Origin: Gammaproteobacteria bacterium
GTDB lineage: Bacteria > Pseudomonadota > Gammaproteobacteria > SZUA-140
Direction: 5' to 3'
NCBI GenBank assembly: GCA_021648525.1
Contig: JAKISP010000024.1
Location: forward strand, 1 to 57,909
DNA: 57,909 nt
Position numbers and translations under genes: made by a program. Shown in pieces: positions 1 through 57,909 of the stretch (within the stretch, counting starts at the first letter, position 1; every line of letters begins with the position of its first letter). The notes beneath the pieces are model-generated. The model saw only the letters and a program-made list of their open reading frames with translations, was not told the origin of the DNA and searched no databases.

Positions 1-369
1 TGTGTTGCTGCCAGAACTCTTTTTTCTGTACTGATTTCATATGATTCGCCTTGATGATGTTGAAATCAAGACGATAGCAAGAGGCTGGTGTGGATGTTAG
101 ATGGGGTTTGTTGAGCGCTTACTAATGTAAAGCATCATCAGTGTGATGTTGAGGGATACTAATGGGTGGGTTTTAGAAAACAGGGTAGCATTCGCTCGGT
201 AGCAGGCTTTTTTCAATAAAAGCATAAACGTTTCACAGAAATCCTACTAAATTAAATCGCTAGGTGTGGATCTGGCCGCTTAAAATGGATGTCTTGTTTA
301 TCTTGTTGTTTATCTTGGCTGTCGCGGAGGCTGAGGGTTAGAGACCCTCGGCTACCCGATTATATGAGG
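1..369. other. Gene-free left edge with one hairpin
   Basis: No convincing coding region is seen. The stretch is AT-rich. It contains one GC-rich inverted repeat at about 329-353 (arms ggctgagggt and accctcggct, five-base loop). This lies just beyond the stop codon of the minus-strand lipoprotein gene, so it may help end that transcript, but no T-run follows it on the minus strand. Confidence 0.5.
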
Positions 370-849
370 CTATTTTTTCTGCTCCATAAACTGTAACCAA
401 AGTTGTGCTCTTTTCTGTTCATCACACACTGCTTCTTGAAGGAATCTTTCGGTATTATCAAAAAAATACTTTACAGTAACATCTTTAATAACCCATTTAT
501 TTTCAATTGATTGATAAGTCAAATAGTAATCGAGTGGAGTTTTTTCTGAATTTATACCACTAATTAACAAACACCCCTCTTTATCGCTAATAGCTTCTTT
601 ATAGTCTGAAATATCTATAATTTCGTTTGGGAATTTACTTAATGCTCCAGCAAATGCAGATTTAGTGCTATTAATTCTCGATTTTTTTATTGAGGCCCAT
701 AAAATGGGATTAAAGAAATCGTCCTCATTTTCTGTTTTATAAAATGATTTGTATTCATTAAACCATTTTATAAGGCTTTTATTGTCATAGGTTGGATTGC
801 TTGTACAACCTATCACTAAAACTAAAAAAAATAATATCGAATATTTCAT
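370..849 (-). CDS. Small putative lipoprotein of unknown function
   Basis: A 159-residue protein that I do not recognise. The N-terminus is a lipoprotein signal: Lys2, a hydrophobic stretch, then the lipobox VIGC with the acceptor at Cys15, so it is probably anchored in the outer or inner membrane facing the periplasm. The mature part is rich in Asn, Lys, Asp and aromatic residues and shows no repeats or catalytic motif that I can name. Its ATG overlaps the TGA of the upstream gene (ATGA at 846-849), so the two are translationally coupled and probably act together. Base composition is clearly more AT-rich than the lip/mre block, which suggests accessory DNA. Confidence 0.75.
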   Translation of the reverse strand: MKYSILFFLVLVIGCTSNPTYDNKSLIKWFNEYKSFYKTENEDDFFNPILWASIKKSRINSTKSAFAGALSKFPNEIIDISDYKEAISDKEGCLLISGINSEKTPLDYYLTYQSIENKWVIKDVTVKYFFDNTERFLQEAVCDEQKRAQLWLQFMEQKK

Positions 850-1277
850 TGGTATAAACTCTGATCTATTTGTTTATGTCTATTTTTCAAAAGTCTAGCG
901 GCTTGACACAAGAGACCGGAGCAGCTTAAAATTAATTTTTCCACATCGACTATGCTAGAAAATTCAACCTTTGCTCCCCCCATAAAATTAAAAAACGCTG
1001 TATAGTGTATTTTCCCGTTCCGATTCCCGGAAAACATAATAGATGCCACTTTTAGATCAATACCAAACTGTTTAATTTCATTTTTAACAGAAAATCTTAC
1101 CATGCCTGCTTTTCCCGACAATACTGCTTCCCCTTTATCATTTACTTTTAAGGTAAAACTTCCTCTGCTTTTAATTAAGCTTGCAGTAATGTCACCGTTC
1201 GATTTATAAGCTAGTTCAACAAAATTTATTACCTTCACTTTTAGTTGATATGAAGTTGCTGTCTCGTTGTCACTCAT
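846..1277 (-). CDS. Hypothetical protein coupled to the downstream lipoprotein
   Basis: A 143-residue protein of unknown function without signal peptide or membrane segment. The start is placed at ATG 1277-1275 (MSDNETATSY) and not at the longer reading frame beginning at 1307, because a strong AAGGAG Shine-Dalgarno sequence lies eight bases upstream of 1277. The sequence alternates short hydrophobic and charged stretches, as in a beta-rich fold, followed by a helical C-terminus containing two Cys (LSCSGLLCQA). The stop codon overlaps the start of the lipoprotein gene by four bases. A pair of a soluble protein and a small lipoprotein in an AT-rich region could be an effector/immunity or stress pair, but nothing in the sequence proves this. 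Confidence 0.65.
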   Translation of the reverse strand: MSDNETATSYQLKVKVINFVELAYKSNGDITASLIKSRGSFTLKVNDKGEAVLSGKAGMVRFSVKNEIKQFGIDLKVASIMFSGNRNGKIHYTAFFNFMGGAKVEFSSIVDVEKLILSCSGLLCQAARLLKNRHKQIDQSLYQ

Positions 1278-1751
1278 TCTCTTTTCTCCTTGCAGGTTTG
1301 CCAGCATTTATTATCAAAAGCAAAAGAAGACACTCATGATAAAGGTTGACAACATAATAATCCACCTATAAGTTATCACGTAGGGTTTCAACGCATCGCG
1401 TCAAGGAATGACCAATGCCCAGGCCCCACTATTTTCAGGTCTAGCTGGCGAATACCCCTTATTATCATTGCGTCTCGCGCTGTGTACCCAAAACACTTCG
1501 TGGGGCAGGTTCTCCGAAGTGCCCTTTTATGCGGTAAAGATTCAGCCACTGCTCGCAGTTTTACACCATCGATAGTGGGTTGAAGATAAGCTTTATTTTC
1601 TACCTGGAAAAAAGTAAAAAAGATATAAAGGCCGCCATAATATACAAATACCTGGGGCGCAAAAAAGAACGAGGCTGTAAATTAAATTGTGTAACTGCTC
1701 ATTAAAGTCACAGTGAACCTCCTCTAATTTTGAACACAGATATATTTTTAC
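1278..1751. other. Gene-free stretch between two minus-strand genes
   Basis: No open frame here looks like a gene. A seven-base inverted repeat (cacttcg 1494-1500, cgaagtg 1515-1521) is followed on the plus strand by ccctttt and could be a weak terminator or a relic of a mobile element. The part nearest 1278 must hold the promoter of the small lipoprotein operon, but I cannot point to convincing -35/-10 boxes. Confidence 0.4.
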
Positions 1752-2147
1752 TTATGACGCTGGTTTGTGGAATTCAATTACGTTGCCGTCTGGATCTCTA
1801 ATGAAAAAGAACTTTGCACCTGCAAATTCTACTTTTTCTGTAATTGCGATTCCTTGAGCTTGAAGCTGTTTTTCGACTGATTCACTATCCGTAATTTCCA
1901 GGGCAATATGCGTGTAGCCAGTATGTTTCTCAGCTGCATCCATTAGTATATTGGTAGGTGATGCATTTTTTGAAGCGTTTAGTATGAAATTGATATTGAC
2001 TCCAGAAGGGTGTTCCATGATAGCCACTGGCTCGGGGCCAATAGGCCCTGCAATAAATATGAACCCAAGTTTTTTATAAAACGCCCGAGAAACTTCCAAA
2101 TCTCTGATTCTAAGCCCAGTATGATTAATTCTGGTAATTTCTTTCAT
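1752..2147 (-). CDS. VOC (glyoxalase/dioxygenase) superfamily protein
   Basis: A 131-residue single-domain protein of the vicinal oxygen chelate fold. It has the two babab halves: the first opens with RINHTGLRIRDLEVSRAFY (His9), the second with YTHIALEI (His80), and it ends with RDPDGNVIEF (residues 117-126, Glu125). His9, His80 and Glu125 fall where VOC enzymes bind their divalent metal, so an active metalloenzyme (lyase, isomerase or dioxygenase) is plausible; the substrate cannot be told. An AAGGA ribosome-binding site lies a few bases before the ATG. It stands alone, with gene-free stretches on both sides. Confidence 0.85.
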   Translation of the reverse strand: MKEITRINHTGLRIRDLEVSRAFYKKLGFIFIAGPIGPEPVAIMEHPSGVNINFILNASKNASPTNILMDAAEKHTGYTHIALEITDSESVEKQLQAQGIAITEKVEFAGAKFFFIRDPDGNVIEFHKPAS

Positions 2148-2591
2148 GTCACATCCTTGAATATTAGGTAGGTGATAAGGTTGTCTGATGCATAAATGTC
2201 TGTTGGACTAAGGCTGCTCTATCGCCTCAGTCGCAGTATCTATATATGGGGGATTTGCTTTTACTTGTTCTGTGCCAATTCGGCACGTTAAACCCGTGCC
2301 ATTCCCTTTTGACTTGACCATGCGCTTTTTTCAGTCTACCTTTTTACACGAAGATACACAAAACAGCGTATTTTATTGGCCATTCGACCAAACGAAGCCC
2401 GAGGCAGCCGTGTGGCTGTGTTAGCAACGTGATTTTTCTGGCGAGCTAGTAAATATTGTTGTCGTTCATCTTTGAAGGAAGGCCCAGCACAGGTGGGGTA
2501 TCTTAATCTGCTGCGTGGATAAACAATGGGATTAAAGCGTGTTAAAAGCCATTATTGGCCTTTAACACGCTTCATTGATGTTTTCACATCA
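2148..2591. other. Gene-free stretch
   Basis: No gene is seen between the VOC gene and the CBS-domain gene. The only clear structure is the hairpin at 2537-2570, annotated separately. The end near 2148-2200 should carry the promoter of the VOC gene. Confidence 0.4.
2537..2570 (-). terminator. Intrinsic terminator after the CBS-domain gene
   Basis: A 14-base inverted repeat (gcgtgttaaaagcc / ggcctttaacacgc, one G-U type mismatch) with loop attatt lies 21 bases past the stop codon of the CBS-domain gene. On the minus strand the stem is followed by TTTAAT. The strength of the stem and its position support transcription termination. Confidence 0.7.
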
Positions 2592-3188
2592 TTATGCAGC
2601 GGACATCAAGGCAGACTCAAGCTCCTGAAAAGTACGCGCGCGGTTGGATGGCTCAATGTTAATGCCTAGTTGCTGGCCGATACGAGTGGTTGAAAGCAGG
2701 CCCCTGACAAAGGCATTATCATCAATCTCCTCAATAACGAGCGCATGTTGGCGATTAAACATTTTCATTGTCTCAATGATCTGGCCAACAGAGGCATTGC
2801 AAAGGTCGTTAAATGAAATGGCTTCAATTTCAGATCGCCTGGTCATCACATCATTAACAGTGATCTCATTGAAACTGCCACCATACTTTTGAATGTACTT
2901 GATTGGCCGTTCACCAAGAATATCACTCGCAGTGATCAGCCCCAGAATGGTGTCATCATTTTTAGTGACAAATAGCAGGCGTACACCATAGGTGATCATT
3001 CTATCATTGGCTTCGGGCAGTGGTAGCGTTGGCAATTCGGTGATGGGCACCGTTTGTTCGAAGTCTGTCATCACCAGTCTAGCCGAGTCATCGGGCGTTA
3101 CCTGGATCTCTTTTTGCTGGACAGGGCGCCTTAGCGTGGTGCTGGGGGCAAAAATTTTATAGGGGAGAGCGGAATAACGACTGTGCAT
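2592..3188 (-). CDS. CBS-domain pair protein
   Basis: A 198-residue soluble protein with two CBS motifs after an N-terminal extension of about 55 residues. The first contains VRLLFVTKNDDTILGLITAS; the second begins at VNDVMTRR and includes HALVIEE and VRGLLSTTRIGQQLGI. Paired CBS domains usually form a Bateman module that binds adenine nucleotides or S-adenosylmethionine and regulates a partner. No catalytic domain is attached. I prefer ATG 3188 to the ATG at 3203 because GGAGG lies between the two at normal spacing for 3188. A terminator follows the gene, so it is probably monocistronic. The target it regulates is unknown. Confidence 0.8.
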   Translation of the reverse strand: MHSRYSALPYKIFAPSTTLRRPVQQKEIQVTPDDSARLVMTDFEQTVPITELPTLPLPEANDRMITYGVRLLFVTKNDDTILGLITASDILGERPIKYIQKYGGSFNEITVNDVMTRRSEIEAISFNDLCNASVGQIIETMKMFNRQHALVIEEIDDNAFVRGLLSTTRIGQQLGINIEPSNRARTFQELESALMSAA

Positions 3189-3345
3189 GGCTTGATCCTC
3201 CATGGAAACCCGGATTGTGTCAAAACGACATATACCGCATTATGCATGAGAATGGCGTTTGAAAAAACCATTTTTTTATGCCGTGTTTCTTGATGGATTT
3301 ATCGCCAGGACAGGTGGGTTTTCTGGGTGGCTATGTGACCAGCCT

Positions 3346-4305
3346 TTAACTAACGGTCTTTCCTGCTGCCTGCCGGTCCGCATGATAAGACGAACGAACC
3401 ATTGGGCCACTGGCGACGTTATCAAACTGAAGCTCTCTGGCTTCCAGCGCCAGCTCATCAAACTCTTCGGGGGTGACATAACGTATCACTGGCAGGTGGA
3501 ATTTGCTGGGCTGTAGATATTGGCCGAGGGTGAGCATGTTGCAGTCATGGGCGCGCAGGTCGTACATGACCTGATGAATCTCTTCGATGGTTTCACCGAG
3601 ACCGAGCATCAGGCCAGACTTAGTTAAGACATTGGGGTGCTGTTTTTTGAACTTTTGCAATAGATCAAGCGACCAGATGTAGTCGGCCCCTGGGCGAGCC
3701 TGTTTATAGAGCCGTGGCACGGTTTCCAGATTATGATTAAAAACATCGGGTGGCGCTTGCGCCATGATTGCTAATGCGCGGTCCATCCGGCCGCGGAAAT
3801 CGGGCACCAGTACTTCGATGCGGGTGTCTGGTGAATGTTTACGGACGGCTTTAATACAGGCGACAAAATGCGCTGCTCCGCCATCACGCAGGTCATCACG
3901 GTCAACCGAAGTGATCACGACATACGAGAGCTTCATCGCTTTGATTGTTGTTGCCAGATTTAGCGGTTCGTCTTCATCGAGTGGTTTTGGTTTGCCGTGG
4001 GCAACATCGCAAAAGGGGCAGCGGCGGGTGCAGATATCACCCATGATCATAAAAGTTGCGGTACCGTGGCTAAAGCATTCACCCAGATTAGGGCAGGCGG
4101 CCTCTTCGCAAACAGTGTGTAGCCTGTTCTCTTTGAGAATGGCTTTTAGTTCGCTGACGCGTGGTGTGCTGCCGGCGGTAGCACGAATCCATTTGGGTTT
4201 GCGCAAAGGGTTGATCGTCGGTTCGACTTTGATCGGAATGCGTGAAACCTTGGATTCACCCTTGAGAGGATTGCGTTTTGAGGGGGTGCTTTTTTGGTCG
4301 CTCAT
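3346..4305 (-). CDS. lipA: Lipoyl synthase
   Basis: LipA inserts two sulfur atoms at C6 and C8 of octanoyl groups bound to the lipoyl domains of pyruvate and 2-oxoglutarate dehydrogenases and the glycine cleavage H protein. The 319-residue protein has both diagnostic iron-sulfur sites: the auxiliary cluster Cys66-x4-Cys71-x5-Cys77 ([12 protein letters not shown]), whose sulfide is consumed, and the radical SAM motif Cys92-x3-Cys96-x2-Cys99 (CTRRCPFC). The conserved C-terminal RSSYHA, which supplies a serine ligand to the auxiliary cluster, is present. It lies 44 bases after lipB, the order of the usual lipB-lipA pair, and is the last gene of the minus-strand block. Confidence 0.97.
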
Positions 4306-4349
4306 AGTAACGGCTATGTCTCGTACGGTGTGGCGTTTGTTGCCCCTGA

Positions 4350-5006
4350 TTATTTAAGGGTCAAATCGGGTAGCGTTTGAAAGGTCTCGATTGTATCGTA
4401 TTCAAGTAGGTGTGTCAGATGGGTGAGTAGATCCCGTCCTGCCTGTGTGGGATCCGTTAAATTTGATAGCTCGCTGGTTTGGGTGACGGCTAACCCGGGA
4501 TAGCCACAAGGGTCAATGTGTGAAAATGGCGTTAGATCCATTGCAACATTCAGGCTGAGGCCGTGGAAGGTGCACCCTTTACGCACTCTCATGCCAAGCG
4601 CGGCTATTTTGTCGCCATTTACATAGACACCGGGTGCGCCCTCTTTTGTAGTGGCGTTGATTTGACAGGTGGCCAGCATCTCGATAATGGCTGTTTCGAT
4701 CAGTGAGACAAGGTGGCGAATGCCCCAGTTGCGACGTTTTAGGTCGATGAGTAGATAGAGCACTAATTGCCCTGGGCCGTGATACGTGATCTGGCCTCCA
4801 CGGTCGACATGCACCACTGGGACATCTCCTACGTTGTGGATATGTTCGCGTCGGCCCGCGCGCCCGAGGGTGAAGACAGGCGGGTGTTCAACACACCAGA
4901 TTTCATCGCAGGTTGCTTCAGTGCGTTGTTCGGTAAAGGCCTGCATCACATGCCAGCAGGGTTCATATTCCTGAAGGCCAAGCTGACGTATGGTAAGGGT
5001 GGGCAT
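4350..5006 (-). CDS. lipB: Octanoyl-[ACP]:protein octanoyltransferase
   Basis: LipB moves an octanoyl chain from acyl carrier protein to the lipoyl-domain lysine, the first step of endogenous lipoate synthesis, and feeds LipA. The 218-residue sequence carries the family signature [12 protein letters not shown] (69-80), the Lys133 of GDKIA and the Cys167 of DPCGYPG that form the Cys/Lys catalytic dyad with an acyl-enzyme intermediate. It is cytoplasmic and of normal length. It sits 12 bases after ybeD and 44 before lipA, so all three are probably cotranscribed. Confidence 0.97.
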
Positions 5007-5018
5007 GGCGGGTCTTGT

Positions 5019-5291
5019 TTACAGCGTCATGGTGATCTGTTCGCAGGCCTTAAAGTCATGGTAGATTGCTTCAATCTGAGCCTGACTGGTGGCGGTAAAA
5101 GTAACTGTGATTGAGCTGTAGTTGCCTTTGCTGCTCGGACGAGAACGTACCGAGCCCTCGCTCAGTCCCGGTACATGTTTGAGCACGATACTAAAGACAA
5201 TCGCATCGAGGTCATCGCGCTGCTTACCGATCGCCTTGATTGGGAATTCACATGGGAACGCTAATAAAGTTTCTGTTTTATCATCACTCAT
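5019..5291 (-). CDS. ybeD: YbeD / DUF493 family protein
   Basis: A 90-residue member of the small ACT-like-fold family typified by E. coli YbeD, which in many gammaproteobacteria sits between dacA and lipB exactly as here. The sequence shows FPCEFPIKAIGK near the N-terminus and a beta-rich C-terminal half (SSITVTFTATSQAQIEAIY) as in that family. The biochemical role is unsettled; a regulatory role linked to lipoate or envelope metabolism has been suggested from the context. Its start overlaps the dat stop by four bases, so it is translationally coupled. Confidence 0.9.
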   Translation of the reverse strand: MSDDKTETLLAFPCEFPIKAIGKQRDDLDAIVFSIVLKHVPGLSEGSVRSRPSSKGNYSSITVTFTATSQAQIEAIYHDFKACEQITMTL

Positions 5292-6157
5292 GGTCTATTC
5301 CGTAACTGCTGTTTATAGGCTTGATAGTGCTGGCGCATCTGTTGCCACAATTTGCCCGGTTTGCCACTGGCTACCGCCGCGCCATCGAGTGTGGTGACCG
5401 GCAGGATCTCTTTAGTTGAGCTGGTGAGCCAGATTTCTTCTGCATGGATGAGTTGAACGGGTGTAATGAACGTTTCGCAGGTGGGAATGTTATGTTGTTG
5501 TGCGAGTTCAAGTATCAGGTCTCGGGTAATGCCGGGTAGTAACAGTGGCCCTTTGGGCGGTGTGATCAAGACATCATCAATGAGCGCAAACAGATTGCTG
5601 GCGGCCCCCTCGGTCACTTCTCCGTCGCGAATCAGGATCGCCTCGACCGCATCTTCATCGTAGGCATGCTGACGTAACAGGATATTACCGAGCAGTGAGG
5701 TATTTTTGATGTGGCAGTTTTTCCAGCGGATATCTTCATGGGTGATGGCAGCAACACCGTGTTCAGCAATCGATATCGGTAGTGGTATTAATGCGCTGCT
5801 CATGATGAAGAGTGTGGGTTCAGTATGGCTATCGGGAAAACCGTGGTCACGTTCGGCAACACCACGCGTTACCTGCAGGTAGATAGATTGCTCGTCGCCA
5901 TTAATCGGCTGGTTACGGGCCACCATCTCATTGAGTACCGACTGCCATGCTATATCGCTCAGCGGTTGTTTTATTCTGACGGCGGCCAGGTTATCGTCGA
6001 GGCGCTTGAGGTGTTCGTCAAGGCGAAAGAGTTTGCCACCATAGGCTGGAATGACTTCATAGATGCCATCGCCAAAGATGAAGCCGCGATCAAGCGGGGA
6101 GATGCGCGCTTCATTTATGGGCAGAAAAGTACCGTTCAGATAACTAATCGATGACAT
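5288..6157 (-). CDS. dat: D-amino-acid transaminase, class IV PLP aminotransferase
   Basis: A 289-residue fold-type IV aminotransferase. Motifs fit the D-alanine transaminase branch: RGFIFGDGIYEV (24-35), RGVAERDHGFP (98-108), and the PLP lysine Lys151 in HIKNTSLLGN, followed by the cofactor-binding region EGAASNLF. The reaction interconverts D-alanine and 2-oxoglutarate with pyruvate and D-glutamate, so it can supply D-amino acids for peptidoglycan. Branched-chain aminotransferase or aminodeoxychorismate lyase are related alternatives, but the RGxAxRxHxFP motif favours Dat. It lies six bases after dacA and overlaps ybeD, within the peptidoglycan/lipoate operon. Confidence 0.9.
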   Translation of the reverse strand: MSSISYLNGTFLPINEARISPLDRGFIFGDGIYEVIPAYGGKLFRLDEHLKRLDDNLAAVRIKQPLSDIAWQSVLNEMVARNQPINGDEQSIYLQVTRGVAERDHGFPDSHTEPTLFIMSSALIPLPISIAEHGVAAITHEDIRWKNCHIKNTSLLGNILLRQHAYDEDAVEAILIRDGEVTEGAASNLFALIDDVLITPPKGPLLLPGITRDLILELAQQHNIPTCETFITPVQLIHAEEIWLTSSTKEILPVTTLDGAAVASGKPGKLWQQMRQHYQAYKQQLRNRP

Positions 6158-6163
6158 ATATGG

Positions 6164-7357
6164 TTATTCAAAAAATAGTGAAATTTCATCAGAAAGGCGC
6201 TGAAACATACTGCCCTCTTCAATCGTCTGCAATGCAACCAGTGGGCGCTCGACAACGCCGTTGCCTTCGAGTGAGATATCAACGGTACCGTGTACGCTAC
6301 CTTTTGTGACAGGGGCGATGATCTGAGTATCGATCTTCATCGATGCATCGAGTTTGTCATAACGACCACGTGGAATGGTGATGTAGAGGTCTTCGGCAAG
6401 TCCTAGTGGTAGCTGCTCGCTTATCCCTTTCCAGATGCGTGCTGTGGTGAGTTGGCTATTGGCGCTATAGAGCATGCGTGTCTCAAAGAAACGGAAGCCG
6501 TAGTTGAGTAGTTTCTGACTCTCTTTGGTGCGGGCTTCTTTGCTTTTGGCACCGAGTACAATCGAGATCAGGCGCATGTCGTCGCGTAGTGCCGATGAGA
6601 TCAGGCAGTAACCCGCTGAGTTGGTGTGGCCTGTTTTTACACCATCGACATATTTGTCGCGCCATAACAACGCATTGCGATTGTGCTGGCGAATGTCGTT
6701 ATAAGTGAACTCTTTGATTGAGTACCATTTGTAGTATTCAGGAAATTCGCTGATCAACGCTCTGGTCAGTAGCGCAAGGTCATGCGCGGTGGTGTAGTGA
6801 TCGTCGTCTGGCATACCCGTGCTGTTAACAAAGTTAGTGCCGCGCATACCGAGTTTGTCGGCGTGGTGATTCATCAACGATGCAAAGGCCTCTTCGTTAC
6901 CGGCGACATGTTCGGCGAGTGCAACACTGGCGTCATTGCCCGACTGGATAATCATTCCCTTGAGCAGGTCTTCGATCGAAACGCGTTTATTAACTTCAAT
7001 AAACATACGCGAGCCTTGCATGCGCCACGCTTTTTCGCTGATCAATACTTCAGTGGATAGTGTCAGGTTTCCTGCGCGCAGTTCGCTGAAGATGATATGG
7101 GCGGTCATCAGTTTGGTGAGGCTGGCGGGTTCCATCTGTTCATGGCTATTTTTTTCAGCGATAACCTGACCGCTGTTAAAATCCTGCAACAGATAACCGC
7201 GTGCCGCGATTTCTGGCACATTGGGCGTCGGCATGGCGGCGGTTGCGATGCTGAGCGGCATTAGCGCTGCCAATAACCCCATCACGATGCCCATGCTGCG
7301 CGGGATCGAAGACAAGGCGCGCTGACCGCTGGTCAGTCGCATGGCAACGAATGTCAT
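6164..7357 (-). CDS. dacA: D-alanyl-D-alanine carboxypeptidase (PBP5/6 type)
   Basis: A low-molecular-mass penicillin-binding protein that trims the terminal D-Ala from murein pentapeptides in the periplasm. An N-terminal signal (MGIVMGLLAALMPL, ending IATAA) precedes the catalytic domain with the three active-site motifs SLTK, SGND and KTGHT; a beta-rich PBP5 C-terminal domain follows, and the last residues (QRLSDEISLFFE) look like the amphipathic membrane-anchoring helix. The start is uncertain: the frame is open to 7435, with candidate ATGs at 7357, 7342 and 7294 and no clear Shine-Dalgarno for any. I chose 7357, giving 397 residues, close to the usual length. rlpA lies upstream and dat follows after six bases. 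Confidence 0.95.
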   Translation of the reverse strand: MTFVAMRLTSGQRALSSIPRSMGIVMGLLAALMPLSIATAAMPTPNVPEIAARGYLLQDFNSGQVIAEKNSHEQMEPASLTKLMTAHIIFSELRAGNLTLSTEVLISEKAWRMQGSRMFIEVNKRVSIEDLLKGMIIQSGNDASVALAEHVAGNEEAFASLMNHHADKLGMRGTNFVNSTGMPDDDHYTTAHDLALLTRALISEFPEYYKWYSIKEFTYNDIRQHNRNALLWRDKYVDGVKTGHTNSAGYCLISSALRDDMRLISIVLGAKSKEARTKESQKLLNYGFRFFETRMLYSANSQLTTARIWKGISEQLPLGLAEDLYITIPRGRYDKLDASMKIDTQIIAPVTKGSVHGTVDISLEGNGVVERPLVALQTIEEGSMFQRLSDEISLFFE

Positions 7358-7522
7358 CGCGCTTTCAGGGGGTGAATTGATAGTGTGGCTCACGAAGTAG
7401 GCTCTCCAAAGTCTGACTTTAAAATGGCAGACCATAGTCTAACAAATTATGAGCGCGCTGCGCTTGTCCGTGTCCCGCTGAAAAAGTCTTTTTTGTCAAA
7501 CTGTGACTGGTTGCTGGTTGTG

Positions 7523-8485
7523 TCAATCGATGATGACGTGCGGGTTTTCGATGCCGAGTTGTGCGAGGCGTTTGATCAGCTGATCTGCTTCAGGGACATT
7601 GTTGATCGGGCCGATGCGGACGCGAAAGATGGTGCCGTTGGCTTTAGTGCCTTGAGTCACATTGATTTTTGAAACGGGCAGCGTTTCGATATCACGAATG
7701 CGAATTTTCAGGTTTTCAGCATTAATACGGCCACCAAAGGCGCCGACTTGCAGGTAGATGTCGACCGCCTGACCGGGGGGGATGCGCTTTAGCTTATCTG
7801 CCTGTGGCGCAGCGCTGTTATTGGTTGCGACGACTTGTGCTTGAGGTGTCATGGTGAGTGCTATGGGTGTGTTTAGTGGTACGGGTGGGGCTGTACGCTT
7901 TATTGCGACTGGTCTGGAGGCTGTTGGTGTGGCTGTTTGTGCTGGTTGTGCTGGGTCGATCGTACGCACCTCAACCAGCCCTGTTCCCGCCTGGGCGATA
8001 CCCAGCTTAATCGCTGCGGCATAAGAGAGGTCGATGATGCGATTTTTCTTGAAGGGGCCGCGATCATTGATTTTGACGATGATTTTTCGCCCATTCTCCA
8101 GGTTGGTGACTTCGGCATAAGTGGGGAGTGGCAGGCTTTTGTGCGCAGCAGTCATCGCCAGCATGTCGTATGGTTCACCGCTAGAGGTGCGTTTACCGTG
8201 GAATTTGGTGCCGTACCACGAGGCGACGCCACGCTCGACATGGTTGAGGCTACTTTTTTTGACGTAATAGCGTTGTCCAAAGACGACATAGGACGCTGGA
8301 TTGCCATAGCGGCTATGTGGTTCTACGCGTGGAATGGCGTTTGCGACGTTGGATACATCGACTGGATGAGCCGGCGCACTATCCTGTTGAGAAAAAAAAT
8401 GGGTGCCATTCGGCAGGGTGCCACAGCCACTGATTAGTAGTGGCAGGGCAATTGCGGCGATTCGATAATGTTTAATAAACGTCAT
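7523..8485 (-). CDS. rlpA: Septal ring lytic transglycosylase RlpA, lipoprotein
   Basis: A 320-residue outer-membrane lipoprotein: signal peptide with lipobox ISGC (Cys21), a double-psi beta-barrel domain (about 85-175, starting GVASWYGTKFHGKRTSSGE and containing VKINDRGPF and IDLSYAAA), a Pro/Thr/Ala-rich linker and a C-terminal SPOR domain (about 235-318) that binds denuded glycan at division sites. RlpA cleaves naked glycan strands in Pseudomonas. It lies between mltB and dacA in the usual order, 32 bases after mltB. Confidence 0.95.
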   Translation of the reverse strand: MTFIKHYRIAAIALPLLISGCGTLPNGTHFFSQQDSAPAHPVDVSNVANAIPRVEPHSRYGNPASYVVFGQRYYVKKSSLNHVERGVASWYGTKFHGKRTSSGEPYDMLAMTAAHKSLPLPTYAEVTNLENGRKIIVKINDRGPFKKNRIIDLSYAAAIKLGIAQAGTGLVEVRTIDPAQPAQTATPTASRPVAIKRTAPPVPLNTPIALTMTPQAQVVATNNSAAPQADKLKRIPPGQAVDIYLQVGAFGGRINAENLKIRIRDIETLPVSKINVTQGTKANGTIFRVRIGPINNVPEADQLIKRLAQLGIENPHVIID

Positions 8486-8517
8486 AATCAGTCAACATAG
8501 TATAATGTGCTGGCAAT

Positions 8518-9552
8518 CTAATCTAATTTTGCGATGGCTGCATTATGTTGCTCGCGTAGCGCGCTGGCAATTTGAAAGATTGCCATTGAATAGAGCGCAC
8601 TGTGATTGTAACGCGAAATCGCATAGAAATTTCGATAGGTGACCCAGTATTCGTTCTCAGACTGGTTTTTCAGGCGGATTAATGTCGCCCTGGTTGAGCC
8701 TGGAATATCACTCAATGGGGAATCATCCAGCGTGACCCCCAGGCTGGTAATCTCGGTCAGGGTCTTTTTGGGTTTAAGGCTTTTTTTGATCAGCTTTTTA
8801 TAGTCACTTCCCTTAACACTCGCTCTGCTGGCGACGGGTGCGCCATGTTTCCAGCCGTGGCGACGGAAGTAGTTGGCGACACTGCCGATGGCGTCATCGG
8901 TGTTTTCCCATAGGTCACGTTTGCCATCACCGCTGAAATCGACTGCATATTCGCGGTAGCTGCTGGAGATGAACTGGGGTTTACCCATCGCGCCAGCATA
9001 GGAGCCTTTAACGCTGCGTGGGTCGATTGCCTCTTCGCGTGTCATCAATAGATAATGTTTCAGTTCTGAGCGGAAAAATTTACCGCGCCTGGGGTAATCG
9101 AAGCCGAGGGTGGTGAGTGAATCGAGCAGACGGTAGTTGCCTTTGTGTACTCCGTAAAAGGATTCAACCCCGATGATGGCAGTGATGAATTCGGGGGCAA
9201 CGCCATATTTCTTTTCAGCGCGTTGTAGCGCTTCAATATTCTCCTGCCAAAACTGCAGGCCGCGTTTAATCCGCTTCTCGGTGACAAAGATGGGGCGGTA
9301 CTGGTACCAGGGTTTGCCTTCGTAGGGGCGGGTGATCGCTTTGATCACTGCCTCACTATGTTTCGCTTCGCTGAGTAGTTGGGTCAGTGATTTGCGTTCA
9401 AATTGATGTTGGTTGACCATCAGTTCGATGAACTGCTGAACATCAGTGCGCTGGGTGAAGTTGTTATTGGCTGCGATAGTGCTACCGGCGCTGAACAGCA
9501 GGGTGAGTAGTGAGGTGAGCGCAATAATTTTTCGTGGAAGTGAAACTGTCAT
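8518..9552 (-). CDS. mltB: Membrane-bound lytic murein transglycosylase B
   Basis: A 344-residue periplasmic enzyme that cleaves the MurNAc-GlcNAc bond with 1,6-anhydro ring formation. The catalytic Glu130 sits in AIIGVESFYG, the MltB signature, and further family motifs follow (GSYAGAMGKPQF, DFSGDGKRDLWE, ANYFRRHGW). The N-terminal signal peptide (to about STIAA) lacks a lipobox Cys, so this copy looks soluble and not a lipoprotein, as in the SltB-type subgroup. It sits 27 bases after rodA and 32 before rlpA, inside the elongation/remodelling operon. Confidence 0.95.
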   Translation of the reverse strand: MTVSLPRKIIALTSLLTLLFSAGSTIAANNNFTQRTDVQQFIELMVNQHQFERKSLTQLLSEAKHSEAVIKAITRPYEGKPWYQYRPIFVTEKRIKRGLQFWQENIEALQRAEKKYGVAPEFITAIIGVESFYGVHKGNYRLLDSLTTLGFDYPRRGKFFRSELKHYLLMTREEAIDPRSVKGSYAGAMGKPQFISSSYREYAVDFSGDGKRDLWENTDDAIGSVANYFRRHGWKHGAPVASRASVKGSDYKKLIKKSLKPKKTLTEITSLGVTLDDSPLSDIPGSTRATLIRLKNQSENEYWVTYRNFYAISRYNHSALYSMAIFQIASALREQHNAAIAKLD

Positions 9553-9579
9553 TTTAAAGCACTCGCTATGATTGACTGG

Positions 9580-10716
9580 CTAATTTGAAAGGAGGCGACG
9601 ATGGGTGTGTATCGACATTAAGACGCCAAACCCGGCCATCATCGTTACCATTGAAGTGCCGCCGTAGCTAATGAGTGGCAGCGGCAGCCCTACCACCGGC
9701 AGCAAACCGGAGACCATGCCAATGTTGACAAATGTATAGACGAAGAAGGTCAAAATCAAGCTGCCACCCAGCAGGCGAGAGAAGGTGCTTTGTGCCTGTG
9801 TTGCGATATAGAGGCCGCGCACGACAATAAAAAGATAGAGCGCTAACAGGCAGACGATGCCGATAAAACCAAACTCTTCGCTAAAGACGGAGAAGATGAA
9901 ATCGGTGGTGCGTTCCGGTAGAAATTCCAGGTGAGACTGGGTGCCGTTAAGCCACCCTTTGCCATAGGTACCGCCGGAACCAATCGCGATCTTTGACTGG
10001 ATAATGTGGTAGCCCGCGCCGAGTGGGTCATTTTCCGGATTGAGGAATGTCATCACGCGCGCCTTTTGGTAGGTGTGCAGATTGAACCACAGGAGTGGTG
10101 CACTGGTGGCGATGAGTGCCATAAAGACCGCTATATGTTTCCAGCGAATACCAGAGAGTAGCAGTACAAAAACACCTGAGCTGGCGATTAAAATTGAGGT
10201 GCCAAGGTCGGGTTGTTTGGCAATCAAAAAAACCGGCACGATAATCAGTAGGCATGCAATAAAGAGGTTTTTGAGTGTCGGTGGCATTGGGTTGTCAGCG
10301 AGGTACCACGCGACCATCACTGGCACTGCGAGCTTCATGATCTCGGATGGCTGGAAGCGGAAGAAACCCAGGTCTAGCCAGCGTTGTGCTCCTTTACCTT
10401 CTTCGCCTATTAGCAATACGGCGGCGAGTAGTATCAGGCCGCCGCCAAAGGCCCACGGTGCCCAAAATTGAATATGGTGCGGCGGGATTTGTGCCACGAT
10501 AAACATCACTGTGAATGCGAGGGCGAGGCGGGTTAACTGGCGTGCGATGATCGCATCATTCTGGCCACTGGCACTGTAGAGAATTGCCAGGCCCACGGCA
10601 GAGAGAATGATGATGCTAAGCAGCAGTGGGATATCGAGGTGCAGCCCACGGGTGAACATGCGTGACTGACGGCGCTCACCCCACTGAGTATATTCTTTAT
10701 TTTTTGTCTTCATCAT
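9580..10716 (-). CDS. rodA: Peptidoglycan glycosyltransferase RodA (SEDS family)
   Basis: A 378-residue polytopic inner-membrane protein that polymerises lipid II for lateral wall growth with PBP2. About ten hydrophobic segments are visible. SEDS signatures include GEEGKGAQRWLDLGFFRFQP near residue 110, KAIGSGG-like IAIGSGGTYGKGW and LPERTTDFIFSVFSEEFGF, and the C-terminal PLISYGGTS. The start overlaps the mrdA stop by four bases (ATGA), coupling synthesis of the two partners. Confidence 0.97.
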   Translation of the reverse strand: MMKTKNKEYTQWGERRQSRMFTRGLHLDIPLLLSIIILSAVGLAILYSASGQNDAIIARQLTRLALAFTVMFIVAQIPPHHIQFWAPWAFGGGLILLAAVLLIGEEGKGAQRWLDLGFFRFQPSEIMKLAVPVMVAWYLADNPMPPTLKNLFIACLLIIVPVFLIAKQPDLGTSILIASSGVFVLLLSGIRWKHIAVFMALIATSAPLLWFNLHTYQKARVMTFLNPENDPLGAGYHIIQSKIAIGSGGTYGKGWLNGTQSHLEFLPERTTDFIFSVFSEEFGFIGIVCLLALYLFIVVRGLYIATQAQSTFSRLLGGSLILTFFVYTFVNIGMVSGLLPVVGLPLPLISYGGTSMVTMMAGFGVLMSIHTHRRLLSN

Positions 10717-12563
10717 GGGGACTGTTTTGACGCCATGTATTGATCGATGATTTTGCGTGCCACGGGTGCTGCTACTGAGCCACCGCTGCCGCCATTTTCA
10801 ACGATAACGGCGATTGCTATCTCTGGGTTATCTGCTGGTGCAAAGGCGATAAAGAGGGCGTGATCACGCAGGCGCTCGGCAATATCTTCTTTGACATATT
10901 TTTCATCTTGCTTAATGCCAAAGACCTGGGCGGTGCCTGTTTTACCCGCAATTCTGAATGGAATACCTTTGCTGATAGAGCGCGCGGTACCGTGAATGCT
11001 ATGGACTGTTTTGACCATCGCCTCGATCATATATTCCCAGTGTTCATCAGTGGCGATCTTGTGGCGATCTTCTTGATCGAACATCACGGGCGCTAACTCG
11101 CTGTTAAGGTTTGAACCTGATGTTTTAACCAGATGGGGTCTGGAATAAAGGCCGCGTTTTGCGAGGGTAGCGGTGGCGGAGGCGAGTTGCAGGGGTGTTG
11201 TCAGGTTGTAGCCCTGGCCAATACCGCTGATCAATGTCTCTCCGGTGTACCACGGCAGCCCTTTTTTCTGGCGCTTCCAGTGGCTTGACGGCAGGATGCC
11301 TGAGAGTTCACCCGGTAGGTCGATACCGGTTTTTTTGCCTAAACCAAAGTGAGAGAGGTAGTCGCTCATCGCGTCGATGCCGAGGTGCAGTGACATGTCA
11401 TAAAAATAGACGTCGCAGGATTCGATAATCGCCTTTTCAAGGGTGGTGGTACCATGTCCTCTTATTTTCCAGTCGCGGTATTTATGGTCGTCACCTTTGA
11501 GTGAAAACCAGCCCTGACAGAAGGTGCGTTTATCGGCAGTGACAATGTTATTTTCAAGGCCCGCTAGCCCTACGAATGGTTTAATGGTGGAGCCGGGCGG
11601 GTATTGCCCTCTGAGGGCGCGATTAAAAAGTGGCTTGTCGATATCATCTTGCAGTGCACGGTAGCTTTTTGAGCTGATGCCGACCACAAAAGGGTTGGGG
11701 TCGTAGCTGGGTTTGCTGACCATCGCCAGTACTTCGCCGCTACGTGGGTCGATTGCGATCGCTGCACCGCGATGTTTGCCAAGCGCTTGATCTGCTACCT
11801 GCTGTAGTTGAATGTCGAGTGTCAAGTGCAGGTCATTGCCGGGCAGCGGAGGCGTCCGTTCAAGGGTGCGAATGGTGCGCCCGACGACATTGGTCTCGAT
11901 ATTTTTAAAGCCGACGGTGCCATGCAATGAATCTTCGTAGAACTTCTCAATACCGAGTTTGCCGATATGGTGAGTGGCACTGTAGTTGGCGGCATCAATT
12001 CTTTTGAGCTCTTTGACGTTGATACGACCAACGTAGCCAATGACATGTGCGGTCAGGTGGCTGTAGGGGTAGTCCCGCACCAGTCGTGCTTCGATCTCGA
12101 CACCGGGAAAGCGGTGCCGGTTGGCGGCAAAGCGTGCCACTTCAACATCGTTCAGGTGGGTGCGCAGCGGAATGCTACGGAAGGCGCTTTTTTGTTGCAA
12201 TTGTTTGTTGAAGCGTTTTAGGTGGTCATCTGAAATTTCAATGAGTTCACCAATGGCAGTGATTGTTTGATCCATGTCGCTGACCCGTTCTGGCACAATT
12301 TCCAGGCTGAACGCGGGCAGGTTTTGCGCAAGGATGATGCCGTTACGATCATAGATCAGACCACGTGTCGGTGGTATGGGTACGATGCTGACGCGGTTGT
12401 CTTCCGCCAGGGTACTGAAATGTTCGTGGCTAATGATCTGTAAATAGACGAGGCGTGCCAGGATCACAAAGATCATGATGATCACTAATGCGAGCGCAAT
12501 CGCCGCACGCTCATTGAAGGTACGGCTTTCTCGTATGTGATCCTTTATGCGAAGGCGTGCCAT
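10713..12563 (-). CDS. mrdA: Penicillin-binding protein 2, elongation transpeptidase
   Basis: The class B PBP of the elongasome, cross-linking new side-wall peptidoglycan. The 616-residue protein has a short cytoplasmic tail, one transmembrane helix (about 21-43), the PBP dimerisation/pedestal domain with the RGLIYDRNG motif (68-76), and a transpeptidase domain with Ser325-x2-Lys328 (GSTIK), the SxN-type motif Ser382-Cys-Asp, and Lys541-Thr-Gly. SCD instead of SxN is normal for PBP2. It follows mreD by 63 bases and overlaps rodA by four. Confidence 0.97.
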   Translation of the reverse strand: MARLRIKDHIRESRTFNERAAIALALVIIMIFVILARLVYLQIISHEHFSTLAEDNRVSIVPIPPTRGLIYDRNGIILAQNLPAFSLEIVPERVSDMDQTITAIGELIEISDDHLKRFNKQLQQKSAFRSIPLRTHLNDVEVARFAANRHRFPGVEIEARLVRDYPYSHLTAHVIGYVGRINVKELKRIDAANYSATHHIGKLGIEKFYEDSLHGTVGFKNIETNVVGRTIRTLERTPPLPGNDLHLTLDIQLQQVADQALGKHRGAAIAIDPRSGEVLAMVSKPSYDPNPFVVGISSKSYRALQDDIDKPLFNRALRGQYPPGSTIKPFVGLAGLENNIVTADKRTFCQGWFSLKGDDHKYRDWKIRGHGTTTLEKAIIESCDVYFYDMSLHLGIDAMSDYLSHFGLGKKTGIDLPGELSGILPSSHWKRQKKGLPWYTGETLISGIGQGYNLTTPLQLASATATLAKRGLYSRPHLVKTSGSNLNSELAPVMFDQEDRHKIATDEHWEYMIEAMVKTVHSIHGTARSISKGIPFRIAGKTGTAQVFGIKQDEKYVKEDIAERLRDHALFIAFAPADNPEIAIAVIVENGGSGGSVAAPVARKIIDQYMASKQSP

Positions 12564-12626
12564 CTGCTGGTGTCAGTGATTATGGTGGTGGTATTTTACC
12601 AGCACGGCGTTCAGTCTGCTGCTCAT

Positions 12627-13115
12627 TTATGAGACCCTGAATTTGCGGCGCAGCGCGCGCAGGGTGATAAAGACAACGGGCCAGGCGATCATGCTGCTAA
12701 TCGATGGTAACCAGTAGGTGAGCAGGTTGATCGGTTGGCCGGTGATCCCCTTTACCCATAGATGTAACATTTGACTCAGTGATACCAGCACAAAGACACT
12801 TAAGGCCTGTTGCCATAGAGGAAAGACACGTAGTCGCTGGTAAAGTTTTAGCGTGATGTAGGCAATGATGCAGAGCGCGAGCGCATGCTCCCCTAGCAGG
12901 CCGATGCGCAATACATCGAGCATCAGCCCGAGTACCCAGGCAATCCCGACGCCGATACGATTTGGCAGCGCCATGCACCAGTAAATGAGAACTAATGTGG
13001 CCCATTCCGGGCGTACCACGGAGAGCCAGTCTGGCAGCGGAAAGACGGTGAGCGCGAGAGCTGCGATAAAGCTAAAGATAATGACTTCAGTACCATGTGC
13101 TTTTTTATGGATCAC
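12627..13115 (-). CDS. mreD: Rod shape-determining protein MreD
   Basis: A 162-residue integral membrane protein with about five hydrophobic segments, of the length and hydropathy usual for MreD. It carries the family-like PLPDWLSVVRPEWATLVLIYW near the N-terminus, and charged residues in GLMLDVLRIGLLGEHAL. It connects MreC to PBP2/RodA in the elongasome. Its ATG overlaps the mreC stop (ATGA at 13112-13115). Confidence 0.93.
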   Translation of the reverse strand: MIHKKAHGTEVIIFSFIAALALTVFPLPDWLSVVRPEWATLVLIYWCMALPNRIGVGIAWVLGLMLDVLRIGLLGEHALALCIIAYITLKLYQRLRVFPLWQQALSVFVLVSLSQMLHLWVKGITGQPINLLTYWLPSISSMIAWPVVFITLRALRRKFRVS

Positions 13116-14029
13116 GGGGTTGTTTCTCCCGCATCATCCTGCACGGCGTCTGGATCTGTGTCCGGGGTATCATCATTTGCCTTGGGACTTGTCTCAGGAT
13201 TTACGCCGGGTGGATTGTGCCAGACCAGTAATACTTCACGCGCGCTTTCAAGTTTACCCGTTGGTTCTGCCTGAACTTCAGCGAAGGGTTGGCCTGGATT
13301 GCGTGTGACCATGGTGACGCGCGCCGCCGGGTAGCCAGGTGGAAAACGTCCGCCGAGGCCAGAGGTGACGAGAAGATCGCCCACTTCAATATCGGCGTTG
13401 TTGGGTAGATGAGGCAGTTCGAGGCGGTTGGTTTCGCCAGTGCCCATCGCGATTGCGCGCTGGCCGCTGCGGTTCACCTGCACCGGCAATGCATGGCTAG
13501 GGTCGGTGATTAACATTGAAGTACTATTGAACGGGGTGACATGAACCACCTGGCCGAGGATGCCGCTGGCATCAAGGATCGGCTGGCCGCGATAGACGTC
13601 ATTGCGGGAGCCTTTGCTGATCACGACTTGCTGGGTGAAGGGTTTCATGTCGACTGAAAGCAGTTCGGCGATCAGTATTTTATCGCTGACATCAATAGAC
13701 GAATCGAGTAGCGCGCGTAGGCGCATATTTTCAGCTGCGATTGAATCGAGTTTTTGTAGTTGTGTGGCATATAAAAATTGCTGTGCGCGCAGGCTGTTAT
13801 TTTGATCAATCAGTGTCTGACGGCTCGATAACGATTCGGATAGCCATTCACCAACACCTGAAGGCAGGTTAATCAGGTACTGAATCGGGTAGATAGCGGT
13901 GGTGAGTACACTGCGTACACTTTCCATATGCTGCTGGCGGTGATCCATCACCATCATGGTAATGGAGAGAAACGTCAGGATGATCAGGCGCAGCGTGATG
14001 GACGGCCCTTGGACAAATAGGGGTTTTAT
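13112..14029 (-). CDS. mreC: Rod shape-determining protein MreC, apparent ATA start
   Basis: MreC is a bitopic protein whose periplasmic coiled coil and two beta domains activate PBP2. The first ATG of the frame is at 13957 (281 residues), but that start omits the membrane anchor. The frame continues upstream without a stop to 14029 and reads IKPLFVQGPSITLRLI followed by LTFLSITMMVMDHRQQ, which is the typical N-terminus of gammaproteobacterial MreC (usually MKPLF). The codon where Met is expected is ATA (14029-14027), with GAGGT five to six bases upstream; no ATG, GTG or TTG occurs before the in-frame TGA. I therefore annotate 305 residues beginning with ATA: one transmembrane helix at about 14-32, coiled coil about 60-105, beta domains to about 260, then an acidic low-complexity tail. 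A sequencing or point error converting ATG to ATA is the main alternative. Confidence 0.85.
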   Translation of the reverse strand: MKPLFVQGPSITLRLIILTFLSITMMVMDHRQQHMESVRSVLTTAIYPIQYLINLPSGVGEWLSESLSSRQTLIDQNNSLRAQQFLYATQLQKLDSIAAENMRLRALLDSSIDVSDKILIAELLSVDMKPFTQQVVISKGSRNDVYRGQPILDASGILGQVVHVTPFNSTSMLITDPSHALPVQVNRSGQRAIAMGTGETNRLELPHLPNNADIEVGDLLVTSGLGGRFPPGYPAARVTMVTRNPGQPFAEVQAEPTGKLESAREVLLVWHNPPGVNPETSPKANDDTPDTDPDAVQDDAGETTP

Positions 14030-14060
14030 AGGGCACCTCTCAGGCGATACTCAATGACTT

Positions 14061-14084
14061 AAAAAACCGGCTGGTTGGCCGGTT
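14061..14084 (-). terminator. Intrinsic terminator between mreB and mreC
   Basis: On the minus strand the sequence forms a perfect seven-base stem (AACCGGC / GCCGGTT) with loop CAACCA, directly followed by a run of T (complement of 14061-14064 plus the end of the stem). It lies about 76 bases past the mreB stop and about 31 before the mreC start. It should end most mreB transcripts and let a fraction read through to mreCD and the PBP2 genes. Confidence 0.75.
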
Positions 14085-14160
14085 GCTTGAAACCGCATCC
14101 ATTGCCCTGGATCGTGCGGCTTTTCCTTGCTTATGCTATTCAATCATGAATAGCGCGCGG

Positions 14161-15228
<1,068 letters not shown>

Positions 15229-15244
15229 CTAAGTAATCGGAAAT

Positions 15245-15273
15245 ACTCTAGCAGTGGGTGACTATTAGAGCAA
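15245..15273 (-). promoter_or_regulatory. Candidate promoter for mreB
   Basis: Reading the minus strand, TTGCTC (15273-15268) and TAGAGT (15250-15245) are separated by exactly 17 bases, 35-60 bases before the mreB start. Both boxes match the sigma-70 consensus only partly. Confidence 0.35.
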
Positions 15274-15333
15274 GCGTGTTGAGTTATTCGGCAGTTCAAG
15301 CTATTTTTTTAATTTGGCTTGTATTTTACCGGT

Positions 15334-15361
15334 TTGACAGCGTTTTTGTGACGAATATTTT
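15334..15361 (+). promoter_or_regulatory. Candidate sigma-70 promoter for gatCAB
   Basis: A perfect TTGACA (15334-15339) is followed after 16 bases by TATTTT (15356-15361), giving an expected start near 15368 and an untranslated leader of about 84 bases before gatC. It is divergent from the mreB promoter candidate in the same intergenic region. Confidence 0.45.
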
Positions 15362-15451
15362 TCAGCAAACTACTCGAATATGGTAAATTCGCTGCCCTTG
15401 ATGTTTTTGAATAGTTGCTCGGGATTTTCCGTCGGGTGAGAGAGGTACGTT

Positions 15452-15739
15452 ATGTCAGTGGATCAGTCCGATATCACAAAGGTTGCGCTGCTTGCGCGGC
15501 TGAAAATCGATGAGGCAGATATACCGCAGTATGTGGATAATCTGTCGAACATCCTTGGCCTGGTTGAGCAGATGAGTGAAGTGAATACCGATGATGTGGT
15601 GCCGATGGCGCATCCACTCGATGCAGCGCAACGCCTGCGTGCTGATGAGGTGACTGAAACCGATCAGCGTGACAGCTTTCAGGCGCTGGCTCCAGAGGTC
15701 GAGTCGGGCCTCTATCTTGTCCCTAAAGTGATTGAATGA
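15452..15739 (+). CDS. gatC: Asp/Glu-tRNA amidotransferase subunit C
   Basis: A 95-residue subunit that wraps around and stabilises the GatA-GatB interface in the enzyme that amidates mischarged Asp-tRNA(Asn) and Glu-tRNA(Gln). Family features are visible: DITKVALLARLKIDE at the N-terminus, NILGLVEQMSEVNTDDV in the middle and LRADEVTE near the end. GAGAGAGG lies before the ATG. First gene of gatCAB. Confidence 0.95.
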   Translation: MSVDQSDITKVALLARLKIDEADIPQYVDNLSNILGLVEQMSEVNTDDVVPMAHPLDAAQRLRADEVTETDQRDSFQALAPEVESGLYLVPKVIE

Positions 15740-15799
15740 TCGGTTTTGATCTCGCCTATCCAACGCTATATATTTATTAGACGGCTCTGAATTATTGTT

Positions 15800-17254
15800 A
15801 TGCATACTAAAACTATTTCTCAATTGAGTGCTGCGTTGCGCAGTGGAGAAGTCTCCAGCGTGGAGCTGACTACGCTTTTTCTTGATCGCATCAAGCAGCA
15901 CAATCCGGCGCTGAACTGTTTTATCTCGATTACAGAGGCACAGGCGCTTGAAGCGGCTGCCGTAGCAGATCAACGACTTACGGCAGGAAATGGCGCACCG
16001 CTGACCGGTGTGCCGATTGCCCACAAAGATATTTTCTGTACGCAGGGAGTTAAAACGACCTGCGGATCCCGGATGCTTGATAATTTTATCGCACCGTACG
16101 AATCAACCTGTACTGCCAGGTTTCGTGATGCGGGCGCGGTGATGTTGGGCAAAACCAATATGGATGAGTTTGCGATGGGTTCATCTAATGAGACCAGCTA
16201 CTACGGCGCGGTCAAAAATCCGTGGGACCAGGGGCGTGTGCCGGGTGGTTCATCAGGCGGTTCTGTCTCGGCGGTGGCCGCGAGACTGGCGCCAGCCGCG
16301 ACTGGCACCGATACCGGTGGTTCGATTCGCCAGCCAGCTGCGTTATGTGGTTTGACTGGGTTGAAGCCAACCTATGGCCGTGTGTCTCGTTTTGGCATGA
16401 TCGCCTTTGCATCGAGCCTTGATCAGGCGGGGCCAGTTACCTATAGCGCTGAAGACGCTGCGTTAATGATGAATGTGATGGCGGGATTTGATGAGCGAGA
16501 TTCGACCAGTGTGGAGCGCGAGGTGCCGGATTACAGTGCAAATCTCGACAACGGCATCGAAGGGCTTAAGATTGGCCTGCCTAAAGAGTATTTTGGCGAA
16601 GGGCTGGACGACAGCATCGCGCGCGTGATCGATGCTGCGGTCAAGGAATATGAGGCGCTGGGTGCCGTGGTCAAAGAGATTAGCCTGCCCAATACCGGAT
16701 TGGCGGTGCCAATCTATTATGTGGTGGCGCCGGCAGAATGTTCGACTAATCTGTCGCGTTTTGATGGGGTGCGTTTTGGTCACCGTTGTGATGATCCGCA
16801 GGATCTATTTGATCTCTATACCCGTTCGCGTGGTGAGGGGTTTGGTGCGGAGGTGAAGCGTCGTATTATGATTGGTACCTATGTGCTGTCGGCTGGTTAC
16901 TACGACGCTTATTATTTGAAGGCGCAGAAGATTCGCCGCCTGATCAGTGAAGACTTTCGTGCTGCCTTTGAAAAGGTCGATGTAATTATGGGGCCGACTA
17001 CGCCGAGCACTGCCTTCAAACTGGGCGAAAAGGCGGATGATCCGGTGACGATGTATCTCTCTGATATTTATACCATTGCGGTCAATATGGCAGGCCTGCC
17101 AGCGGCCTCGATTCCGGCCGGTTTTGTTGATGGCCTGCCGGTGGGTTTGCAGGTGATCGGTAACTATTTTGATGAGTCGCGCCTGCTTAACGTCGCACAT
17201 AAGTACCAGCAGGCGACCGATTGGCACCTGCAACTGCCAAAAGAATTTCAGTAA
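15800..17254 (+). CDS. gatA: Asp/Glu-tRNA amidotransferase subunit A (glutaminase)
   Basis: The 484-residue amidase-signature subunit hydrolyses glutamine to supply ammonia to GatB. The Ser-cisSer-Lys triad is readable: Lys76 in PIAHKDIF, Ser151 in PGGSSGGS, and nucleophile Ser175 in [10 protein letters not shown]. Length and order match a normal GatA. It starts 60 bases after gatC and ends 13 before gatB, so the three are cotranscribed. A bacterium with GatCAB usually lacks one of AsnRS/GlnRS or uses the complex to make Asn-tRNA. Confidence 0.98.
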
Positions 17255-17267
17255 GAGGCGTAATAAG

Positions 17268-18701
17268 ATGGAATGGGAAGTTGTCATCGGGTTAGAAATT
17301 CACGCCCAACTTGCGACCAGATCGAAGATCTTTTCGGGTGCCTCGACCGCCTACGGTGCTGAACCCAATACGCAGGCGTGTGCGATTGATCTTGGTATGC
17401 CGGGTGTATTGCCGGTATTAAATAAGGAAGCGGTGCGCATGGCGGCCAAATTTGGCCTGGCGGTGGGCTCGCGGGTCTCTAATCGCTCGGTGTTTGCGCG
17501 TAAAAATTATTTTTACCCTGATCTGCCGAAGGGTTATCAGATTAGCCAGTTTGAGCTGCCGATCGTTGAAGGTGGGCAACTAGAGATACAGGTTGAGGGT
17601 GAAGATGCACGCGTGATCGCTATTACTCGCGCCCATCTGGAAGAAGATGCAGGCAAATCGTTGCATGAAGATTTTCAGGGTTCGACTGGGGTCGACCTTA
17701 ATCGTGCCGGAACACCGCTGTTAGAGATCGTTTCTGAGCCTGATATGCGCAGCGCCAAAGAGGCGGTCGCTTATATGAAAAAAATTCACTCGCTGGTGCA
17801 ATACCTGGAAATCTGTGACGGTAATATGCAGGAAGGGTCGTTTCGCTGTGATGCCAATGTATCGATTCGTCCTAAGGGACAGGGAAAGTTGGGAACGCGC
17901 TCTGAGATAAAAAACCTCAACTCGTTCCGTTTTGTTGAGCGCGCGATTAATTTTGAGGTCGAACGTCAGATCGATATGATCGAAGGTGGCGGTAAAGTTG
18001 TTCAGGAGACGCGCCTGTACGATTCTGATAAAGACGAAACGCGCTCAATGCGCTCTAAAGAAGAGGCGTTTGATTATCGTTACTTTCCAGACCCGGATCT
18101 GCTGCCGGTTGAGCTTGATAAGGCCTATATTGAAGCGGTACGTGATACGTTGCCAGAACTTCCAGATGAAAAAAAGGCACGCTTTATGGCTGAGCTGGGG
18201 CTGGCTGAATATGAGGCGGGTGTATTGACTGCAAGCCGTGAACTGGCCGATTATTTTGAAGAGGCCGCCAAAATTGCAGGTGACGATGCCAGGCGCACCG
18301 CCAACTGGGTGATGGGTGATCTGTTGGGTGCGCTGAACAAGGCGGGCAAGGAAATTGCGGATAGCCCGGTTTCTGCAATGTGGCTGGGTGGTATGTTGCA
18401 GCGTATCAATGACCATACTATTTCAGGCAAGATCGCCAAACAGGTGTTCGAGTGCATGTGGAATGGCGAAGGCGATGCAGATAGTGTGATCGAAGCAAAG
18501 GGGCTCAGGCAGATGACGGATAGTGGCGAGATCGAGACAATTATCGATGAGATTATCGCCAGTAATCCAGGGCAGCTTGAGCAGTATCGTGCCGGAAAAA
18601 ATAAATTATTTGGCTTTTTTGTGGGGCAGGTGATGAAGGCGACTCAGGGTAAAGCAAATCCGGCGCAGGTGAATCAGTTGCTGAAGCAAAAATTGGCCTA
18701 A
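17268..18701 (+). CDS. gatB: Asp/Glu-tRNA amidotransferase subunit B
   Basis: The 477-residue subunit that binds the mischarged tRNA, activates its side chain with ATP and completes amidation. It begins [15 protein letters not shown], the universal GatB N-terminus, so the start is ATG 17268 and not the upstream in-frame ATG at 17169 inside gatA. The kinase-like catalytic cradle contains [16 protein letters not shown] and [11 protein letters not shown]; a helical domain and the C-terminal YqeY-like tail follow (ending LLKQKLA). An AT-rich terminator follows about 205 bases later. Confidence 0.98.
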
Positions 18702-18748
18702 GTGTCGGTTAACTGGCTAGGCTATTATTTTAATGATGGGTTTAAGTT

Positions 18749-18768
18749 GTCTGCTTACCTTGGTTTTT
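18749..18768 (+). repeat. Left copy of a 20-base repeat bracketing the envelope cluster
   Basis: GTCTGCTTACCTTGGTTTTT is matched at 18 of 20 positions by 27303-27322. Both copies lie in the same orientation, one before the first and one after the last gene of the eight-gene cluster. Confidence 0.45.
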
Positions 18769-18906
18769 TGCCTGGTTATGCTGAGAGGCCTCTAAAATAG
18801 TAATAGTTTACTTTTTAATGTTTATTGCCGTTATTACTTATGAAATTAAGGTGCTGTTGCAACTCACTTTATGAATGTGGTCTGGATAATGAAATACCCT
18901 GGTTTT

Positions 18907-18930
18907 AATTTGAGTCCCTCAAATTTTTTA
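18907..18930 (+). terminator. Terminator downstream of gatB
   Basis: A perfect eight-base stem (AATTTGAG / CTCAAATT) with loop TCC is followed by T-rich sequence. The stem is AT-rich and therefore weak, but position and T-run fit a terminator for gatCAB. Confidence 0.5.
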
Positions 18931-18933
18931 GTT

Positions 18934-18995
18934 TGAGACCTTTGCACGATATATCCGCTCATTTTTACTCGTGATTGTATCGTGTAAAGGTTTCA
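18934..18995. repeat. Imperfect inverted repeat resembling an insertion-sequence end
   Basis: The arms TGAGACCTTTGCACGATA (from 18934) and the complement of 18973-18995 (TGAAACCTTTACACGATA...) match at nearly all positions and enclose about 17 bases. The GAGACCTTTGCACGA core resembles terminal repeats I remember from IS5-type elements, so this could be a small non-autonomous relic. A simple hairpin with a regulatory role is the alternative. Confidence 0.4.
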
Positions 18996-19064
18996 GTTAT
19001 ATGAGGGATTGGGCTGGTTCGCTTCCCTGTGGTGGGCGTGCTTGAACGTACAGTGATAAATTGA

Positions 19065-20495
19065 ATGATAATAAAAAAAGCGACCATAGTTAGTTTGATG
19101 TTGGTGTCTCTGCTGTCTTCTATGACATTGCAGGCAGAGACCTTGTCGTCGCCGTCGCTTTCTGAAAACCTCCAGCAGCTTGATCAACGTTATCGTGCAT
19201 TATCCTTTGAGCTCTATCAGCATTATGTTGACCCTGATGGTGGCGGCATGGGAGCGATTAGTGGGCCAATGCGCCTTGAAACGCTGGTTGGTCCGATGCA
19301 GCTTGAAATTAAGGTGCGTAAGTACCTGCAAGATGACGAGCCGATTAAGGCGATTGCAACGATTTTTCAGAACAAAGAGCTGGTACTGAAAAAAGTGAAG
19401 CGCAGCACCATTCTGGGTTTTGTCGAGCTGATGCTTGATCATAATGAGTGGCAGATGGCGAATGAGCTCTATGAGCATGTGAAAAAAACAGGGCTTGCAT
19501 TTCAGGTAACGAATACCGCTTATCTTTTTGCGAAGTTTCATTTTCGACGTAATGAGTGGGCACTTTGTTTATCTGCACTGCAGCAAATTTCAAAGGGAAA
19601 AATATCTGCTGCCCATATGGATTTTTATAATTTGATGTATGGAGTCTCGTTGCAGCAAGAAGGGCATTATGCAGATGCGATTGAATATTACCGCTTAATT
19701 ACGCCCGCCTCAGAATATCAGCTTTATGCAACCTTGAATGAAGTAGGGTCGCAATTGAGTCGGGATGGTGCTTTAGCGCAGGCGCAGCAACTGAAAGCGC
19801 ACGTGGCGAATGAAATGCTGCCGATGCCTGATGAGATGCGAGACTATCTCACATTGGTGGCGGGTTACCATTTTCTGGAAAATAAAGAGTATGTGGCGGC
19901 AAGAGAGGTATTCGGTCGGATCCCAATGAAGAGTCGCTATTTTAATCGTGCACTGCTGGCGGTTGCTTTTGCAGCGACAAGGCAGGCGCTATATCCACGC
20001 GCGTTTAGTTACACAACGATATTAAAATTAAGGGGATCAACAGGTTTAGCTGCGGATGAGGCGTACCTTTTATCAGCCTATATACTGGCGAAGAGCCGCC
20101 GTTTGCAAGCGGCCTCTACTGCTTATAGCGGTGCGGTGGACTATTATTCTGAACGTATAAAAAGTGTTGATAATTTTCTAAACCAGGAGTTGGATAGTGA
20201 ATCTGTTTTTGATCTGGCGAGCGATATTAATTTGATGCGTGAGTATCCAGAAGCACGCTCGTTGTTTGACAATATGAAGCATCTGGGCATATTTCTGGTG
20301 CGCAGTGATTTGTTTGTGCAGGATCGTGACTATTACCAGCAAATTCGTGAGCTTTATAGTGATTACACCATCATCGTTGAAGAGATGGTAAAAACCTACA
20401 TGGTGAAACGACGTGGCCATTTAGAAAATTATCTTAGCCAGTCTCGTTTTGGCTTGATACAGATGTTTGATACAGGTGTTAAACGTGATGACTGA
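19065..20495 (+). CDS. Periplasmic helical-repeat (TPR-like) protein of the Agl-Glt-like cluster
   Basis: A 476-residue exported protein with a cleavable-type signal (KKATIVSLMLVSLLSSMTLQA) and no lipobox. The mature part is helical throughout, with repeat-like segments such as YEHVKKTGLAFQVTNTAYLF, GVSLQQEGHYADAIEYYRL and RRLQAASTAYSGAVDYYSE that look like degenerate tetratricopeptide repeats. The function is unknown. It is the first gene of a plus-strand cluster leading to an ExbB-ExbD-TonB-type motor, so it may be a periplasmic or outer-membrane-associated part of that machine, comparable to TPR proteins of the Myxococcus Glt system. The next gene overlaps it by eight bases. The ribosome-binding site is weak. 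Confidence 0.75.
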   Translation: MIIKKATIVSLMLVSLLSSMTLQAETLSSPSLSENLQQLDQRYRALSFELYQHYVDPDGGGMGAISGPMRLETLVGPMQLEIKVRKYLQDDEPIKAIATIFQNKELVLKKVKRSTILGFVELMLDHNEWQMANELYEHVKKTGLAFQVTNTAYLFAKFHFRRNEWALCLSALQQISKGKISAAHMDFYNLMYGVSLQQEGHYADAIEYYRLITPASEYQLYATLNEVGSQLSRDGALAQAQQLKAHVANEMLPMPDEMRDYLTLVAGYHFLENKEYVAAREVFGRIPMKSRYFNRALLAVAFAATRQALYPRAFSYTTILKLRGSTGLAADEAYLLSAYILAKSRRLQAASTAYSGAVDYYSERIKSVDNFLNQELDSESVFDLASDINLMREYPEARSLFDNMKHLGIFLVRSDLFVQDRDYYQQIRELYSDYTIIVEEMVKTYMVKRRGHLENYLSQSRFGLIQMFDTGVKRDD

Positions 20496-23328
20496 TATTG
20501 CAAAAGTCATTTTGATATCGTTGTGTGGTGCCCTGGTTTTTGGCTGTAGCACTAACCAGCGATTATTAACAGTTGCTGATGTTGAACGTGAGAGTCAGAT
20601 TAAAGACCCGCTGTTTGAAACGGGTAAGGCGGCTAAAGAAGAACGGCTCAATGTTGATATTTATCAGGCCTATACCGCTTATATCGAGCAGTCTGAAAAA
20701 GGCGATCATTTTCGTTCGATCGCGATAAGCCGGCTTGCGGATCTGGAGCTTGAGGCGGAGTTTAATGATGCTGAGGTAGCTGCGGCTGAGCCGTTAAGTG
20801 AAGCGTTAATGATGGCCAAAAAAGAGCAACAAAATCGAATTAAACTAGAGAGAACGATGAATTTGCTGGAAATGTCGCTGCGCGACTATCCTGATCTTGG
20901 TAGTAATGATGAAGTGCTATACCGCCTGGCGATGATATCAAGCCAGCTGGATAAACATGTAAAGTCTGCGGATGCACTTGAGCAGTTAGCAGCGAAACAT
21001 AAGGACTCTCGCTTTTATCTGGAGGCACAGTTCAGGCTGGCTGAAGATGCCTTTGTGATCGGGGATTATGAGGGTGCCGCGCAGCGTTATAGTAAAGTAG
21101 TTGAGGTGCCTGGCAATTTAGTGTTTTATGAAAAGGCTTATTTCAAGCGGGGCTGGTCAAGGTTTAAATTGCAGGAGTATCAGCTGGCCGTCGATGATTT
21201 GATGAAAGCCGCCGCATATCGTGATACTAAAGGAAAGAGTGGGGGTAAAGGGTCGATTGATAGAGATGAGCACTTTGATGCTTATTTTTATGCGATTGCG
21301 CTGAATTTCTCTTATATGGAAGAACACAGTGCATTAACTGACTATTTTCGTAATACACATTCATCAAAATTTACCTATTACATCTATAGTGAGTTATCTG
21401 ATATATATCTGGCTCAGAAGCGTTATAGCGATGTCGTTGCGATATTGAAACAGTTTTCTGAAGAGTACCCGGGATCGCGTTATTTACCGCTGATGGAATT
21501 CCGAATTGTGACAACATGGGAACGTAGCGGGTTTTTTAATAATTTCTATGCGGCGGCGGATAGCTTTTATACTCGTTTCAATCCATTTGCGAGCTATTGG
21601 GTTCCTGAAAAGAAAACAAAAAAAATCAAGGCGGTGATGTTAGCTGAAATTACGCCATTGCTGCGCGATAATATTTTTTCGATAGCCAGTTATTATCATA
21701 ACCAGTATCAATCGACTTCAACTGATAAATCCTTTGAACTAGCTAGTGAATGGTATGAACGTTATCTTGCTCACTTTTCGGAAACCGCTTTAGAAGATAA
21801 TGTGAATTATGCCTATGCTGATTTATTGTCAGAAAAAGAACATTATGAAAAAGCGATTGGTCATTACGAAATCGTAGCCTATAAGAATGATGCGATTGTT
21901 GATCAGCGTGCTGCATATGCCACGGTGGTGTTGGCAGAGCGTCTTTACTCTCAGAGTGTTGGCGGACAAAAAGTGGTGTGGCAGCTTCGTTACATCAAAC
22001 ACGCGCTGTTGTTTAAGCGCACTTACCCCACTGATATGCGTTCCGAACGGATTGTGCTACGTGCGGTTGAAATCGCATTTGCTGGAGAGAAGTATCAGCA
22101 GGCAGTTAATATTGCGAGTTTGTTAGAAAGAATTGACAGTAAAAGCGTGCGTTTTGAAGTGGATCTAATTAAGGCGGAGTCACTTTTTAATCTGGCAAAA
22201 TTTGATAAGGCTGAGGGGGTATTTCTATCTCTGATACACACGCTAGCCGCGGGTGATGCAAGAAAGAAAAAAATGGAAGATCGTCTGGCGTTGACGATCT
22301 ACAGGCAGGCTGAGGTTGAGCTGGCAGCGGGTAATGATGTTGCTGCAAGACAGAAATTTGAACGCATTGCTGCGCTGGTTGGTGACTCCGAAATTGCTCC
22401 TAAAGGATTATATGATGCGACGGTACTGGCAATGGAAGGTGAATCCTGGCTGGAGCTGATTGATTATGCTGGTCGTTTTCGTAGCCAGTATCCAGATCAC
22501 GAGCGACGTGATGATGTGACAAAACTGTTGTCAGTCGCCTACATCAATGCCGGACAGTATGCTAATGCCGCTCAAATCCTTGAAGAGGTGTATGAGATTG
22601 AGCAGGATGAAGAAATAAAGATGGCATCGTTATGGCAGTCCGCAGAACTTTATGAGGCTCTGAATGATATGCCTGCATCGATTCGCACTTATCAGCGTTA
22701 TGTGGAGACTTATCAGGAACCATTTCCTCAGTATATGGAGGCACTGAATAAACTAACGACGATGAATGACACCATGGGCGATGTGCGTCGTGGTGATCTT
22801 TGGGCAGGAAAAATTCGTAAGGCTGATCATCAGATTGATGGTGCAATGAAAACAGATCGTACTAATCATATTGCGGGTGTCGCAACACTGCGTTTAGCTC
22901 GCGAGAAGAAAGCGGTGTTTGATAAGCTTACAATACGGCAGCCACTTAAGGTTCATCTTAAGCGCAAGAAGGATGCAATGGATTGGGCCAGAGGGCTTTA
23001 TACCACTGCTTATGAGTACCATAGTCCAGAGATAATGACAGAATCACTCTTTTCGATTGCTGAAATGTACTATGGGTTTAGTCGAGCAGTTATGGATTCC
23101 ACTCGTCCAGAAGGGTTGAATGAAGATGAAATGGAACAATATGAAATTGGAATTGAAGACCTGGCATTTCCTGTCGAAGAAAAAGCGATAGAGATTTACG
23201 AATCAACCCTGTCTCATTTGAATCAAGGTATATTTAATATCTGGACGCAGAAGAGTTACCACCAGCTAGAAACTATTTTTCCTGCACGCTATGCAAGACA
23301 AGTGAAGGTGGATCTATATGCGAACTAA
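20488..23328 (+). CDS. Large TPR-repeat lipoprotein (GltD/GltE-like by context)
   Basis: A 946-residue lipoprotein: start MTDIAKVILISLCGALVFGC puts the lipobox VFGC at Cys20, which is why I prefer ATG 20488 to 20467. The mature part is a long array of TPR-type helices, for example RLAEDAFVIGDYEGAAQRYSK, AYFKRGWSRFKLQEYQLAV, ANYAYADLLS-type and AYINAGQYANAAQILEEVYE segments, giving a scaffold that could span much of the periplasm. Homologous TPR proteins accompany AglRQS-type motors. The gene overlaps both neighbours (8 and 11 bases), so the cluster is tightly coupled. Precise orthology to a named Glt protein needs a profile search. Confidence 0.8.
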   Translation: MTDIAKVILISLCGALVFGCSTNQRLLTVADVERESQIKDPLFETGKAAKEERLNVDIYQAYTAYIEQSEKGDHFRSIAISRLADLELEAEFNDAEVAAAEPLSEALMMAKKEQQNRIKLERTMNLLEMSLRDYPDLGSNDEVLYRLAMISSQLDKHVKSADALEQLAAKHKDSRFYLEAQFRLAEDAFVIGDYEGAAQRYSKVVEVPGNLVFYEKAYFKRGWSRFKLQEYQLAVDDLMKAAAYRDTKGKSGGKGSIDRDEHFDAYFYAIALNFSYMEEHSALTDYFRNTHSSKFTYYIYSELSDIYLAQKRYSDVVAILKQFSEEYPGSRYLPLMEFRIVTTWERSGFFNNFYAAADSFYTRFNPFASYWVPEKKTKKIKAVMLAEITPLLRDNIFSIASYYHNQYQSTSTDKSFELASEWYERYLAHFSETALEDNVNYAYADLLSEKEHYEKAIGHYEIVAYKNDAIVDQRAAYATVVLAERLYSQSVGGQKVVWQLRYIKHALLFKRTYPTDMRSERIVLRAVEIAFAGEKYQQAVNIASLLERIDSKSVRFEVDLIKAESLFNLAKFDKAEGVFLSLIHTLAAGDARKKKMEDRLALTIYRQAEVELAAGNDVAARQKFERIAALVGDSEIAPKGLYDATVLAMEGESWLELIDYAGRFRSQYPDHERRDDVTKLLSVAYINAGQYANAAQILEEVYEIEQDEEIKMASLWQSAELYEALNDMPASIRTYQRYVETYQEPFPQYMEALNKLTTMNDTMGDVRRGDLWAGKIRKADHQIDGAMKTDRTNHIAGVATLRLAREKKAVFDKLTIRQPLKVHLKRKKDAMDWARGLYTTAYEYHSPEIMTESLFSIAEMYYGFSRAVMDSTRPEGLNEDEMEQYEIGIEDLAFPVEEKAIEIYESTLSHLNQGIFNIWTQKSYHQLETIFPARYARQVKVDLYAN

Positions 23329-23932
23329 TTATTTATGGTTAATCGTACTGTTATTATTAACGGGTTGTGCTGGTATACCAGACAGTGTTGATAACGAGGC
23401 GCTGCTAAAAAATGAACAGGATGATAAGCAGGTTGAGATTGATATGCGCAACCCTGATATGAGTGCCGCAATTAGCGCGCTTAATAATGGTCAGCCGATG
23501 GTGGCAAAGGCGCTGTTATTGGGGCTCACACAGCGCTATCCTCTGGCGGGTAAGCCATGGGTAAACGTTGGTTTGATTAGCTTTCGCCGCGGTGAGTTGG
23601 ACAGGGCGCAGCAAGCAGCTGAAAAGGCGCTTGTGCTACAGCCTGAAATAGCGGTCGCTGATTACCTGCTTGGCCTGATTGCCCATAAGAAAAATGATGC
23701 GCCGAAAGCATTGGCGCATTATCTGGCGGCACTTGAGAAAGATCTGCAACATGCTCATTCACATTATAATCTGGCACTTTTATATGATACTTATTATCAG
23801 GACCTGGGAAACGCAGTTTTTCACTATCGACGTTACCTTGAGTTAAGTGCGAGTGATGATGAGGTTACATTATCCTGGGTTAGAGAACTTGAGTCTCAGC
23901 TTGTTCCTGAAGGAGATGATGATGCGAGTTAA
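23318..23932 (+). CDS. TPR-repeat lipoprotein
   Basis: A 204-residue lipoprotein with lipobox LTGC (Cys17) followed by two to three tetratricopeptide repeats: PWVNVGLISFRRGELDRAQQ, VADYLLGLIAHKKNDAPKAL and AHSHYNLALLYDTYYQDLGN. It resembles small PilF-like or GltE-like TPR lipoproteins that assemble outer-membrane components. It overlaps the previous gene by 11 bases and the next by 11, consistent with fixed stoichiometry within one machine. Confidence 0.85.
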   Translation: MRTNYLWLIVLLLLTGCAGIPDSVDNEALLKNEQDDKQVEIDMRNPDMSAAISALNNGQPMVAKALLLGLTQRYPLAGKPWVNVGLISFRRGELDRAQQAAEKALVLQPEIAVADYLLGLIAHKKNDAPKALAHYLAALEKDLQHAHSHYNLALLYDTYYQDLGNAVFHYRRYLELSASDDEVTLSWVRELESQLVPEGDDDAS

Positions 23933-24248
23933 TGGTTATCTACGCTGGTTCATTATTGGTGGCGTATCGCTTCTTTCGAGTTCGCTGCTTTATGCTGAAG
24001 AGATAGATGGCATCTTGACTGAAGATGAGATTAAAGCCGTGATTGCCGATCGCGATGTGATTAATCTGGATGGTGTTCAAATCAGAGGGAATAAAGAGCT
24101 ACCGCAAATTCTTTATATTGTGCCGTGGCAGGAAGTGGAAACAATGCGTCGTGTTAAAGAGCAGGATATTGTGCTTTTTAGTCTGTTAGAACGGCGAATT
24201 AAACCTGTGATGCCCGACATGAAGAAAAATGGTTCGAGGTTTCGATAG
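23922..24248 (+). CDS. Small secreted protein of the Agl-Glt-like cluster
   Basis: A 108-residue protein with a signal peptide (RWFIIGGVSLLSSSLLYA) and a short mature domain of about 83 residues (IDGILTEDEIKAVIADRDVI ... PQILYIVPWQEVETM). I do not recognise the family. Three ATGs lie in a row at 23916, 23919 and 23922; the last has AAGGAG at the best spacing (six bases), so I start there. It overlaps the preceding gene by 11 bases. Its position just before the motor genes suggests a periplasmic accessory factor. Confidence 0.7.
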   Translation: MRVNGYLRWFIIGGVSLLSSSLLYAEEIDGILTEDEIKAVIADRDVINLDGVQIRGNKELPQILYIVPWQEVETMRRVKEQDIVLFSLLERRIKPVMPDMKKNGSRFR

Positions 24249-24571
24249 GCACTGAATTGATTGCCATATGGAAAATGATTGTTATTATTAGTTTTTGTTT
24301 CAGTCAACTTATGAATGGTCGATATAAAAAATAGCTTAAGATATTGCGGGATAAGGGAGCTACCTCGCAATAATGTCGATGGAAGTGGATAAAATACAGA
24401 TGTTGCCGCTTTCTGATTTCAAATTTTCAAGTGCATGGATGCATAAAATCTGAGTTTTATGTTAATTGTATGTTTGCAGGACGTTAAAGTTGAGTAATGA
24501 AGTTTCTTGATTGTGATAATGTTGATGCTAGGTGATTTTTTAAGATTCAACGTAGACTTTAGGAGTGTGTC
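24249..24571. other. AT-rich gap inside the cluster
   Basis: No gene is visible. The gap separates the TPR/lipoprotein genes from the motor genes and contains a possible extended -10 element (TGTGATAAT, 24512-24520), suggesting a second promoter for the exbB-like gene. AGGAG at 24561-24565 is the ribosome-binding site of that gene. Confidence 0.45.
24512..24520 (+). promoter_or_regulatory. Candidate extended -10 promoter for the motor genes
   Basis: TGTGATAAT fits an extended -10 (TGn followed by a five-of-six match to TATAAT). A -35 box is poor (TTGAGT at a 19-base spacing). It would give a leader of about 45 bases before the ATG at 24572. Confidence 0.3.
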
Positions 24572-25201
24572 ATGGAGGTAGTAAGTTTCTTTCAGACGGG
24601 TGGGCCTTTTATGTACCCCATCCTTGCCGTGCTGGCGCTGGGTATTGCGATAGCACTGGAACGCTATCTTTATCTCAGCTCAACACAGCGTAATTCGAAT
24701 AAAATTTGGGCTGAGCTTGTGCCGTTATTGAAGAAAAATGACTTTGAAAAGGCAGTGAAAATCACTGCTAATAATAAGACGCCAATGGCGCATATGTTAA
24801 GTTATGGCTTTTCACGCATAGGGCATACCCGTCGTAGAAGTGACCTGGAAACGGCGATGGAAGAAGGCATGATGGAGGTTATCCCTGAGCTTGAACAGCG
24901 CACTCACTATCTTGCTACCTATGCGAATATCGCAACATTACTGGGGCTACTGGGTACTATTATCGGTCTGATCGAAGCGTTTACGGCCGTTGCTGCTGCT
25001 GATCCTGCAGAAAAGGCGGATTTACTGTCGGCAAGTATTTCAGTCGCAATGAATACCACTGCATTTGGCTTGATGGCCGCCATTCCTATGTTGTTTCTAC
25101 ACTCTTATCTAGCAACCAAAACAGCTCGTCTTGTTGATCAACTGGAAATGGTTGCAGTTAAGTGCCTGAATATTGTGAGTGAGAAAGAGCACAAACAGTA
25201 G
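24572..25201 (+). CDS. MotA/TolQ/ExbB proton-channel protein (AglR-like)
   Basis: A 209-residue inner-membrane protein with the three transmembrane helices of the TolQ/ExbB family (about 14-32, 115-137 and 152-175). The conserved TM2 region TYANIATLLGLLGTIIGLIEAF and the TM3 SISVAMNTTAFGLMAAIPMLF are clear. Together with ExbD-type partners it should form a proton-driven rotary stator that moves the periplasmic partner. In this gene neighbourhood the closest functional parallel is AglR of Myxococcus, and not TonB- or Tol-specific channels. AGGAG precedes the ATG by six bases. Confidence 0.93.
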   Translation: MEVVSFFQTGGPFMYPILAVLALGIAIALERYLYLSSTQRNSNKIWAELVPLLKKNDFEKAVKITANNKTPMAHMLSYGFSRIGHTRRRSDLETAMEEGMMEVIPELEQRTHYLATYANIATLLGLLGTIIGLIEAFTAVAAADPAEKADLLSASISVAMNTTAFGLMAAIPMLFLHSYLATKTARLVDQLEMVAVKCLNIVSEKEHKQ

Positions 25202-25272
25202 TCATCTAAAGCTGTTTGAAATAGATGGTCTGATTGGCAGTCATGACACCGGGATAGAGATGTGGAATCGAT

Positions 25273-25791
25273 ATGCGTATAAGACGTAGACATCATGCAA
25301 AAGAAGTCGCTGAACTAAACATCACCGCATTCATGAATTTGATGGTGATTTTAGTACCATTTTTATTAGTGACGGCAGTGTTTTCTCGGATGACAGTGAT
25401 TGAGCTTAACCTGCCGGCAAAAGATGCTCAAATTCAAAAAGAAGAGAAGGTTAAGCTTGAACTTGAGCTGGTGGTACGTCAGTCCAGTTTCGATGTGCAA
25501 GACAGGCGCCTTGGCTTGATTAAACGATTTGAGCGTAGTGAAGAAGTGACTGACTGGAATGCCTTTAGTGAACTTCTGGTGGAGATTAAAAGCCGCTTTC
25601 CTGAAGAGCAAAATATTACCTTGTTGCTAGAACGTAATATTGAATATCAAACACTGGTTCAAGTGATGGATCGTGTTCGAAGTGCAGATGTTGTAAACAT
25701 TGCAACGCTTGATACTGTTGAGTTATTTCCCAATATTGCAATTGGTGATGCTCAGACACTGTCTGCGGCTGAAGCCGGGATAGCAAAATGA
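25273..25791 (+). CDS. ExbD/TolR family protein with Asn in place of the channel Asp
   Basis: A 172-residue bitopic protein: a basic cytoplasmic N-terminus (MRIRRRHHAK), one transmembrane helix (about 19-38) and a periplasmic domain of ExbD/TolR type with an inserted acidic/helical stretch. The segment ELNITAFMNLMVILVPFLLV aligns with ExbD INVTPFIDVMLVLLIIF; the essential membrane aspartate is Asn22 here. It may therefore be a structural member of the stator, with proton transfer done by the second ExbD. Its stop overlaps the start of that second gene (ATGA, 25788-25791). Confidence 0.9.
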   Translation: MRIRRRHHAKEVAELNITAFMNLMVILVPFLLVTAVFSRMTVIELNLPAKDAQIQKEEKVKLELELVVRQSSFDVQDRRLGLIKRFERSEEVTDWNAFSELLVEIKSRFPEEQNITLLLERNIEYQTLVQVMDRVRSADVVNIATLDTVELFPNIAIGDAQTLSAAEAGIAK

Positions 25792-26288
25792 AAGAGGCCT
25801 CTCGTCGTACAAAACGGATGGCGCGCCATCATAAGCGTAAAAAGCAGCCGAGCTTAAACCTGGTTTCATTGATGGATATTTTTACCATTCTGGTTTTTTT
25901 TCTGTTGGTGAGTTCGTCAAATGTGCAGCAGCTGCACAGCAGTAAAGAGATTAGCTTGCCGACTTCAATTTCTAAGACGGTGCCAAAAGAGACGTTGGTG
26001 ATTACGGTTACTGCGCGGGATATTTTAGTACAGGGTCGCAGAGTGGCCTTAACCAGTGACGTCATTGCCAGTACGGAGCCATTGATTGCAGCGTTAATGG
26101 ATGAGCTTAATTTTGAGTCGAGTAAAGCACGTTTTTCAACGGTTGAAAAAAAGGCGCGTAATGTCACGATTATAGGCGATAGAAAAATCCCTTATGAGGT
26201 GTTAAGTAAGGTCTTAAGTACTTGCCGAGAGGCCAATTACACTAAAATATCTTTTGCCGCCCTGCAAAAAGCCAGGTCTAAGAACTAA
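25788..26288 (+). CDS. ExbD/TolR family protein with conserved channel Asp
   Basis: A 166-residue bitopic protein with a very basic N-terminus, one membrane helix (about 24-44) and a periplasmic domain ending in YEVLSKVLSTCREANYTKISFAAL, typical of ExbD/TolR. The membrane segment LNLVSLMDIFTILVFFLLV carries Asp30 at the position of ExbD Asp25 / TolR Asp23, so this copy can relay protons with the ExbB-like channel. Two unequal ExbD proteins with one ExbB match the AglR-AglQ-AglS arrangement. Confidence 0.92.
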   Translation: MKEASRRTKRMARHHKRKKQPSLNLVSLMDIFTILVFFLLVSSSNVQQLHSSKEISLPTSISKTVPKETLVITVTARDILVQGRRVALTSDVIASTEPLIAALMDELNFESSKARFSTVEKKARNVTIIGDRKIPYEVLSKVLSTCREANYTKISFAALQKARSKN

Positions 26289-26297
26289 GGGTAAGTT

Positions 26298-27281
26298 ATG
26301 GCTACCATTGCTTATAAAGAACTCGCCCTGTCGTGGAACTCTACTCGCGAAGACGACCGTAAATTTAAGATTATTACCGTTATTTCGATGGTGCTGTTGT
26401 TCGGTATTGTTTTTTATATTCAGAGCATTGAAGTGCCAAAGTTAGAGCGTAAAGCGCATGTAATACCTGACCGGATTGCCAAATTTGTTGGTCAAGCACC
26501 TAAGCCTAAAAAAATTGAGGTGCCAAAACCGAAGCTAAAACCCAAACCTATACCTAAACTTGAGCCAAAACCTAAGGTGGAGAAAAAGGTAGAGAAGCCA
26601 AAGGAAAGCCTGAAAAAGAAGCTCGCAAAAAAACAGAAGCCGAAGAAGAAGCCCTTAACAAATAAGCAAAAAGCTGCACGTGAAAAAGCACAAAAAAGTG
26701 GTTTGCTTGAGTTAAGTAAGGGATTGGCTGATTTGATGGATACTTCAGATATCAGCAAGGTAGTGGTAGTGAATAAAGGCAAAAAAATAGCGAATGGCAG
26801 TCATACTAAAGCTGCGACGGTGAGTAAGTCGTTGTTAACTGCCAGGGTTAGTAAGAATAGCGGCGGGGTTAGTGATGCGGATTTCAAAAGTGATGTGGGT
26901 CTAACACAAACTGAGCTAGAGGTATTGCAGCATTCGGAGGTTGATTCGACACTTGATGTAGCGCAGGCTGAGACGTTAGCATCTCGGATGAATATGCGTA
27001 GTGAAGAAGAGATTACGATGGTATTTGATCGTAATAAAAGTAAGCTGTTTTCTATCTATAATCGAGAACGCCGTACAGACCCTGGCCTGAAAGGAACCAT
27101 TGTGCTTGAAATCGTAATTGCTCCTTCAGGAGAGGTTGTTGAGGTTCGGATTGTTTCCAGTGAACTCAACAATTCAAAACTTGAACGACGTATTTTATCG
27201 CGTATTAAACAGTTTAATTTTGGTGAAAAAGAAGTTGATACTGTGACGGTCTCATATCCGATTGAATTTATACCATCGTAA
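26298..27281 (+). CDS. TonB-like protein with AgmX/PglI-type C-terminal domain
   Basis: A 327-residue protein built like TonB: short cytoplasmic N-terminus, one membrane helix (about 24-42), a Pro/Lys-rich linker (about 67-123, repeated PKPK-type units) that can reach across the periplasm, a Ser/Lys-rich stretch, and a C-terminal domain (about 230-327). That domain reads SEEEITMVFDRNKSKLFSIY, then LKGTIVLEIVIAPSGEVVEV and VSYPIEF, which is the pattern of AgmX/PglI (GltJ/GltG) C-terminal domains and not classical TonB. It should carry motor force to the TPR proteins and lipoproteins encoded upstream. It starts ten bases after the second ExbD gene and closes the cluster. Confidence 0.88.
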   Translation: MATIAYKELALSWNSTREDDRKFKIITVISMVLLFGIVFYIQSIEVPKLERKAHVIPDRIAKFVGQAPKPKKIEVPKPKLKPKPIPKLEPKPKVEKKVEKPKESLKKKLAKKQKPKKKPLTNKQKAAREKAQKSGLLELSKGLADLMDTSDISKVVVVNKGKKIANGSHTKAATVSKSLLTARVSKNSGGVSDADFKSDVGLTQTELEVLQHSEVDSTLDVAQAETLASRMNMRSEEEITMVFDRNKSKLFSIYNRERRTDPGLKGTIVLEIVIAPSGEVVEVRIVSSELNNSKLERRILSRIKQFNFGEKEVDTVTVSYPIEFIPS

Positions 27282-27302
27282 GTTTTATTGAATGGCTGAG
27301 GT

Positions 27303-27322
27303 GTCTGCTTAACCTGGTTTTT
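27303..27322 (+). repeat. Right copy of the 20-base repeat bracketing the envelope cluster
   Basis: GTCTGCTTAACCTGGTTTTT differs from 18749-18768 at two positions. It lies 22 bases beyond the last gene of the cluster. Shared 3'-end sequence or an att-like direct repeat are both possible. Confidence 0.45.
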
Positions 27323-27385
27323 CAGGGAGAGGTTATTGAATGTGAACGTAGTCGTTTATTATGTTCTGTTGGACTGGTATATAGG

Positions 27386-27589
27386 TTAGTTAATTTCCTG
27401 AGCCCGCGCTAACGTACGTGCGATGACGAATAGAAGATCGGATAGCCGGTTTAAGTCAGCAACTGCATGTTCATTCCACTTTGTCTGTTTCCCTAATGTA
27501 ATGACACTGCATTTAGCGCGTCGGTAAATGGTGTGAGCCATATTCGCAATGTGCTGCTGCAGATGAACCACCAGGGAGGATGAACTACT
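27386..27589 (-). pseudogene. C-terminal remnant of PduO-type cobalamin adenosyltransferase
   Basis: The minus strand encodes about 67 residues that match only the end of ATP:cob(I)alamin adenosyltransferase of the PduO/CobA2 type: HIANMAHTIYRRAK corresponds to the HxARTxxRRAER helix and ADLNRLSDLLFVIAR to the family's last helix. The first two thirds of the enzyme are missing; an in-frame TAA (27592-27590) ends the homology upstream, and no start with a ribosome-binding site is present (only a GTG at 27571). It is therefore a decayed gene fragment between the motor cluster and the AsmA-like gene. Confidence 0.7.
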
Positions 27590-27652
27590 TTAATGGTGGA
27601 GGGCTTTGCCATTAACGCTAGTTGACGTGAGTGTGGTAGCGTGTAATGTGTG

Positions 27653-29392
27653 CTATCTAGGCACAGGGATTAGATCAGCTCTGGCTGGCCCACCACTGCC
27701 TAATGCCGAACCTATTTTTTTGATGACCCTGCCAACCTTCATGCCGACAGCAGTACCGATGCCCGGGCCGAGTATGGAGGTACCGATGACGCCGCCGATG
27801 ATGGCGTCATTAGTAAGTCTAAGACTGGGGTTGTTAATTGTTCCGCTAACCTTGAGCGGGGCACTTATGATTGAGGCTGTTTTTCTTAGTGCGACAGTAA
27901 CCTCTCCTGATAATCCATGTTGAGGATCAATTTTAATATTGCCATTGGCATTGATTGAGTTTGAGTTGATATCAATATTTGAGACTTCGATGTGATTGTC
28001 TACAAATATTGCTTTGCCAGTTAAGTGTTGAAAGGGGGTTTCACCACCATGGGAACCTTCCTTTGTGAGTGTGGTAGTTGCTTTTTCGAGGTCTGCTTTA
28101 TAAATTCTACCATCTGTGATTTTAAACTCCCCCGTTAAATAAGGACGATCTAGCAATCCTTCATAATCATTTTCATTGAGGTCAAATTCACCCGTCGCAT
28201 AAAAGGTCCCGCTGGCGATTTTGTCTTCGATGAAGCCTGACAAAAATATTTCAGTATCGATATCGCTGGCAACAACCCAACCTTTAATATTCCAGTGATT
28301 TTTCCAGCGCAAATGAGTAATACCCTGAATAGTACCACCTGCTATTTTTAGAATATTATTGTCGTTAATAAGAGAGCCTTTAGTTAGATGAGCATCCGCA
28401 GAAAACTCATCATAACTAAGCAGTATATTGTTATTTTCATCCTTCACTGAGCCATTGGTTATATGATAGGTGCCTTTGGCTTCTGGCGCTAAAAATAACT
28501 GGCTTAAATCGTTACCATTGAGTTTTATCTTCAGGGCACTGTGAAAGTTACCACTGTAGGTGGTAATGCCAAAGTGCTTTAATACTGGGGTCATGTGAAT
28601 ATTGGCACTGGTAAGCTGGCCATTGTATTGCCAGCGTTTTCCCCAGCTAAGTGTACCTGTGGTTTTTAATAACCCATCATAGCCATTGATCTCTATATTG
28701 GTGATTTCAGCTTTGCCTTTATGTAGCACTGCCTGTAGGCTTAGTTTGTCGAATTTGAATGATGGTGATGTGGGTATGGTCCAGTCTGTGCCTGTTGCAC
28801 GTAGGTTGTAGCCATTATACTGATTGGGGGTAAGAGTGGCTTGTAGCGTGCCATCCATTCGAGATAGTGACATGCCTTTAAAGCCAAAATTGTCCCTGAA
28901 CTGTGAGCTGAATCGATAGGGGCCAAGGCTTATTTCGTTATGAGGGCGAATCATGATGTTTTCACCGCTGATCTGGTGGATATTAAGTGTGCTGATGTTT
29001 GATGTCTCTTTTTCAGTGCTATTTTTAGGTGAAATTAAAGCATTAATAAATGCAAGATTGCCTCCAGCCCCTTTTAGATGAATTCTGCTGATGATGATTT
29101 TCCCCCTGAGCAGCGCTAGTGGATCAAGCGTTGCTTGCATGTGCTCAACGAAAATCTCGCCGGGTTGATCGGCATTACCTAGTATTGAAATATTAGTTGC
29201 CGTGAGCGCAGGGAGTGGCATGACCTGAGGCGATAGAGAACCAATCAGCACTTTTCGTCCGATGCTTTGAGATAGATGTTTTTCAAGAATGGACTGGTAA
29301 GCGTCAAGTTGAATCATATAAGGGGTTGCGAAAAGAGTGGCGCCGATCAGGATTGATGGAATAAACAGGTATTTTATTAGCCGTTTAAACAT
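27653..29392 (-). CDS. AsmA-like envelope protein
   Basis: A 579-residue protein with one N-terminal membrane helix (about 8-26) and a large periplasmic domain. The start resembles AsmA: the hydrophobic anchor, then SILEKHLSQSIGRKVLIGSL and the repeated beta pattern with LTGKAIFVDNHIEVSNIDIN and NANGNIKIDPQHGLSGEVTV near the end. AsmA-family proteins are thought to bridge inner and outer membranes and affect phospholipid or outer-membrane protein assembly. The tail is Gly-rich and hydrophobic (GGVIGTSILGPGIGTAVG), which is unusual. No operon partner is apparent. Confidence 0.8.
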   Translation of the reverse strand: MFKRLIKYLFIPSILIGATLFATPYMIQLDAYQSILEKHLSQSIGRKVLIGSLSPQVMPLPALTATNISILGNADQPGEIFVEHMQATLDPLALLRGKIIISRIHLKGAGGNLAFINALISPKNSTEKETSNISTLNIHQISGENIMIRPHNEISLGPYRFSSQFRDNFGFKGMSLSRMDGTLQATLTPNQYNGYNLRATGTDWTIPTSPSFKFDKLSLQAVLHKGKAEITNIEINGYDGLLKTTGTLSWGKRWQYNGQLTSANIHMTPVLKHFGITTYSGNFHSALKIKLNGNDLSQLFLAPEAKGTYHITNGSVKDENNNILLSYDEFSADAHLTKGSLINDNNILKIAGGTIQGITHLRWKNHWNIKGWVVASDIDTEIFLSGFIEDKIASGTFYATGEFDLNENDYEGLLDRPYLTGEFKITDGRIYKADLEKATTTLTKEGSHGGETPFQHLTGKAIFVDNHIEVSNIDINSNSINANGNIKIDPQHGLSGEVTVALRKTASIISAPLKVSGTINNPSLRLTNDAIIGGVIGTSILGPGIGTAVGMKVGRVIKKIGSALGSGGPARADLIPVPR

Positions 29393-29823
29393 AATTTATT
29401 CTTATTCCTATTTTTTCTGAGAAAACTAGCAATTTTTAGTGTTTCCTGGTGTAGCAGCGTGGTACGAAAGTTTATCGGCAGTCTGTAATAAAATGAATAG
29501 TGAGGCTGGTTTGAGGTGTGAGCACTGTCACAATTTTATGCGACTATCGTGGATGAATCATATGGCTTGTACTGATGAGTTAAAGTCTGTTGTAAGTGGG
29601 TGTGTGCTCCTTTGGGCATCCCTATGATTCGCACTCCTTGCTGTGTAAGTTTTGATGTCCAATACCCATGGGCACTCTGTCTGCTGCGCTCAGAATTAAT
29701 AGAGGCGTCCTTATGAATAAGGCATGGATATTCAAAGTATCGCGCAAAATCGAGGGGAAGATTTTGTTGTCACTGCACATGTTGGGATTATAAGGCTCAG
29801 CTCAGGTGCATGAACGTGTGTTG
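29393..29823. other. Gene-free stretch between AsmA-like and sensor kinase genes
   Basis: Nothing convincing is coded here; short plus-strand frames have no homology I can recognise and no ribosome-binding site. The end next to 29393 should contain the promoter of the AsmA-like gene, the other end the 3' region of the kinase gene. Confidence 0.35.
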
Positions 29824-32652
29824 TTAGATGTTAATTTCGGCTTCCCTGGCGCTACTGGTGGACTCGGTATTGGCTTTGATTGTGGCAGAGAGTTCAAAAT
29901 AGAAGGTACTACCTTCATTTTTAGCTGACTCAAAGTTCATGGTGCCACTCATGCGCTCAACGATAGCGCGGCTAATGCTCAAGCCAAGGCCTGTTCCACC
30001 TGTTTGATTGGTATGTGTGCCCTCTGCCTGAGAGAATTTGGAAAATATTTTATCTTTGAAATTATCGGGAATACCGTTACCAAAGTCCTGTACTGAGATG
30101 CGTACCTGATTGTTCGATATGATATTGGTGTGAACAATAATTTCGCCTTCCATCGGTGAGAATTTGGCAGCATTAGAAAGCAGGTTGGACATTACCTGTA
30201 AAAATCGTGTGCTATCGACTGAGATTTCGCAATCTGGGATCGGCTTTTGTAAAGTGATGATCACCCCAAATCGGTCTGCATATGTTTGGTTGAGCTTGAT
30301 TGCCTCGTTAATGAGAAGATCAAGTGAATGTTGTTTGATTTCAAAGGTCATCTTACCGGAGCTTATTTTTTCCATATCCAGTAAATCATTGATCAGTGTC
30401 AGGAGGCGCTGTGAATTTTTTTCGGCAATATCAAGCATGCTTTTAGCTGCGTCAGGGATTTCACAGACGACATTATTTAATAGTAATTTAATTGAGCCGT
30501 GAATTGAGGTGATCGGGGTGCGAAGCTCATGGCTTACGGTGGAAACAAAATCATTTTTCATCTGTTCGAGCCTCTTAAGCTCAGTGATGTTTTGAATTGA
30601 GCCGATAATACGGGTTAATTTGTTGTCCTCAATAATGGGTTCTCCAATCGCGCGGACCCAGATACGATTGGCCTTTGCAGTGATGAGTGGCAAGACAAGG
30701 TCAAAAGGGATTTTTTGGTCTATGGCTTCTTGCAATGCTGATTTGATTTTGTGGCGTGTGCTTTGTTCAAAAAAATTGATGGCAATTTCAAGGTCTAGTT
30801 GGGTTGATCGAGGCAATTCATGAATGCGAAAAGTCTCTTCAGTCCAGTGCAAATTCATATTTTTAAGGGTAAGTTCCCAGCCGCCAACATGGGCCAGGTA
30901 TTCTGTTTTTTGTAATAGTAGGCGATGATGTTGTAGTGACTCTTCAGTCTCTTTTCTATCTCGTATCTCTTCCATTAATAATCGATTTGATGCTGTTAGC
31001 GATTTTGTTCGTTGGTCGATTTGTTTTTCGAGTTTGTTATTTAACGCTTCAATTTTCTGCTGTTTAATTTTTACCTGGGTTATGTCTGTAATAGTCCCGA
31101 CAATGCGCTTTGCTGTATTGGCTTCTGGGTCACGAACAACGAAGACTCGAGTGAGTAAGTGCCGGTATTTTCCATCACGATGAAGGCTTCGGTATTCGAG
31201 TGAAAAAGTATTTCGTTTGCCATTTATAAAGCGTTCGAATTTTTCTTTTACCCATTTTTGTTCCTCATGATGGATATGATGCATCCATGACTCTAGTGTG
31301 ATATCGGGGCAGTCAATGTTCTCTCCAATGATTTCTTTACAACGGTTTGAGAAAAAACATTCGTTAGTTGACAGGTTTATATCACATAAACCATCGTTGC
31401 TTCCCATCATCGCAAGTGAAAACCGTTCTTCACTCTGTTTTAGGCGCTCACTTTTGTCAGTCAGGCTTTCCACCATGCTGGACAATGAATTTGCTAATTC
31501 GGTAATTTCATTGTCTCCTGCTGGTATGCTCAGCCTCGAATTTTTACCGAGGTGAATCTGTCGTGCTGCGCTGCTAAGTGATATCAATGGTGTAGTGATG
31601 ATGTTGGCTAACCGCCAGGATGCCGTAATTACAAACAATATTACCACCAAAAACGTGATTGAGAGTAGCATTCGCAGTGCTGTGACGGGAGCCAATAGCT
31701 GTTGTTCTGGAATTGTCATTGCAATGGAATAGTTGGTACTACTTAAGGGGGTAAAGATTAATGCATGCGGTTTATTAGTAATATCATCGTTAAATAGAGT
31801 GTGACCTGAAAGACCTGATATCATCTCTTTGCCTGCTGTTTTCAGGGCGTTATCAGACTCGTCAAGGATAGAGCTTGTAATGATTTTATTTTCACCAATG
31901 GTATTAAGTAATGGCATGCCATTTATATTAGCATCAAAGTGAACGGATTTTTTTTCATCCCAGTGATACCAATAGGTACCGTTGTTTGATACCAGCATAA
32001 ACCTTATTTTCCATTCAAGATCGCTATTGATTTTGGTGGAAATATTTGATAAATGTTCACTAAAAATTTCCCATGATAGGGCTCCACCAATCATGCCAGT
32101 GACCTGGTTATTGTGATGAATGGTTGATGCAACCACAATCTGCTTTTCACCTGTTGTCAATGAGATCATTGGATCAGAGATAAAGGCAGTGCCACTGGTA
32201 TTGTTATTTCCAACGGTTTCCTTCCAGTAGTCACGTGTTTTAACGGACTTTAGTGATGCATCGGGGTCATTATCATTAACACTTATTAGCCCCCCATATG
32301 CGGGGTTACCTTCACTTGCTGTGTGATAGAAATATCCTTCCGGTGTTGCAATAATAAATTTCTCATAGATCCCATTATGACGTTCAAGTTCTTCGAGTAG
32401 AAAGGGACGTGCCTTGTCGAAATTAATATTTTGAAGTAGCGGTATCCTGGAATAGACTGTGATTTCTGCTGCACGAGTGTCGAAAAACCCTGAAAGCTCT
32501 TTGCTGGCTGCATTAAGGTGTCCCTGGGCCTTTTCGATAGCAAGTTGATATGCTTGTTGACTGCTATACCAAAATATTATGCTCATCGCGATAGTGAGCG
32601 CTGCGAGTACCGCCAACAGCATGCTGAATACTAGTTTGCGTCGTATTTTCAT
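29824..32652 (-). CDS. Membrane sensor histidine kinase: Cache, HAMP, two PAS, HisKA, HATPase
   Basis: A 942-residue orphan sensor kinase. Order: membrane helix (about 8-28), periplasmic double-Cache-like sensor (about 35-325, with YWKETVGNNNTSGTAFISDP and EKQIVVASTIHHNNQVTGMI), second membrane helix (about 335-355), HAMP (to about 410), PAS with PAC (about 415-530), coiled coil, second PAS (about 590-690), HisKA with His708 in VSHELRTPI, and HATPase_c with LSNAAKFSP, VQDFGNGIPD and GGTGLGLSISRAIVE. There is no attached receiver domain and no response regulator next door, so its partner is unknown. Cache sensors commonly bind small organic ligands. Confidence 0.93.
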   Translation of the reverse strand: MKIRRKLVFSMLLAVLAALTIAMSIIFWYSSQQAYQLAIEKAQGHLNAASKELSGFFDTRAAEITVYSRIPLLQNINFDKARPFLLEELERHNGIYEKFIIATPEGYFYHTASEGNPAYGGLISVNDNDPDASLKSVKTRDYWKETVGNNNTSGTAFISDPMISLTTGEKQIVVASTIHHNNQVTGMIGGALSWEIFSEHLSNISTKINSDLEWKIRFMLVSNNGTYWYHWDEKKSVHFDANINGMPLLNTIGENKIITSSILDESDNALKTAGKEMISGLSGHTLFNDDITNKPHALIFTPLSSTNYSIAMTIPEQQLLAPVTALRMLLSITFLVVILFVITASWRLANIITTPLISLSSAARQIHLGKNSRLSIPAGDNEITELANSLSSMVESLTDKSERLKQSEERFSLAMMGSNDGLCDINLSTNECFFSNRCKEIIGENIDCPDITLESWMHHIHHEEQKWVKEKFERFINGKRNTFSLEYRSLHRDGKYRHLLTRVFVVRDPEANTAKRIVGTITDITQVKIKQQKIEALNNKLEKQIDQRTKSLTASNRLLMEEIRDRKETEESLQHHRLLLQKTEYLAHVGGWELTLKNMNLHWTEETFRIHELPRSTQLDLEIAINFFEQSTRHKIKSALQEAIDQKIPFDLVLPLITAKANRIWVRAIGEPIIEDNKLTRIIGSIQNITELKRLEQMKNDFVSTVSHELRTPITSIHGSIKLLLNNVVCEIPDAAKSMLDIAEKNSQRLLTLINDLLDMEKISSGKMTFEIKQHSLDLLINEAIKLNQTYADRFGVIITLQKPIPDCEISVDSTRFLQVMSNLLSNAAKFSPMEGEIIVHTNIISNNQVRISVQDFGNGIPDNFKDKIFSKFSQAEGTHTNQTGGTGLGLSISRAIVERMSGTMNFESAKNEGSTFYFELSATIKANTESTSSAREAEINI

Positions 32653-33405
32653 TTGATAATGATTTGAGTTGCGGGAGTGGACACTACAATGTCTCCCTTT
32701 AAGTTTGATGTTTTACCTGTTCTAGGCGAAAAGGCAGGCAGGATATCAAGGACAGATTCGTGATTATGATGATCTTTACGTATCATCACAAAGCTGATAA
32801 TCCTGGTGTCAAGGCGCCATTTTTTTTTACCTTTACCCGTGACAAATGTCTGAGCATTTCTGTTTCCTGGTTATTCTCATTAAAATGATTGTTTTGGGTT
32901 GTTCTTTATGGAAGGAATTTTCATTTATTAAGAGGTTTAGCTCGTCTGTATATGAGGTATTTTTAAAATAGATTGAATATCTCAACATTATAATATTAAT
33001 AATATACAGGGAGGCCGATCTTAAATAAGATTGGGATTTGTCTATTACTAACAGCATAATGACTGCCTGGCCTTACCTAAGTTTTCAAACAGGGTGATAC
33101 TGCTAGCGGGGAAGGCTCTTCTGGAATGGCAATGTGTCTGATTGACGTTGTAGTGTCTGTAATTCACTGTGCTCGTTCCTGAACAATAATGCGAGTAGTT
33201 CATTCCATCGAATATACTTGTGTGCTGGCATTATGGTTATCGGATGATTTCTTTTTGGCTTTATTGGTTAATACGAAATAGATGATTATCTTACAGGCGT
33301 GTTTTGTGAATAATCAGCCTGGATGGGGTGGTATTGGCGTCGAGTGCGCCGTTGAGGCGATGGCTGGTATTTAACACGGCCATCTTTACTTTTAAGGCGT
33401 TTGGT
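32653..33405. other. Long gene-free stretch (753 bases)
   Basis: The longest gap in the window. I see no RNA gene, repeat or convincing frame; a 74-codon minus-strand frame at 32833-33057 lacks family features and a ribosome-binding site. The end near 32653-32760 probably carries the kinase promoter. A six-base inverted repeat (gatggc / gccatc, around 33358-33384) near the ABC gene stop has no T-run. Confidence 0.35.
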
Positions 33406-34614
33406 TTAGGCGAGGGCCGTGGCGATGTTAATTTTTGTTGTATTGTAGGTTGCCAATAGCGATGCGCCAATCACGACAGTAATGAGTACCAGGCTGATTA
33501 GTAAATAGTGTGGCCAGGAGATGTATATGAAAATGGGATACCCTTCTGTTTTTCCTGGCGGTGGGGGCATCATTAATTCGCTTAGATTAATTGCGTGTGA
33601 CGCGGTATAAGCAAATAGCATACCGAGTATGGTCGCTGTAATACCGATCAAAAAGGCTTCTAATATAAAGTTGGTATAAATGCGGACAGGCCTTGTGCCC
33701 AGTGCGCTAAGCGTCGCAATTTCTTCGCGTCGTTGATAAGTAGCAAGCGAAACTGTGTTGGTAATGGCAAGGAAGACGACCACTAGAATGATCAGTCCCA
33801 TCACACCAAAAATTCGATCATAAAGTGATTTTACTTTATGGTAGAGTTCTGAGCGCTGTTGCCAGCTCTGCACGCTTACGTTGTTGAGGCTCTTCTGTAG
33901 CTCTGCCTGCAGAGCTGGAGCATTTTGGCTTTGATTGAGATAAATTGATAGTTGGCTGATGTTGTTTGTACCGAGCAGTCGTGCTGCGGTGGTGAGACTG
34001 ACCATTAGTGTATGGTCATCAATCTCTGGGGTGCCATTTTGGTAAGTGCCAGCAAGGCGTACAGCTATTTGATTGACCTCGCCATCACTGCCCATTATTT
34101 TAAGGGTTAGTAAATCACCTGTTACTGCGTTTAGCGTGCGTGCTAGTTGCACCCCAAGAACGACATCCTGATTTTTTGATGGGTCTATCCATGGGTCAAG
34201 CACGTCAGTGGTACGAAGAAAGGGACCGTGCACACGAAACTCTTCTTGAGGATCAACCCCGCTGGCAAAGAATACCGCACTATTGTTACTGTTTACGATC
34301 AGCCCCTCAAAATGAGCGCGTGGTAAAACGCGTAGCACACGCTCGTCATTCCAGAGTGATGTCTGAATGGCTTGCCAGTTATCGAGTGTTAACTGTTGGT
34401 GAGAGCCACCACGCAGTGGGGCGGGGTTGTCATCGATAATGATGAGATGCCCTTCAGTACGCATACCCATTTCCTGTAATGAATCATAAGTAGAGAGCAT
34501 AAAACCACTGCCTAGTAACAGCGCTGTTAATCCTGTTGCGATGATTAACAGCGTGCTGATGACGCGTGTGCCATCGCGTAAAATATTACGTATAGCGATC
34601 AACGGCCAGTTCAT
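33406..34614 (-). CDS. ABC transporter permease, FtsX/MacB/LolCE type
   Basis: A 402-residue permease with the MacB/FtsX layout: one membrane helix at about 17-37, a large periplasmic core domain (about 45-265, including VQSWQQRSELYHKVKSLYDR at its end), then three membrane helices in the C-terminal FtsX domain (about 272-292, 320-345, 370-390). The motif TYQRREEIATLSALGTRP is the family coupling region. Such permeases act in lipoprotein release or mechanotransmission, not in classical substrate channels. Its ATG overlaps the stop of the ATPase gene by four bases. Confidence 0.92.
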   Translation of the reverse strand: MNWPLIAIRNILRDGTRVISTLLIIATGLTALLLGSGFMLSTYDSLQEMGMRTEGHLIIIDDNPAPLRGGSHQQLTLDNWQAIQTSLWNDERVLRVLPRAHFEGLIVNSNNSAVFFASGVDPQEEFRVHGPFLRTTDVLDPWIDPSKNQDVVLGVQLARTLNAVTGDLLTLKIMGSDGEVNQIAVRLAGTYQNGTPEIDDHTLMVSLTTAARLLGTNNISQLSIYLNQSQNAPALQAELQKSLNNVSVQSWQQRSELYHKVKSLYDRIFGVMGLIILVVVFLAITNTVSLATYQRREEIATLSALGTRPVRIYTNFILEAFLIGITATILGMLFAYTASHAINLSELMMPPPPGKTEGYPIFIYISWPHYLLISLVLITVVIGASLLATYNTTKINIATALA

Positions 34615-35291
34615 GCACGATCATCCATGCGACCATCCAGTAGTGATATCCTGCGATCACAATGATCAATCACAAATGGATCATGGCTAGCGATAAGGAA
34701 GCTCGCGCCAAATGCCTGATTGAGTTCCCGCATCAGTTGCAAACCGGTATGAGTATGTTGGTGGTCTAAGCTTGCGCTTGGTTCATCGGCGATCACGAGT
34801 TGAGGTCGTTTAATCAGGGCGCGAGCGATACCGACGCGTTGTCGCTCGCCACCGGATAGCTGTCTGGGTAGATGTTTGCGTCGTTGCATCAGGTCTAGCG
34901 TGGTCAATATCTGTTCGACTTCATAGCGGGTGTTTTTAGCTGAAATATTGTTGAGCAGTAGTGGGTAGGCGATATTCTCATATACCGTCATGGCAGGAAT
35001 GAGCTGGTGGCGTTGAAAGATAAAGCCGATCATCTGACGTCGATGTGTGCAGCGCTGCTGTTCATTCAGTTGTGCTACGGCAATGCCGTTCAAGTGGTAG
35101 TCTCCGCTCGACGGATGATCGATAAGACCACAGATATTAAGTAGTGTGCTTTTGCCGCTCCCTGAAGGGCCCTGAATTGCGAGGAATTCCCCCTCTTCTA
35201 ATGACAAGGATACTTCGTTAAGTGCAGTGACTTGTTGGCTTTCTGGACCATAATGCTTGCTAATGGCATTTAATGAGAGGCGTGCGGGCAT
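34611..35291 (-). CDS. ABC transporter ATP-binding protein, LolD/MacB type
   Basis: A 226-residue ATPase with Walker A GPSGSGKST (41-49), Q-loop IFQRHQLIP, signature LSGGERQRVGIARAL (145-159), Walker B LVIADEP (165-171) and the switch His in ASHDP. The sequence is of the LolD/FtsE/MacB group and fits the FtsX-type permease encoded next. The genome probably has its own lolCDE elsewhere, so this may be a specialised exporter. It lies one base from the upstream helical-repeat gene, so the three form an operon. Confidence 0.94.
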   Translation of the reverse strand: MPARLSLNAISKHYGPESQQVTALNEVSLSLEEGEFLAIQGPSGSGKSTLLNICGLIDHPSSGDYHLNGIAVAQLNEQQRCTHRRQMIGFIFQRHQLIPAMTVYENIAYPLLLNNISAKNTRYEVEQILTTLDLMQRRKHLPRQLSGGERQRVGIARALIKRPQLVIADEPSASLDHQHTHTGLQLMRELNQAFGASFLIASHDPFVIDHCDRRISLLDGRMDDRA

Positions 35292-35292
35292 T

Positions 35293-35934
35293 TTAATTAG
35301 TCAGATTCTTCAATTGTATTTTTGCCTGCTTACCACTTTTGCCATCAGGATCGGTCTTCAATGTTAATTCTAAATAATGTTTCTGTTGAGTGATGTTGTT
35401 ATATTTTTCTGCGGCGATAGCGGCGGCAAAATAGATGGCAGCCTGTAATCCCTTTGGCATCTCCTTAAATTGAGGATGAATCAGCAGTTGCTTGACGATA
35501 TGCTGGCCTTCACGAAGGCGGTGAAAGACAGAATTTGGCAGGTTAATAAAAACATAGGTAGAGACTAACTGCGCTTCAACTATTTCAAGATAGTGACCTT
35601 TATGGCTGCGAAGGGTGCGCAAGGCCCGGTCAATAATATGCAGGCCTTCTTCGGTTTCTCGCATGCGATCCAGAGGGCGTTTTCCGATCTCTTTTCCCCT
35701 TAATGCCAGTGCGCCACCTTTGTAGGCAAGCACTAGTGGATTACCAGGGTATTGTTTTTCCAGCTGACGAATCTTCTTTGTTGCTCTGCGTATGTCGCGT
35801 GCGTTGCCATCAGTTGCGACTAAATAAACCTCACGAACGGCTTCGATCTCTTTTTCAAATTGAGTGGTGGCAAATGAGGGTGTCAGGCAGGTAAGTGCTG
35901 AGAGCAGTACAAATAGACGCCAGATAGGTTGCAT
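35293..35934 (-). CDS. Secreted helical protein linked to the ABC exporter
   Basis: A 213-residue protein with a signal peptide (WRLFVLLSALTCLTPSFA) and an all-helical mature part with TPR-like features (RQLEKQYPGNPLVLAYKGGA, AAIYFAAAIAAEKYNNITQQ). I do not recognise a named family. It is directly followed by the ABC ATPase and permease genes, which suggests a periplasmic partner or substrate chaperone of that exporter. The Cys at residue 16 is not in a good lipobox. Confidence 0.75.
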   Translation of the reverse strand: MQPIWRLFVLLSALTCLTPSFATTQFEKEIEAVREVYLVATDGNARDIRRATKKIRQLEKQYPGNPLVLAYKGGALALRGKEIGKRPLDRMRETEEGLHIIDRALRTLRSHKGHYLEIVEAQLVSTYVFINLPNSVFHRLREGQHIVKQLLIHPQFKEMPKGLQAAIYFAAAIAAEKYNNITQQKHYLELTLKTDPDGKSGKQAKIQLKNLTN

Positions 35935-36132
35935 GACAATGGTCGCGAGCTAGTAATAGAATGATTATCTTATCGACGGTAACAGCATTTGTCTATCTCA
36001 TTGCTAGTGATTTATTGCAAGATGATATATGTATGCGCAAGAAGGTGTGATTATATTCCAGAGTTGTGCTGTTGGTGCTAAAGATACTGTTCTTATCGTT
36101 CTTTTCTCAATTATATTCAGGCTTAAAGAGGA

Positions 36133-36678
36133 TTACCACATTAGGTCATCTGGGATCTGGTAGTCCTTATAAGGGTCTTCTTCATTCGATGGTGGGGTCG
36201 CACTGTGATCATTGGTGATAATGCACTGTTTGTCACGTTGCTTGATTTTATCTGCCACAGGTGTGGGTACAAGCTCATAACCATTATCTAGTTTGGCAAT
36301 GGCTAGGCGTCCTGCAGTGAGGTGCCTGCGAATTTTTTCTGAAACATAGATACGTTTAACGATGTTGCTATCGGTGAAATTGTAGGCAATGTCTCCATCA
36401 AACTCTTCAACGCTATTGCTCTCAATCAATTGTTTGATCTGTGCGGCAATCACGTTACGTTCTGTTTTTTCTTTCTGTTGTTGATTGAGCAGACGGTCAT
36501 GGGCAACTTTTTCAGCATGGTTTTTATTAGCTAATATAGTTGCTTTATCCAGTTGTGCTACCGCTCCTTTTTTACCCTTTTGCTTTTTGTTTTTATATTG
36601 GCTATGTTTAGCCTTTTGCACTTTGGATTTATCGACCAGTCCACTCTTTTTTAACTGGTCGAGAAGTGAGTTGCCCAT
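36133..36678 (-). CDS. DUF2058 (YaiL-like) protein
   Basis: A 181-residue soluble protein beginning MGNSLLDQLKKSGLVDKSK, the N-terminus of the DUF2058/YaiL family, then a Lys/Gln-rich segment (KHSQYKNKKQKGKKG) and a charged helix with the family-type EEFDGDIAYNFTDSNIVKRI and the VSEKIRRHLTAGRLAIAKL segment. The role is unknown; YaiL is described as a nucleoprotein/polysome-associated protein. Transcribed alone. Confidence 0.85.
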   Translation of the reverse strand: MGNSLLDQLKKSGLVDKSKVQKAKHSQYKNKKQKGKKGAVAQLDKATILANKNHAEKVAHDRLLNQQQKEKTERNVIAAQIKQLIESNSVEEFDGDIAYNFTDSNIVKRIYVSEKIRRHLTAGRLAIAKLDNGYELVPTPVADKIKQRDKQCIITNDHSATPPSNEEDPYKDYQIPDDLMW

Positions 36679-36833
36679 GCTTGCTCCGAGTGATCAGGTT
36701 ATTTTTGTAAGGGCTTTATAGGGTACTGATTTTTACACGAATGTCACGCTTATGATGATGATGGATGGAAAAAATATTTGTTGAGGGTGTTTTGTCAGGC
36801 AGTTTCCTGCTGGGTAAACTGTGCATTCAATAT

Positions 36834-37850
36834 TTACCATTGAATGCCGCGCATTCTTTTATTGCTCTTTTTGGATGCGCGTTGGCTTAGCAGGTCTGTA
36901 TGGGCATGATCCTGAGGTAGCGTACCATTCTCTTTATAGGCTGCTATGAGCTTCAGTTTTCCATCGTTGTGTCCCTGGTCTGCGGCGCGTTTATACCATC
37001 TGGTTGCCTGGATCAGGTCTTTTTCGATCCCTTTTCCATGCCAGTAAAGGTTTCCTAGTGCAACCTGAGCATCTGCTGATCCTAGTGTTGCCCCTTTCTG
37101 AAACCATTTGGCCGCCGTTATACTATTTTTTCGTACACCAGCACCAATGTTGTAATGTTTGCCTATTTCATAATGAGAATTGGGTACGCCTAGTTCTGCT
37201 GCGGTATGGTAGAGCTCTAATGCCAATGATGTGTTCACGTCAACACCATTACCCTCGGCATAAAATTTGGCGAGGTGGTGTGTGGCCATAGGATGGCCAG
37301 TATCTGCAGCTTTCATGTACCACCGTATCGATTTTGTATAGTCATTGTTTTCACTAAGCTGCTGTTGGTAGAGCTGGCCCAGATTGAACATTGCATTTGC
37401 TGAGTTTTGTTTGATAGCTTTTTCAAACCATTTAATTGCTTTTTCACTGTCTTTAGGGGCGCCATGTCCATAGGCATAGATGAGGCCTAATTTATTTTGC
37501 GCATGAGAGGAGCCTTGTTTGGCTGCTCTGAAGTACCACTTTGCAGCGGCTCGTTGATTGCCTGGTAAGTGAAGTTCATACGCTGAGGCTAAATTGAGCT
37601 GGGCAACTAAAATACCGAAATCAGCGAGTGGGCCTAACAGGTCTATTGCTTTGCCATAGTTATTATTATCCATTTCCATGAGGGCCATTTTTAGCACCTC
37701 ATTATGAAATGGTGAGCTATGCGCTGCTGTGTTATTGAGTTGTTTGTCTATTAACTGTGATGTCGTCGGTGCAGTGCTACAGCCTGTAATATAGATCGCG
37801 CAGGATACAACGAGCGAATAGCGGGTGATTTTTGTAAGTGTCTTAAACAT
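36834..37850 (-). CDS. Sel1-repeat lipoprotein
   Basis: A 338-residue lipoprotein (lipobox ITGC, Cys24) with about seven Sel1-like repeats of roughly 36 residues, for example AAKWYFRAAKQGSSHAQNKL, SIRWYMKAADTGHPMATHHL and ATRWYKRAADQGHNDGKLKL. Sel1 arrays are TPR-related scaffolds that bind other proteins; bacterial members act in envelope stress, signalling or host contact. No neighbour gives a more specific clue. The C-terminus is basic (KKSNKRMRGIQW). Confidence 0.9.
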   Translation of the reverse strand: MFKTLTKITRYSLVVSCAIYITGCSTAPTTSQLIDKQLNNTAAHSSPFHNEVLKMALMEMDNNNYGKAIDLLGPLADFGILVAQLNLASAYELHLPGNQRAAAKWYFRAAKQGSSHAQNKLGLIYAYGHGAPKDSEKAIKWFEKAIKQNSANAMFNLGQLYQQQLSENNDYTKSIRWYMKAADTGHPMATHHLAKFYAEGNGVDVNTSLALELYHTAAELGVPNSHYEIGKHYNIGAGVRKNSITAAKWFQKGATLGSADAQVALGNLYWHGKGIEKDLIQATRWYKRAADQGHNDGKLKLIAAYKENGTLPQDHAHTDLLSQRASKKSNKRMRGIQW

Positions 37851-38309
37851 AATGTCTCTAACAGGCTCTGGGTAGTTTTATCGGCGAAATATCTCCCAGG
37901 TGGACATAATTAAAATGAGCAACCGGGTGCTAAATATTAGTGTTTTTCAAATGAAGATGACGAAGCAGTCACTCTCAAAACTGCTTCCATGCAAAGAATA
38001 TAGCGGCAGCCGGATTTAATTCCAGAGTAAAGATGTGGTGATAATGCGGATTATGTGGCGTTGATCACCATTTGGCTGGTAGTAACGACTTTAGTTGGCC
38101 TAAGTATTGAGTTTTCATACAAAACAATGTGCTAACAGCATGGTTATATGGCATTATTTTTTGATAAAAATGCTTCTGGTATGTTTTCAAAAAGTAAAAA
38201 TCAGACATTCGCACAGAAATCAGTTGAAGATGAAAAAGAATCAGGTGTACCGTACAAAATATAGATTGTTTTGATATGTGCAGGATGACAGGTACAAATA
38301 GCATAGAGC
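37851..38309. other. Gene-free stretch
   Basis: No gene is seen between the Sel1 gene and the glycosyltransferase gene. A 121-codon minus-strand frame that overlaps the end of the glycosyltransferase gene (38065-38430) has no recognisable features and is judged a shadow. The part next to 37851 should hold the Sel1 gene promoter. Confidence 0.35.
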
Positions 38310-39401
38310 CTAATTGGATGCCTCGCTTCTGGTCAATTGTGTTGTTATTAATAGCCCGTAAAACCAGGTCGCAGTCAGCAGAGCCGTAATCACCCGTGCC
38401 GGTAATGATGTGATCAATGGCCCAATACACTGGTCGTAGAATTTCAAAGAAAACTGTTGACCATCACCCTGTGTTATACCTGCTTCTCGATTACGCCGAC
38501 AATCTTTTTGAAACGCGAGTTGCCATGCATTCTCTGCGACGTAACTACCGGTATCCATCCAGTAACGTAGCCCGCGGCGGAATCCTTTCGCAAAACTAAG
38601 CTGATGAATGATGATCAGAAACGGCCCGAGGTTTAGAGTGTCCGCCTGGTCCTGCTGTCGATAAGCAGCCTTTGCGGCATCGAAAAAACTATGCAGACCA
38701 ATGCGTTCAAAGTTACACAGCAACGCATTAAGTGTCTGGCGTTGCTTTAGCCCTTCGCTTTCGAAGCGGCGTGCGGAAGTGCCGACCTTGCTGGGCAGTG
38801 TGATCCAATGGCCAGTATCAAAAATTTTATTTGCTAAACGAGCATCTTCCATATAGTCGAGTGATTCATCAAAGCCACCGAGTTGTTGCAGATAGCGCTT
38901 TGATAACCAGAAACCCTGATCACCATTGATGCAGTCGCGCCGATTGAGGGTGGTTTTCGATTCATAGAAATAATAACCGCCATCGTGATCATCGTTAGTG
39001 CGTACAAAGCGCAATGGAAAGTGCCCTGCGAGATTATCATTGTTAACTGTATTGCGAGCTTGTTGCATCACTTCTCTGGCATTGGCGAGTAACATCGGGT
39101 CGTCAACCGTTGTATCTGCATGTAAAAAAAGCAGGTCACTCGCGCGTGCGTGAAGGATGCCAGCATTCATCTGTCTGGCGCGGCCGGCAGGCGCATCGAT
39201 GCCCTGAAGTTGAATCTTCACCGCGTCAGCTGCAGCATGACAAAGGGGTAATGTTTCATCGTGGCTGCCTCCATCTGCAATGATAATTTCAAAATGAATA
39301 CCCTGTTGTTGACCAAGTGCCGTGATCAGGTCTGGTAAGCTTTCGACTTCGTTGATGGCGGGGATGATAACCGAGAGTTCGTATTCGGACGTGATGCTCA
39401 T
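38310..39401 (-). CDS. GT2 glycosyltransferase of the TIGR04283 (arsenosugar-associated) type, extended
   Basis: A 363-residue family 2 glycosyltransferase. The GT-A start SVIIPAINEVESLPDLI (10-26), the IIADGGSHDETL motif with Asp43, and FLHADTTVDDPML (DxD-like) are clear, followed by GFDESLDYMEDARLANKI. The associated small-transferase, ArsS-type radical SAM gene set marks it as the TIGR04283 partner. Family members are usually about 220-240 residues; the extra C-terminal 120 residues include RRGLRYWMDTGSY and a hydrophobic segment (VITALLTATWFYGLLIT) that may attach it to the membrane. The start overlaps the stop of the upstream gene (ATGA). Confidence 0.85.
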   Translation of the reverse strand: MSITSEYELSVIIPAINEVESLPDLITALGQQQGIHFEIIIADGGSHDETLPLCHAAADAVKIQLQGIDAPAGRARQMNAGILHARASDLLFLHADTTVDDPMLLANAREVMQQARNTVNNDNLAGHFPLRFVRTNDDHDGGYYFYESKTTLNRRDCINGDQGFWLSKRYLQQLGGFDESLDYMEDARLANKIFDTGHWITLPSKVGTSARRFESEGLKQRQTLNALLCNFERIGLHSFFDAAKAAYRQQDQADTLNLGPFLIIIHQLSFAKGFRRGLRYWMDTGSYVAENAWQLAFQKDCRRNREAGITQGDGQQFSLKFYDQCIGPLITSLPARVITALLTATWFYGLLITTQLTRSEASN

Positions 39402-40051
39402 GCGCTGGTTAATTTTTCGATTGGGCCAAGTAATCGTTCGGCCTCATTCAAATCTTCCGGTCGATCAATATCCTGAAAGGTTTTAAGTTCTGTGGAGGGC
39501 CACTGAAGCGCTGCGATTCTTTCACGAGTGGCGGCAAGTACTTCGCCACTGCCCCAGTTGATATCGGAAAATAGTGTCGGCGAAAAGCGGGTCAATCCCA
39601 TTAACACATAACCACCATCACTTGCCGGGGAGAGTACGATGTCGCTGCCATTTTGTAGATGTGTGAAGGCCTGCTCGAAATCTGCTCCGCTAAGTGCGGG
39701 GCAGTCGGTACCGATGATGATGTTATTAAAACCCTGTTGCAGGTTATGGTTCATCGCATGTGCCATTCGTTCGCCGAGATTCGCACCTTGTTGCTGGTGT
39801 AATGTCACGGGAAAGTTATTTTTACAGCTGTCGAAAAATGGATGGGCAGCATTCGGTGCGCACCACAGTTGCACTGGGCAGAGCGCGGCATTAGAGACCG
39901 TGGTTAAAGTATGCGTGACTAATCGCGCATGCAGTGCTGCTGCACCTGTTTTACCGAGCGCGGGGATCAGACGTGTCTTTGCCCTGCCTGCTTCGGGGGC
40001 TTTGGCAAAGACGATCAGACGTGTGTCAGGAAATTTCATGGTTAATGACAA
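39398..40051 (-). CDS. DUF2064 nucleotidyl/glycosyltransferase-like protein, TIGR04282 type
   Basis: A 217-residue protein of the cofC/MobA-like GT-A fold: RLIVFAKAPEAGRAKTRLIP (11-30) is the family signature, and IIIGTDCPALSGADFEQAF plus LSPASDGGYVLMGL are also diagnostic. It is the TIGR04282 partner commonly found beside the ArsS-type radical SAM enzyme. It probably handles a nucleotide sugar or transfers a small group in the same pathway. It overlaps the following glycosyltransferase gene by four bases. Confidence 0.88.
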   Translation of the reverse strand: MSLTMKFPDTRLIVFAKAPEAGRAKTRLIPALGKTGAAALHARLVTHTLTTVSNAALCPVQLWCAPNAAHPFFDSCKNNFPVTLHQQQGANLGERMAHAMNHNLQQGFNNIIIGTDCPALSGADFEQAFTHLQNGSDIVLSPASDGGYVLMGLTRFSPTLFSDINWGSGEVLAATRERIAALQWPSTELKTFQDIDRPEDLNEAERLLGPIEKLTSA

Positions 40052-40066
40052 TTAAGAATGATAGCT

Positions 40067-40138
40067 CGTTATTCCGGTGCAGAGCGGAATCCAGGGGCTA
40101 TCTAAAAACACTGGGCTCTGGCCTGCGTTGGCGGACGT
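40067..40138. repeat. Degenerate REP/MITE-like repeat
   Basis: The 107-base gap before the DUF2064 gene contains the pattern ATTCCG...CGGAAT followed by CCAGGGG, then a second half with CTCTGG...GCCTGCG...CGG. This resembles dispersed palindromic elements of the CGTCATTCCCGC...GGAATCCAG type, now degraded. I see no copy of similar length elsewhere except a short relative between tatA and tatB. Confidence 0.4.
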
Positions 40139-40159
40139 TAAATTTGTTGCTGTTCTGTG

Positions 40160-41122
40160 TCAATTCAGCGCACCACTACAGCTACTACCCTGTCCCGCAG
40201 TGCAGCCGTAGCAATGGTCTTTAACGATAATCGGTTGTTCTTCGACATTAATCGCACTGAGTTCACTGATATGGGCGCGTGATTTTTTATTGAGCGGCGC
40301 TGCCAGGTCTAGCATCTGGTTGAAGTCACAGTCGTAGAGATAGCCTTGCCAGTCAACGCTAAGAGTGGAGCGACACATCACACCGCCAAGGGTATCGCGA
40401 TTATATGCGTTGCGCAGCAGTGTCATGTATTCTTCAAACTGGCCCTTTGAAATCAACATGCTGCCAAAGCGTTTGATTGGCATGTTGGTGATGGTGAAGA
40501 GCTGATTGAATTCGATTTCATAGTGCTCTTCGAGGTGAGTCTTGTATGATGCCTGTAGTGACACTTGTGGGGGCGGTAACACGGGTCCTTGAGGGTTGAA
40601 CACAAGGTTTAGTATGAGTTTGTTATCCGCTTTGCCGTAACCGAGTGCATTGAGCTTTTTAAGTCCTTCGATGCTGTCGTGAAAGACACCTTTGCCGCGT
40701 TGTGCGTTAACGTTGTCTTCGAGGTAGCAGGGCAGTGAGGCGACGATCTCTACCTGTTGTTTGGCAAGAAACTCAGCCAGCCCTTCATAGCCTTCTTCAC
40801 TAAGAATGGTAAGGTTGCAACGATCAATCACTTTGATCCCCAGGGTGCGCGCACCACTGACCAGGTCACGAAAGTGCGGGTTCATCTCGGGTGCGCCGCC
40901 AGTGAGGTCAAGTGTTTTAACATTACTCTGTGCGAGGTAATTTAGAATATCGTCGATTGTTTCACGTGCCATGATCTCTTTACGTGTTGGCCCGGCGTTT
41001 ACATGGCAATGCAGGCAGGTCTGGTTGCAAAGATAGCCGAGGTTAACCTGTAATGTCTCTAGCGGTGCGCGGCGCAGTGCTGGAAAGTCGGTGGCTTCAA
41101 GAAGCGGAAGCGTGGCGTGCAT
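40160..41122 (-). CDS. arsS: Radical SAM protein of the ArsS (arsenosugar biosynthesis) family
   Basis: A 320-residue radical SAM enzyme. The cluster motif is Cys32-x3-Cys36-x2-Cys39 (CNQTCLHC) followed by HVNAGPTRKE, and DLTGGAPEMNPHF is the ArsS-type SAM-binding segment. The end carries Cys304, Cys307 and Cys315 in CYGCTAGQGSSCSG; some relatives have selenocysteine in this tail, here the codon is TGT. ArsS of cyanobacteria helps attach the deoxyadenosyl group to methylated arsenic; a role in arsenosugar synthesis is inferred from the family name and the two transferase partners. No ArsM methyltransferase gene is in the window. Confidence 0.88.
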   Translation of the reverse strand: MHATLPLLEATDFPALRRAPLETLQVNLGYLCNQTCLHCHVNAGPTRKEIMARETIDDILNYLAQSNVKTLDLTGGAPEMNPHFRDLVSGARTLGIKVIDRCNLTILSEEGYEGLAEFLAKQQVEIVASLPCYLEDNVNAQRGKGVFHDSIEGLKKLNALGYGKADNKLILNLVFNPQGPVLPPPQVSLQASYKTHLEEHYEIEFNQLFTITNMPIKRFGSMLISKGQFEEYMTLLRNAYNRDTLGGVMCRSTLSVDWQGYLYDCDFNQMLDLAAPLNKKSRAHISELSAINVEEQPIIVKDHCYGCTAGQGSSCSGALN

Positions 41123-41205
41123 GGTGATTCCTTTTTCTATACGTCAGGTTTAATAAAAATATTCTTGTTAGTGGTAAAACAAGTGGTTCTTAGTGTTCGT
41201 GCTGT

Positions 41206-42153
41206 TTAGGGTGCGAACACTTCTGTCTCTGGATGGAAAGCATACCATGCAAACCAGAAGGCGGTAATAGTGGTAAGTTCTTTGCCATTTTCATCATAGA
41301 TCGTCCCGCTCTGGTGTTCATCGCTATAGCGGATATTGATGTTTTGAGTGCCGACTTTGTCGTTGATGTCGCCACTTGTCTGGGCCAGAGCTGAAAAGGG
41401 GTAGGCCTTGCTGTGACCGTCGATTTCAATGCCGATGACTCGAGCTTTGGGATGAAAGCGTGGGTCGTGATGGTTAACTGGAAAATAGATGCCCTTGCTG
41501 TCGACATAGCCATCATAAGGGTTGCGATGGTAATTGCGTTTGAAGCCTGTATTGTCGCTTAATACAAGCGTCTCTGGGTGCTGTTGGCGCCAGTTGTGCC
41601 AGCTAGTGTGGCTCATTGGAATACGGGTGAGTTTCTGACCCACGAGTGGGCCACTGATGGCCTCGGCACGTATCTGCGACCACAGTGACTCGGTTTGTCG
41701 GTCATACAGCAGCACGTCGCTATTGTAGAGCAGGCCGGAGACACCGAAGTTACCACTATTGGCTGGGGTGATGTAGGCGACACCGGTGCCACATAGCGGG
41801 CAAAAGGTAACGCTAACCGCCTGGTTGGAGAAGTGGTCGTTGACGATTTCATGCCAGTTCATAATACTGATGGGGAAGGCTTTACTGATGCCGTTGTGGT
41901 GGACGCCGAGAATGCGACTGTTGGCTGACAAATGAGTCGCCTTGTTGGCGGAGATGAATTGAGGCGTATCGATTGCTGGAATGCCATCTTTAGCAGGGCC
42001 GCCGCCGAATATCTCGTCGACCGGAACCAGGCTGTTGTTGAGTAAAAATCCATTTTTTGTCACGCTGTCTGCGGCGTTTGAGTTGATCGTCCAGGATATG
42101 GTTAGTAGCCATAGCGTGAGTGGAAACAAATAGTGTCGATAGTTTTTAAGCAT
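41206..42153 (-). CDS. DUF3179 domain-containing secreted protein
   Basis: A 315-residue exported protein with a signal peptide (LFPLTLWLLTISWTINSNA) and the DUF3179 core: VDEIFGGGPAKDGIPAIDTP, HHNGISKAFPISIMNWHEIV, and VTFCPLCGTGVAYI with a CxxC pair. A second conserved half contains IGIEIDGHSKAYPFSAL. The family function is unknown; the CPLCG motif suggests metal or heme-type binding or a redox site in the periplasm. It is a single gene. Confidence 0.9.
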   Translation of the reverse strand: MLKNYRHYLFPLTLWLLTISWTINSNAADSVTKNGFLLNNSLVPVDEIFGGGPAKDGIPAIDTPQFISANKATHLSANSRILGVHHNGISKAFPISIMNWHEIVNDHFSNQAVSVTFCPLCGTGVAYITPANSGNFGVSGLLYNSDVLLYDRQTESLWSQIRAEAISGPLVGQKLTRIPMSHTSWHNWRQQHPETLVLSDNTGFKRNYHRNPYDGYVDSKGIYFPVNHHDPRFHPKARVIGIEIDGHSKAYPFSALAQTSGDINDKVGTQNINIRYSDEHQSGTIYDENGKELTTITAFWFAWYAFHPETEVFAP

Positions 42154-42389
42154 TTGGTCTGTATTCTCTGTCGATGCGGGGTCTGCTGGGGTAGTCGTAT
42201 GAATGGCTATAACCTTTCAGTTGGCATTAAGGTCTGGATTGTATTTTATGAGTTCGGATGAATAGCGAATCGGGTTAAGTTTTTGTATGAAGCGGCGATA
42301 CAGATGTATAAGGTTTGATTTTTATGCTGGCCTGATAAAGGCCTGGCATGGGTTAGTGGGGCTGATAAGGATGCGCAGGAGATCGAGTT

Positions 42390-42734
42390 ATGAGCCAGGG
42401 AATGGAAGGGTTTGAGCAGGAACTGCAGGCCTTAAAAGATTCATATGCAGAGCAGGTACCGCAAAAGCTGGCTGAAATAGATGCATTGTGGGGTTCGCTG
42501 GTCGAAAATGGCTGGGATGAGGTGATCTTCAAAACGCTTCATCGTATGGTACATAGTATGGCCGGTTCGGCGCAGGTGTTTGGATTTACTACCATGGGAA
42601 AGAGTGCGCGTGAGCTTGAGATGCTGTTAAAGGCAGTATCTAATAGTGGTGAGCCATTGAGTCAAGCGCAGTATGCAGAGCTGCCGGTGTTGGTGGAGGC
42701 GGTGCGGGCATCCGCGCAATTTCCTGATGGCTGA
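42390..42734 (+). CDS. Stand-alone Hpt (histidine phosphotransfer) domain protein
   Basis: A 114-residue four-helix protein with the Hpt signature HSMAGSAQVFG; the phosphorylatable residue is His55. It has no other domain and can relay phosphate between a hybrid kinase and a response regulator. No hybrid kinase is in the window; the orphan kinase at 29824 lacks a receiver domain. It ends ten bases before the convergent zinc-finger gene. Confidence 0.88.
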   Translation: MSQGMEGFEQELQALKDSYAEQVPQKLAEIDALWGSLVENGWDEVIFKTLHRMVHSMAGSAQVFGFTTMGKSARELEMLLKAVSNSGEPLSQAQYAELPVLVEAVRASAQFPDG

Positions 42735-42744
42735 TTAACGTTCT

Positions 42745-43020
42745 CTATTCGTTGTTATTTTCTCTTTTATCTAACCGCTGTTTGATTGCGTTGTTAATGC
42801 GCGCTTCCGCTTCATTTGAAAGTGGCGGTATTCCCTGATTATCTTTTTCTGGCTGCATTAAACGACGTGCTGAGCGCGCGATAAATTGCAGTTGCTTGTC
42901 GTAGCAGCTACAGGTTTTACAGATAAACAGGTGGAACTTGAGCCCCCATTTTTCTCTAAGCGATAGTTTTCGGTCGATCCCCTGAGAGAGTAGTTCTCCA
43001 ATTTCTTTGCATGACAGCAT
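42745..43020 (-). CDS. Zinc-finger anti-sigma-like protein (ZAS domain)
   Basis: A 91-residue cytoplasmic protein beginning MLSCKEIGELLSQGIDRKLS, with the HxxxCxxC zinc motif at His30-Cys34-Cys37 and Cys4 as fourth ligand. This is the putative zinc-finger of anti-sigma factors. It has no membrane segment. Its gene touches the end of the ECF sigma gene (stop at 43021, start at 43020), so it most likely controls that sigma factor, possibly in response to redox or metal stress. Confidence 0.88.
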   Translation of the reverse strand: MLSCKEIGELLSQGIDRKLSLREKWGLKFHLFICKTCSCYDKQLQFIARSARRLMQPEKDNQGIPPLSNEAEARINNAIKQRLDKRENNNE

Positions 43021-43611
43021 TTAGCGTGCCTCCTGGTTCTGGTCATCGTTACTACGATTGAACCAGCGCGAATCGAGACAGCCGCGAAGGCGCATTCGTG
43101 CACGTGATAGCATCACCCACATATTGTTGGTCGTGGAGATATCCAGTAGCTTACAGATCTCTTCGCTCGATAGTCCTTTGACTTCGCGCAGGATGAAGAG
43201 GTCGGCGAGGTGGTCTGGCAGGTGGGCGATACAGGCAGCGAAGACCTTCCAGAATTCTTTGTTCTCGTGTGCCTGCTCAGGTTCCTGCCAGGTGCGCATC
43301 GGGATCGACCAGTGGCCAGTGTGATCGAACTGCTGGTTGAGTTGCTCGGTGAGCGATTCAATGTCATCACTGCTCTGCTCGCGCTTGTATTTGCGAAAGT
43401 GATCGATGATCTTGTGTTTGAGGATGCCAATAAGCCAGGTCTTTTCCGATGACTGGCCAGAAAAACGTTCGCGTGCCTTGAGTGCGGCAAGAAAAGTCTC
43501 CTGTACCATGTCTTCCGCCTGAGCCTCATCGCGCATCTTCATCAGGGCGTAGCGAAATAATGCATCGCCATGTTGTGCTACCCAGGTGGCTGGATCGGAA
43601 ACCGAACTCAT
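43021..43611 (-). CDS. ECF-type RNA polymerase sigma factor
   Basis: A 196-residue sigma-70 family protein with regions 2 and 4 only. Region 2 reads LMKMRDEAQAEDMVQETFLA (about 23-42) and KTWLIGILKHKIIDHFRKYK; region 4 reads LPDHLADLFILREVKGLSSE with the helix-turn-helix to about residue 180. The 50-residue linker with MRTWQEPEQAHENKEFW is typical of the TIGR02943 subgroup, which is regularly followed by a small zinc-finger gene as here. It lies 22 bases after pyrK, so readthrough from the pyrimidine operon is possible. Confidence 0.92.
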   Translation of the reverse strand: MSSVSDPATWVAQHGDALFRYALMKMRDEAQAEDMVQETFLAALKARERFSGQSSEKTWLIGILKHKIIDHFRKYKREQSSDDIESLTEQLNQQFDHTGHWSIPMRTWQEPEQAHENKEFWKVFAACIAHLPDHLADLFILREVKGLSSEEICKLLDISTTNNMWVMLSRARMRLRGCLDSRWFNRSNDDQNQEAR

Positions 43612-43633
43612 GCTGAAGGTCCTTCCTTAAAGG

Positions 43634-44536
43634 TTAGCTCGCTCTGGGGAAAATTGCTTCGGCAGGGAATACCGGCCCGTCGACGCAGACCCGTTTCATT
43701 GCCGTGGTGCCATCGTTATGGTGTACCTTGACCACGCAACCAGCACAACCACCAATCGCGCAGGCCATAAACTCTTCCAGTGAGATCTGGCACGGCAGGT
43801 CAAATTCCTGTGCAACCCTGGCCACCGCTTCCAGCATTGGGTGTGGGCCGCAGGCAAACAGTTCCACTTCGCTGCGCTGTGCATCATCTAAAGTATTAAG
43901 CCAGGCGCGTGCGAGGTCGGTAATGTAGCCCTGGTAGACACCGGGGAAGTGCTGCTGGCTGGCAAGGCGACTCGGGATGCCCCAGTCTTCCATTAACGGC
44001 ATGGCGGCGATGGTGTCATCGGGCAGGCCAGGTATCATGATCTGCGAGGGGCGCGTCTTAAACGGGAAGGGTGTTTCGGAGCCCATGAAGATCATTGGAT
44101 TGTAGATGCTTTTTTGCCTGCGCGCTTCGTCTGCGATAAAGACCATCGGCGGGATGCCAACGCCGCCACCGAGCAGCAGAGGGCGTGGCCGTTCCGGGTT
44201 AAGTACAAACGGTTTACCGATCGGCCCCATTAGGTTGATGTGGCTGCCGACTGGGTTCTGCGATAGTAGTTCAGTCCCTTCGCCAAAGACGCGATAGAGG
44301 ATCTCGATCCAGCCCTTCTGTTTGTCAGTGCGCATGATTGATAGCGGACGACGCATTGGACGTTGCTCACTACAACGCAGATGGACAAAGCTACCGGGCA
44401 GCGCATCTTTGGCGGTCCTGGGTGCTTGCAGTTTCATAATGAACTGTTTGCCGTCATAACCCTGGTGTTCCAGTATTTCGGCTTCTTCAACAAAAACCGT
44501 ATTACGATGCCGATGGGGTTTGCTATTCGTATTCAT
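43634..44536 (-). CDS. pyrK: Dihydroorotate dehydrogenase electron transfer subunit, PyrK type
   Basis: A 300-residue FAD/[2Fe-2S] reductase. RRPLSIM (62-68) is the FAD-binding motif, LLLGGGVGIPPMVFIADEAR the NAD-binding segment, and the cluster ligands are Cys259, Cys264, Cys267 and Cys284 (C-x4-C-x2-C-x16-C). In firmicutes PyrK passes electrons from dihydroorotate dehydrogenase 1B (PyrD) to NAD; no pyrD is adjacent here. It overlaps pyrC' by 14 bases. A role in another flavoprotein complex cannot be excluded. Confidence 0.85.
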   Translation of the reverse strand: MNTNSKPHRHRNTVFVEEAEILEHQGYDGKQFIMKLQAPRTAKDALPGSFVHLRCSEQRPMRRPLSIMRTDKQKGWIEILYRVFGEGTELLSQNPVGSHINLMGPIGKPFVLNPERPRPLLLGGGVGIPPMVFIADEARRQKSIYNPMIFMGSETPFPFKTRPSQIMIPGLPDDTIAAMPLMEDWGIPSRLASQQHFPGVYQGYITDLARAWLNTLDDAQRSEVELFACGPHPMLEAVARVAQEFDLPCQISLEEFMACAIGGCAGCVVKVHHNDGTTAMKRVCVDGPVFPAEAIFPRAS

Positions 44537-45800
44537 AAACAGTTTTGCCTCCCAGCAATGTGCGTGTCACCTCGCCTTTCATCTCCCAGTTGAGAAAAGG
44601 GGTGTTGTGGCCGCGGCTTAGCATCGAATGACCGTCGAGCGTCCAGTAACGTTCGGGGGCGAAGATGCAGATGTCGGCGCGTTGTCCAATAGAGAGCGTT
44701 CCTGCCTCGACACCAAGGATGGCGGCGGGCTGGTGTGTCAGGCTGCTGATCATCTGTGGCATCGTTAATATGCCATCATCGACGATGCGCAGTGCCAGTG
44801 GCAGTAGTGTTTCAAGTGCGGAGATACCGGGTTCGGTGGCACCAAAAGGGGCTAGTTTGGCATCGGCTTCGTGTGGCTGATGGTCGGAGCAGATCGCAGT
44901 GACGACACCATCGGCGATCCCTTTACGCAGTCCTTCCATATCACGCTGGGTACGCAGCGGTGGGCGCACATGGCACTGGCTATTAAAGCCCAGCAGGTCG
45001 ATCTCGGTGAGGTGCAGGTGGTGGGCACTGACGTCACAGCTGATTGGTTGTCCATCAAATTTGGCACGCGATATTTTTTGCAGCGCGCGTTTGCTTGAAA
45101 TCATCGAAAAATGAACTCGCGCGTTGGTCTCTTCCACCAGAGCCAATGTGGCGGCAACCGCCACGGTTTCTGCTGCGATTGGAATGCCGGGCAGGCCAAG
45201 GCGAGAGCCGACTGCCCCTTCATGCACGCAGCCGTTGCCGCTCAGTGCGGCATCTTCGGCGTGGATGAATACTGTCAGGTCATGTGTGGCGGCGTACTCC
45301 ATGGCGCGGCGTAGAATCAGGGTGCTGCCAATCGGCTTCATCGCGTTACTGACACCAACGCAACCTGCTTTTTTAAGCGCGTGCATCTCGGTGATGGCAC
45401 GGCCTTCGAGTTTTTGAGTCAGAGCGCCGAGTGGTACTACCCGCGCAAAACCGGCGGCTTCGGCATGACGTTGAATCAGCTCCGCCACCGCTGGGGTATC
45501 AATAATCGGGTTTGTGTTGGGTGGACAGCTCAGAGTGGTGATGCCACCACGCGCAGCTGCGCGTGTTTCACTGGCGATGGTGCCTTTATGCTCTTCGCCT
45601 GGCTCGCGCAGGTGGGCGCGTAGATCGACCAGACCGGGGCAGACGATCTGCCCTTTGGCATCGATGGTCTCATCAACATTGAAGCCAGATGGCATGTTGC
45701 CGAATGCGACGATTTTACCATCGCTAATGAACAGGCTTTGGCTGCCATCGATCTCATTGGCGGGGTCGATAACACGGCCGTTCTTGATTTCAATCCGCAT
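44523..45800 (-). CDS. pyrC': Dihydroorotase-like protein PyrC', probably non-catalytic
   Basis: A 425-residue amidohydrolase-fold protein of the class I dihydroorotase type. Several ligands are kept (His180 in FIHAEDAAL, His260 in VSAHHLHL, Asp306 in CSDHQPHEAD), but the first HxH is R61-A62-H63 (DLRAHLREPG) and the bridging acidic/Lys residue is absent (GVSNAMKP instead of FSDD). This is the pattern of Pseudomonas PyrC', an inactive subunit required for assembly of aspartate transcarbamoylase. It overlaps pyrB by one base (TAATG). A catalytically active dihydroorotase must be encoded elsewhere. Confidence 0.88.
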   Translation of the reverse strand: MRIEIKNGRVIDPANEIDGSQSLFISDGKIVAFGNMPSGFNVDETIDAKGQIVCPGLVDLRAHLREPGEEHKGTIASETRAAARGGITTLSCPPNTNPIIDTPAVAELIQRHAEAAGFARVVPLGALTQKLEGRAITEMHALKKAGCVGVSNAMKPIGSTLILRRAMEYAATHDLTVFIHAEDAALSGNGCVHEGAVGSRLGLPGIPIAAETVAVAATLALVEETNARVHFSMISSKRALQKISRAKFDGQPISCDVSAHHLHLTEIDLLGFNSQCHVRPPLRTQRDMEGLRKGIADGVVTAICSDHQPHEADAKLAPFGATEPGISALETLLPLALRIVDDGILTMPQMISSLTHQPAAILGVEAGTLSIGQRADICIFAPERYWTLDGHSMLSRGHNTPFLNWEMKGEVTRTLLGGKTVYEYE

Positions 45801-46786
45801 TAGCGCGCGCCTCCCGATGTATTCGTCAGGTGGCTCTGCATCGCCATCGACATCACTGCCATGCGCACCGCGATGCCGTGACTTACCTGTTGCAGGATCA
45901 CCGAACGTGGGCCGTCGGCCACTTCGGAGTCGATCTCAACCCCGCGATTGATCGGGCCGGGGTGCATCACAGTTACATCGGATCTGGCTAGCGCAAGCTT
46001 CTCTTCCGTTAGACCGTAGAGCTGAAAGTATTCATGTTCACTTGGCAGAGAGCCACCGCTCATCCGTTCCTTCTGCAGGCGCAGCATGATCACCACATCG
46101 ACATCGCGTAGCCCTTCACGCAGGTCATGGTAGACATGCACGCCAAAGGTGTCTGGTTCAGTTGGAACCAGTGTTTTGGGGGCGATGATGCGGATATCTT
46201 CTACGCCGAGCATGCTGAGCGCGTGGATCTGTGAGCGCGCTACCCGTGAATGTCGAATGTCGCCGACGATCGCGACGTTGAGTCTGTGGAATTCACCTTT
46301 CTCGCGACGGATGGTGAACATATCGAGCATCGCCTGCGTTGGGTGGGCATGCTGACCGTCACCGGCGTTGATCACGCTGATGTGTGGTGCGGCGTGTTGT
46401 GCAATGAAGTGGGCTGCGCCGCTATTGGCATGGCGCACCACAAACATATCGCAGTGCATCGCCTCAAGGTTGCGTAGCATGTCGAGCAGCGTTTCACCCT
46501 TGGCGGAGGCGGAGGCTTGGATGTTGATGTTGAGCACGTCGGCCGAGAGCCGTTTTGCTGCTAGCTCAAAGGTGGTGCGGGTGCGGGTGCTGGCTTCGAA
46601 AAAGAGGTTTACAATGGTCTTGCCGCGCAGCAGGGGTACTTTTTTGATGTTCTGTTCGGTGATGCTAGTAAAGGATTCGGCGGTATCGAGGATATCGATT
46701 AGCATCTGACGGTTGAGTCCTTCAATCGTCAGGAAATGTTTAAGTTTGCCGTTGTCATCGAGTTGCAGGCGGTTTTTCTTTTTCAT
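45800..46786 (-). CDS. pyrB: Aspartate carbamoyltransferase catalytic subunit
   Basis: A 328-residue enzyme that condenses carbamoyl phosphate with aspartate, the first committed step of pyrimidine synthesis. The carbamoyl-phosphate site STRTRTTFE (66-74) and the aspartate-site motif [12 protein letters not shown] near the end are present. It is coupled to pyrR (ATGA) and to pyrC' (TAATG), which fits the class A dodecamer of Pseudomonas in which PyrB needs PyrC'. Confidence 0.97.
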
Positions 46787-47289
46787 ACGCGGGTGATACT
46801 CAGCGTTAAGGGTTTGGGGCCCTGTAATTTAATCTGTTCGCCTGTCTGCAGGGCGATGTGTTGACCGACGGCATCGGGCTGGATGGGTAATTCGCGTCCA
46901 TCGCGTTCCACTAGCACGGCTAGCATGATCGAAGCGGGGCGTCCGTAGTCGAATAGTTCGTTCATCGCTGCGCGGATGGTGCGGCCAGTGTAAAGCACAT
47001 CGTCGACCAGAATAATGTGGCGATCGTCAATGCTTAATGGTAGCGAGGAGGGTTTGACCTGCGGATTCATGCCGATGCGGGTGAAATCGTCTCGATAGAA
47101 TGAAATGTCGAGTGTGCAGAGTGGTTCGCTGATGCCGAGTTGCTGATGCAGCTGTTGTGCGACCCATACTCCACCAGTGTGGATGCCGATCATGATCGGG
47201 TTCTGGATATTGCGAATTTCAAGCGTCGAGCTGAGTTTTTGTGCGACGTGCTCGAAGGCTTGGCTGATGTCTAATTTTTTTGCGTTCAC
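46783..47289 (-). CDS. pyrR: PyrR bifunctional regulator / uracil phosphoribosyltransferase homologue
   Basis: A 168-residue PRTase-fold protein with the PRPP motif [16 protein letters not shown] (91-106). In Bacillus PyrR binds pyr mRNA and acts as attenuator; in Pseudomonas it precedes pyrB in the same way and regulates transcription. The order ruvX-pyrR-pyrB-pyrC' is that of Pseudomonas. I see no obvious attenuation hairpin in the 67 bases before it. Confidence 0.95.
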
Positions 47290-47356
47290 AGGCAGTAATG
47301 ATACCGGTTATTGTTGTTGATTGCTCGTCTTTGATCTATCTGAGCGTGCGTCACGT

Positions 47357-47821
47357 TCAGCGTTGTTGGCTAAAAAAGGTTTCAAGGATGACCTGTGCTG
47401 CAACTGAGTCTACTTCCATATGCCCTTTGCGTTTGTGGCCTTTTTTATTGTATGGGTCGTAACAATCTCGCGCTGCCTCGCGGGTAGTAAGACGTTCATC
47501 CGCAGGATAGACCGGTAGGTTGTAGCGGCCATGCAGGCGGTTGGAAAAGCGTTTCGCTTTTTTTGTCATCTCATTGTTGCTGCCATCCATGTTAAGTGGA
47601 ATGCCAACCACCAGTGCATCGGGTTGCCAGCACTCAATTAACTGGCTGATGCCTTCCCAGTCGGGGCGTTCATCTCGTGAACGTAGTATGGGCAATGCGG
47701 AACTGTTCTGGGTCAGTTCCTGCCCGACTGCGACGCCGATCTTTCTGGTGCCGAAATCGAAGGCGAGCAGGGTGCGCTGCCTGGTTCGATCGCGGGGTCG
47801 ATCAACGGGTTTATCAGGCAT
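47357..47821 (-). CDS. ruvX: Putative pre-16S rRNA nuclease / Holliday junction resolvase RuvX
   Basis: A 154-residue RNase H-fold protein (YqgF). The signature LLAFDFGTRKIGVAVG carries the first catalytic Asp, PDALVVGIPLNMDGSNNEMT is the central motif, and VYPADERLTTREA the third, with Asp, Glu and Arg as usual. It processes the 5' end of 16S rRNA. The frame is open to 47863 and overlaps algH; I start at MPDKPVDRP (47821), eight bases into the algH stop region, but no clear ribosome-binding site helps. Confidence 0.92.
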   Translation of the reverse strand: MPDKPVDRPRDRTRQRTLLAFDFGTRKIGVAVGQELTQNSSALPILRSRDERPDWEGISQLIECWQPDALVVGIPLNMDGSNNEMTKKAKRFSNRLHGRYNLPVYPADERLTTREAARDCYDPYNKKGHKRKGHMEVDSVAAQVILETFFSQQR

Positions 47822-48377
47822 GGCCAATGTCATTGGAGAGGCGGCTGAGGTCGATCCCCGCATGTGCGGCGGCGGCTTCCCAGCATTGGTTGTACGGGGT
47901 ATTGAAGATAACGTCGCCAGAAGCGGGGACGCTAATCCAGGCGTTTTCTGCGATTTCGCGTTCTAGCTGGCCTTCGCTCCAGCCGGCATAACCGAGGGCG
48001 ACGAGGCAGTCTTTGGGGGTTTTGCCATCGGCGATCGCTTCCAGGATATCTTTTGATGAGGTGACGCAAATTTCATCACTAACGATTAATGAGGCGTCCC
48101 ATTCGCCGTGAGGACGGTGGATCACAAAACCGCGCTCATTCTGAACTGGGCCGCCGAGAAAGATTGGCGTGTTGTGGATGGTGTTATCTTCGCAGGGGAT
48201 CTCTGTTTGGCGAAGGATCTCGCCAAGTATGATGTCGAGTGGGCGATTGATGGTGATTCCCATTGCCCCTTCTTCGTTGTGTTCACAGATATAGATGACA
48301 CTGTGGAAGAAATTGGGATCATGCAGTGCTGGCATGGCGATCAGGAAATGGTCGGTTAGGCTGAGTTGTTCAAGCAT
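47814..48377 (-). CDS. algH: AlgH/YqgE (UPF0301) family protein
   Basis: A 187-residue protein with the family core DHFLIAMPALHDPNFFHSVI, ICEHNEEGAMGITINRPLD, and LVALGYAGWSEGQLEREIA near the C-terminus. In Pseudomonas it is reported to be a transcriptional or metal-linked regulator of alginate genes, although its biochemical role is unclear. I start at MLEQLSLTDHF (48377), which matches the family's N-terminus better than the earlier ATG at 48413. It leads the ruvX-pyr operon. Confidence 0.92.
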   Translation of the reverse strand: MLEQLSLTDHFLIAMPALHDPNFFHSVIYICEHNEEGAMGITINRPLDIILGEILRQTEIPCEDNTIHNTPIFLGGPVQNERGFVIHRPHGEWDASLIVSDEICVTSSKDILEAIADGKTPKDCLVALGYAGWSEGQLEREIAENAWISVPASGDVIFNTPYNQCWEAAAAHAGIDLSRLSNDIGHA

Positions 48378-48594
48378 GCTGCCAGTATCGGTTACAAAAG
48401 GGTGGAATGACAAGTGAAAAATGGAAAAAAATACTGTAAATCAGCGTCTTGCTCTATCTTTATCGGGTGTTTTTATGGCGGTAGAAAAGGTTATTTCGGG
48501 TGTTTGAAATGGTGTTTTATGGTGCTCATCAAATAGAGCGGTTGTTTCAATTTCAGGCGGTCCCCCTAAATAGCCGCTTAAAATGATTATATTT

Positions 48595-48603
48595 TGCTAT
48601 AAT
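48595..48603 (+). promoter_or_regulatory. Extended -10 promoter for the coiled-coil protein
   Basis: TGCTATAAT is a perfect extended -10 (TGn plus TATAAT). No good -35 is seen, as is usual for extended promoters. The start would be near 48610, giving a leader of about 60 bases before the GTG at 48670, which has AGGAG in front. Confidence 0.55.
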
Positions 48604-48669
48604 GTGCCCCCGCAAAGGCCGTCATTGGGGAAGTCGTGGTTGTTCGGCCCCACAATTCAGGAGCAATAA

Positions 48670-49422
48670 GTGGAACAAGCAGAGTTTGAACTTCAATTAA
48701 AGGTCTGGAAGGACCTTGCAATTAGTAATCAGGTATTAATTAAAACAGCGACAGATGCATTGGGATTAGACCCTGATTGCAGTCGCGATGTACTTAAGCG
48801 CGAGCTTGAGATCGGCGTTAAAAAAATCATCGATGCAGAAGCGAGTGTTGGTAGTGCGCAGCAGCAGGCAGGGCAGGCCATTGCCGTGATGGAAAAGAAA
48901 ATGGCCGAGAGTGAAAAGGCGAAGAATATCGGCGAGGCTCAGGCCGCGGCCATGTTAAGCGCTAAGCAAGAGTCGGAAAAAGCGATGGCAGTTGAGCGTG
49001 ATGCGCATTTTGTTGCAATGAAAAACATCAATGCCCAGATAGCTGAAAAAGAGCGCACGGTTAAGGCAATTAACAAGGCACTGGCGGATACGCCAGAGAA
49101 TGTGGTTAAAAAACTTAAAGCGCTGAAAAAGCAGAAGATGGATGAAACTTCCGCACGTAAAGTGGTAGAAGGTGAGGCGGCGACATTACGCAAAGAGAAG
49201 CGTGCTCAGGAACAGCGTATTAGTGAGTTTCAGGCAGCGTTGGAAGAGAGCGCTAAGCTAGTGACTCAGCATCGTGAACTGCATGAGCTGTGTACTACAT
49301 TGCATGGCAAAATAGAAGATAAGGCTGATTTGCCAGCGTTGACTAAGCTGGATGATAAGACGCTAGAAGGGATTGAAGAGGCGGCAAAAAAAGCTGAAAA
49401 AGCAGATAAAAAGAAAAAATAA
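48670..49422 (+). CDS. Coiled-coil protein of unknown function
   Basis: A 250-residue, highly charged soluble protein with a GTG start and an AGGAG site. Residues 5-60 are mixed; from about 60 to 215 it is an almost continuous helix rich in Ala, Glu, Lys and Gln (QAIAVMEKKMAESEKAKNIG, AEKERTVKAINKALADTPEN), that is a coiled coil; the tail is Lys-rich (EKADKKKK) after an acidic stretch. I do not recognise a family. A filament, spacer or nucleic-acid-binding role is possible. It is transcribed alone between algH and the convergent membrane-protein genes. Confidence 0.75.
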   Translation: MEQAEFELQLKVWKDLAISNQVLIKTATDALGLDPDCSRDVLKRELEIGVKKIIDAEASVGSAQQQAGQAIAVMEKKMAESEKAKNIGEAQAAAMLSAKQESEKAMAVERDAHFVAMKNINAQIAEKERTVKAINKALADTPENVVKKLKALKKQKMDETSARKVVEGEAATLRKEKRAQEQRISEFQAALEESAKLVTQHRELHELCTTLHGKIEDKADLPALTKLDDKTLEGIEEAAKKAEKADKKKK

Positions 49423-49441
49423 TTTTCTTTAGCGACTGTTG

Positions 49442-49494
49442 AACGGTGGTTGTCTGTTGTACTTGTATTAACTGGTACAGCAGATGTCGCCGTT
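49442..49494. terminator. Bidirectional hairpin between convergent genes
   Basis: A long imperfect hairpin: stem arms AACGGTGGTTGTCTGTTGTA and its near complement at 49472-49494, with G-U pairs and one bulge, loop around TATTAA. It lies between the stop of the plus-strand coiled-coil gene (49422) and the stop of the minus-strand membrane protein gene (49497). The flanks are only moderately T-rich. Confidence 0.55.
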
Positions 49495-49496
49495 AT

Positions 49497-50021
49497 TTAG
49501 ATAGAAAAGCCGTTGGTTAGCCCCGCTTCTTTCTGCATTCGTTTTTCAACCCACTGAAATAACATTTCCGTTTCGCCGTGCATCAATGGTCGGCTGATTG
49601 AGCTAACGCGTTGCTGGTAGTCGGCTACTTCAAGATAGCGTCGTCCGCAGTCACGGATTTCTGATGCCCTTTTTTCGCTTGCTGCCTTGAATGCGGGGAT
49701 CGCCGTGTCGAGTATTTTTCGCGGTCTTTCGATGACTTTGGTATGCAGATTATTGCTGACTATAAAGATAAGAAAGGTGAGATATGGGGTGCAGTAAGCG
49801 ACGGCCGCAACAAAATCAGGTAGTGCGGCGGGGTCTGCCAAGATGGGTATCGTGACGGTCAGCATAAACGTTGCGTAAGCGGCCACGACCAATAATACGT
49901 AGATGAGAAAACGGATATTCTTTTTGCGTAACAGGGCGCGATCTAGAGTGACCTGCTTGAGAGCATCTTCTATTTCGGTAAGCGCGGGTGGTGTGGTGTC
50001 GATGTTAAACTCAAGAACCAT
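49497..50021 (-). CDS. Small membrane protein of unknown function
   Basis: A 174-residue protein with two adjacent membrane helices (about 40-60 and 70-92) flanked by soluble parts. The first part (residues 1-38) contains DRALLRKKNIRF; the C-terminal 75 residues are helical and charged (KVIERPRKILDTAIPAFKAA, EMLFQWVEKRM). No family recognised. It starts 42 bases after the next unknown membrane protein gene, so the two probably form an operon. Confidence 0.7.
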   Translation of the reverse strand: MVLEFNIDTTPPALTEIEDALKQVTLDRALLRKKNIRFLIYVLLVVAAYATFMLTVTIPILADPAALPDFVAAVAYCTPYLTFLIFIVSNNLHTKVIERPRKILDTAIPAFKAASEKRASEIRDCGRRYLEVADYQQRVSSISRPLMHGETEMLFQWVEKRMQKEAGLTNGFSI

Positions 50022-50063
50022 GCTTTTCTCCGGTTATTTTGCTCGCTATTTAGATGGTTGAAA

Positions 50064-50618
50064 TTACCAGTTCACGCAGTGTATATCGGGTAATTCACTT
50101 AAATGGGTTTTTTCCTGCATCGAACGGATTCTTTTTGCGAGCACTTTTGGGTCGGCTGCTGTGATGAGGCAAAACTGAACCTGCTTGTCAGTCTCTTTGA
50201 CGGTGTAGTGGTAATCCTGGTTGTTAAAGTTGATAATCTTGTTTTGACCGGGTGGAATGCGAATATCATCGAATAGCGTGCGTGGATGGCTCTGGTTGGG
50301 TTCACTAATCAGGGAGACATGCAGTGGCTGGTTGGTGGAGATACGAAAGCTGATTTGCTCGCCACTTTCTGGGGTGTTGCTTAGCTTGCCCCATTGATTG
50401 AAATTGTCTTTTTGAACCATTTCAAATGAGACGTTGGTCGCGACCTGTGAGTTGAGAATGCTCTGTTGCTTCTCTAGCGGGCCAGGGGTTAATTTATAGA
50501 TGAGTACCCCTGAGAGTAAAAATAGAGCAACGCCGATCAGGGATATTACGGTGCTTGATCGAGTGACTTTTCGGTTCTGTCGACGTGCAGCCTCACGATC
50601 AAAATTGTCATCGGTCAT
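50064..50618 (-). CDS. Single-pass membrane protein of unknown function
   Basis: A 184-residue protein with a basic cytoplasmic start (DREAARRQNRKVTRS), one membrane helix (about 25-46), and a probable periplasmic domain with beta character (NTPESGEQISFRISTNQPLH, DYHYTVKETDKQVQFCLIT). No family recognised. It is the first of two minus-strand genes, divergent from hisE. Confidence 0.7.
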   Translation of the reverse strand: MTDDNFDREAARRQNRKVTRSSTVISLIGVALFLLSGVLIYKLTPGPLEKQQSILNSQVATNVSFEMVQKDNFNQWGKLSNTPESGEQISFRISTNQPLHVSLISEPNQSHPRTLFDDIRIPPGQNKIINFNNQDYHYTVKETDKQVQFCLITAADPKVLAKRIRSMQEKTHLSELPDIHCVNW

Positions 50619-50880
50619 CTAGTTTCTCCAGCGATGTATGAGCGGGCGCTTATTTATGGCACCTATTGTTGGTAAAATCGATGTAAATGGCAATTTTTAT
50701 TATAACCCTGGCGGGTAAATACCACGCTGATAAACGTGGAAAATTGAAGATTTACACCGCCTTATATAGAAAATGAGTCAAATAGCGTAGAATACCGGGT
50801 TTCGCTTGGATGATTCAGGCATAGCTCAGGCGGCGCTTTGAGCGTGTTAGACCCCGGGTAATTATGAGAGAGTGGGTGAT

Positions 50881-51204
50881 ATGAGTGATGTGCTTAGCCA
50901 AATAGCTGATATATTGGAGCAACGAAAGGGCATGGCCCCCGATAGTTCTTATGTGGCGTCACTGTATGCAAAAGGGCTAGATAGCATTCTGAAAAAGGTA
51001 GGCGAAGAGGCAACCGAAACGGTGATCGCCGCCAAAGATGGGGATGCGAAACAGATTGTTTATGAAACGGCAGATTTGTGGTTTCACACGATGGTAATGT
51101 TAGCGCATCAGGGGTTGAAGCCTGATGATGTGTTGCAGGAATTGGCGCGACGTTTTGGTAAGTCTGGTCTGCAAGAGAAGGCTGAACGGACTGAGAAAAC
51201 TTGA
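50881..51204 (+). CDS. hisE: Phosphoribosyl-ATP pyrophosphatase
   Basis: A 107-residue MazG-like helical enzyme that removes pyrophosphate from phosphoribosyl-ATP in histidine synthesis. The motif [20 protein letters not shown] (28-47) and the following EETADLWFH-type [12 protein letters not shown] carry the metal-binding acidic residues. A GTG at 50872 is also in frame, but ATG 50881 fits the family N-terminus. Followed by tatABC, a common gammaproteobacterial order; the other his genes are not in the window. Confidence 0.93.
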
Positions 51205-51240
51205 TATAGCTAAACGCAAAGTTTTATACGAGGAGTAATC

Positions 51241-51513
51241 ATGGGCGGTATTAGTATTTGGCAGTTGTTGATCGTATTGGTGATCGTATTATTGTTATTC
51301 GGCACCAAAAAACTGCGCGGCATGGGGAATGATATTGGTGGTGCTGTAAAAGGCTTCCGTGAATCCGTTGGCGACGCTAAAAAGGATGATGGTGACGATG
51401 GTTTAAAGGCAGACCCTGTTCCTGATGAACTGGCACATAAAGATGCTAATCGTGTGATCGATGGCGACGCAGCTCAGGCTGAAGTAAAAGAGAAGGATAA
51501 GGATAAGGTCTAA
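51241..51513 (+). CDS. tatA: Sec-independent translocase subunit TatA
   Basis: A 90-residue protein: short periplasmic start MGGISIWQ, membrane helix [17 protein letters not shown] with the FGxKKL hinge, amphipathic helix ([17 protein letters not shown]) and acidic tail. TatA oligomers form the pore for folded proteins carrying twin-arginine signals. A 36-base gap follows hisE, with AGGAG before the ATG. Confidence 0.96.
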
Positions 51514-51562
51514 GTCAGTTTTTTGGCTTTGATCGTTCATCACTCACCTCATTTAGAATGAA

Positions 51563-51580
51563 CCCCGCGTCATCGCGGGG
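51563..51580. repeat. REP-like hairpin between tatA and tatB
   Basis: CCCCGCG, loop TCAT, CGCGGGG is a perfect seven-base GC stem in the 77-base tatA-tatB gap, ending ten bases before the tatB ATG. The surrounding sequence resembles dispersed REP-type elements. The GGGG of the 3' arm is also the best ribosome-binding sequence for tatB, so the hairpin could mask it. Confidence 0.6.
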
Positions 51581-51590
51581 ATGAGACGTC

Positions 51591-52022
51591 ATGTTTGATA
51601 TCGGTTTTTGGGAACTCACAGTGATTGCCATCGTAGCGCTTCTGGTCGTTGGGCCAGAAGAGTTGCCGACGCTTGCGCGTACCACTGGCCGTTGGATCAA
51701 TAAAGCACGTAATTTCATGGGTGAGATGAAAGATGAGCTTGAGGGCGAGGTTGATCGTGGCAAGGAGCTTAAAGAGCGAATCGCTGAAGAGACTAAAATT
51801 GCGGAGGCTCATCGCTCATTAAGTGAGACGACTCGCGCAGTCTCTGCGATTAAGCGGGACCTCAGCGATATGATCTCCGGTGATGTGTTAAAACCGATAC
51901 CGAAGGAAGAGCGTGATCGCATGGCTGTTGAGGAGGCGGAACAGGTGGACTCGACTGCTGAACCAGAATCATCCTCGTCGCCTAAAGATGACGTCAGTGA
52001 CGACGTAGTCAAAAAACAGTAA
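51591..52022 (+). CDS. tatB: Sec-independent translocase subunit TatB
   Basis: A 143-residue protein beginning MFDIGFWELTVIAIVALLVVGPEELP with Glu8 and the GPEELP hinge of TatB, then an amphipathic helix (ARTTGRWINKARNFMGEMKD) and an acidic Ser-rich tail. TatB receives twin-arginine substrates with TatC. Six bases separate it from tatC. Confidence 0.96.
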   Translation: MFDIGFWELTVIAIVALLVVGPEELPTLARTTGRWINKARNFMGEMKDELEGEVDRGKELKERIAEETKIAEAHRSLSETTRAVSAIKRDLSDMISGDVLKPIPKEERDRMAVEEAEQVDSTAEPESSSSPKDDVSDDVVKKQ

Positions 52023-52028
52023 TTACCC

Positions 52029-52853
52029 ATGACCAGGCCTCGTAAGTATCCACCCGACCCCAAAACACCATTAGTCACGCATCTGATTGAATTGCGTGAC
52101 CGCATGTTGCGCATGCTGGCAGGGATTACGATTGTTTTTATCTGCCTTTTCCCATTTGCCAATGACCTCTACACCACACTCGCCGCGCCACTGATTGCTC
52201 AGTTGCCTGCAGGCAGCACCATGATTGCGACCGAAGTGGCGTCGCCATTTTTAACCCCGTTTAAATTTACCCTGGTAGGGGCGTTCTTTTTAGCGATCCC
52301 GTGGGTTCTCTATCAGGTGTGGCGCTTTATCGCGCCGGGGCTTTTTGCGAATGAACGCAAGATGATATTGCCACTGATTGTCTCCAGCACGCTGCTCTTT
52401 TATGCCGGCATGTCTTTTGCTTATTTTGTGGTTTTTCCGTTGATGTTTGAGTTTTTTATTGGCACCACGCCAGATGGGGTGGCGGTAATGACCGACATCA
52501 GTAAATACCTCGATTTTGTGCTCAAACTCTTTTTTGCCTTTGGCCTGGCCTTTGAGATCCCGATTGCGACTATTTTGATGGTGTGGGCTGGCATTACGAC
52601 ACCTGATAAGTTGGTTGCCAAGCGGCCGTTTATTATTGTTGGCGTGTTTGTCATTGGTATGTTATTGACACCGCCAGATATTATTTCTCAAACCTTGCTC
52701 GCTATTCCGATGTGGATACTGTTTGAACTGGGCGTGATCTTCTCTCGTATTATGATTTCAAAGCGACCTGCAGAAGATGACGATACCCAGCCACCAGAGC
52801 CACCACCGCCTTCTGCAGCAAGCCAGGAAGATTTTTACGATCGAAAGCAGTAG
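52029..52853 (+). CDS. tatC: Sec-independent translocase subunit TatC
   Basis: A 274-residue protein with six membrane helices. The N-terminal LVTHLIELRDRMLRML and ATEVASPFLTPFKFTLVGAF and the QVWRFIAPGLFANERK motif are the regions that bind the twin-arginine signal. The C-terminus is Pro-rich and cytoplasmic. Last gene of hisE-tatABC. Confidence 0.97.
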   Translation: MTRPRKYPPDPKTPLVTHLIELRDRMLRMLAGITIVFICLFPFANDLYTTLAAPLIAQLPAGSTMIATEVASPFLTPFKFTLVGAFFLAIPWVLYQVWRFIAPGLFANERKMILPLIVSSTLLFYAGMSFAYFVVFPLMFEFFIGTTPDGVAVMTDISKYLDFVLKLFFAFGLAFEIPIATILMVWAGITTPDKLVAKRPFIIVGVFVIGMLLTPPDIISQTLLAIPMWILFELGVIFSRIMISKRPAEDDDTQPPEPPPPSAASQEDFYDRKQ

Positions 52854-52987
52854 TTTTCGCCGTATTTATTTGTAGAGCCCTTGCCTCTTCTTTGCTCTTA
52901 ATTTAATCATTTATTATTTTGTCCGATAAGGCTTTTGAGTGGCGAATCAGTTGCGCTCATTATTTAGCTGGAACAAGGAGAGTGAAA

Positions 52988-53350
52988 ATGGCACGAATTC
53001 TTTCTGTAGACGACTCACTGACGATACGTAATATGGTTAAGTTGATGTTGGAAAGTGAAGGTTTTGAGGTGGTCAGCGCTAACGACGGCGTTGAAGCGAT
53101 GGAAATTGCGCGTAAGCAGACGTTTGACCTGGTGCTGTCAGATATTAACATGCCCAATATGAATGGCATTAGCCTGGTGAGTAAGCTGCGGCGCCTTGAT
53201 GCTTACACTGATATCCCTATTATTATGCTGACAACGGAAGATAGCGATTTTAAAAAGAATAAAGCGAAAAATTTTGGTGCATCTGGTTGGTTACAGAAGC
53301 CATTCACTCAGGAACGCTTGGTGGGCGCAGTGCAAAAGCTACTAAGTTAG
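52988..53350 (+). CDS. Stand-alone CheY-like response regulator
   Basis: A 120-residue receiver domain with all switch residues: Asp8-Asp9, phospho-acceptor Asp52 (SDINMPNMNG), Thr82/Thr83 and Lys104 (QKPF). No output domain is present. The start is ATG 52988 with AAGGAG seven bases upstream; the frame runs further upstream to 52919 but the family begins here. No kinase is adjacent. Its chemotaxis-like sequence could act with the orphan kinase or the Hpt protein elsewhere in the window. Confidence 0.93.
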   Translation: MARILSVDDSLTIRNMVKLMLESEGFEVVSANDGVEAMEIARKQTFDLVLSDINMPNMNGISLVSKLRRLDAYTDIPIIMLTTEDSDFKKNKAKNFGASGWLQKPFTQERLVGAVQKLLS

Positions 53351-53359
53351 TTTCAATTT

Positions 53360-53376
53360 CACCTGATTTTCAGGTG
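53360..53376 (+). terminator. Hairpin after the receiver gene
   Basis: CACCTGA, loop TTT, TCAGGTG is a perfect seven-base hairpin nine bases after the stop codon. No T-run follows, so it is a weak or rho-assisted terminator candidate, or a stabilising 3' structure. Confidence 0.35.
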
Positions 53377-53417
53377 GAGAGCGTGAATTTATACTTGACT
53401 GTATAAGGGGGAATCGG

Positions 53418-54314
53418 ATGAATCTTCTTCGTAGTATTACTATCACGTTTTGTTTGCTTTCTCTGCCTCTGTTTGTTGCAGCAAGTGAGGCGCAAGCAGA
53501 TAATCCTTCCTCGTGCGTTTCTCAAAGTAGCTGGTTACAGCCTGATTCGGCTACTGTTATCGATGAATCAATGGTATTGGCTCAGGCGCTATTAAATAAT
53601 GTTGTTTTATTGGGTGAGCATCATGATAACCAGTCGCATCACAACTGGCAGTTGCGGATACTGGAAGCGTTGTATCAGCGGCAACCTGGTCTTGTGGTCG
53701 GGTTAGAGATGCTGCCTCGAGCAGTGCAGCCGGGGATCAATCGTTTTTTACGTGGTGACACCACTACCGAAGCCTTTCTCAAAGAGGTGGAGTGGTCTCG
53801 ATACTGGAGCTTTAGTGCTGATTACTACATCCCTTTGATGGTCTATGCGCGTGATCATGGCATTCCGCTGATTGCGTTGAACGTTACGCGTGAAAAGGTG
53901 AATGAAGCTGTGGATCTGGGATGGGAGTTTGCTCCCGATGGTATGACAGTGCCAGCTCAGGCAACGCGTCCCTATATACGACACCTCGTGGTGAGTTTTC
54001 AACGCCATAAGTTTTCTGGTGTGAAATTAGATATGGTAGTTGAAGGGCCTGCATTCCGCCGTTTTGTGCAGAAGCAGTTGCTGTGGGATCGCGCCATGGC
54101 GGAAGGTATCCGCGCGCAATTAGATGCGCAGCAGCAGGTGCCGATGGTGGTTGCGTTTATTGGTAGTGGCCATCTGATGCATGGCTACGGTGTACCGCAT
54201 CAGTTACAGTCACTCGGGGTTGAAAAGGTGATGACGATGATCCCGTGGGATAGGCACCTAGATTGTAGTACGTTGGTAAAAGGTTTTGCCGATGTGGTTT
54301 ATGGTGCTGGATAG
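53418..54314 (+). CDS. ChaN-like (Tiki/EreA-like fold) secreted protein
   Basis: A 298-residue protein with a signal peptide (to about AASEAQA) and the ChaN domain: VVLLGEHHDNQSHHNWQLRI (62-81), VVGLEMLPRAVQPGINRFL, a central SRYWSFSADYYIPLMVYARD, and FIGSGHLMHGYGVP near the C-terminus. ChaN proteins bind heme or act as metalloproteases; the GEHHD and GSGH histidines fit a metal site. It may be an iron/heme-linked envelope protein. It lies 67 bases after the CheY-like gene. Confidence 0.85.
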   Translation: MNLLRSITITFCLLSLPLFVAASEAQADNPSSCVSQSSWLQPDSATVIDESMVLAQALLNNVVLLGEHHDNQSHHNWQLRILEALYQRQPGLVVGLEMLPRAVQPGINRFLRGDTTTEAFLKEVEWSRYWSFSADYYIPLMVYARDHGIPLIALNVTREKVNEAVDLGWEFAPDGMTVPAQATRPYIRHLVVSFQRHKFSGVKLDMVVEGPAFRRFVQKQLLWDRAMAEGIRAQLDAQQQVPMVVAFIGSGHLMHGYGVPHQLQSLGVEKVMTMIPWDRHLDCSTLVKGFADVVYGAG

Positions 54315-54346
54315 TGGTAATCATCTGAAACCTAGGGTAGTGGGGT

Positions 54347-55216
54347 GTGGTTGATTTGGCGATAGTAGATTTTATCGGGGTTGCTTCAGGCATTGGTGCG
54401 CAAGACCATGGTTGTGAGGACGGTCCAGAGGCATTGCACACCACCTGCATCAAATCTCATCTCTGTGATAACCAGGTCACGTGGCTGACAACGCTTTACC
54501 CGCCGCAGGCGCAAGATGATCTGCATACCATTCAATTGTTATGTCGTCGTCTTGCCAAGCTGGTGCAATGCTCGATTGAGGCCTCGCATCGTTTTGCGGT
54601 CTTTAGTGGTGATCATTCGAGTGCTGTGGGTATCTGGAGTGGCGCACGTGCGGCATTGAAAGAGCAACAGTCGCTAGGCTTAATCTGGATCGATGCCCAT
54701 ATGGATAGCCATACCCCGGCGACTTCACCGAGCGGTGCCTATCATGGAATGCCACTTGCTTGCCTGTTAGGGCATGGCCCTGTGGAATTAACAGCGATCA
54801 ATGACTCATCACCTGTGTTGTTGCCACAAAATGTGGTGCTGGTCGGGGTACGTAGTTATGAGGCTGGGGAACATGCATTGTTATCGCGCCTAGGGGTGCA
54901 TATCTACTATATAGAAGAGGTGCGAGAGCGAGGCCTGGCCGTTGTGATGCAGGAGGCGCGTGAGCGAGTCACGCAATATAGTCATCAATTTGGTATCTCG
55001 ATTGACCTTGATGCGATTGATCCTGGCGAAGCGCCGGGTGTTGGCAGCCCGGCGCTGGGTGGGATTCATGGTGATGAATTGATTGTGGCGCTAGCGGCGC
55101 TGGTCAGTGATGAGCGCTTGAATGGCATCGAGATCAGTGAATATAATCCAGATCATGATATTGGGCAGAAAACAGCACAGCTGGCGTTGGCATTGGCAAA
55201 TACAATGGTGAGGTGA
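54347..55216 (+). CDS. rocF: Arginase
   Basis: A 289-residue ureohydrolase that cleaves arginine to ornithine and urea. The binuclear manganese ligands are visible: His90 in FSGDHSS, Asp116-His118-Asp120 in DAHMDSHT, Asp220 and Asp222 in SIDLDAIDP. The start codon is GTG at 54347; it is 33 bases after the ChaN-like gene and 3 before rocD, so arginase and ornithine aminotransferase are coordinated. Agmatinase is a related alternative; the adjacent rocD favours arginase. Confidence 0.92.
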   Translation: MVDLAIVDFIGVASGIGAQDHGCEDGPEALHTTCIKSHLCDNQVTWLTTLYPPQAQDDLHTIQLLCRRLAKLVQCSIEASHRFAVFSGDHSSAVGIWSGARAALKEQQSLGLIWIDAHMDSHTPATSPSGAYHGMPLACLLGHGPVELTAINDSSPVLLPQNVVLVGVRSYEAGEHALLSRLGVHIYYIEEVRERGLAVVMQEARERVTQYSHQFGISIDLDAIDPGEAPGVGSPALGGIHGDELIVALAALVSDERLNGIEISEYNPDHDIGQKTAQLALALANTMVR

Positions 55217-55219
55217 TGC

Positions 55220-56413
55220 ATGAATACACTGGAACAAGAGGCGCATTATTGTGCACATAACTACCATCCGCTGCCGGTGGTACTGGTGAAGGGGAAGGGG
55301 CCATATGTGTGGGATGACAACGGTAAGCGTTACCTCGATATGATGAGTGCCTATTCGGCGGTGAGTCATGGCCACTGTCATCCCCGTTTAGTGAAAGCAA
55401 TGACCGAGCAGGCGCAGCGTTTGACGATTGTCTCACGCGCTTTCCACACCGATACCCTTGCGCCATTTTTAAAAATGATCTGTGAGATGACGGGGCAGCC
55501 ACGAGCCTTGCCAATGAACACAGGTGCAGAGGCAGTCGAGACAGCACTGAAAGCGGCCCGTAAATGGGCGTATGCCAAAAAAGGTGTCGCTGCGGACAAG
55601 GCTGAAATTATCGTCTGTGATGGCAATTTTCACGGCCGCACCATTAGCATTGTTAGCTTTTCATCAGAAGCACAATACAAACATCAGTTTGGCCCATTGA
55701 CGCCAGGGTTTAAAAATATCGTTTATGGTGATATCGATGCGCTTGAGGCGGCGATCACTGAAAATACAGCGGCCTTTCTGGTCGAGCCGATTCAGGGCGA
55801 GGCGGGCATCGTGATACCCCCCCCCGGTTATCTCGTGAAATGCGCCGAAATCTGCAAGCGCCATCATGTGTTGCTGATCTGTGACGAGGTACAGAGTGGC
55901 CTTGGCCGTACTGGAAAACTACTGGCATGCCAGCACGACGGGGTACAGCCTGATGGCCTGATTTTGGGTAAGGCGTTGGGCGGCGGGATGTTGCCTGTCT
56001 CGCTATTTCTGGCGCGAGCAGATGTGATGGCAGTATTTGACCCCGGTGATCACGGTAGTACCTTTGGCGGCAATCCGCTTGCTGCTGCGGTTGCGCTTGA
56101 GGCGATGAAAGTGCTGCAGGACGAAAAGCTTGTCGAGCGTTCCGAGAGACTGGGCGCTTATATGTTGCAGCGTCTACAGGCCATTCAATCAGATGCGATT
56201 CTGGAGGTGCGTGGACGAGGGTTGTTTATCGGCATTGAGCTTGATCCGCAACGCGCCAGTGCGCGTGATGTATGCGAGCGCCTGATGGTCAAAGGGGTGT
56301 TGAGTAAAGAGACCCACGAAACGGTGGTGAGGATGGCCCCACCGCTCGTCATCACTGAGCAGCAGATTGACGAGACGGTAAAGGCGCTGGAGGAGGTGCT
56401 GGCTGAATACTAA
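55220..56413 (+). CDS. rocD: Ornithine aminotransferase
   Basis: A 397-residue class III PLP aminotransferase converting ornithine and 2-oxoglutarate to glutamate-5-semialdehyde and glutamate. Motifs: PMNTGAEAVETALKAARKW (98-116), CDGNFHGRT, CDEVQSGLGRTG (Asp222), and PLP-Lys251 in LILGKALGGGM. With arginase it forms the arginine-to-glutamate/proline route. It begins three bases after the arginase stop. Confidence 0.94.
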   Translation: MNTLEQEAHYCAHNYHPLPVVLVKGKGPYVWDDNGKRYLDMMSAYSAVSHGHCHPRLVKAMTEQAQRLTIVSRAFHTDTLAPFLKMICEMTGQPRALPMNTGAEAVETALKAARKWAYAKKGVAADKAEIIVCDGNFHGRTISIVSFSSEAQYKHQFGPLTPGFKNIVYGDIDALEAAITENTAAFLVEPIQGEAGIVIPPPGYLVKCAEICKRHHVLLICDEVQSGLGRTGKLLACQHDGVQPDGLILGKALGGGMLPVSLFLARADVMAVFDPGDHGSTFGGNPLAAAVALEAMKVLQDEKLVERSERLGAYMLQRLQAIQSDAILEVRGRGLFIGIELDPQRASARDVCERLMVKGVLSKETHETVVRMAPPLVITEQQIDETVKALEEVLAEY

Positions 56414-56902
56414 CGTGGTTAATAATGGTTTTCTGGCAGGGGAACTAAGGAGCGACATATGACTCTTTGGCTGCTTTCATCTTACCGCCGGTAGTGTAGT
56501 GCTCAAAAAAATGATTCATGCCCTGGAGTCATCTCGGCCCAGAGACCACGTTACTATGTAACATTTCCCGCTTATCTGTTTGGGGTTTTACCCCATCTGT
56601 GCAGTACACATGCTTTATTCATCAAGGCGGCGCGGGCATAGTGCGGTTGCTCCATACTAACAAGCGACAACACCAGCGGGTGAAAAATCAGAATAGACTC
56701 TTCCGGCTACGCTCGGAAAAGTGCCTGCCTGTGTCGCCTGAATCACCTGCGTTTAGTTTTCGTCTTTCATTCGGAATAACCAGAGTTATCTGCCTTACCT
56801 CGCCATTTTTCAGGCATAACAAGGCTATCAAAATGATTATTTCTCCTCCCCTGTAAAGTACATGTCTCGCATTCAGCTGTAATACCGATTGTCTGGGGGG
56901 TG
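56414..56902. other. Gene-free accessory-looking stretch
   Basis: No recognisable gene. Short frames on both strands (for example plus 56518-56856) lack family features. Several small palindromes occur: GTTAC TAT GTAAC near 56550-56562, TGGGG TTTTA CCCCA near 56580, and TTCCG GCTACGCT CGGAA near 56700. The base composition and structure are unlike the flanking arginine genes, which suggests transferred or relic DNA. Confidence 0.35.
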
Positions 56903-56931
56903 TTGACACCTCCGTAAAACGGGATTATTAT
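56903..56931 (+). promoter_or_regulatory. Sigma-70 promoter placed for a leaderless transcript
   Basis: A perfect TTGACA (56903-56908) and TATTAT (56926-56931) with the optimal 17-base spacing. The predicted transcription start (about 56937-56940) coincides with the ATG at 56940. No Shine-Dalgarno sequence lies before that ATG, so the mRNA is probably leaderless. Confidence 0.65.
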
Positions 56932-56947
56932 CCCGTTTTATGGAGGT
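56908..56947 (+). promoter_or_regulatory. Large palindrome over -10 and start codon, candidate operator
   Basis: Arms of 18 bases (ACCTCCGTAAAACGGGAT and the complement of 56930-56947) match at 17 positions around a TATT centre. The palindrome begins at the end of the -35 box, includes the -10 and the start codon, and so would block transcription when bound. A dimeric repressor, possibly the encoded protein itself, is the likely ligand. Confidence 0.65.
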
Positions 56948-57776
56948 ATCGATAAAAACCATATTGTCTCGGGCAGCCACCAAAATACTAAAGCCATTAA
57001 TAAGGGTGCTAATGCGCAACGAAATATCACATGGGGAATTTGCAGAGTTTGCAAAGCGTGCTTATATGGAGGTTGCGTATGAGCACTTCTCCATCCCTGG
57101 TCGAAAAACGACCTACTCCAGAGTGGCGATTCTGACTGGGCTGAACCGGAAAGAAATTGTCCGCTTAACACAACAAAGTGCTAGCGAAATTCAACCTAGA
57201 AAAGGTACGACGAACCGAGCCTTGAGAGTGGTCACTGGCTGGCTAAATGATCCTGAATTTCTGGATAACAAAGAACAACCTAAAACGCTACCCATAAAAG
57301 GCGACAGAGCCAGTTTTAATACATTGGCAACCCGTTACAGCGGAGACATCACCGCCCGAGCCATACTTGAAGAACTTAAACGTCTTGAAGTCGTAAAAAT
57401 CACCGCAGAAAAAAATTTAGTGCAACTGCTCAGTTGTGGTTATATACCGCAAAATGACAAACCGGAACAGATTGAAATCATGTCAATCAGCGTAACCGAT
57501 CTGTTGGAAACGGTGGCGCATAATCTCGAACATGAAAAAGAGGAGCTGCGCTTTCAGCGACAGTTAATCCACAGAGATGTACCTGAAAGTATCGTTAAAG
57601 AATTTAAAACTTATAGTCATAACAAATCGTCTGCCCTGCTATCAGAACTAAACCAGTGGCTGATCCACAGGATGTCACAAGAATCGGATGATTCAGAATA
57701 TGCCGTAAAACGGGTGGGCATTGGCATATATTCTTTTGAAGAACATAAAGAAACTGGAGGAAAGGAAAATGGGTAA
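56940..57776 (+). CDS. DUF6502-like protein
   Basis: A 278-residue soluble protein with no catalytic motif I can name. The N-terminal half has LKPLIRVLMRNEISHGEFAE, VAYEHFSIPGRKTTYSRVAI and LTGLNRKEIVRL, which looks like a winged or helix-turn-helix region (SRVAILTGLNRKEI is a good HTH candidate); the C-terminal half is helical with SVTDLLETVAHNLEHEKEEL. I assign it with moderate confidence to the DUF6502 family. The N-terminus at ATG 56940 matches the start of the domain, which supports the leaderless start. It may bind DNA and repress its own palindromic promoter. Confidence 0.7.
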   Translation: MEVSIKTILSRAATKILKPLIRVLMRNEISHGEFAEFAKRAYMEVAYEHFSIPGRKTTYSRVAILTGLNRKEIVRLTQQSASEIQPRKGTTNRALRVVTGWLNDPEFLDNKEQPKTLPIKGDRASFNTLATRYSGDITARAILEELKRLEVVKITAEKNLVQLLSCGYIPQNDKPEQIEIMSISVTDLLETVAHNLEHEKEELRFQRQLIHRDVPESIVKEFKTYSHNKSSALLSELNQWLIHRMSQESDDSEYAVKRVGIGIYSFEEHKETGGKENG

Positions 57777-57909
57777 TTTAAAGAGCCTCTTGCAAAACTC
57801 ATCAGTGGTGAACAAGACGAGTTTGCAGTTCGCTTCTAGAGGCGTTGAAATGATGCTTATTTACATTTCATTGCTTAAGGTGGATCCATTTTTCCTCAAA
57901 TATCATCCG
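57769..57909 (+). CDS. Partial frame at window end, possibly an insertion-sequence boundary
   Basis: An ATG at 57769 overlaps the last eight bases of the DUF6502-like gene and has GGAGGAAAGG in front; the frame stays open to the window end (47 codons, MGNLKSLLQNSSVVNKTSLQ...). The segment GAGCCTCTTGCAAAACTC at 57783 looks like the terminal repeat of a transposable element, so the frame may be a downstream gene cut by an insertion and fused to element sequence. The rest lies outside the window. Confidence 0.4.
   Translation, partial: MGNLKSLLQNSSVVNKTSLQFASRGVEMMLIYISLLKVDPFFLKYHP

Follow-up and report, generated by a model that had tools for sequence, protein, structure and literature searches.

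How can mreC, a gene whose product needs an N-terminal membrane anchor, be translated in full from a reading frame that offers no ATG, GTG or TTG codon upstream of the membrane helix? This question is raised by a 57,909 nucleotide stretch of a gammaproteobacterial genome (contig JAKISP010000024.1, the window in the following). An earlier note on this DNA had proposed that mreC is initiated at an ATA codon and had offered two explanations, a weak start that limits MreC synthesis or a base that is a recent mutation or a sequencing error. Here, we describe the start region of mreC in the window and compare it with mreC genes from across the Gammaproteobacteria.

Results

The mreC locus

The operon order mreB-mreC-mreD is intact in the window, with all three genes on the minus strand. 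The mreC coding sequence (13112..14029) runs from ATA to a TGA stop codon (13114-13112) and encodes 305 amino acids that score 206 bits against the curated family model TIGR00219 (cut-off 92.75). The MreC chain of PDB entry 7eft aligns with the window protein from residue 1. The neighbouring genes served as controls; mreB (14161..15210; TIGR00904/NF010539) starts with ATG, and mreD (12627..13115; TIGR03426) starts with a GTG that overlaps the mreC stop codon.

The minus strand at the mreC start reads cat TGA GTA TCG CCT GAG AGG TGC CCT ATA AAA CCC CTA TTT. The ATA codon (14027..14029) occupies column 1 of MreC, where Met or Ile is found. An in-frame TGA (14051..14053) closes the frame seven codons 5' of it, and in the window no ATG, GTG or TTG lies between the two, just as the earlier note had stated. 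A Shine-Dalgarno (SD) sequence, GAGAGGT (14035..14041), is located 5 nt before the ATA; the GAGGT recognized earlier (14039-14035) is part of it. The computed anti-SD duplex energy is -7.1 kcal/mol at the ATA versus +1.2 kcal/mol at the first in-frame canonical codon, an ATG at codon 25 (13955..13957) that a gene finder would choose. The hydrophobic membrane segment comprises codons 10-28 (13946..14002; Kyte-Doolittle 19-residue maximum 1.98) and is cut by a start at codon 25, which confirms that this ATG removes the helix. Thus, the single N-terminal membrane helix of MreC is present only with translation from the ATA, the sole possible start upstream of it.

A terminator-like hairpin in the gap between mreB and mreC (AACCGGC-CAACCA-GCCGGTT-TTTT, 14065-14084, minus strand) was considered as a second dosage device and rejected, since just 3 of the 10 genomes of the genus (the window and its two nearest relatives) carry it and the scan expects such hits by chance.

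Conservation of the start codon

In the following, ATH denotes ATA, ATC or ATT, and NTG denotes ATG, GTG or TTG. The earlier note had suggested inspecting the codon in related strains. All nine other genomes of the genus carry ATA at the same column with no NTG upstream, and their SD reads GAGAGGT, with G, T or A as the next base and unchanged spacing. The SD is also conserved in the family of the window, where mreC starts with ATA, ATC or ATT, and with TTG in one genus. The earlier note had understated its own case. It had also missed that the trait, judged by sequence comparison, is a feature of mreC across the Gammaproteobacteria rather than of this genome, and that it goes together with a strong SD.

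We scanned 369 genomes of the class with a start-neutral pattern (ATN, GTN or TTN in front of a degenerate KPLFxxGP) and obtained 34 mreC N-termini, 31 of them with ATH, three with ATG and none with GTG or TTG. Because the pattern and the top profile matches could favour near relatives, genes from leftover families were added to the profile search. The set comprises 185 distinct mreC genes, of which 163 were aligned at the N-terminus and 22 divergent ones were left out. Among the 163 N-termini, 116 start with ATH, 34 with NTG in the column or shortly before it and 11 with NTG further upstream, while two are unassigned. No NTG is found from the upstream stop to codon +3 in 96 of the 163, and all 96 have ATH at column 1 or at most three codons away. 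Counted by family (n=121), 78 use ATH only, 38 NTG only and three both. For the class as a whole, the ATH share of about 70% is best read as an upper bound, since the 22 divergent genes may hold more NTG starts. About a third of the sampled families use canonical starts, and hence the ATH trait of mreC is dispensable.

A further contig scan with the peptide IK[PA]LFxQGP favours Ile starts and served for named examples, not for counts. A match in a different class of the phylum (genome G386, locus L323), which might have extended the trait, was discarded because it proved to be a chance hit inside another open reading frame. At locus L088 the mreC N-terminus contains a duplication (ATAAAGCCGCTAAAGCCGCTG), and the ATA lies three codons upstream of the usual column.

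Column 1 is a start column rather than an isoleucine column, because some genes carry TTG, GTG, ATG or GTT there. A tree of 86 proteins shows at least 24 changes of the third base between A, C and T, with G avoided, and it shows 13 switches between ATH and NTG. Since the third base wanders in this way, it is the absence of G and not one particular codon that is kept. Across the class, conservation of the amino acids KPLFxxGPSxxxRL reaches as far as the ATH codon, and second-position changes are fewer in codons 2-25 of mreC than upstream.

Shine-Dalgarno strength and control genes

Over the 18 nt upstream, ATH starts of mreC have a median anti-SD energy of -7.1 kcal/mol, and 87% of them reach -5 or better, whereas the median of NTG starts (-2.6 kcal/mol) is close to the background of -2.5. 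This difference is significant with one gene per family (p = 4e-10), in a comparison in which some NTG assignments may be wrong. Only four tree-independent codon-SD pairs lie on well-supported branches; all agree, and they are too few for significance. For mreB, the SD shows no such difference between the groups with ATH and NTG starts in mreC (-3.5 and -3.85), so the contrast in mreC is not due to general SD use. In the loci that reach them, 192 of 193 mreB and 112 of 112 mreD genes have canonical starts. Thus, there is no general tolerance of ATH starts in these organisms, and among its neighbours mreC alone carries the trait. The infC gene of the window genome (locus L064, about 1489) starts, as expected of infC, with ATC directly behind GGAGG, overlapping the end of the upstream frame.

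Pseudomonad-like genomes

One family in our set (loci L317-L322) has mreC starts of ATC or ATT, with SD energies between -6.5 and -10.2 kcal/mol and no NTG upstream in six pattern matches. Its MreC most closely resembles the structures 6zlv/6zm0 from P. aeruginosa, and we infer that the family is Pseudomonadaceae. In P. aeruginosa MreC, the conserved E-x-R pair is numbered Glu188/Arg190, and the cytoplasmic part together with the membrane segment lies within only 14 residues (PMC8137920). Counted from the ATH codon, the equivalent glutamate of the relatives is residue 204, which is exactly 16 more than the published number. Two of three relatives have their first NTG at codon 17, and the third has NTG codons from 13 on, including 17. 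The simplest reading would be that the P. aeruginosa database protein has been annotated from an internal GTG that lies within the membrane helix, where the P. aeruginosa side is taken from the published numbering and the codons from relatives. Database entries of this type are probably truncated within the helix, because the published numbering is short by 16 residues. By implication, many MreC proteins in databases lack the first 16-25 residues and the membrane helix. Gene finders restricted to ATG, GTG and TTG miss an ATH start of mreC every time.

Discussion

We consider it likely (probability about 0.8) that mreC is initiated with formyl-methionine at AUA behind a strong SD, and that the weak codon combined with the strong SD represents an ancient, selected low set-point. 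The AUA would mismatch the initiator anticodon at the third base only, and the strong SD 5 nt upstream would make initiation possible at all. IF3 destabilizes initiation complexes on codons other than ATG, GTG and TTG, which is exploited in infC autocontrol (PMC5472188). Rejection of third-base mismatches by IF3 would then render initiation at the mreC AUA inefficient, and the weak codon with its strong SD would keep synthesis of MreC low relative to MreB and MreD. MreC synthesis would probably also become sensitive to the IF3 level. A reason for such a limit may be found in E. coli, where cells with too much MreC become shorter and wider, MreD opposes this effect, and the MreC/MreD balance sets PBP2 activity (PMC7793260). 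However, the low yield is an assumption, and the strong SD may restore ordinary MreC levels.

Lineages that moved to ATG, GTG or TTG seem mostly to have lost the SD and may thereby have reached low initiation by another route. E. coli mreC (NC_000913, b3250) shares the orthologous protein and the operon order mreB-mreC-mreD, and differs in having an ATG start with no clear SD. Low MreC initiation might thus be achieved in most families by an infC-type, IF3-discriminated codon with a strong SD and in enterics by ATG with a weak SD. More tentatively, mreC could be a broadly conserved target of IF3 discrimination in Gammaproteobacteria including pseudomonads, such that the amount of an elongasome activator would be set by IF3 availability, and wall elongation and cell shape would be tied to the state of translation initiation. 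We regard this extension as possible and give it somewhat less than even odds.

Other explanations have to be weighed against initiation at the ATA. The codon is one base away from ATG and the draft genome consists of 76 contigs, which would favour an ATG that was misread in sequencing or assembly or that mutated recently in this genome. This reading is refuted by conservation, because the same codon is kept in 10 of 10 genus genomes and most families of the class have ATH, and we regard it as practically out of the question. Translation could instead begin at the downstream ATG (13957), leaving the ATA segment untranslated and MreC without a membrane helix, and this is indeed what calling open reading frames with table 11 returns. 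That ATG has no SD, while in most genes the SD is positioned for the ATH codon. The conserved motif extends to the ATH codon, codons 2-25 evolve with the restraint described above, and MreC needs its anchor; a downstream start is therefore very improbable. Even less credible is an unrecognized start further upstream that would leave isoleucine encoded as an internal residue at the column. A few genes (L036, L039, L235) do have an in-frame NTG upstream, but the 96 genes without any NTG between stop codon and helix, the stop seven codons upstream in the genus, and the occurrence of GTT, TTG, GTG or ATG at the column speak against it.

A different kind of objection accepts the near-cognate codon as real and denies it a regulatory role, so that it would be a neutral or mildly deleterious relic tolerated thanks to the strong SD. 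The repeated lineage switches between ATH and NTG would fit such a view. However, ATA to ATG is a single transition, and yet 78 families have kept ATH, with a third base that varies between A, C and T; moreover, the weak SDs of NTG lineages suggest that output is held down. We therefore judge a tolerated relic unlikely and favour the selected low set-point. From the earlier interpretation, the ATA start and its role as a weak start that limits MreC stand as the best explanation, and mutation and error fall away.

To our knowledge, very few bacterial genes keep a start outside ATG, GTG and TTG over long evolutionary times. mreC adds to these an essential shape gene, with a trait that extends over most of the sampled gammaproteobacterial families. 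In the open-access literature searched, to which subscription papers did not belong, we found no report of a non-canonical start of mreC. A conserved near-cognate start is of a known kind; the membership of mreC, the breadth of the trait and the codon-SD trade-off appear to be new. As in infC, sigR and ccpN, we find no canonical in-frame start, conservation over long distances and a strong, properly spaced SD. One of the closest likenesses is to infC (AUU/AUA/AUC start with IF3 autocontrol); both genes have a conserved third-base-mismatch start behind a strong SD. Unlike infC, mreC is a structural cell-shape gene that does not encode the discriminating factor and is not autoregulated. With mreC, it can be tested directly whether elongasome dosage is set by IF3 and growth state.

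In staphylococci, reporter output from the AUA/AUU starts of ccpN, cvfC1 and citZ is about 10-30% of that from AUG, and extended SDs are found on infC, cvfC1 and ccpN (PMC13009471). The conserved near-cognate starts with extended SD of ccpN (AUA) and cvfC1 (AUU) in staphylococci and Bacillus resemble that of mreC. However, these genes are Firmicutes regulators, whereas the mreC trait covers most sampled families of a class. The Streptomyces sigR gene has a GTC start that is repressed by IF3 and sets its dosage against RsrA (PMC5472188). It is similar to mreC as a gene outside translation with a non-canonical start, and its dosage is set against a partner from the same operon; codon and phylum differ, and for sigR, unlike mreC, control by IF3 was shown experimentally. 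The GTC of sigR is also reminiscent of the GTT found at column 1 of some mreC genes.

Such GTT codons stand behind an SD at loci L223, L227, L229 and L234 (Halioglobus and other metagenome-assembled genomes), and in the first three no NTG lies upstream. GTT start codons are, as far as we know, nearly undocumented. At L234 (Thiohalophilus thiocyanatoxydans), the GTT is preceded one codon upstream by ATC.
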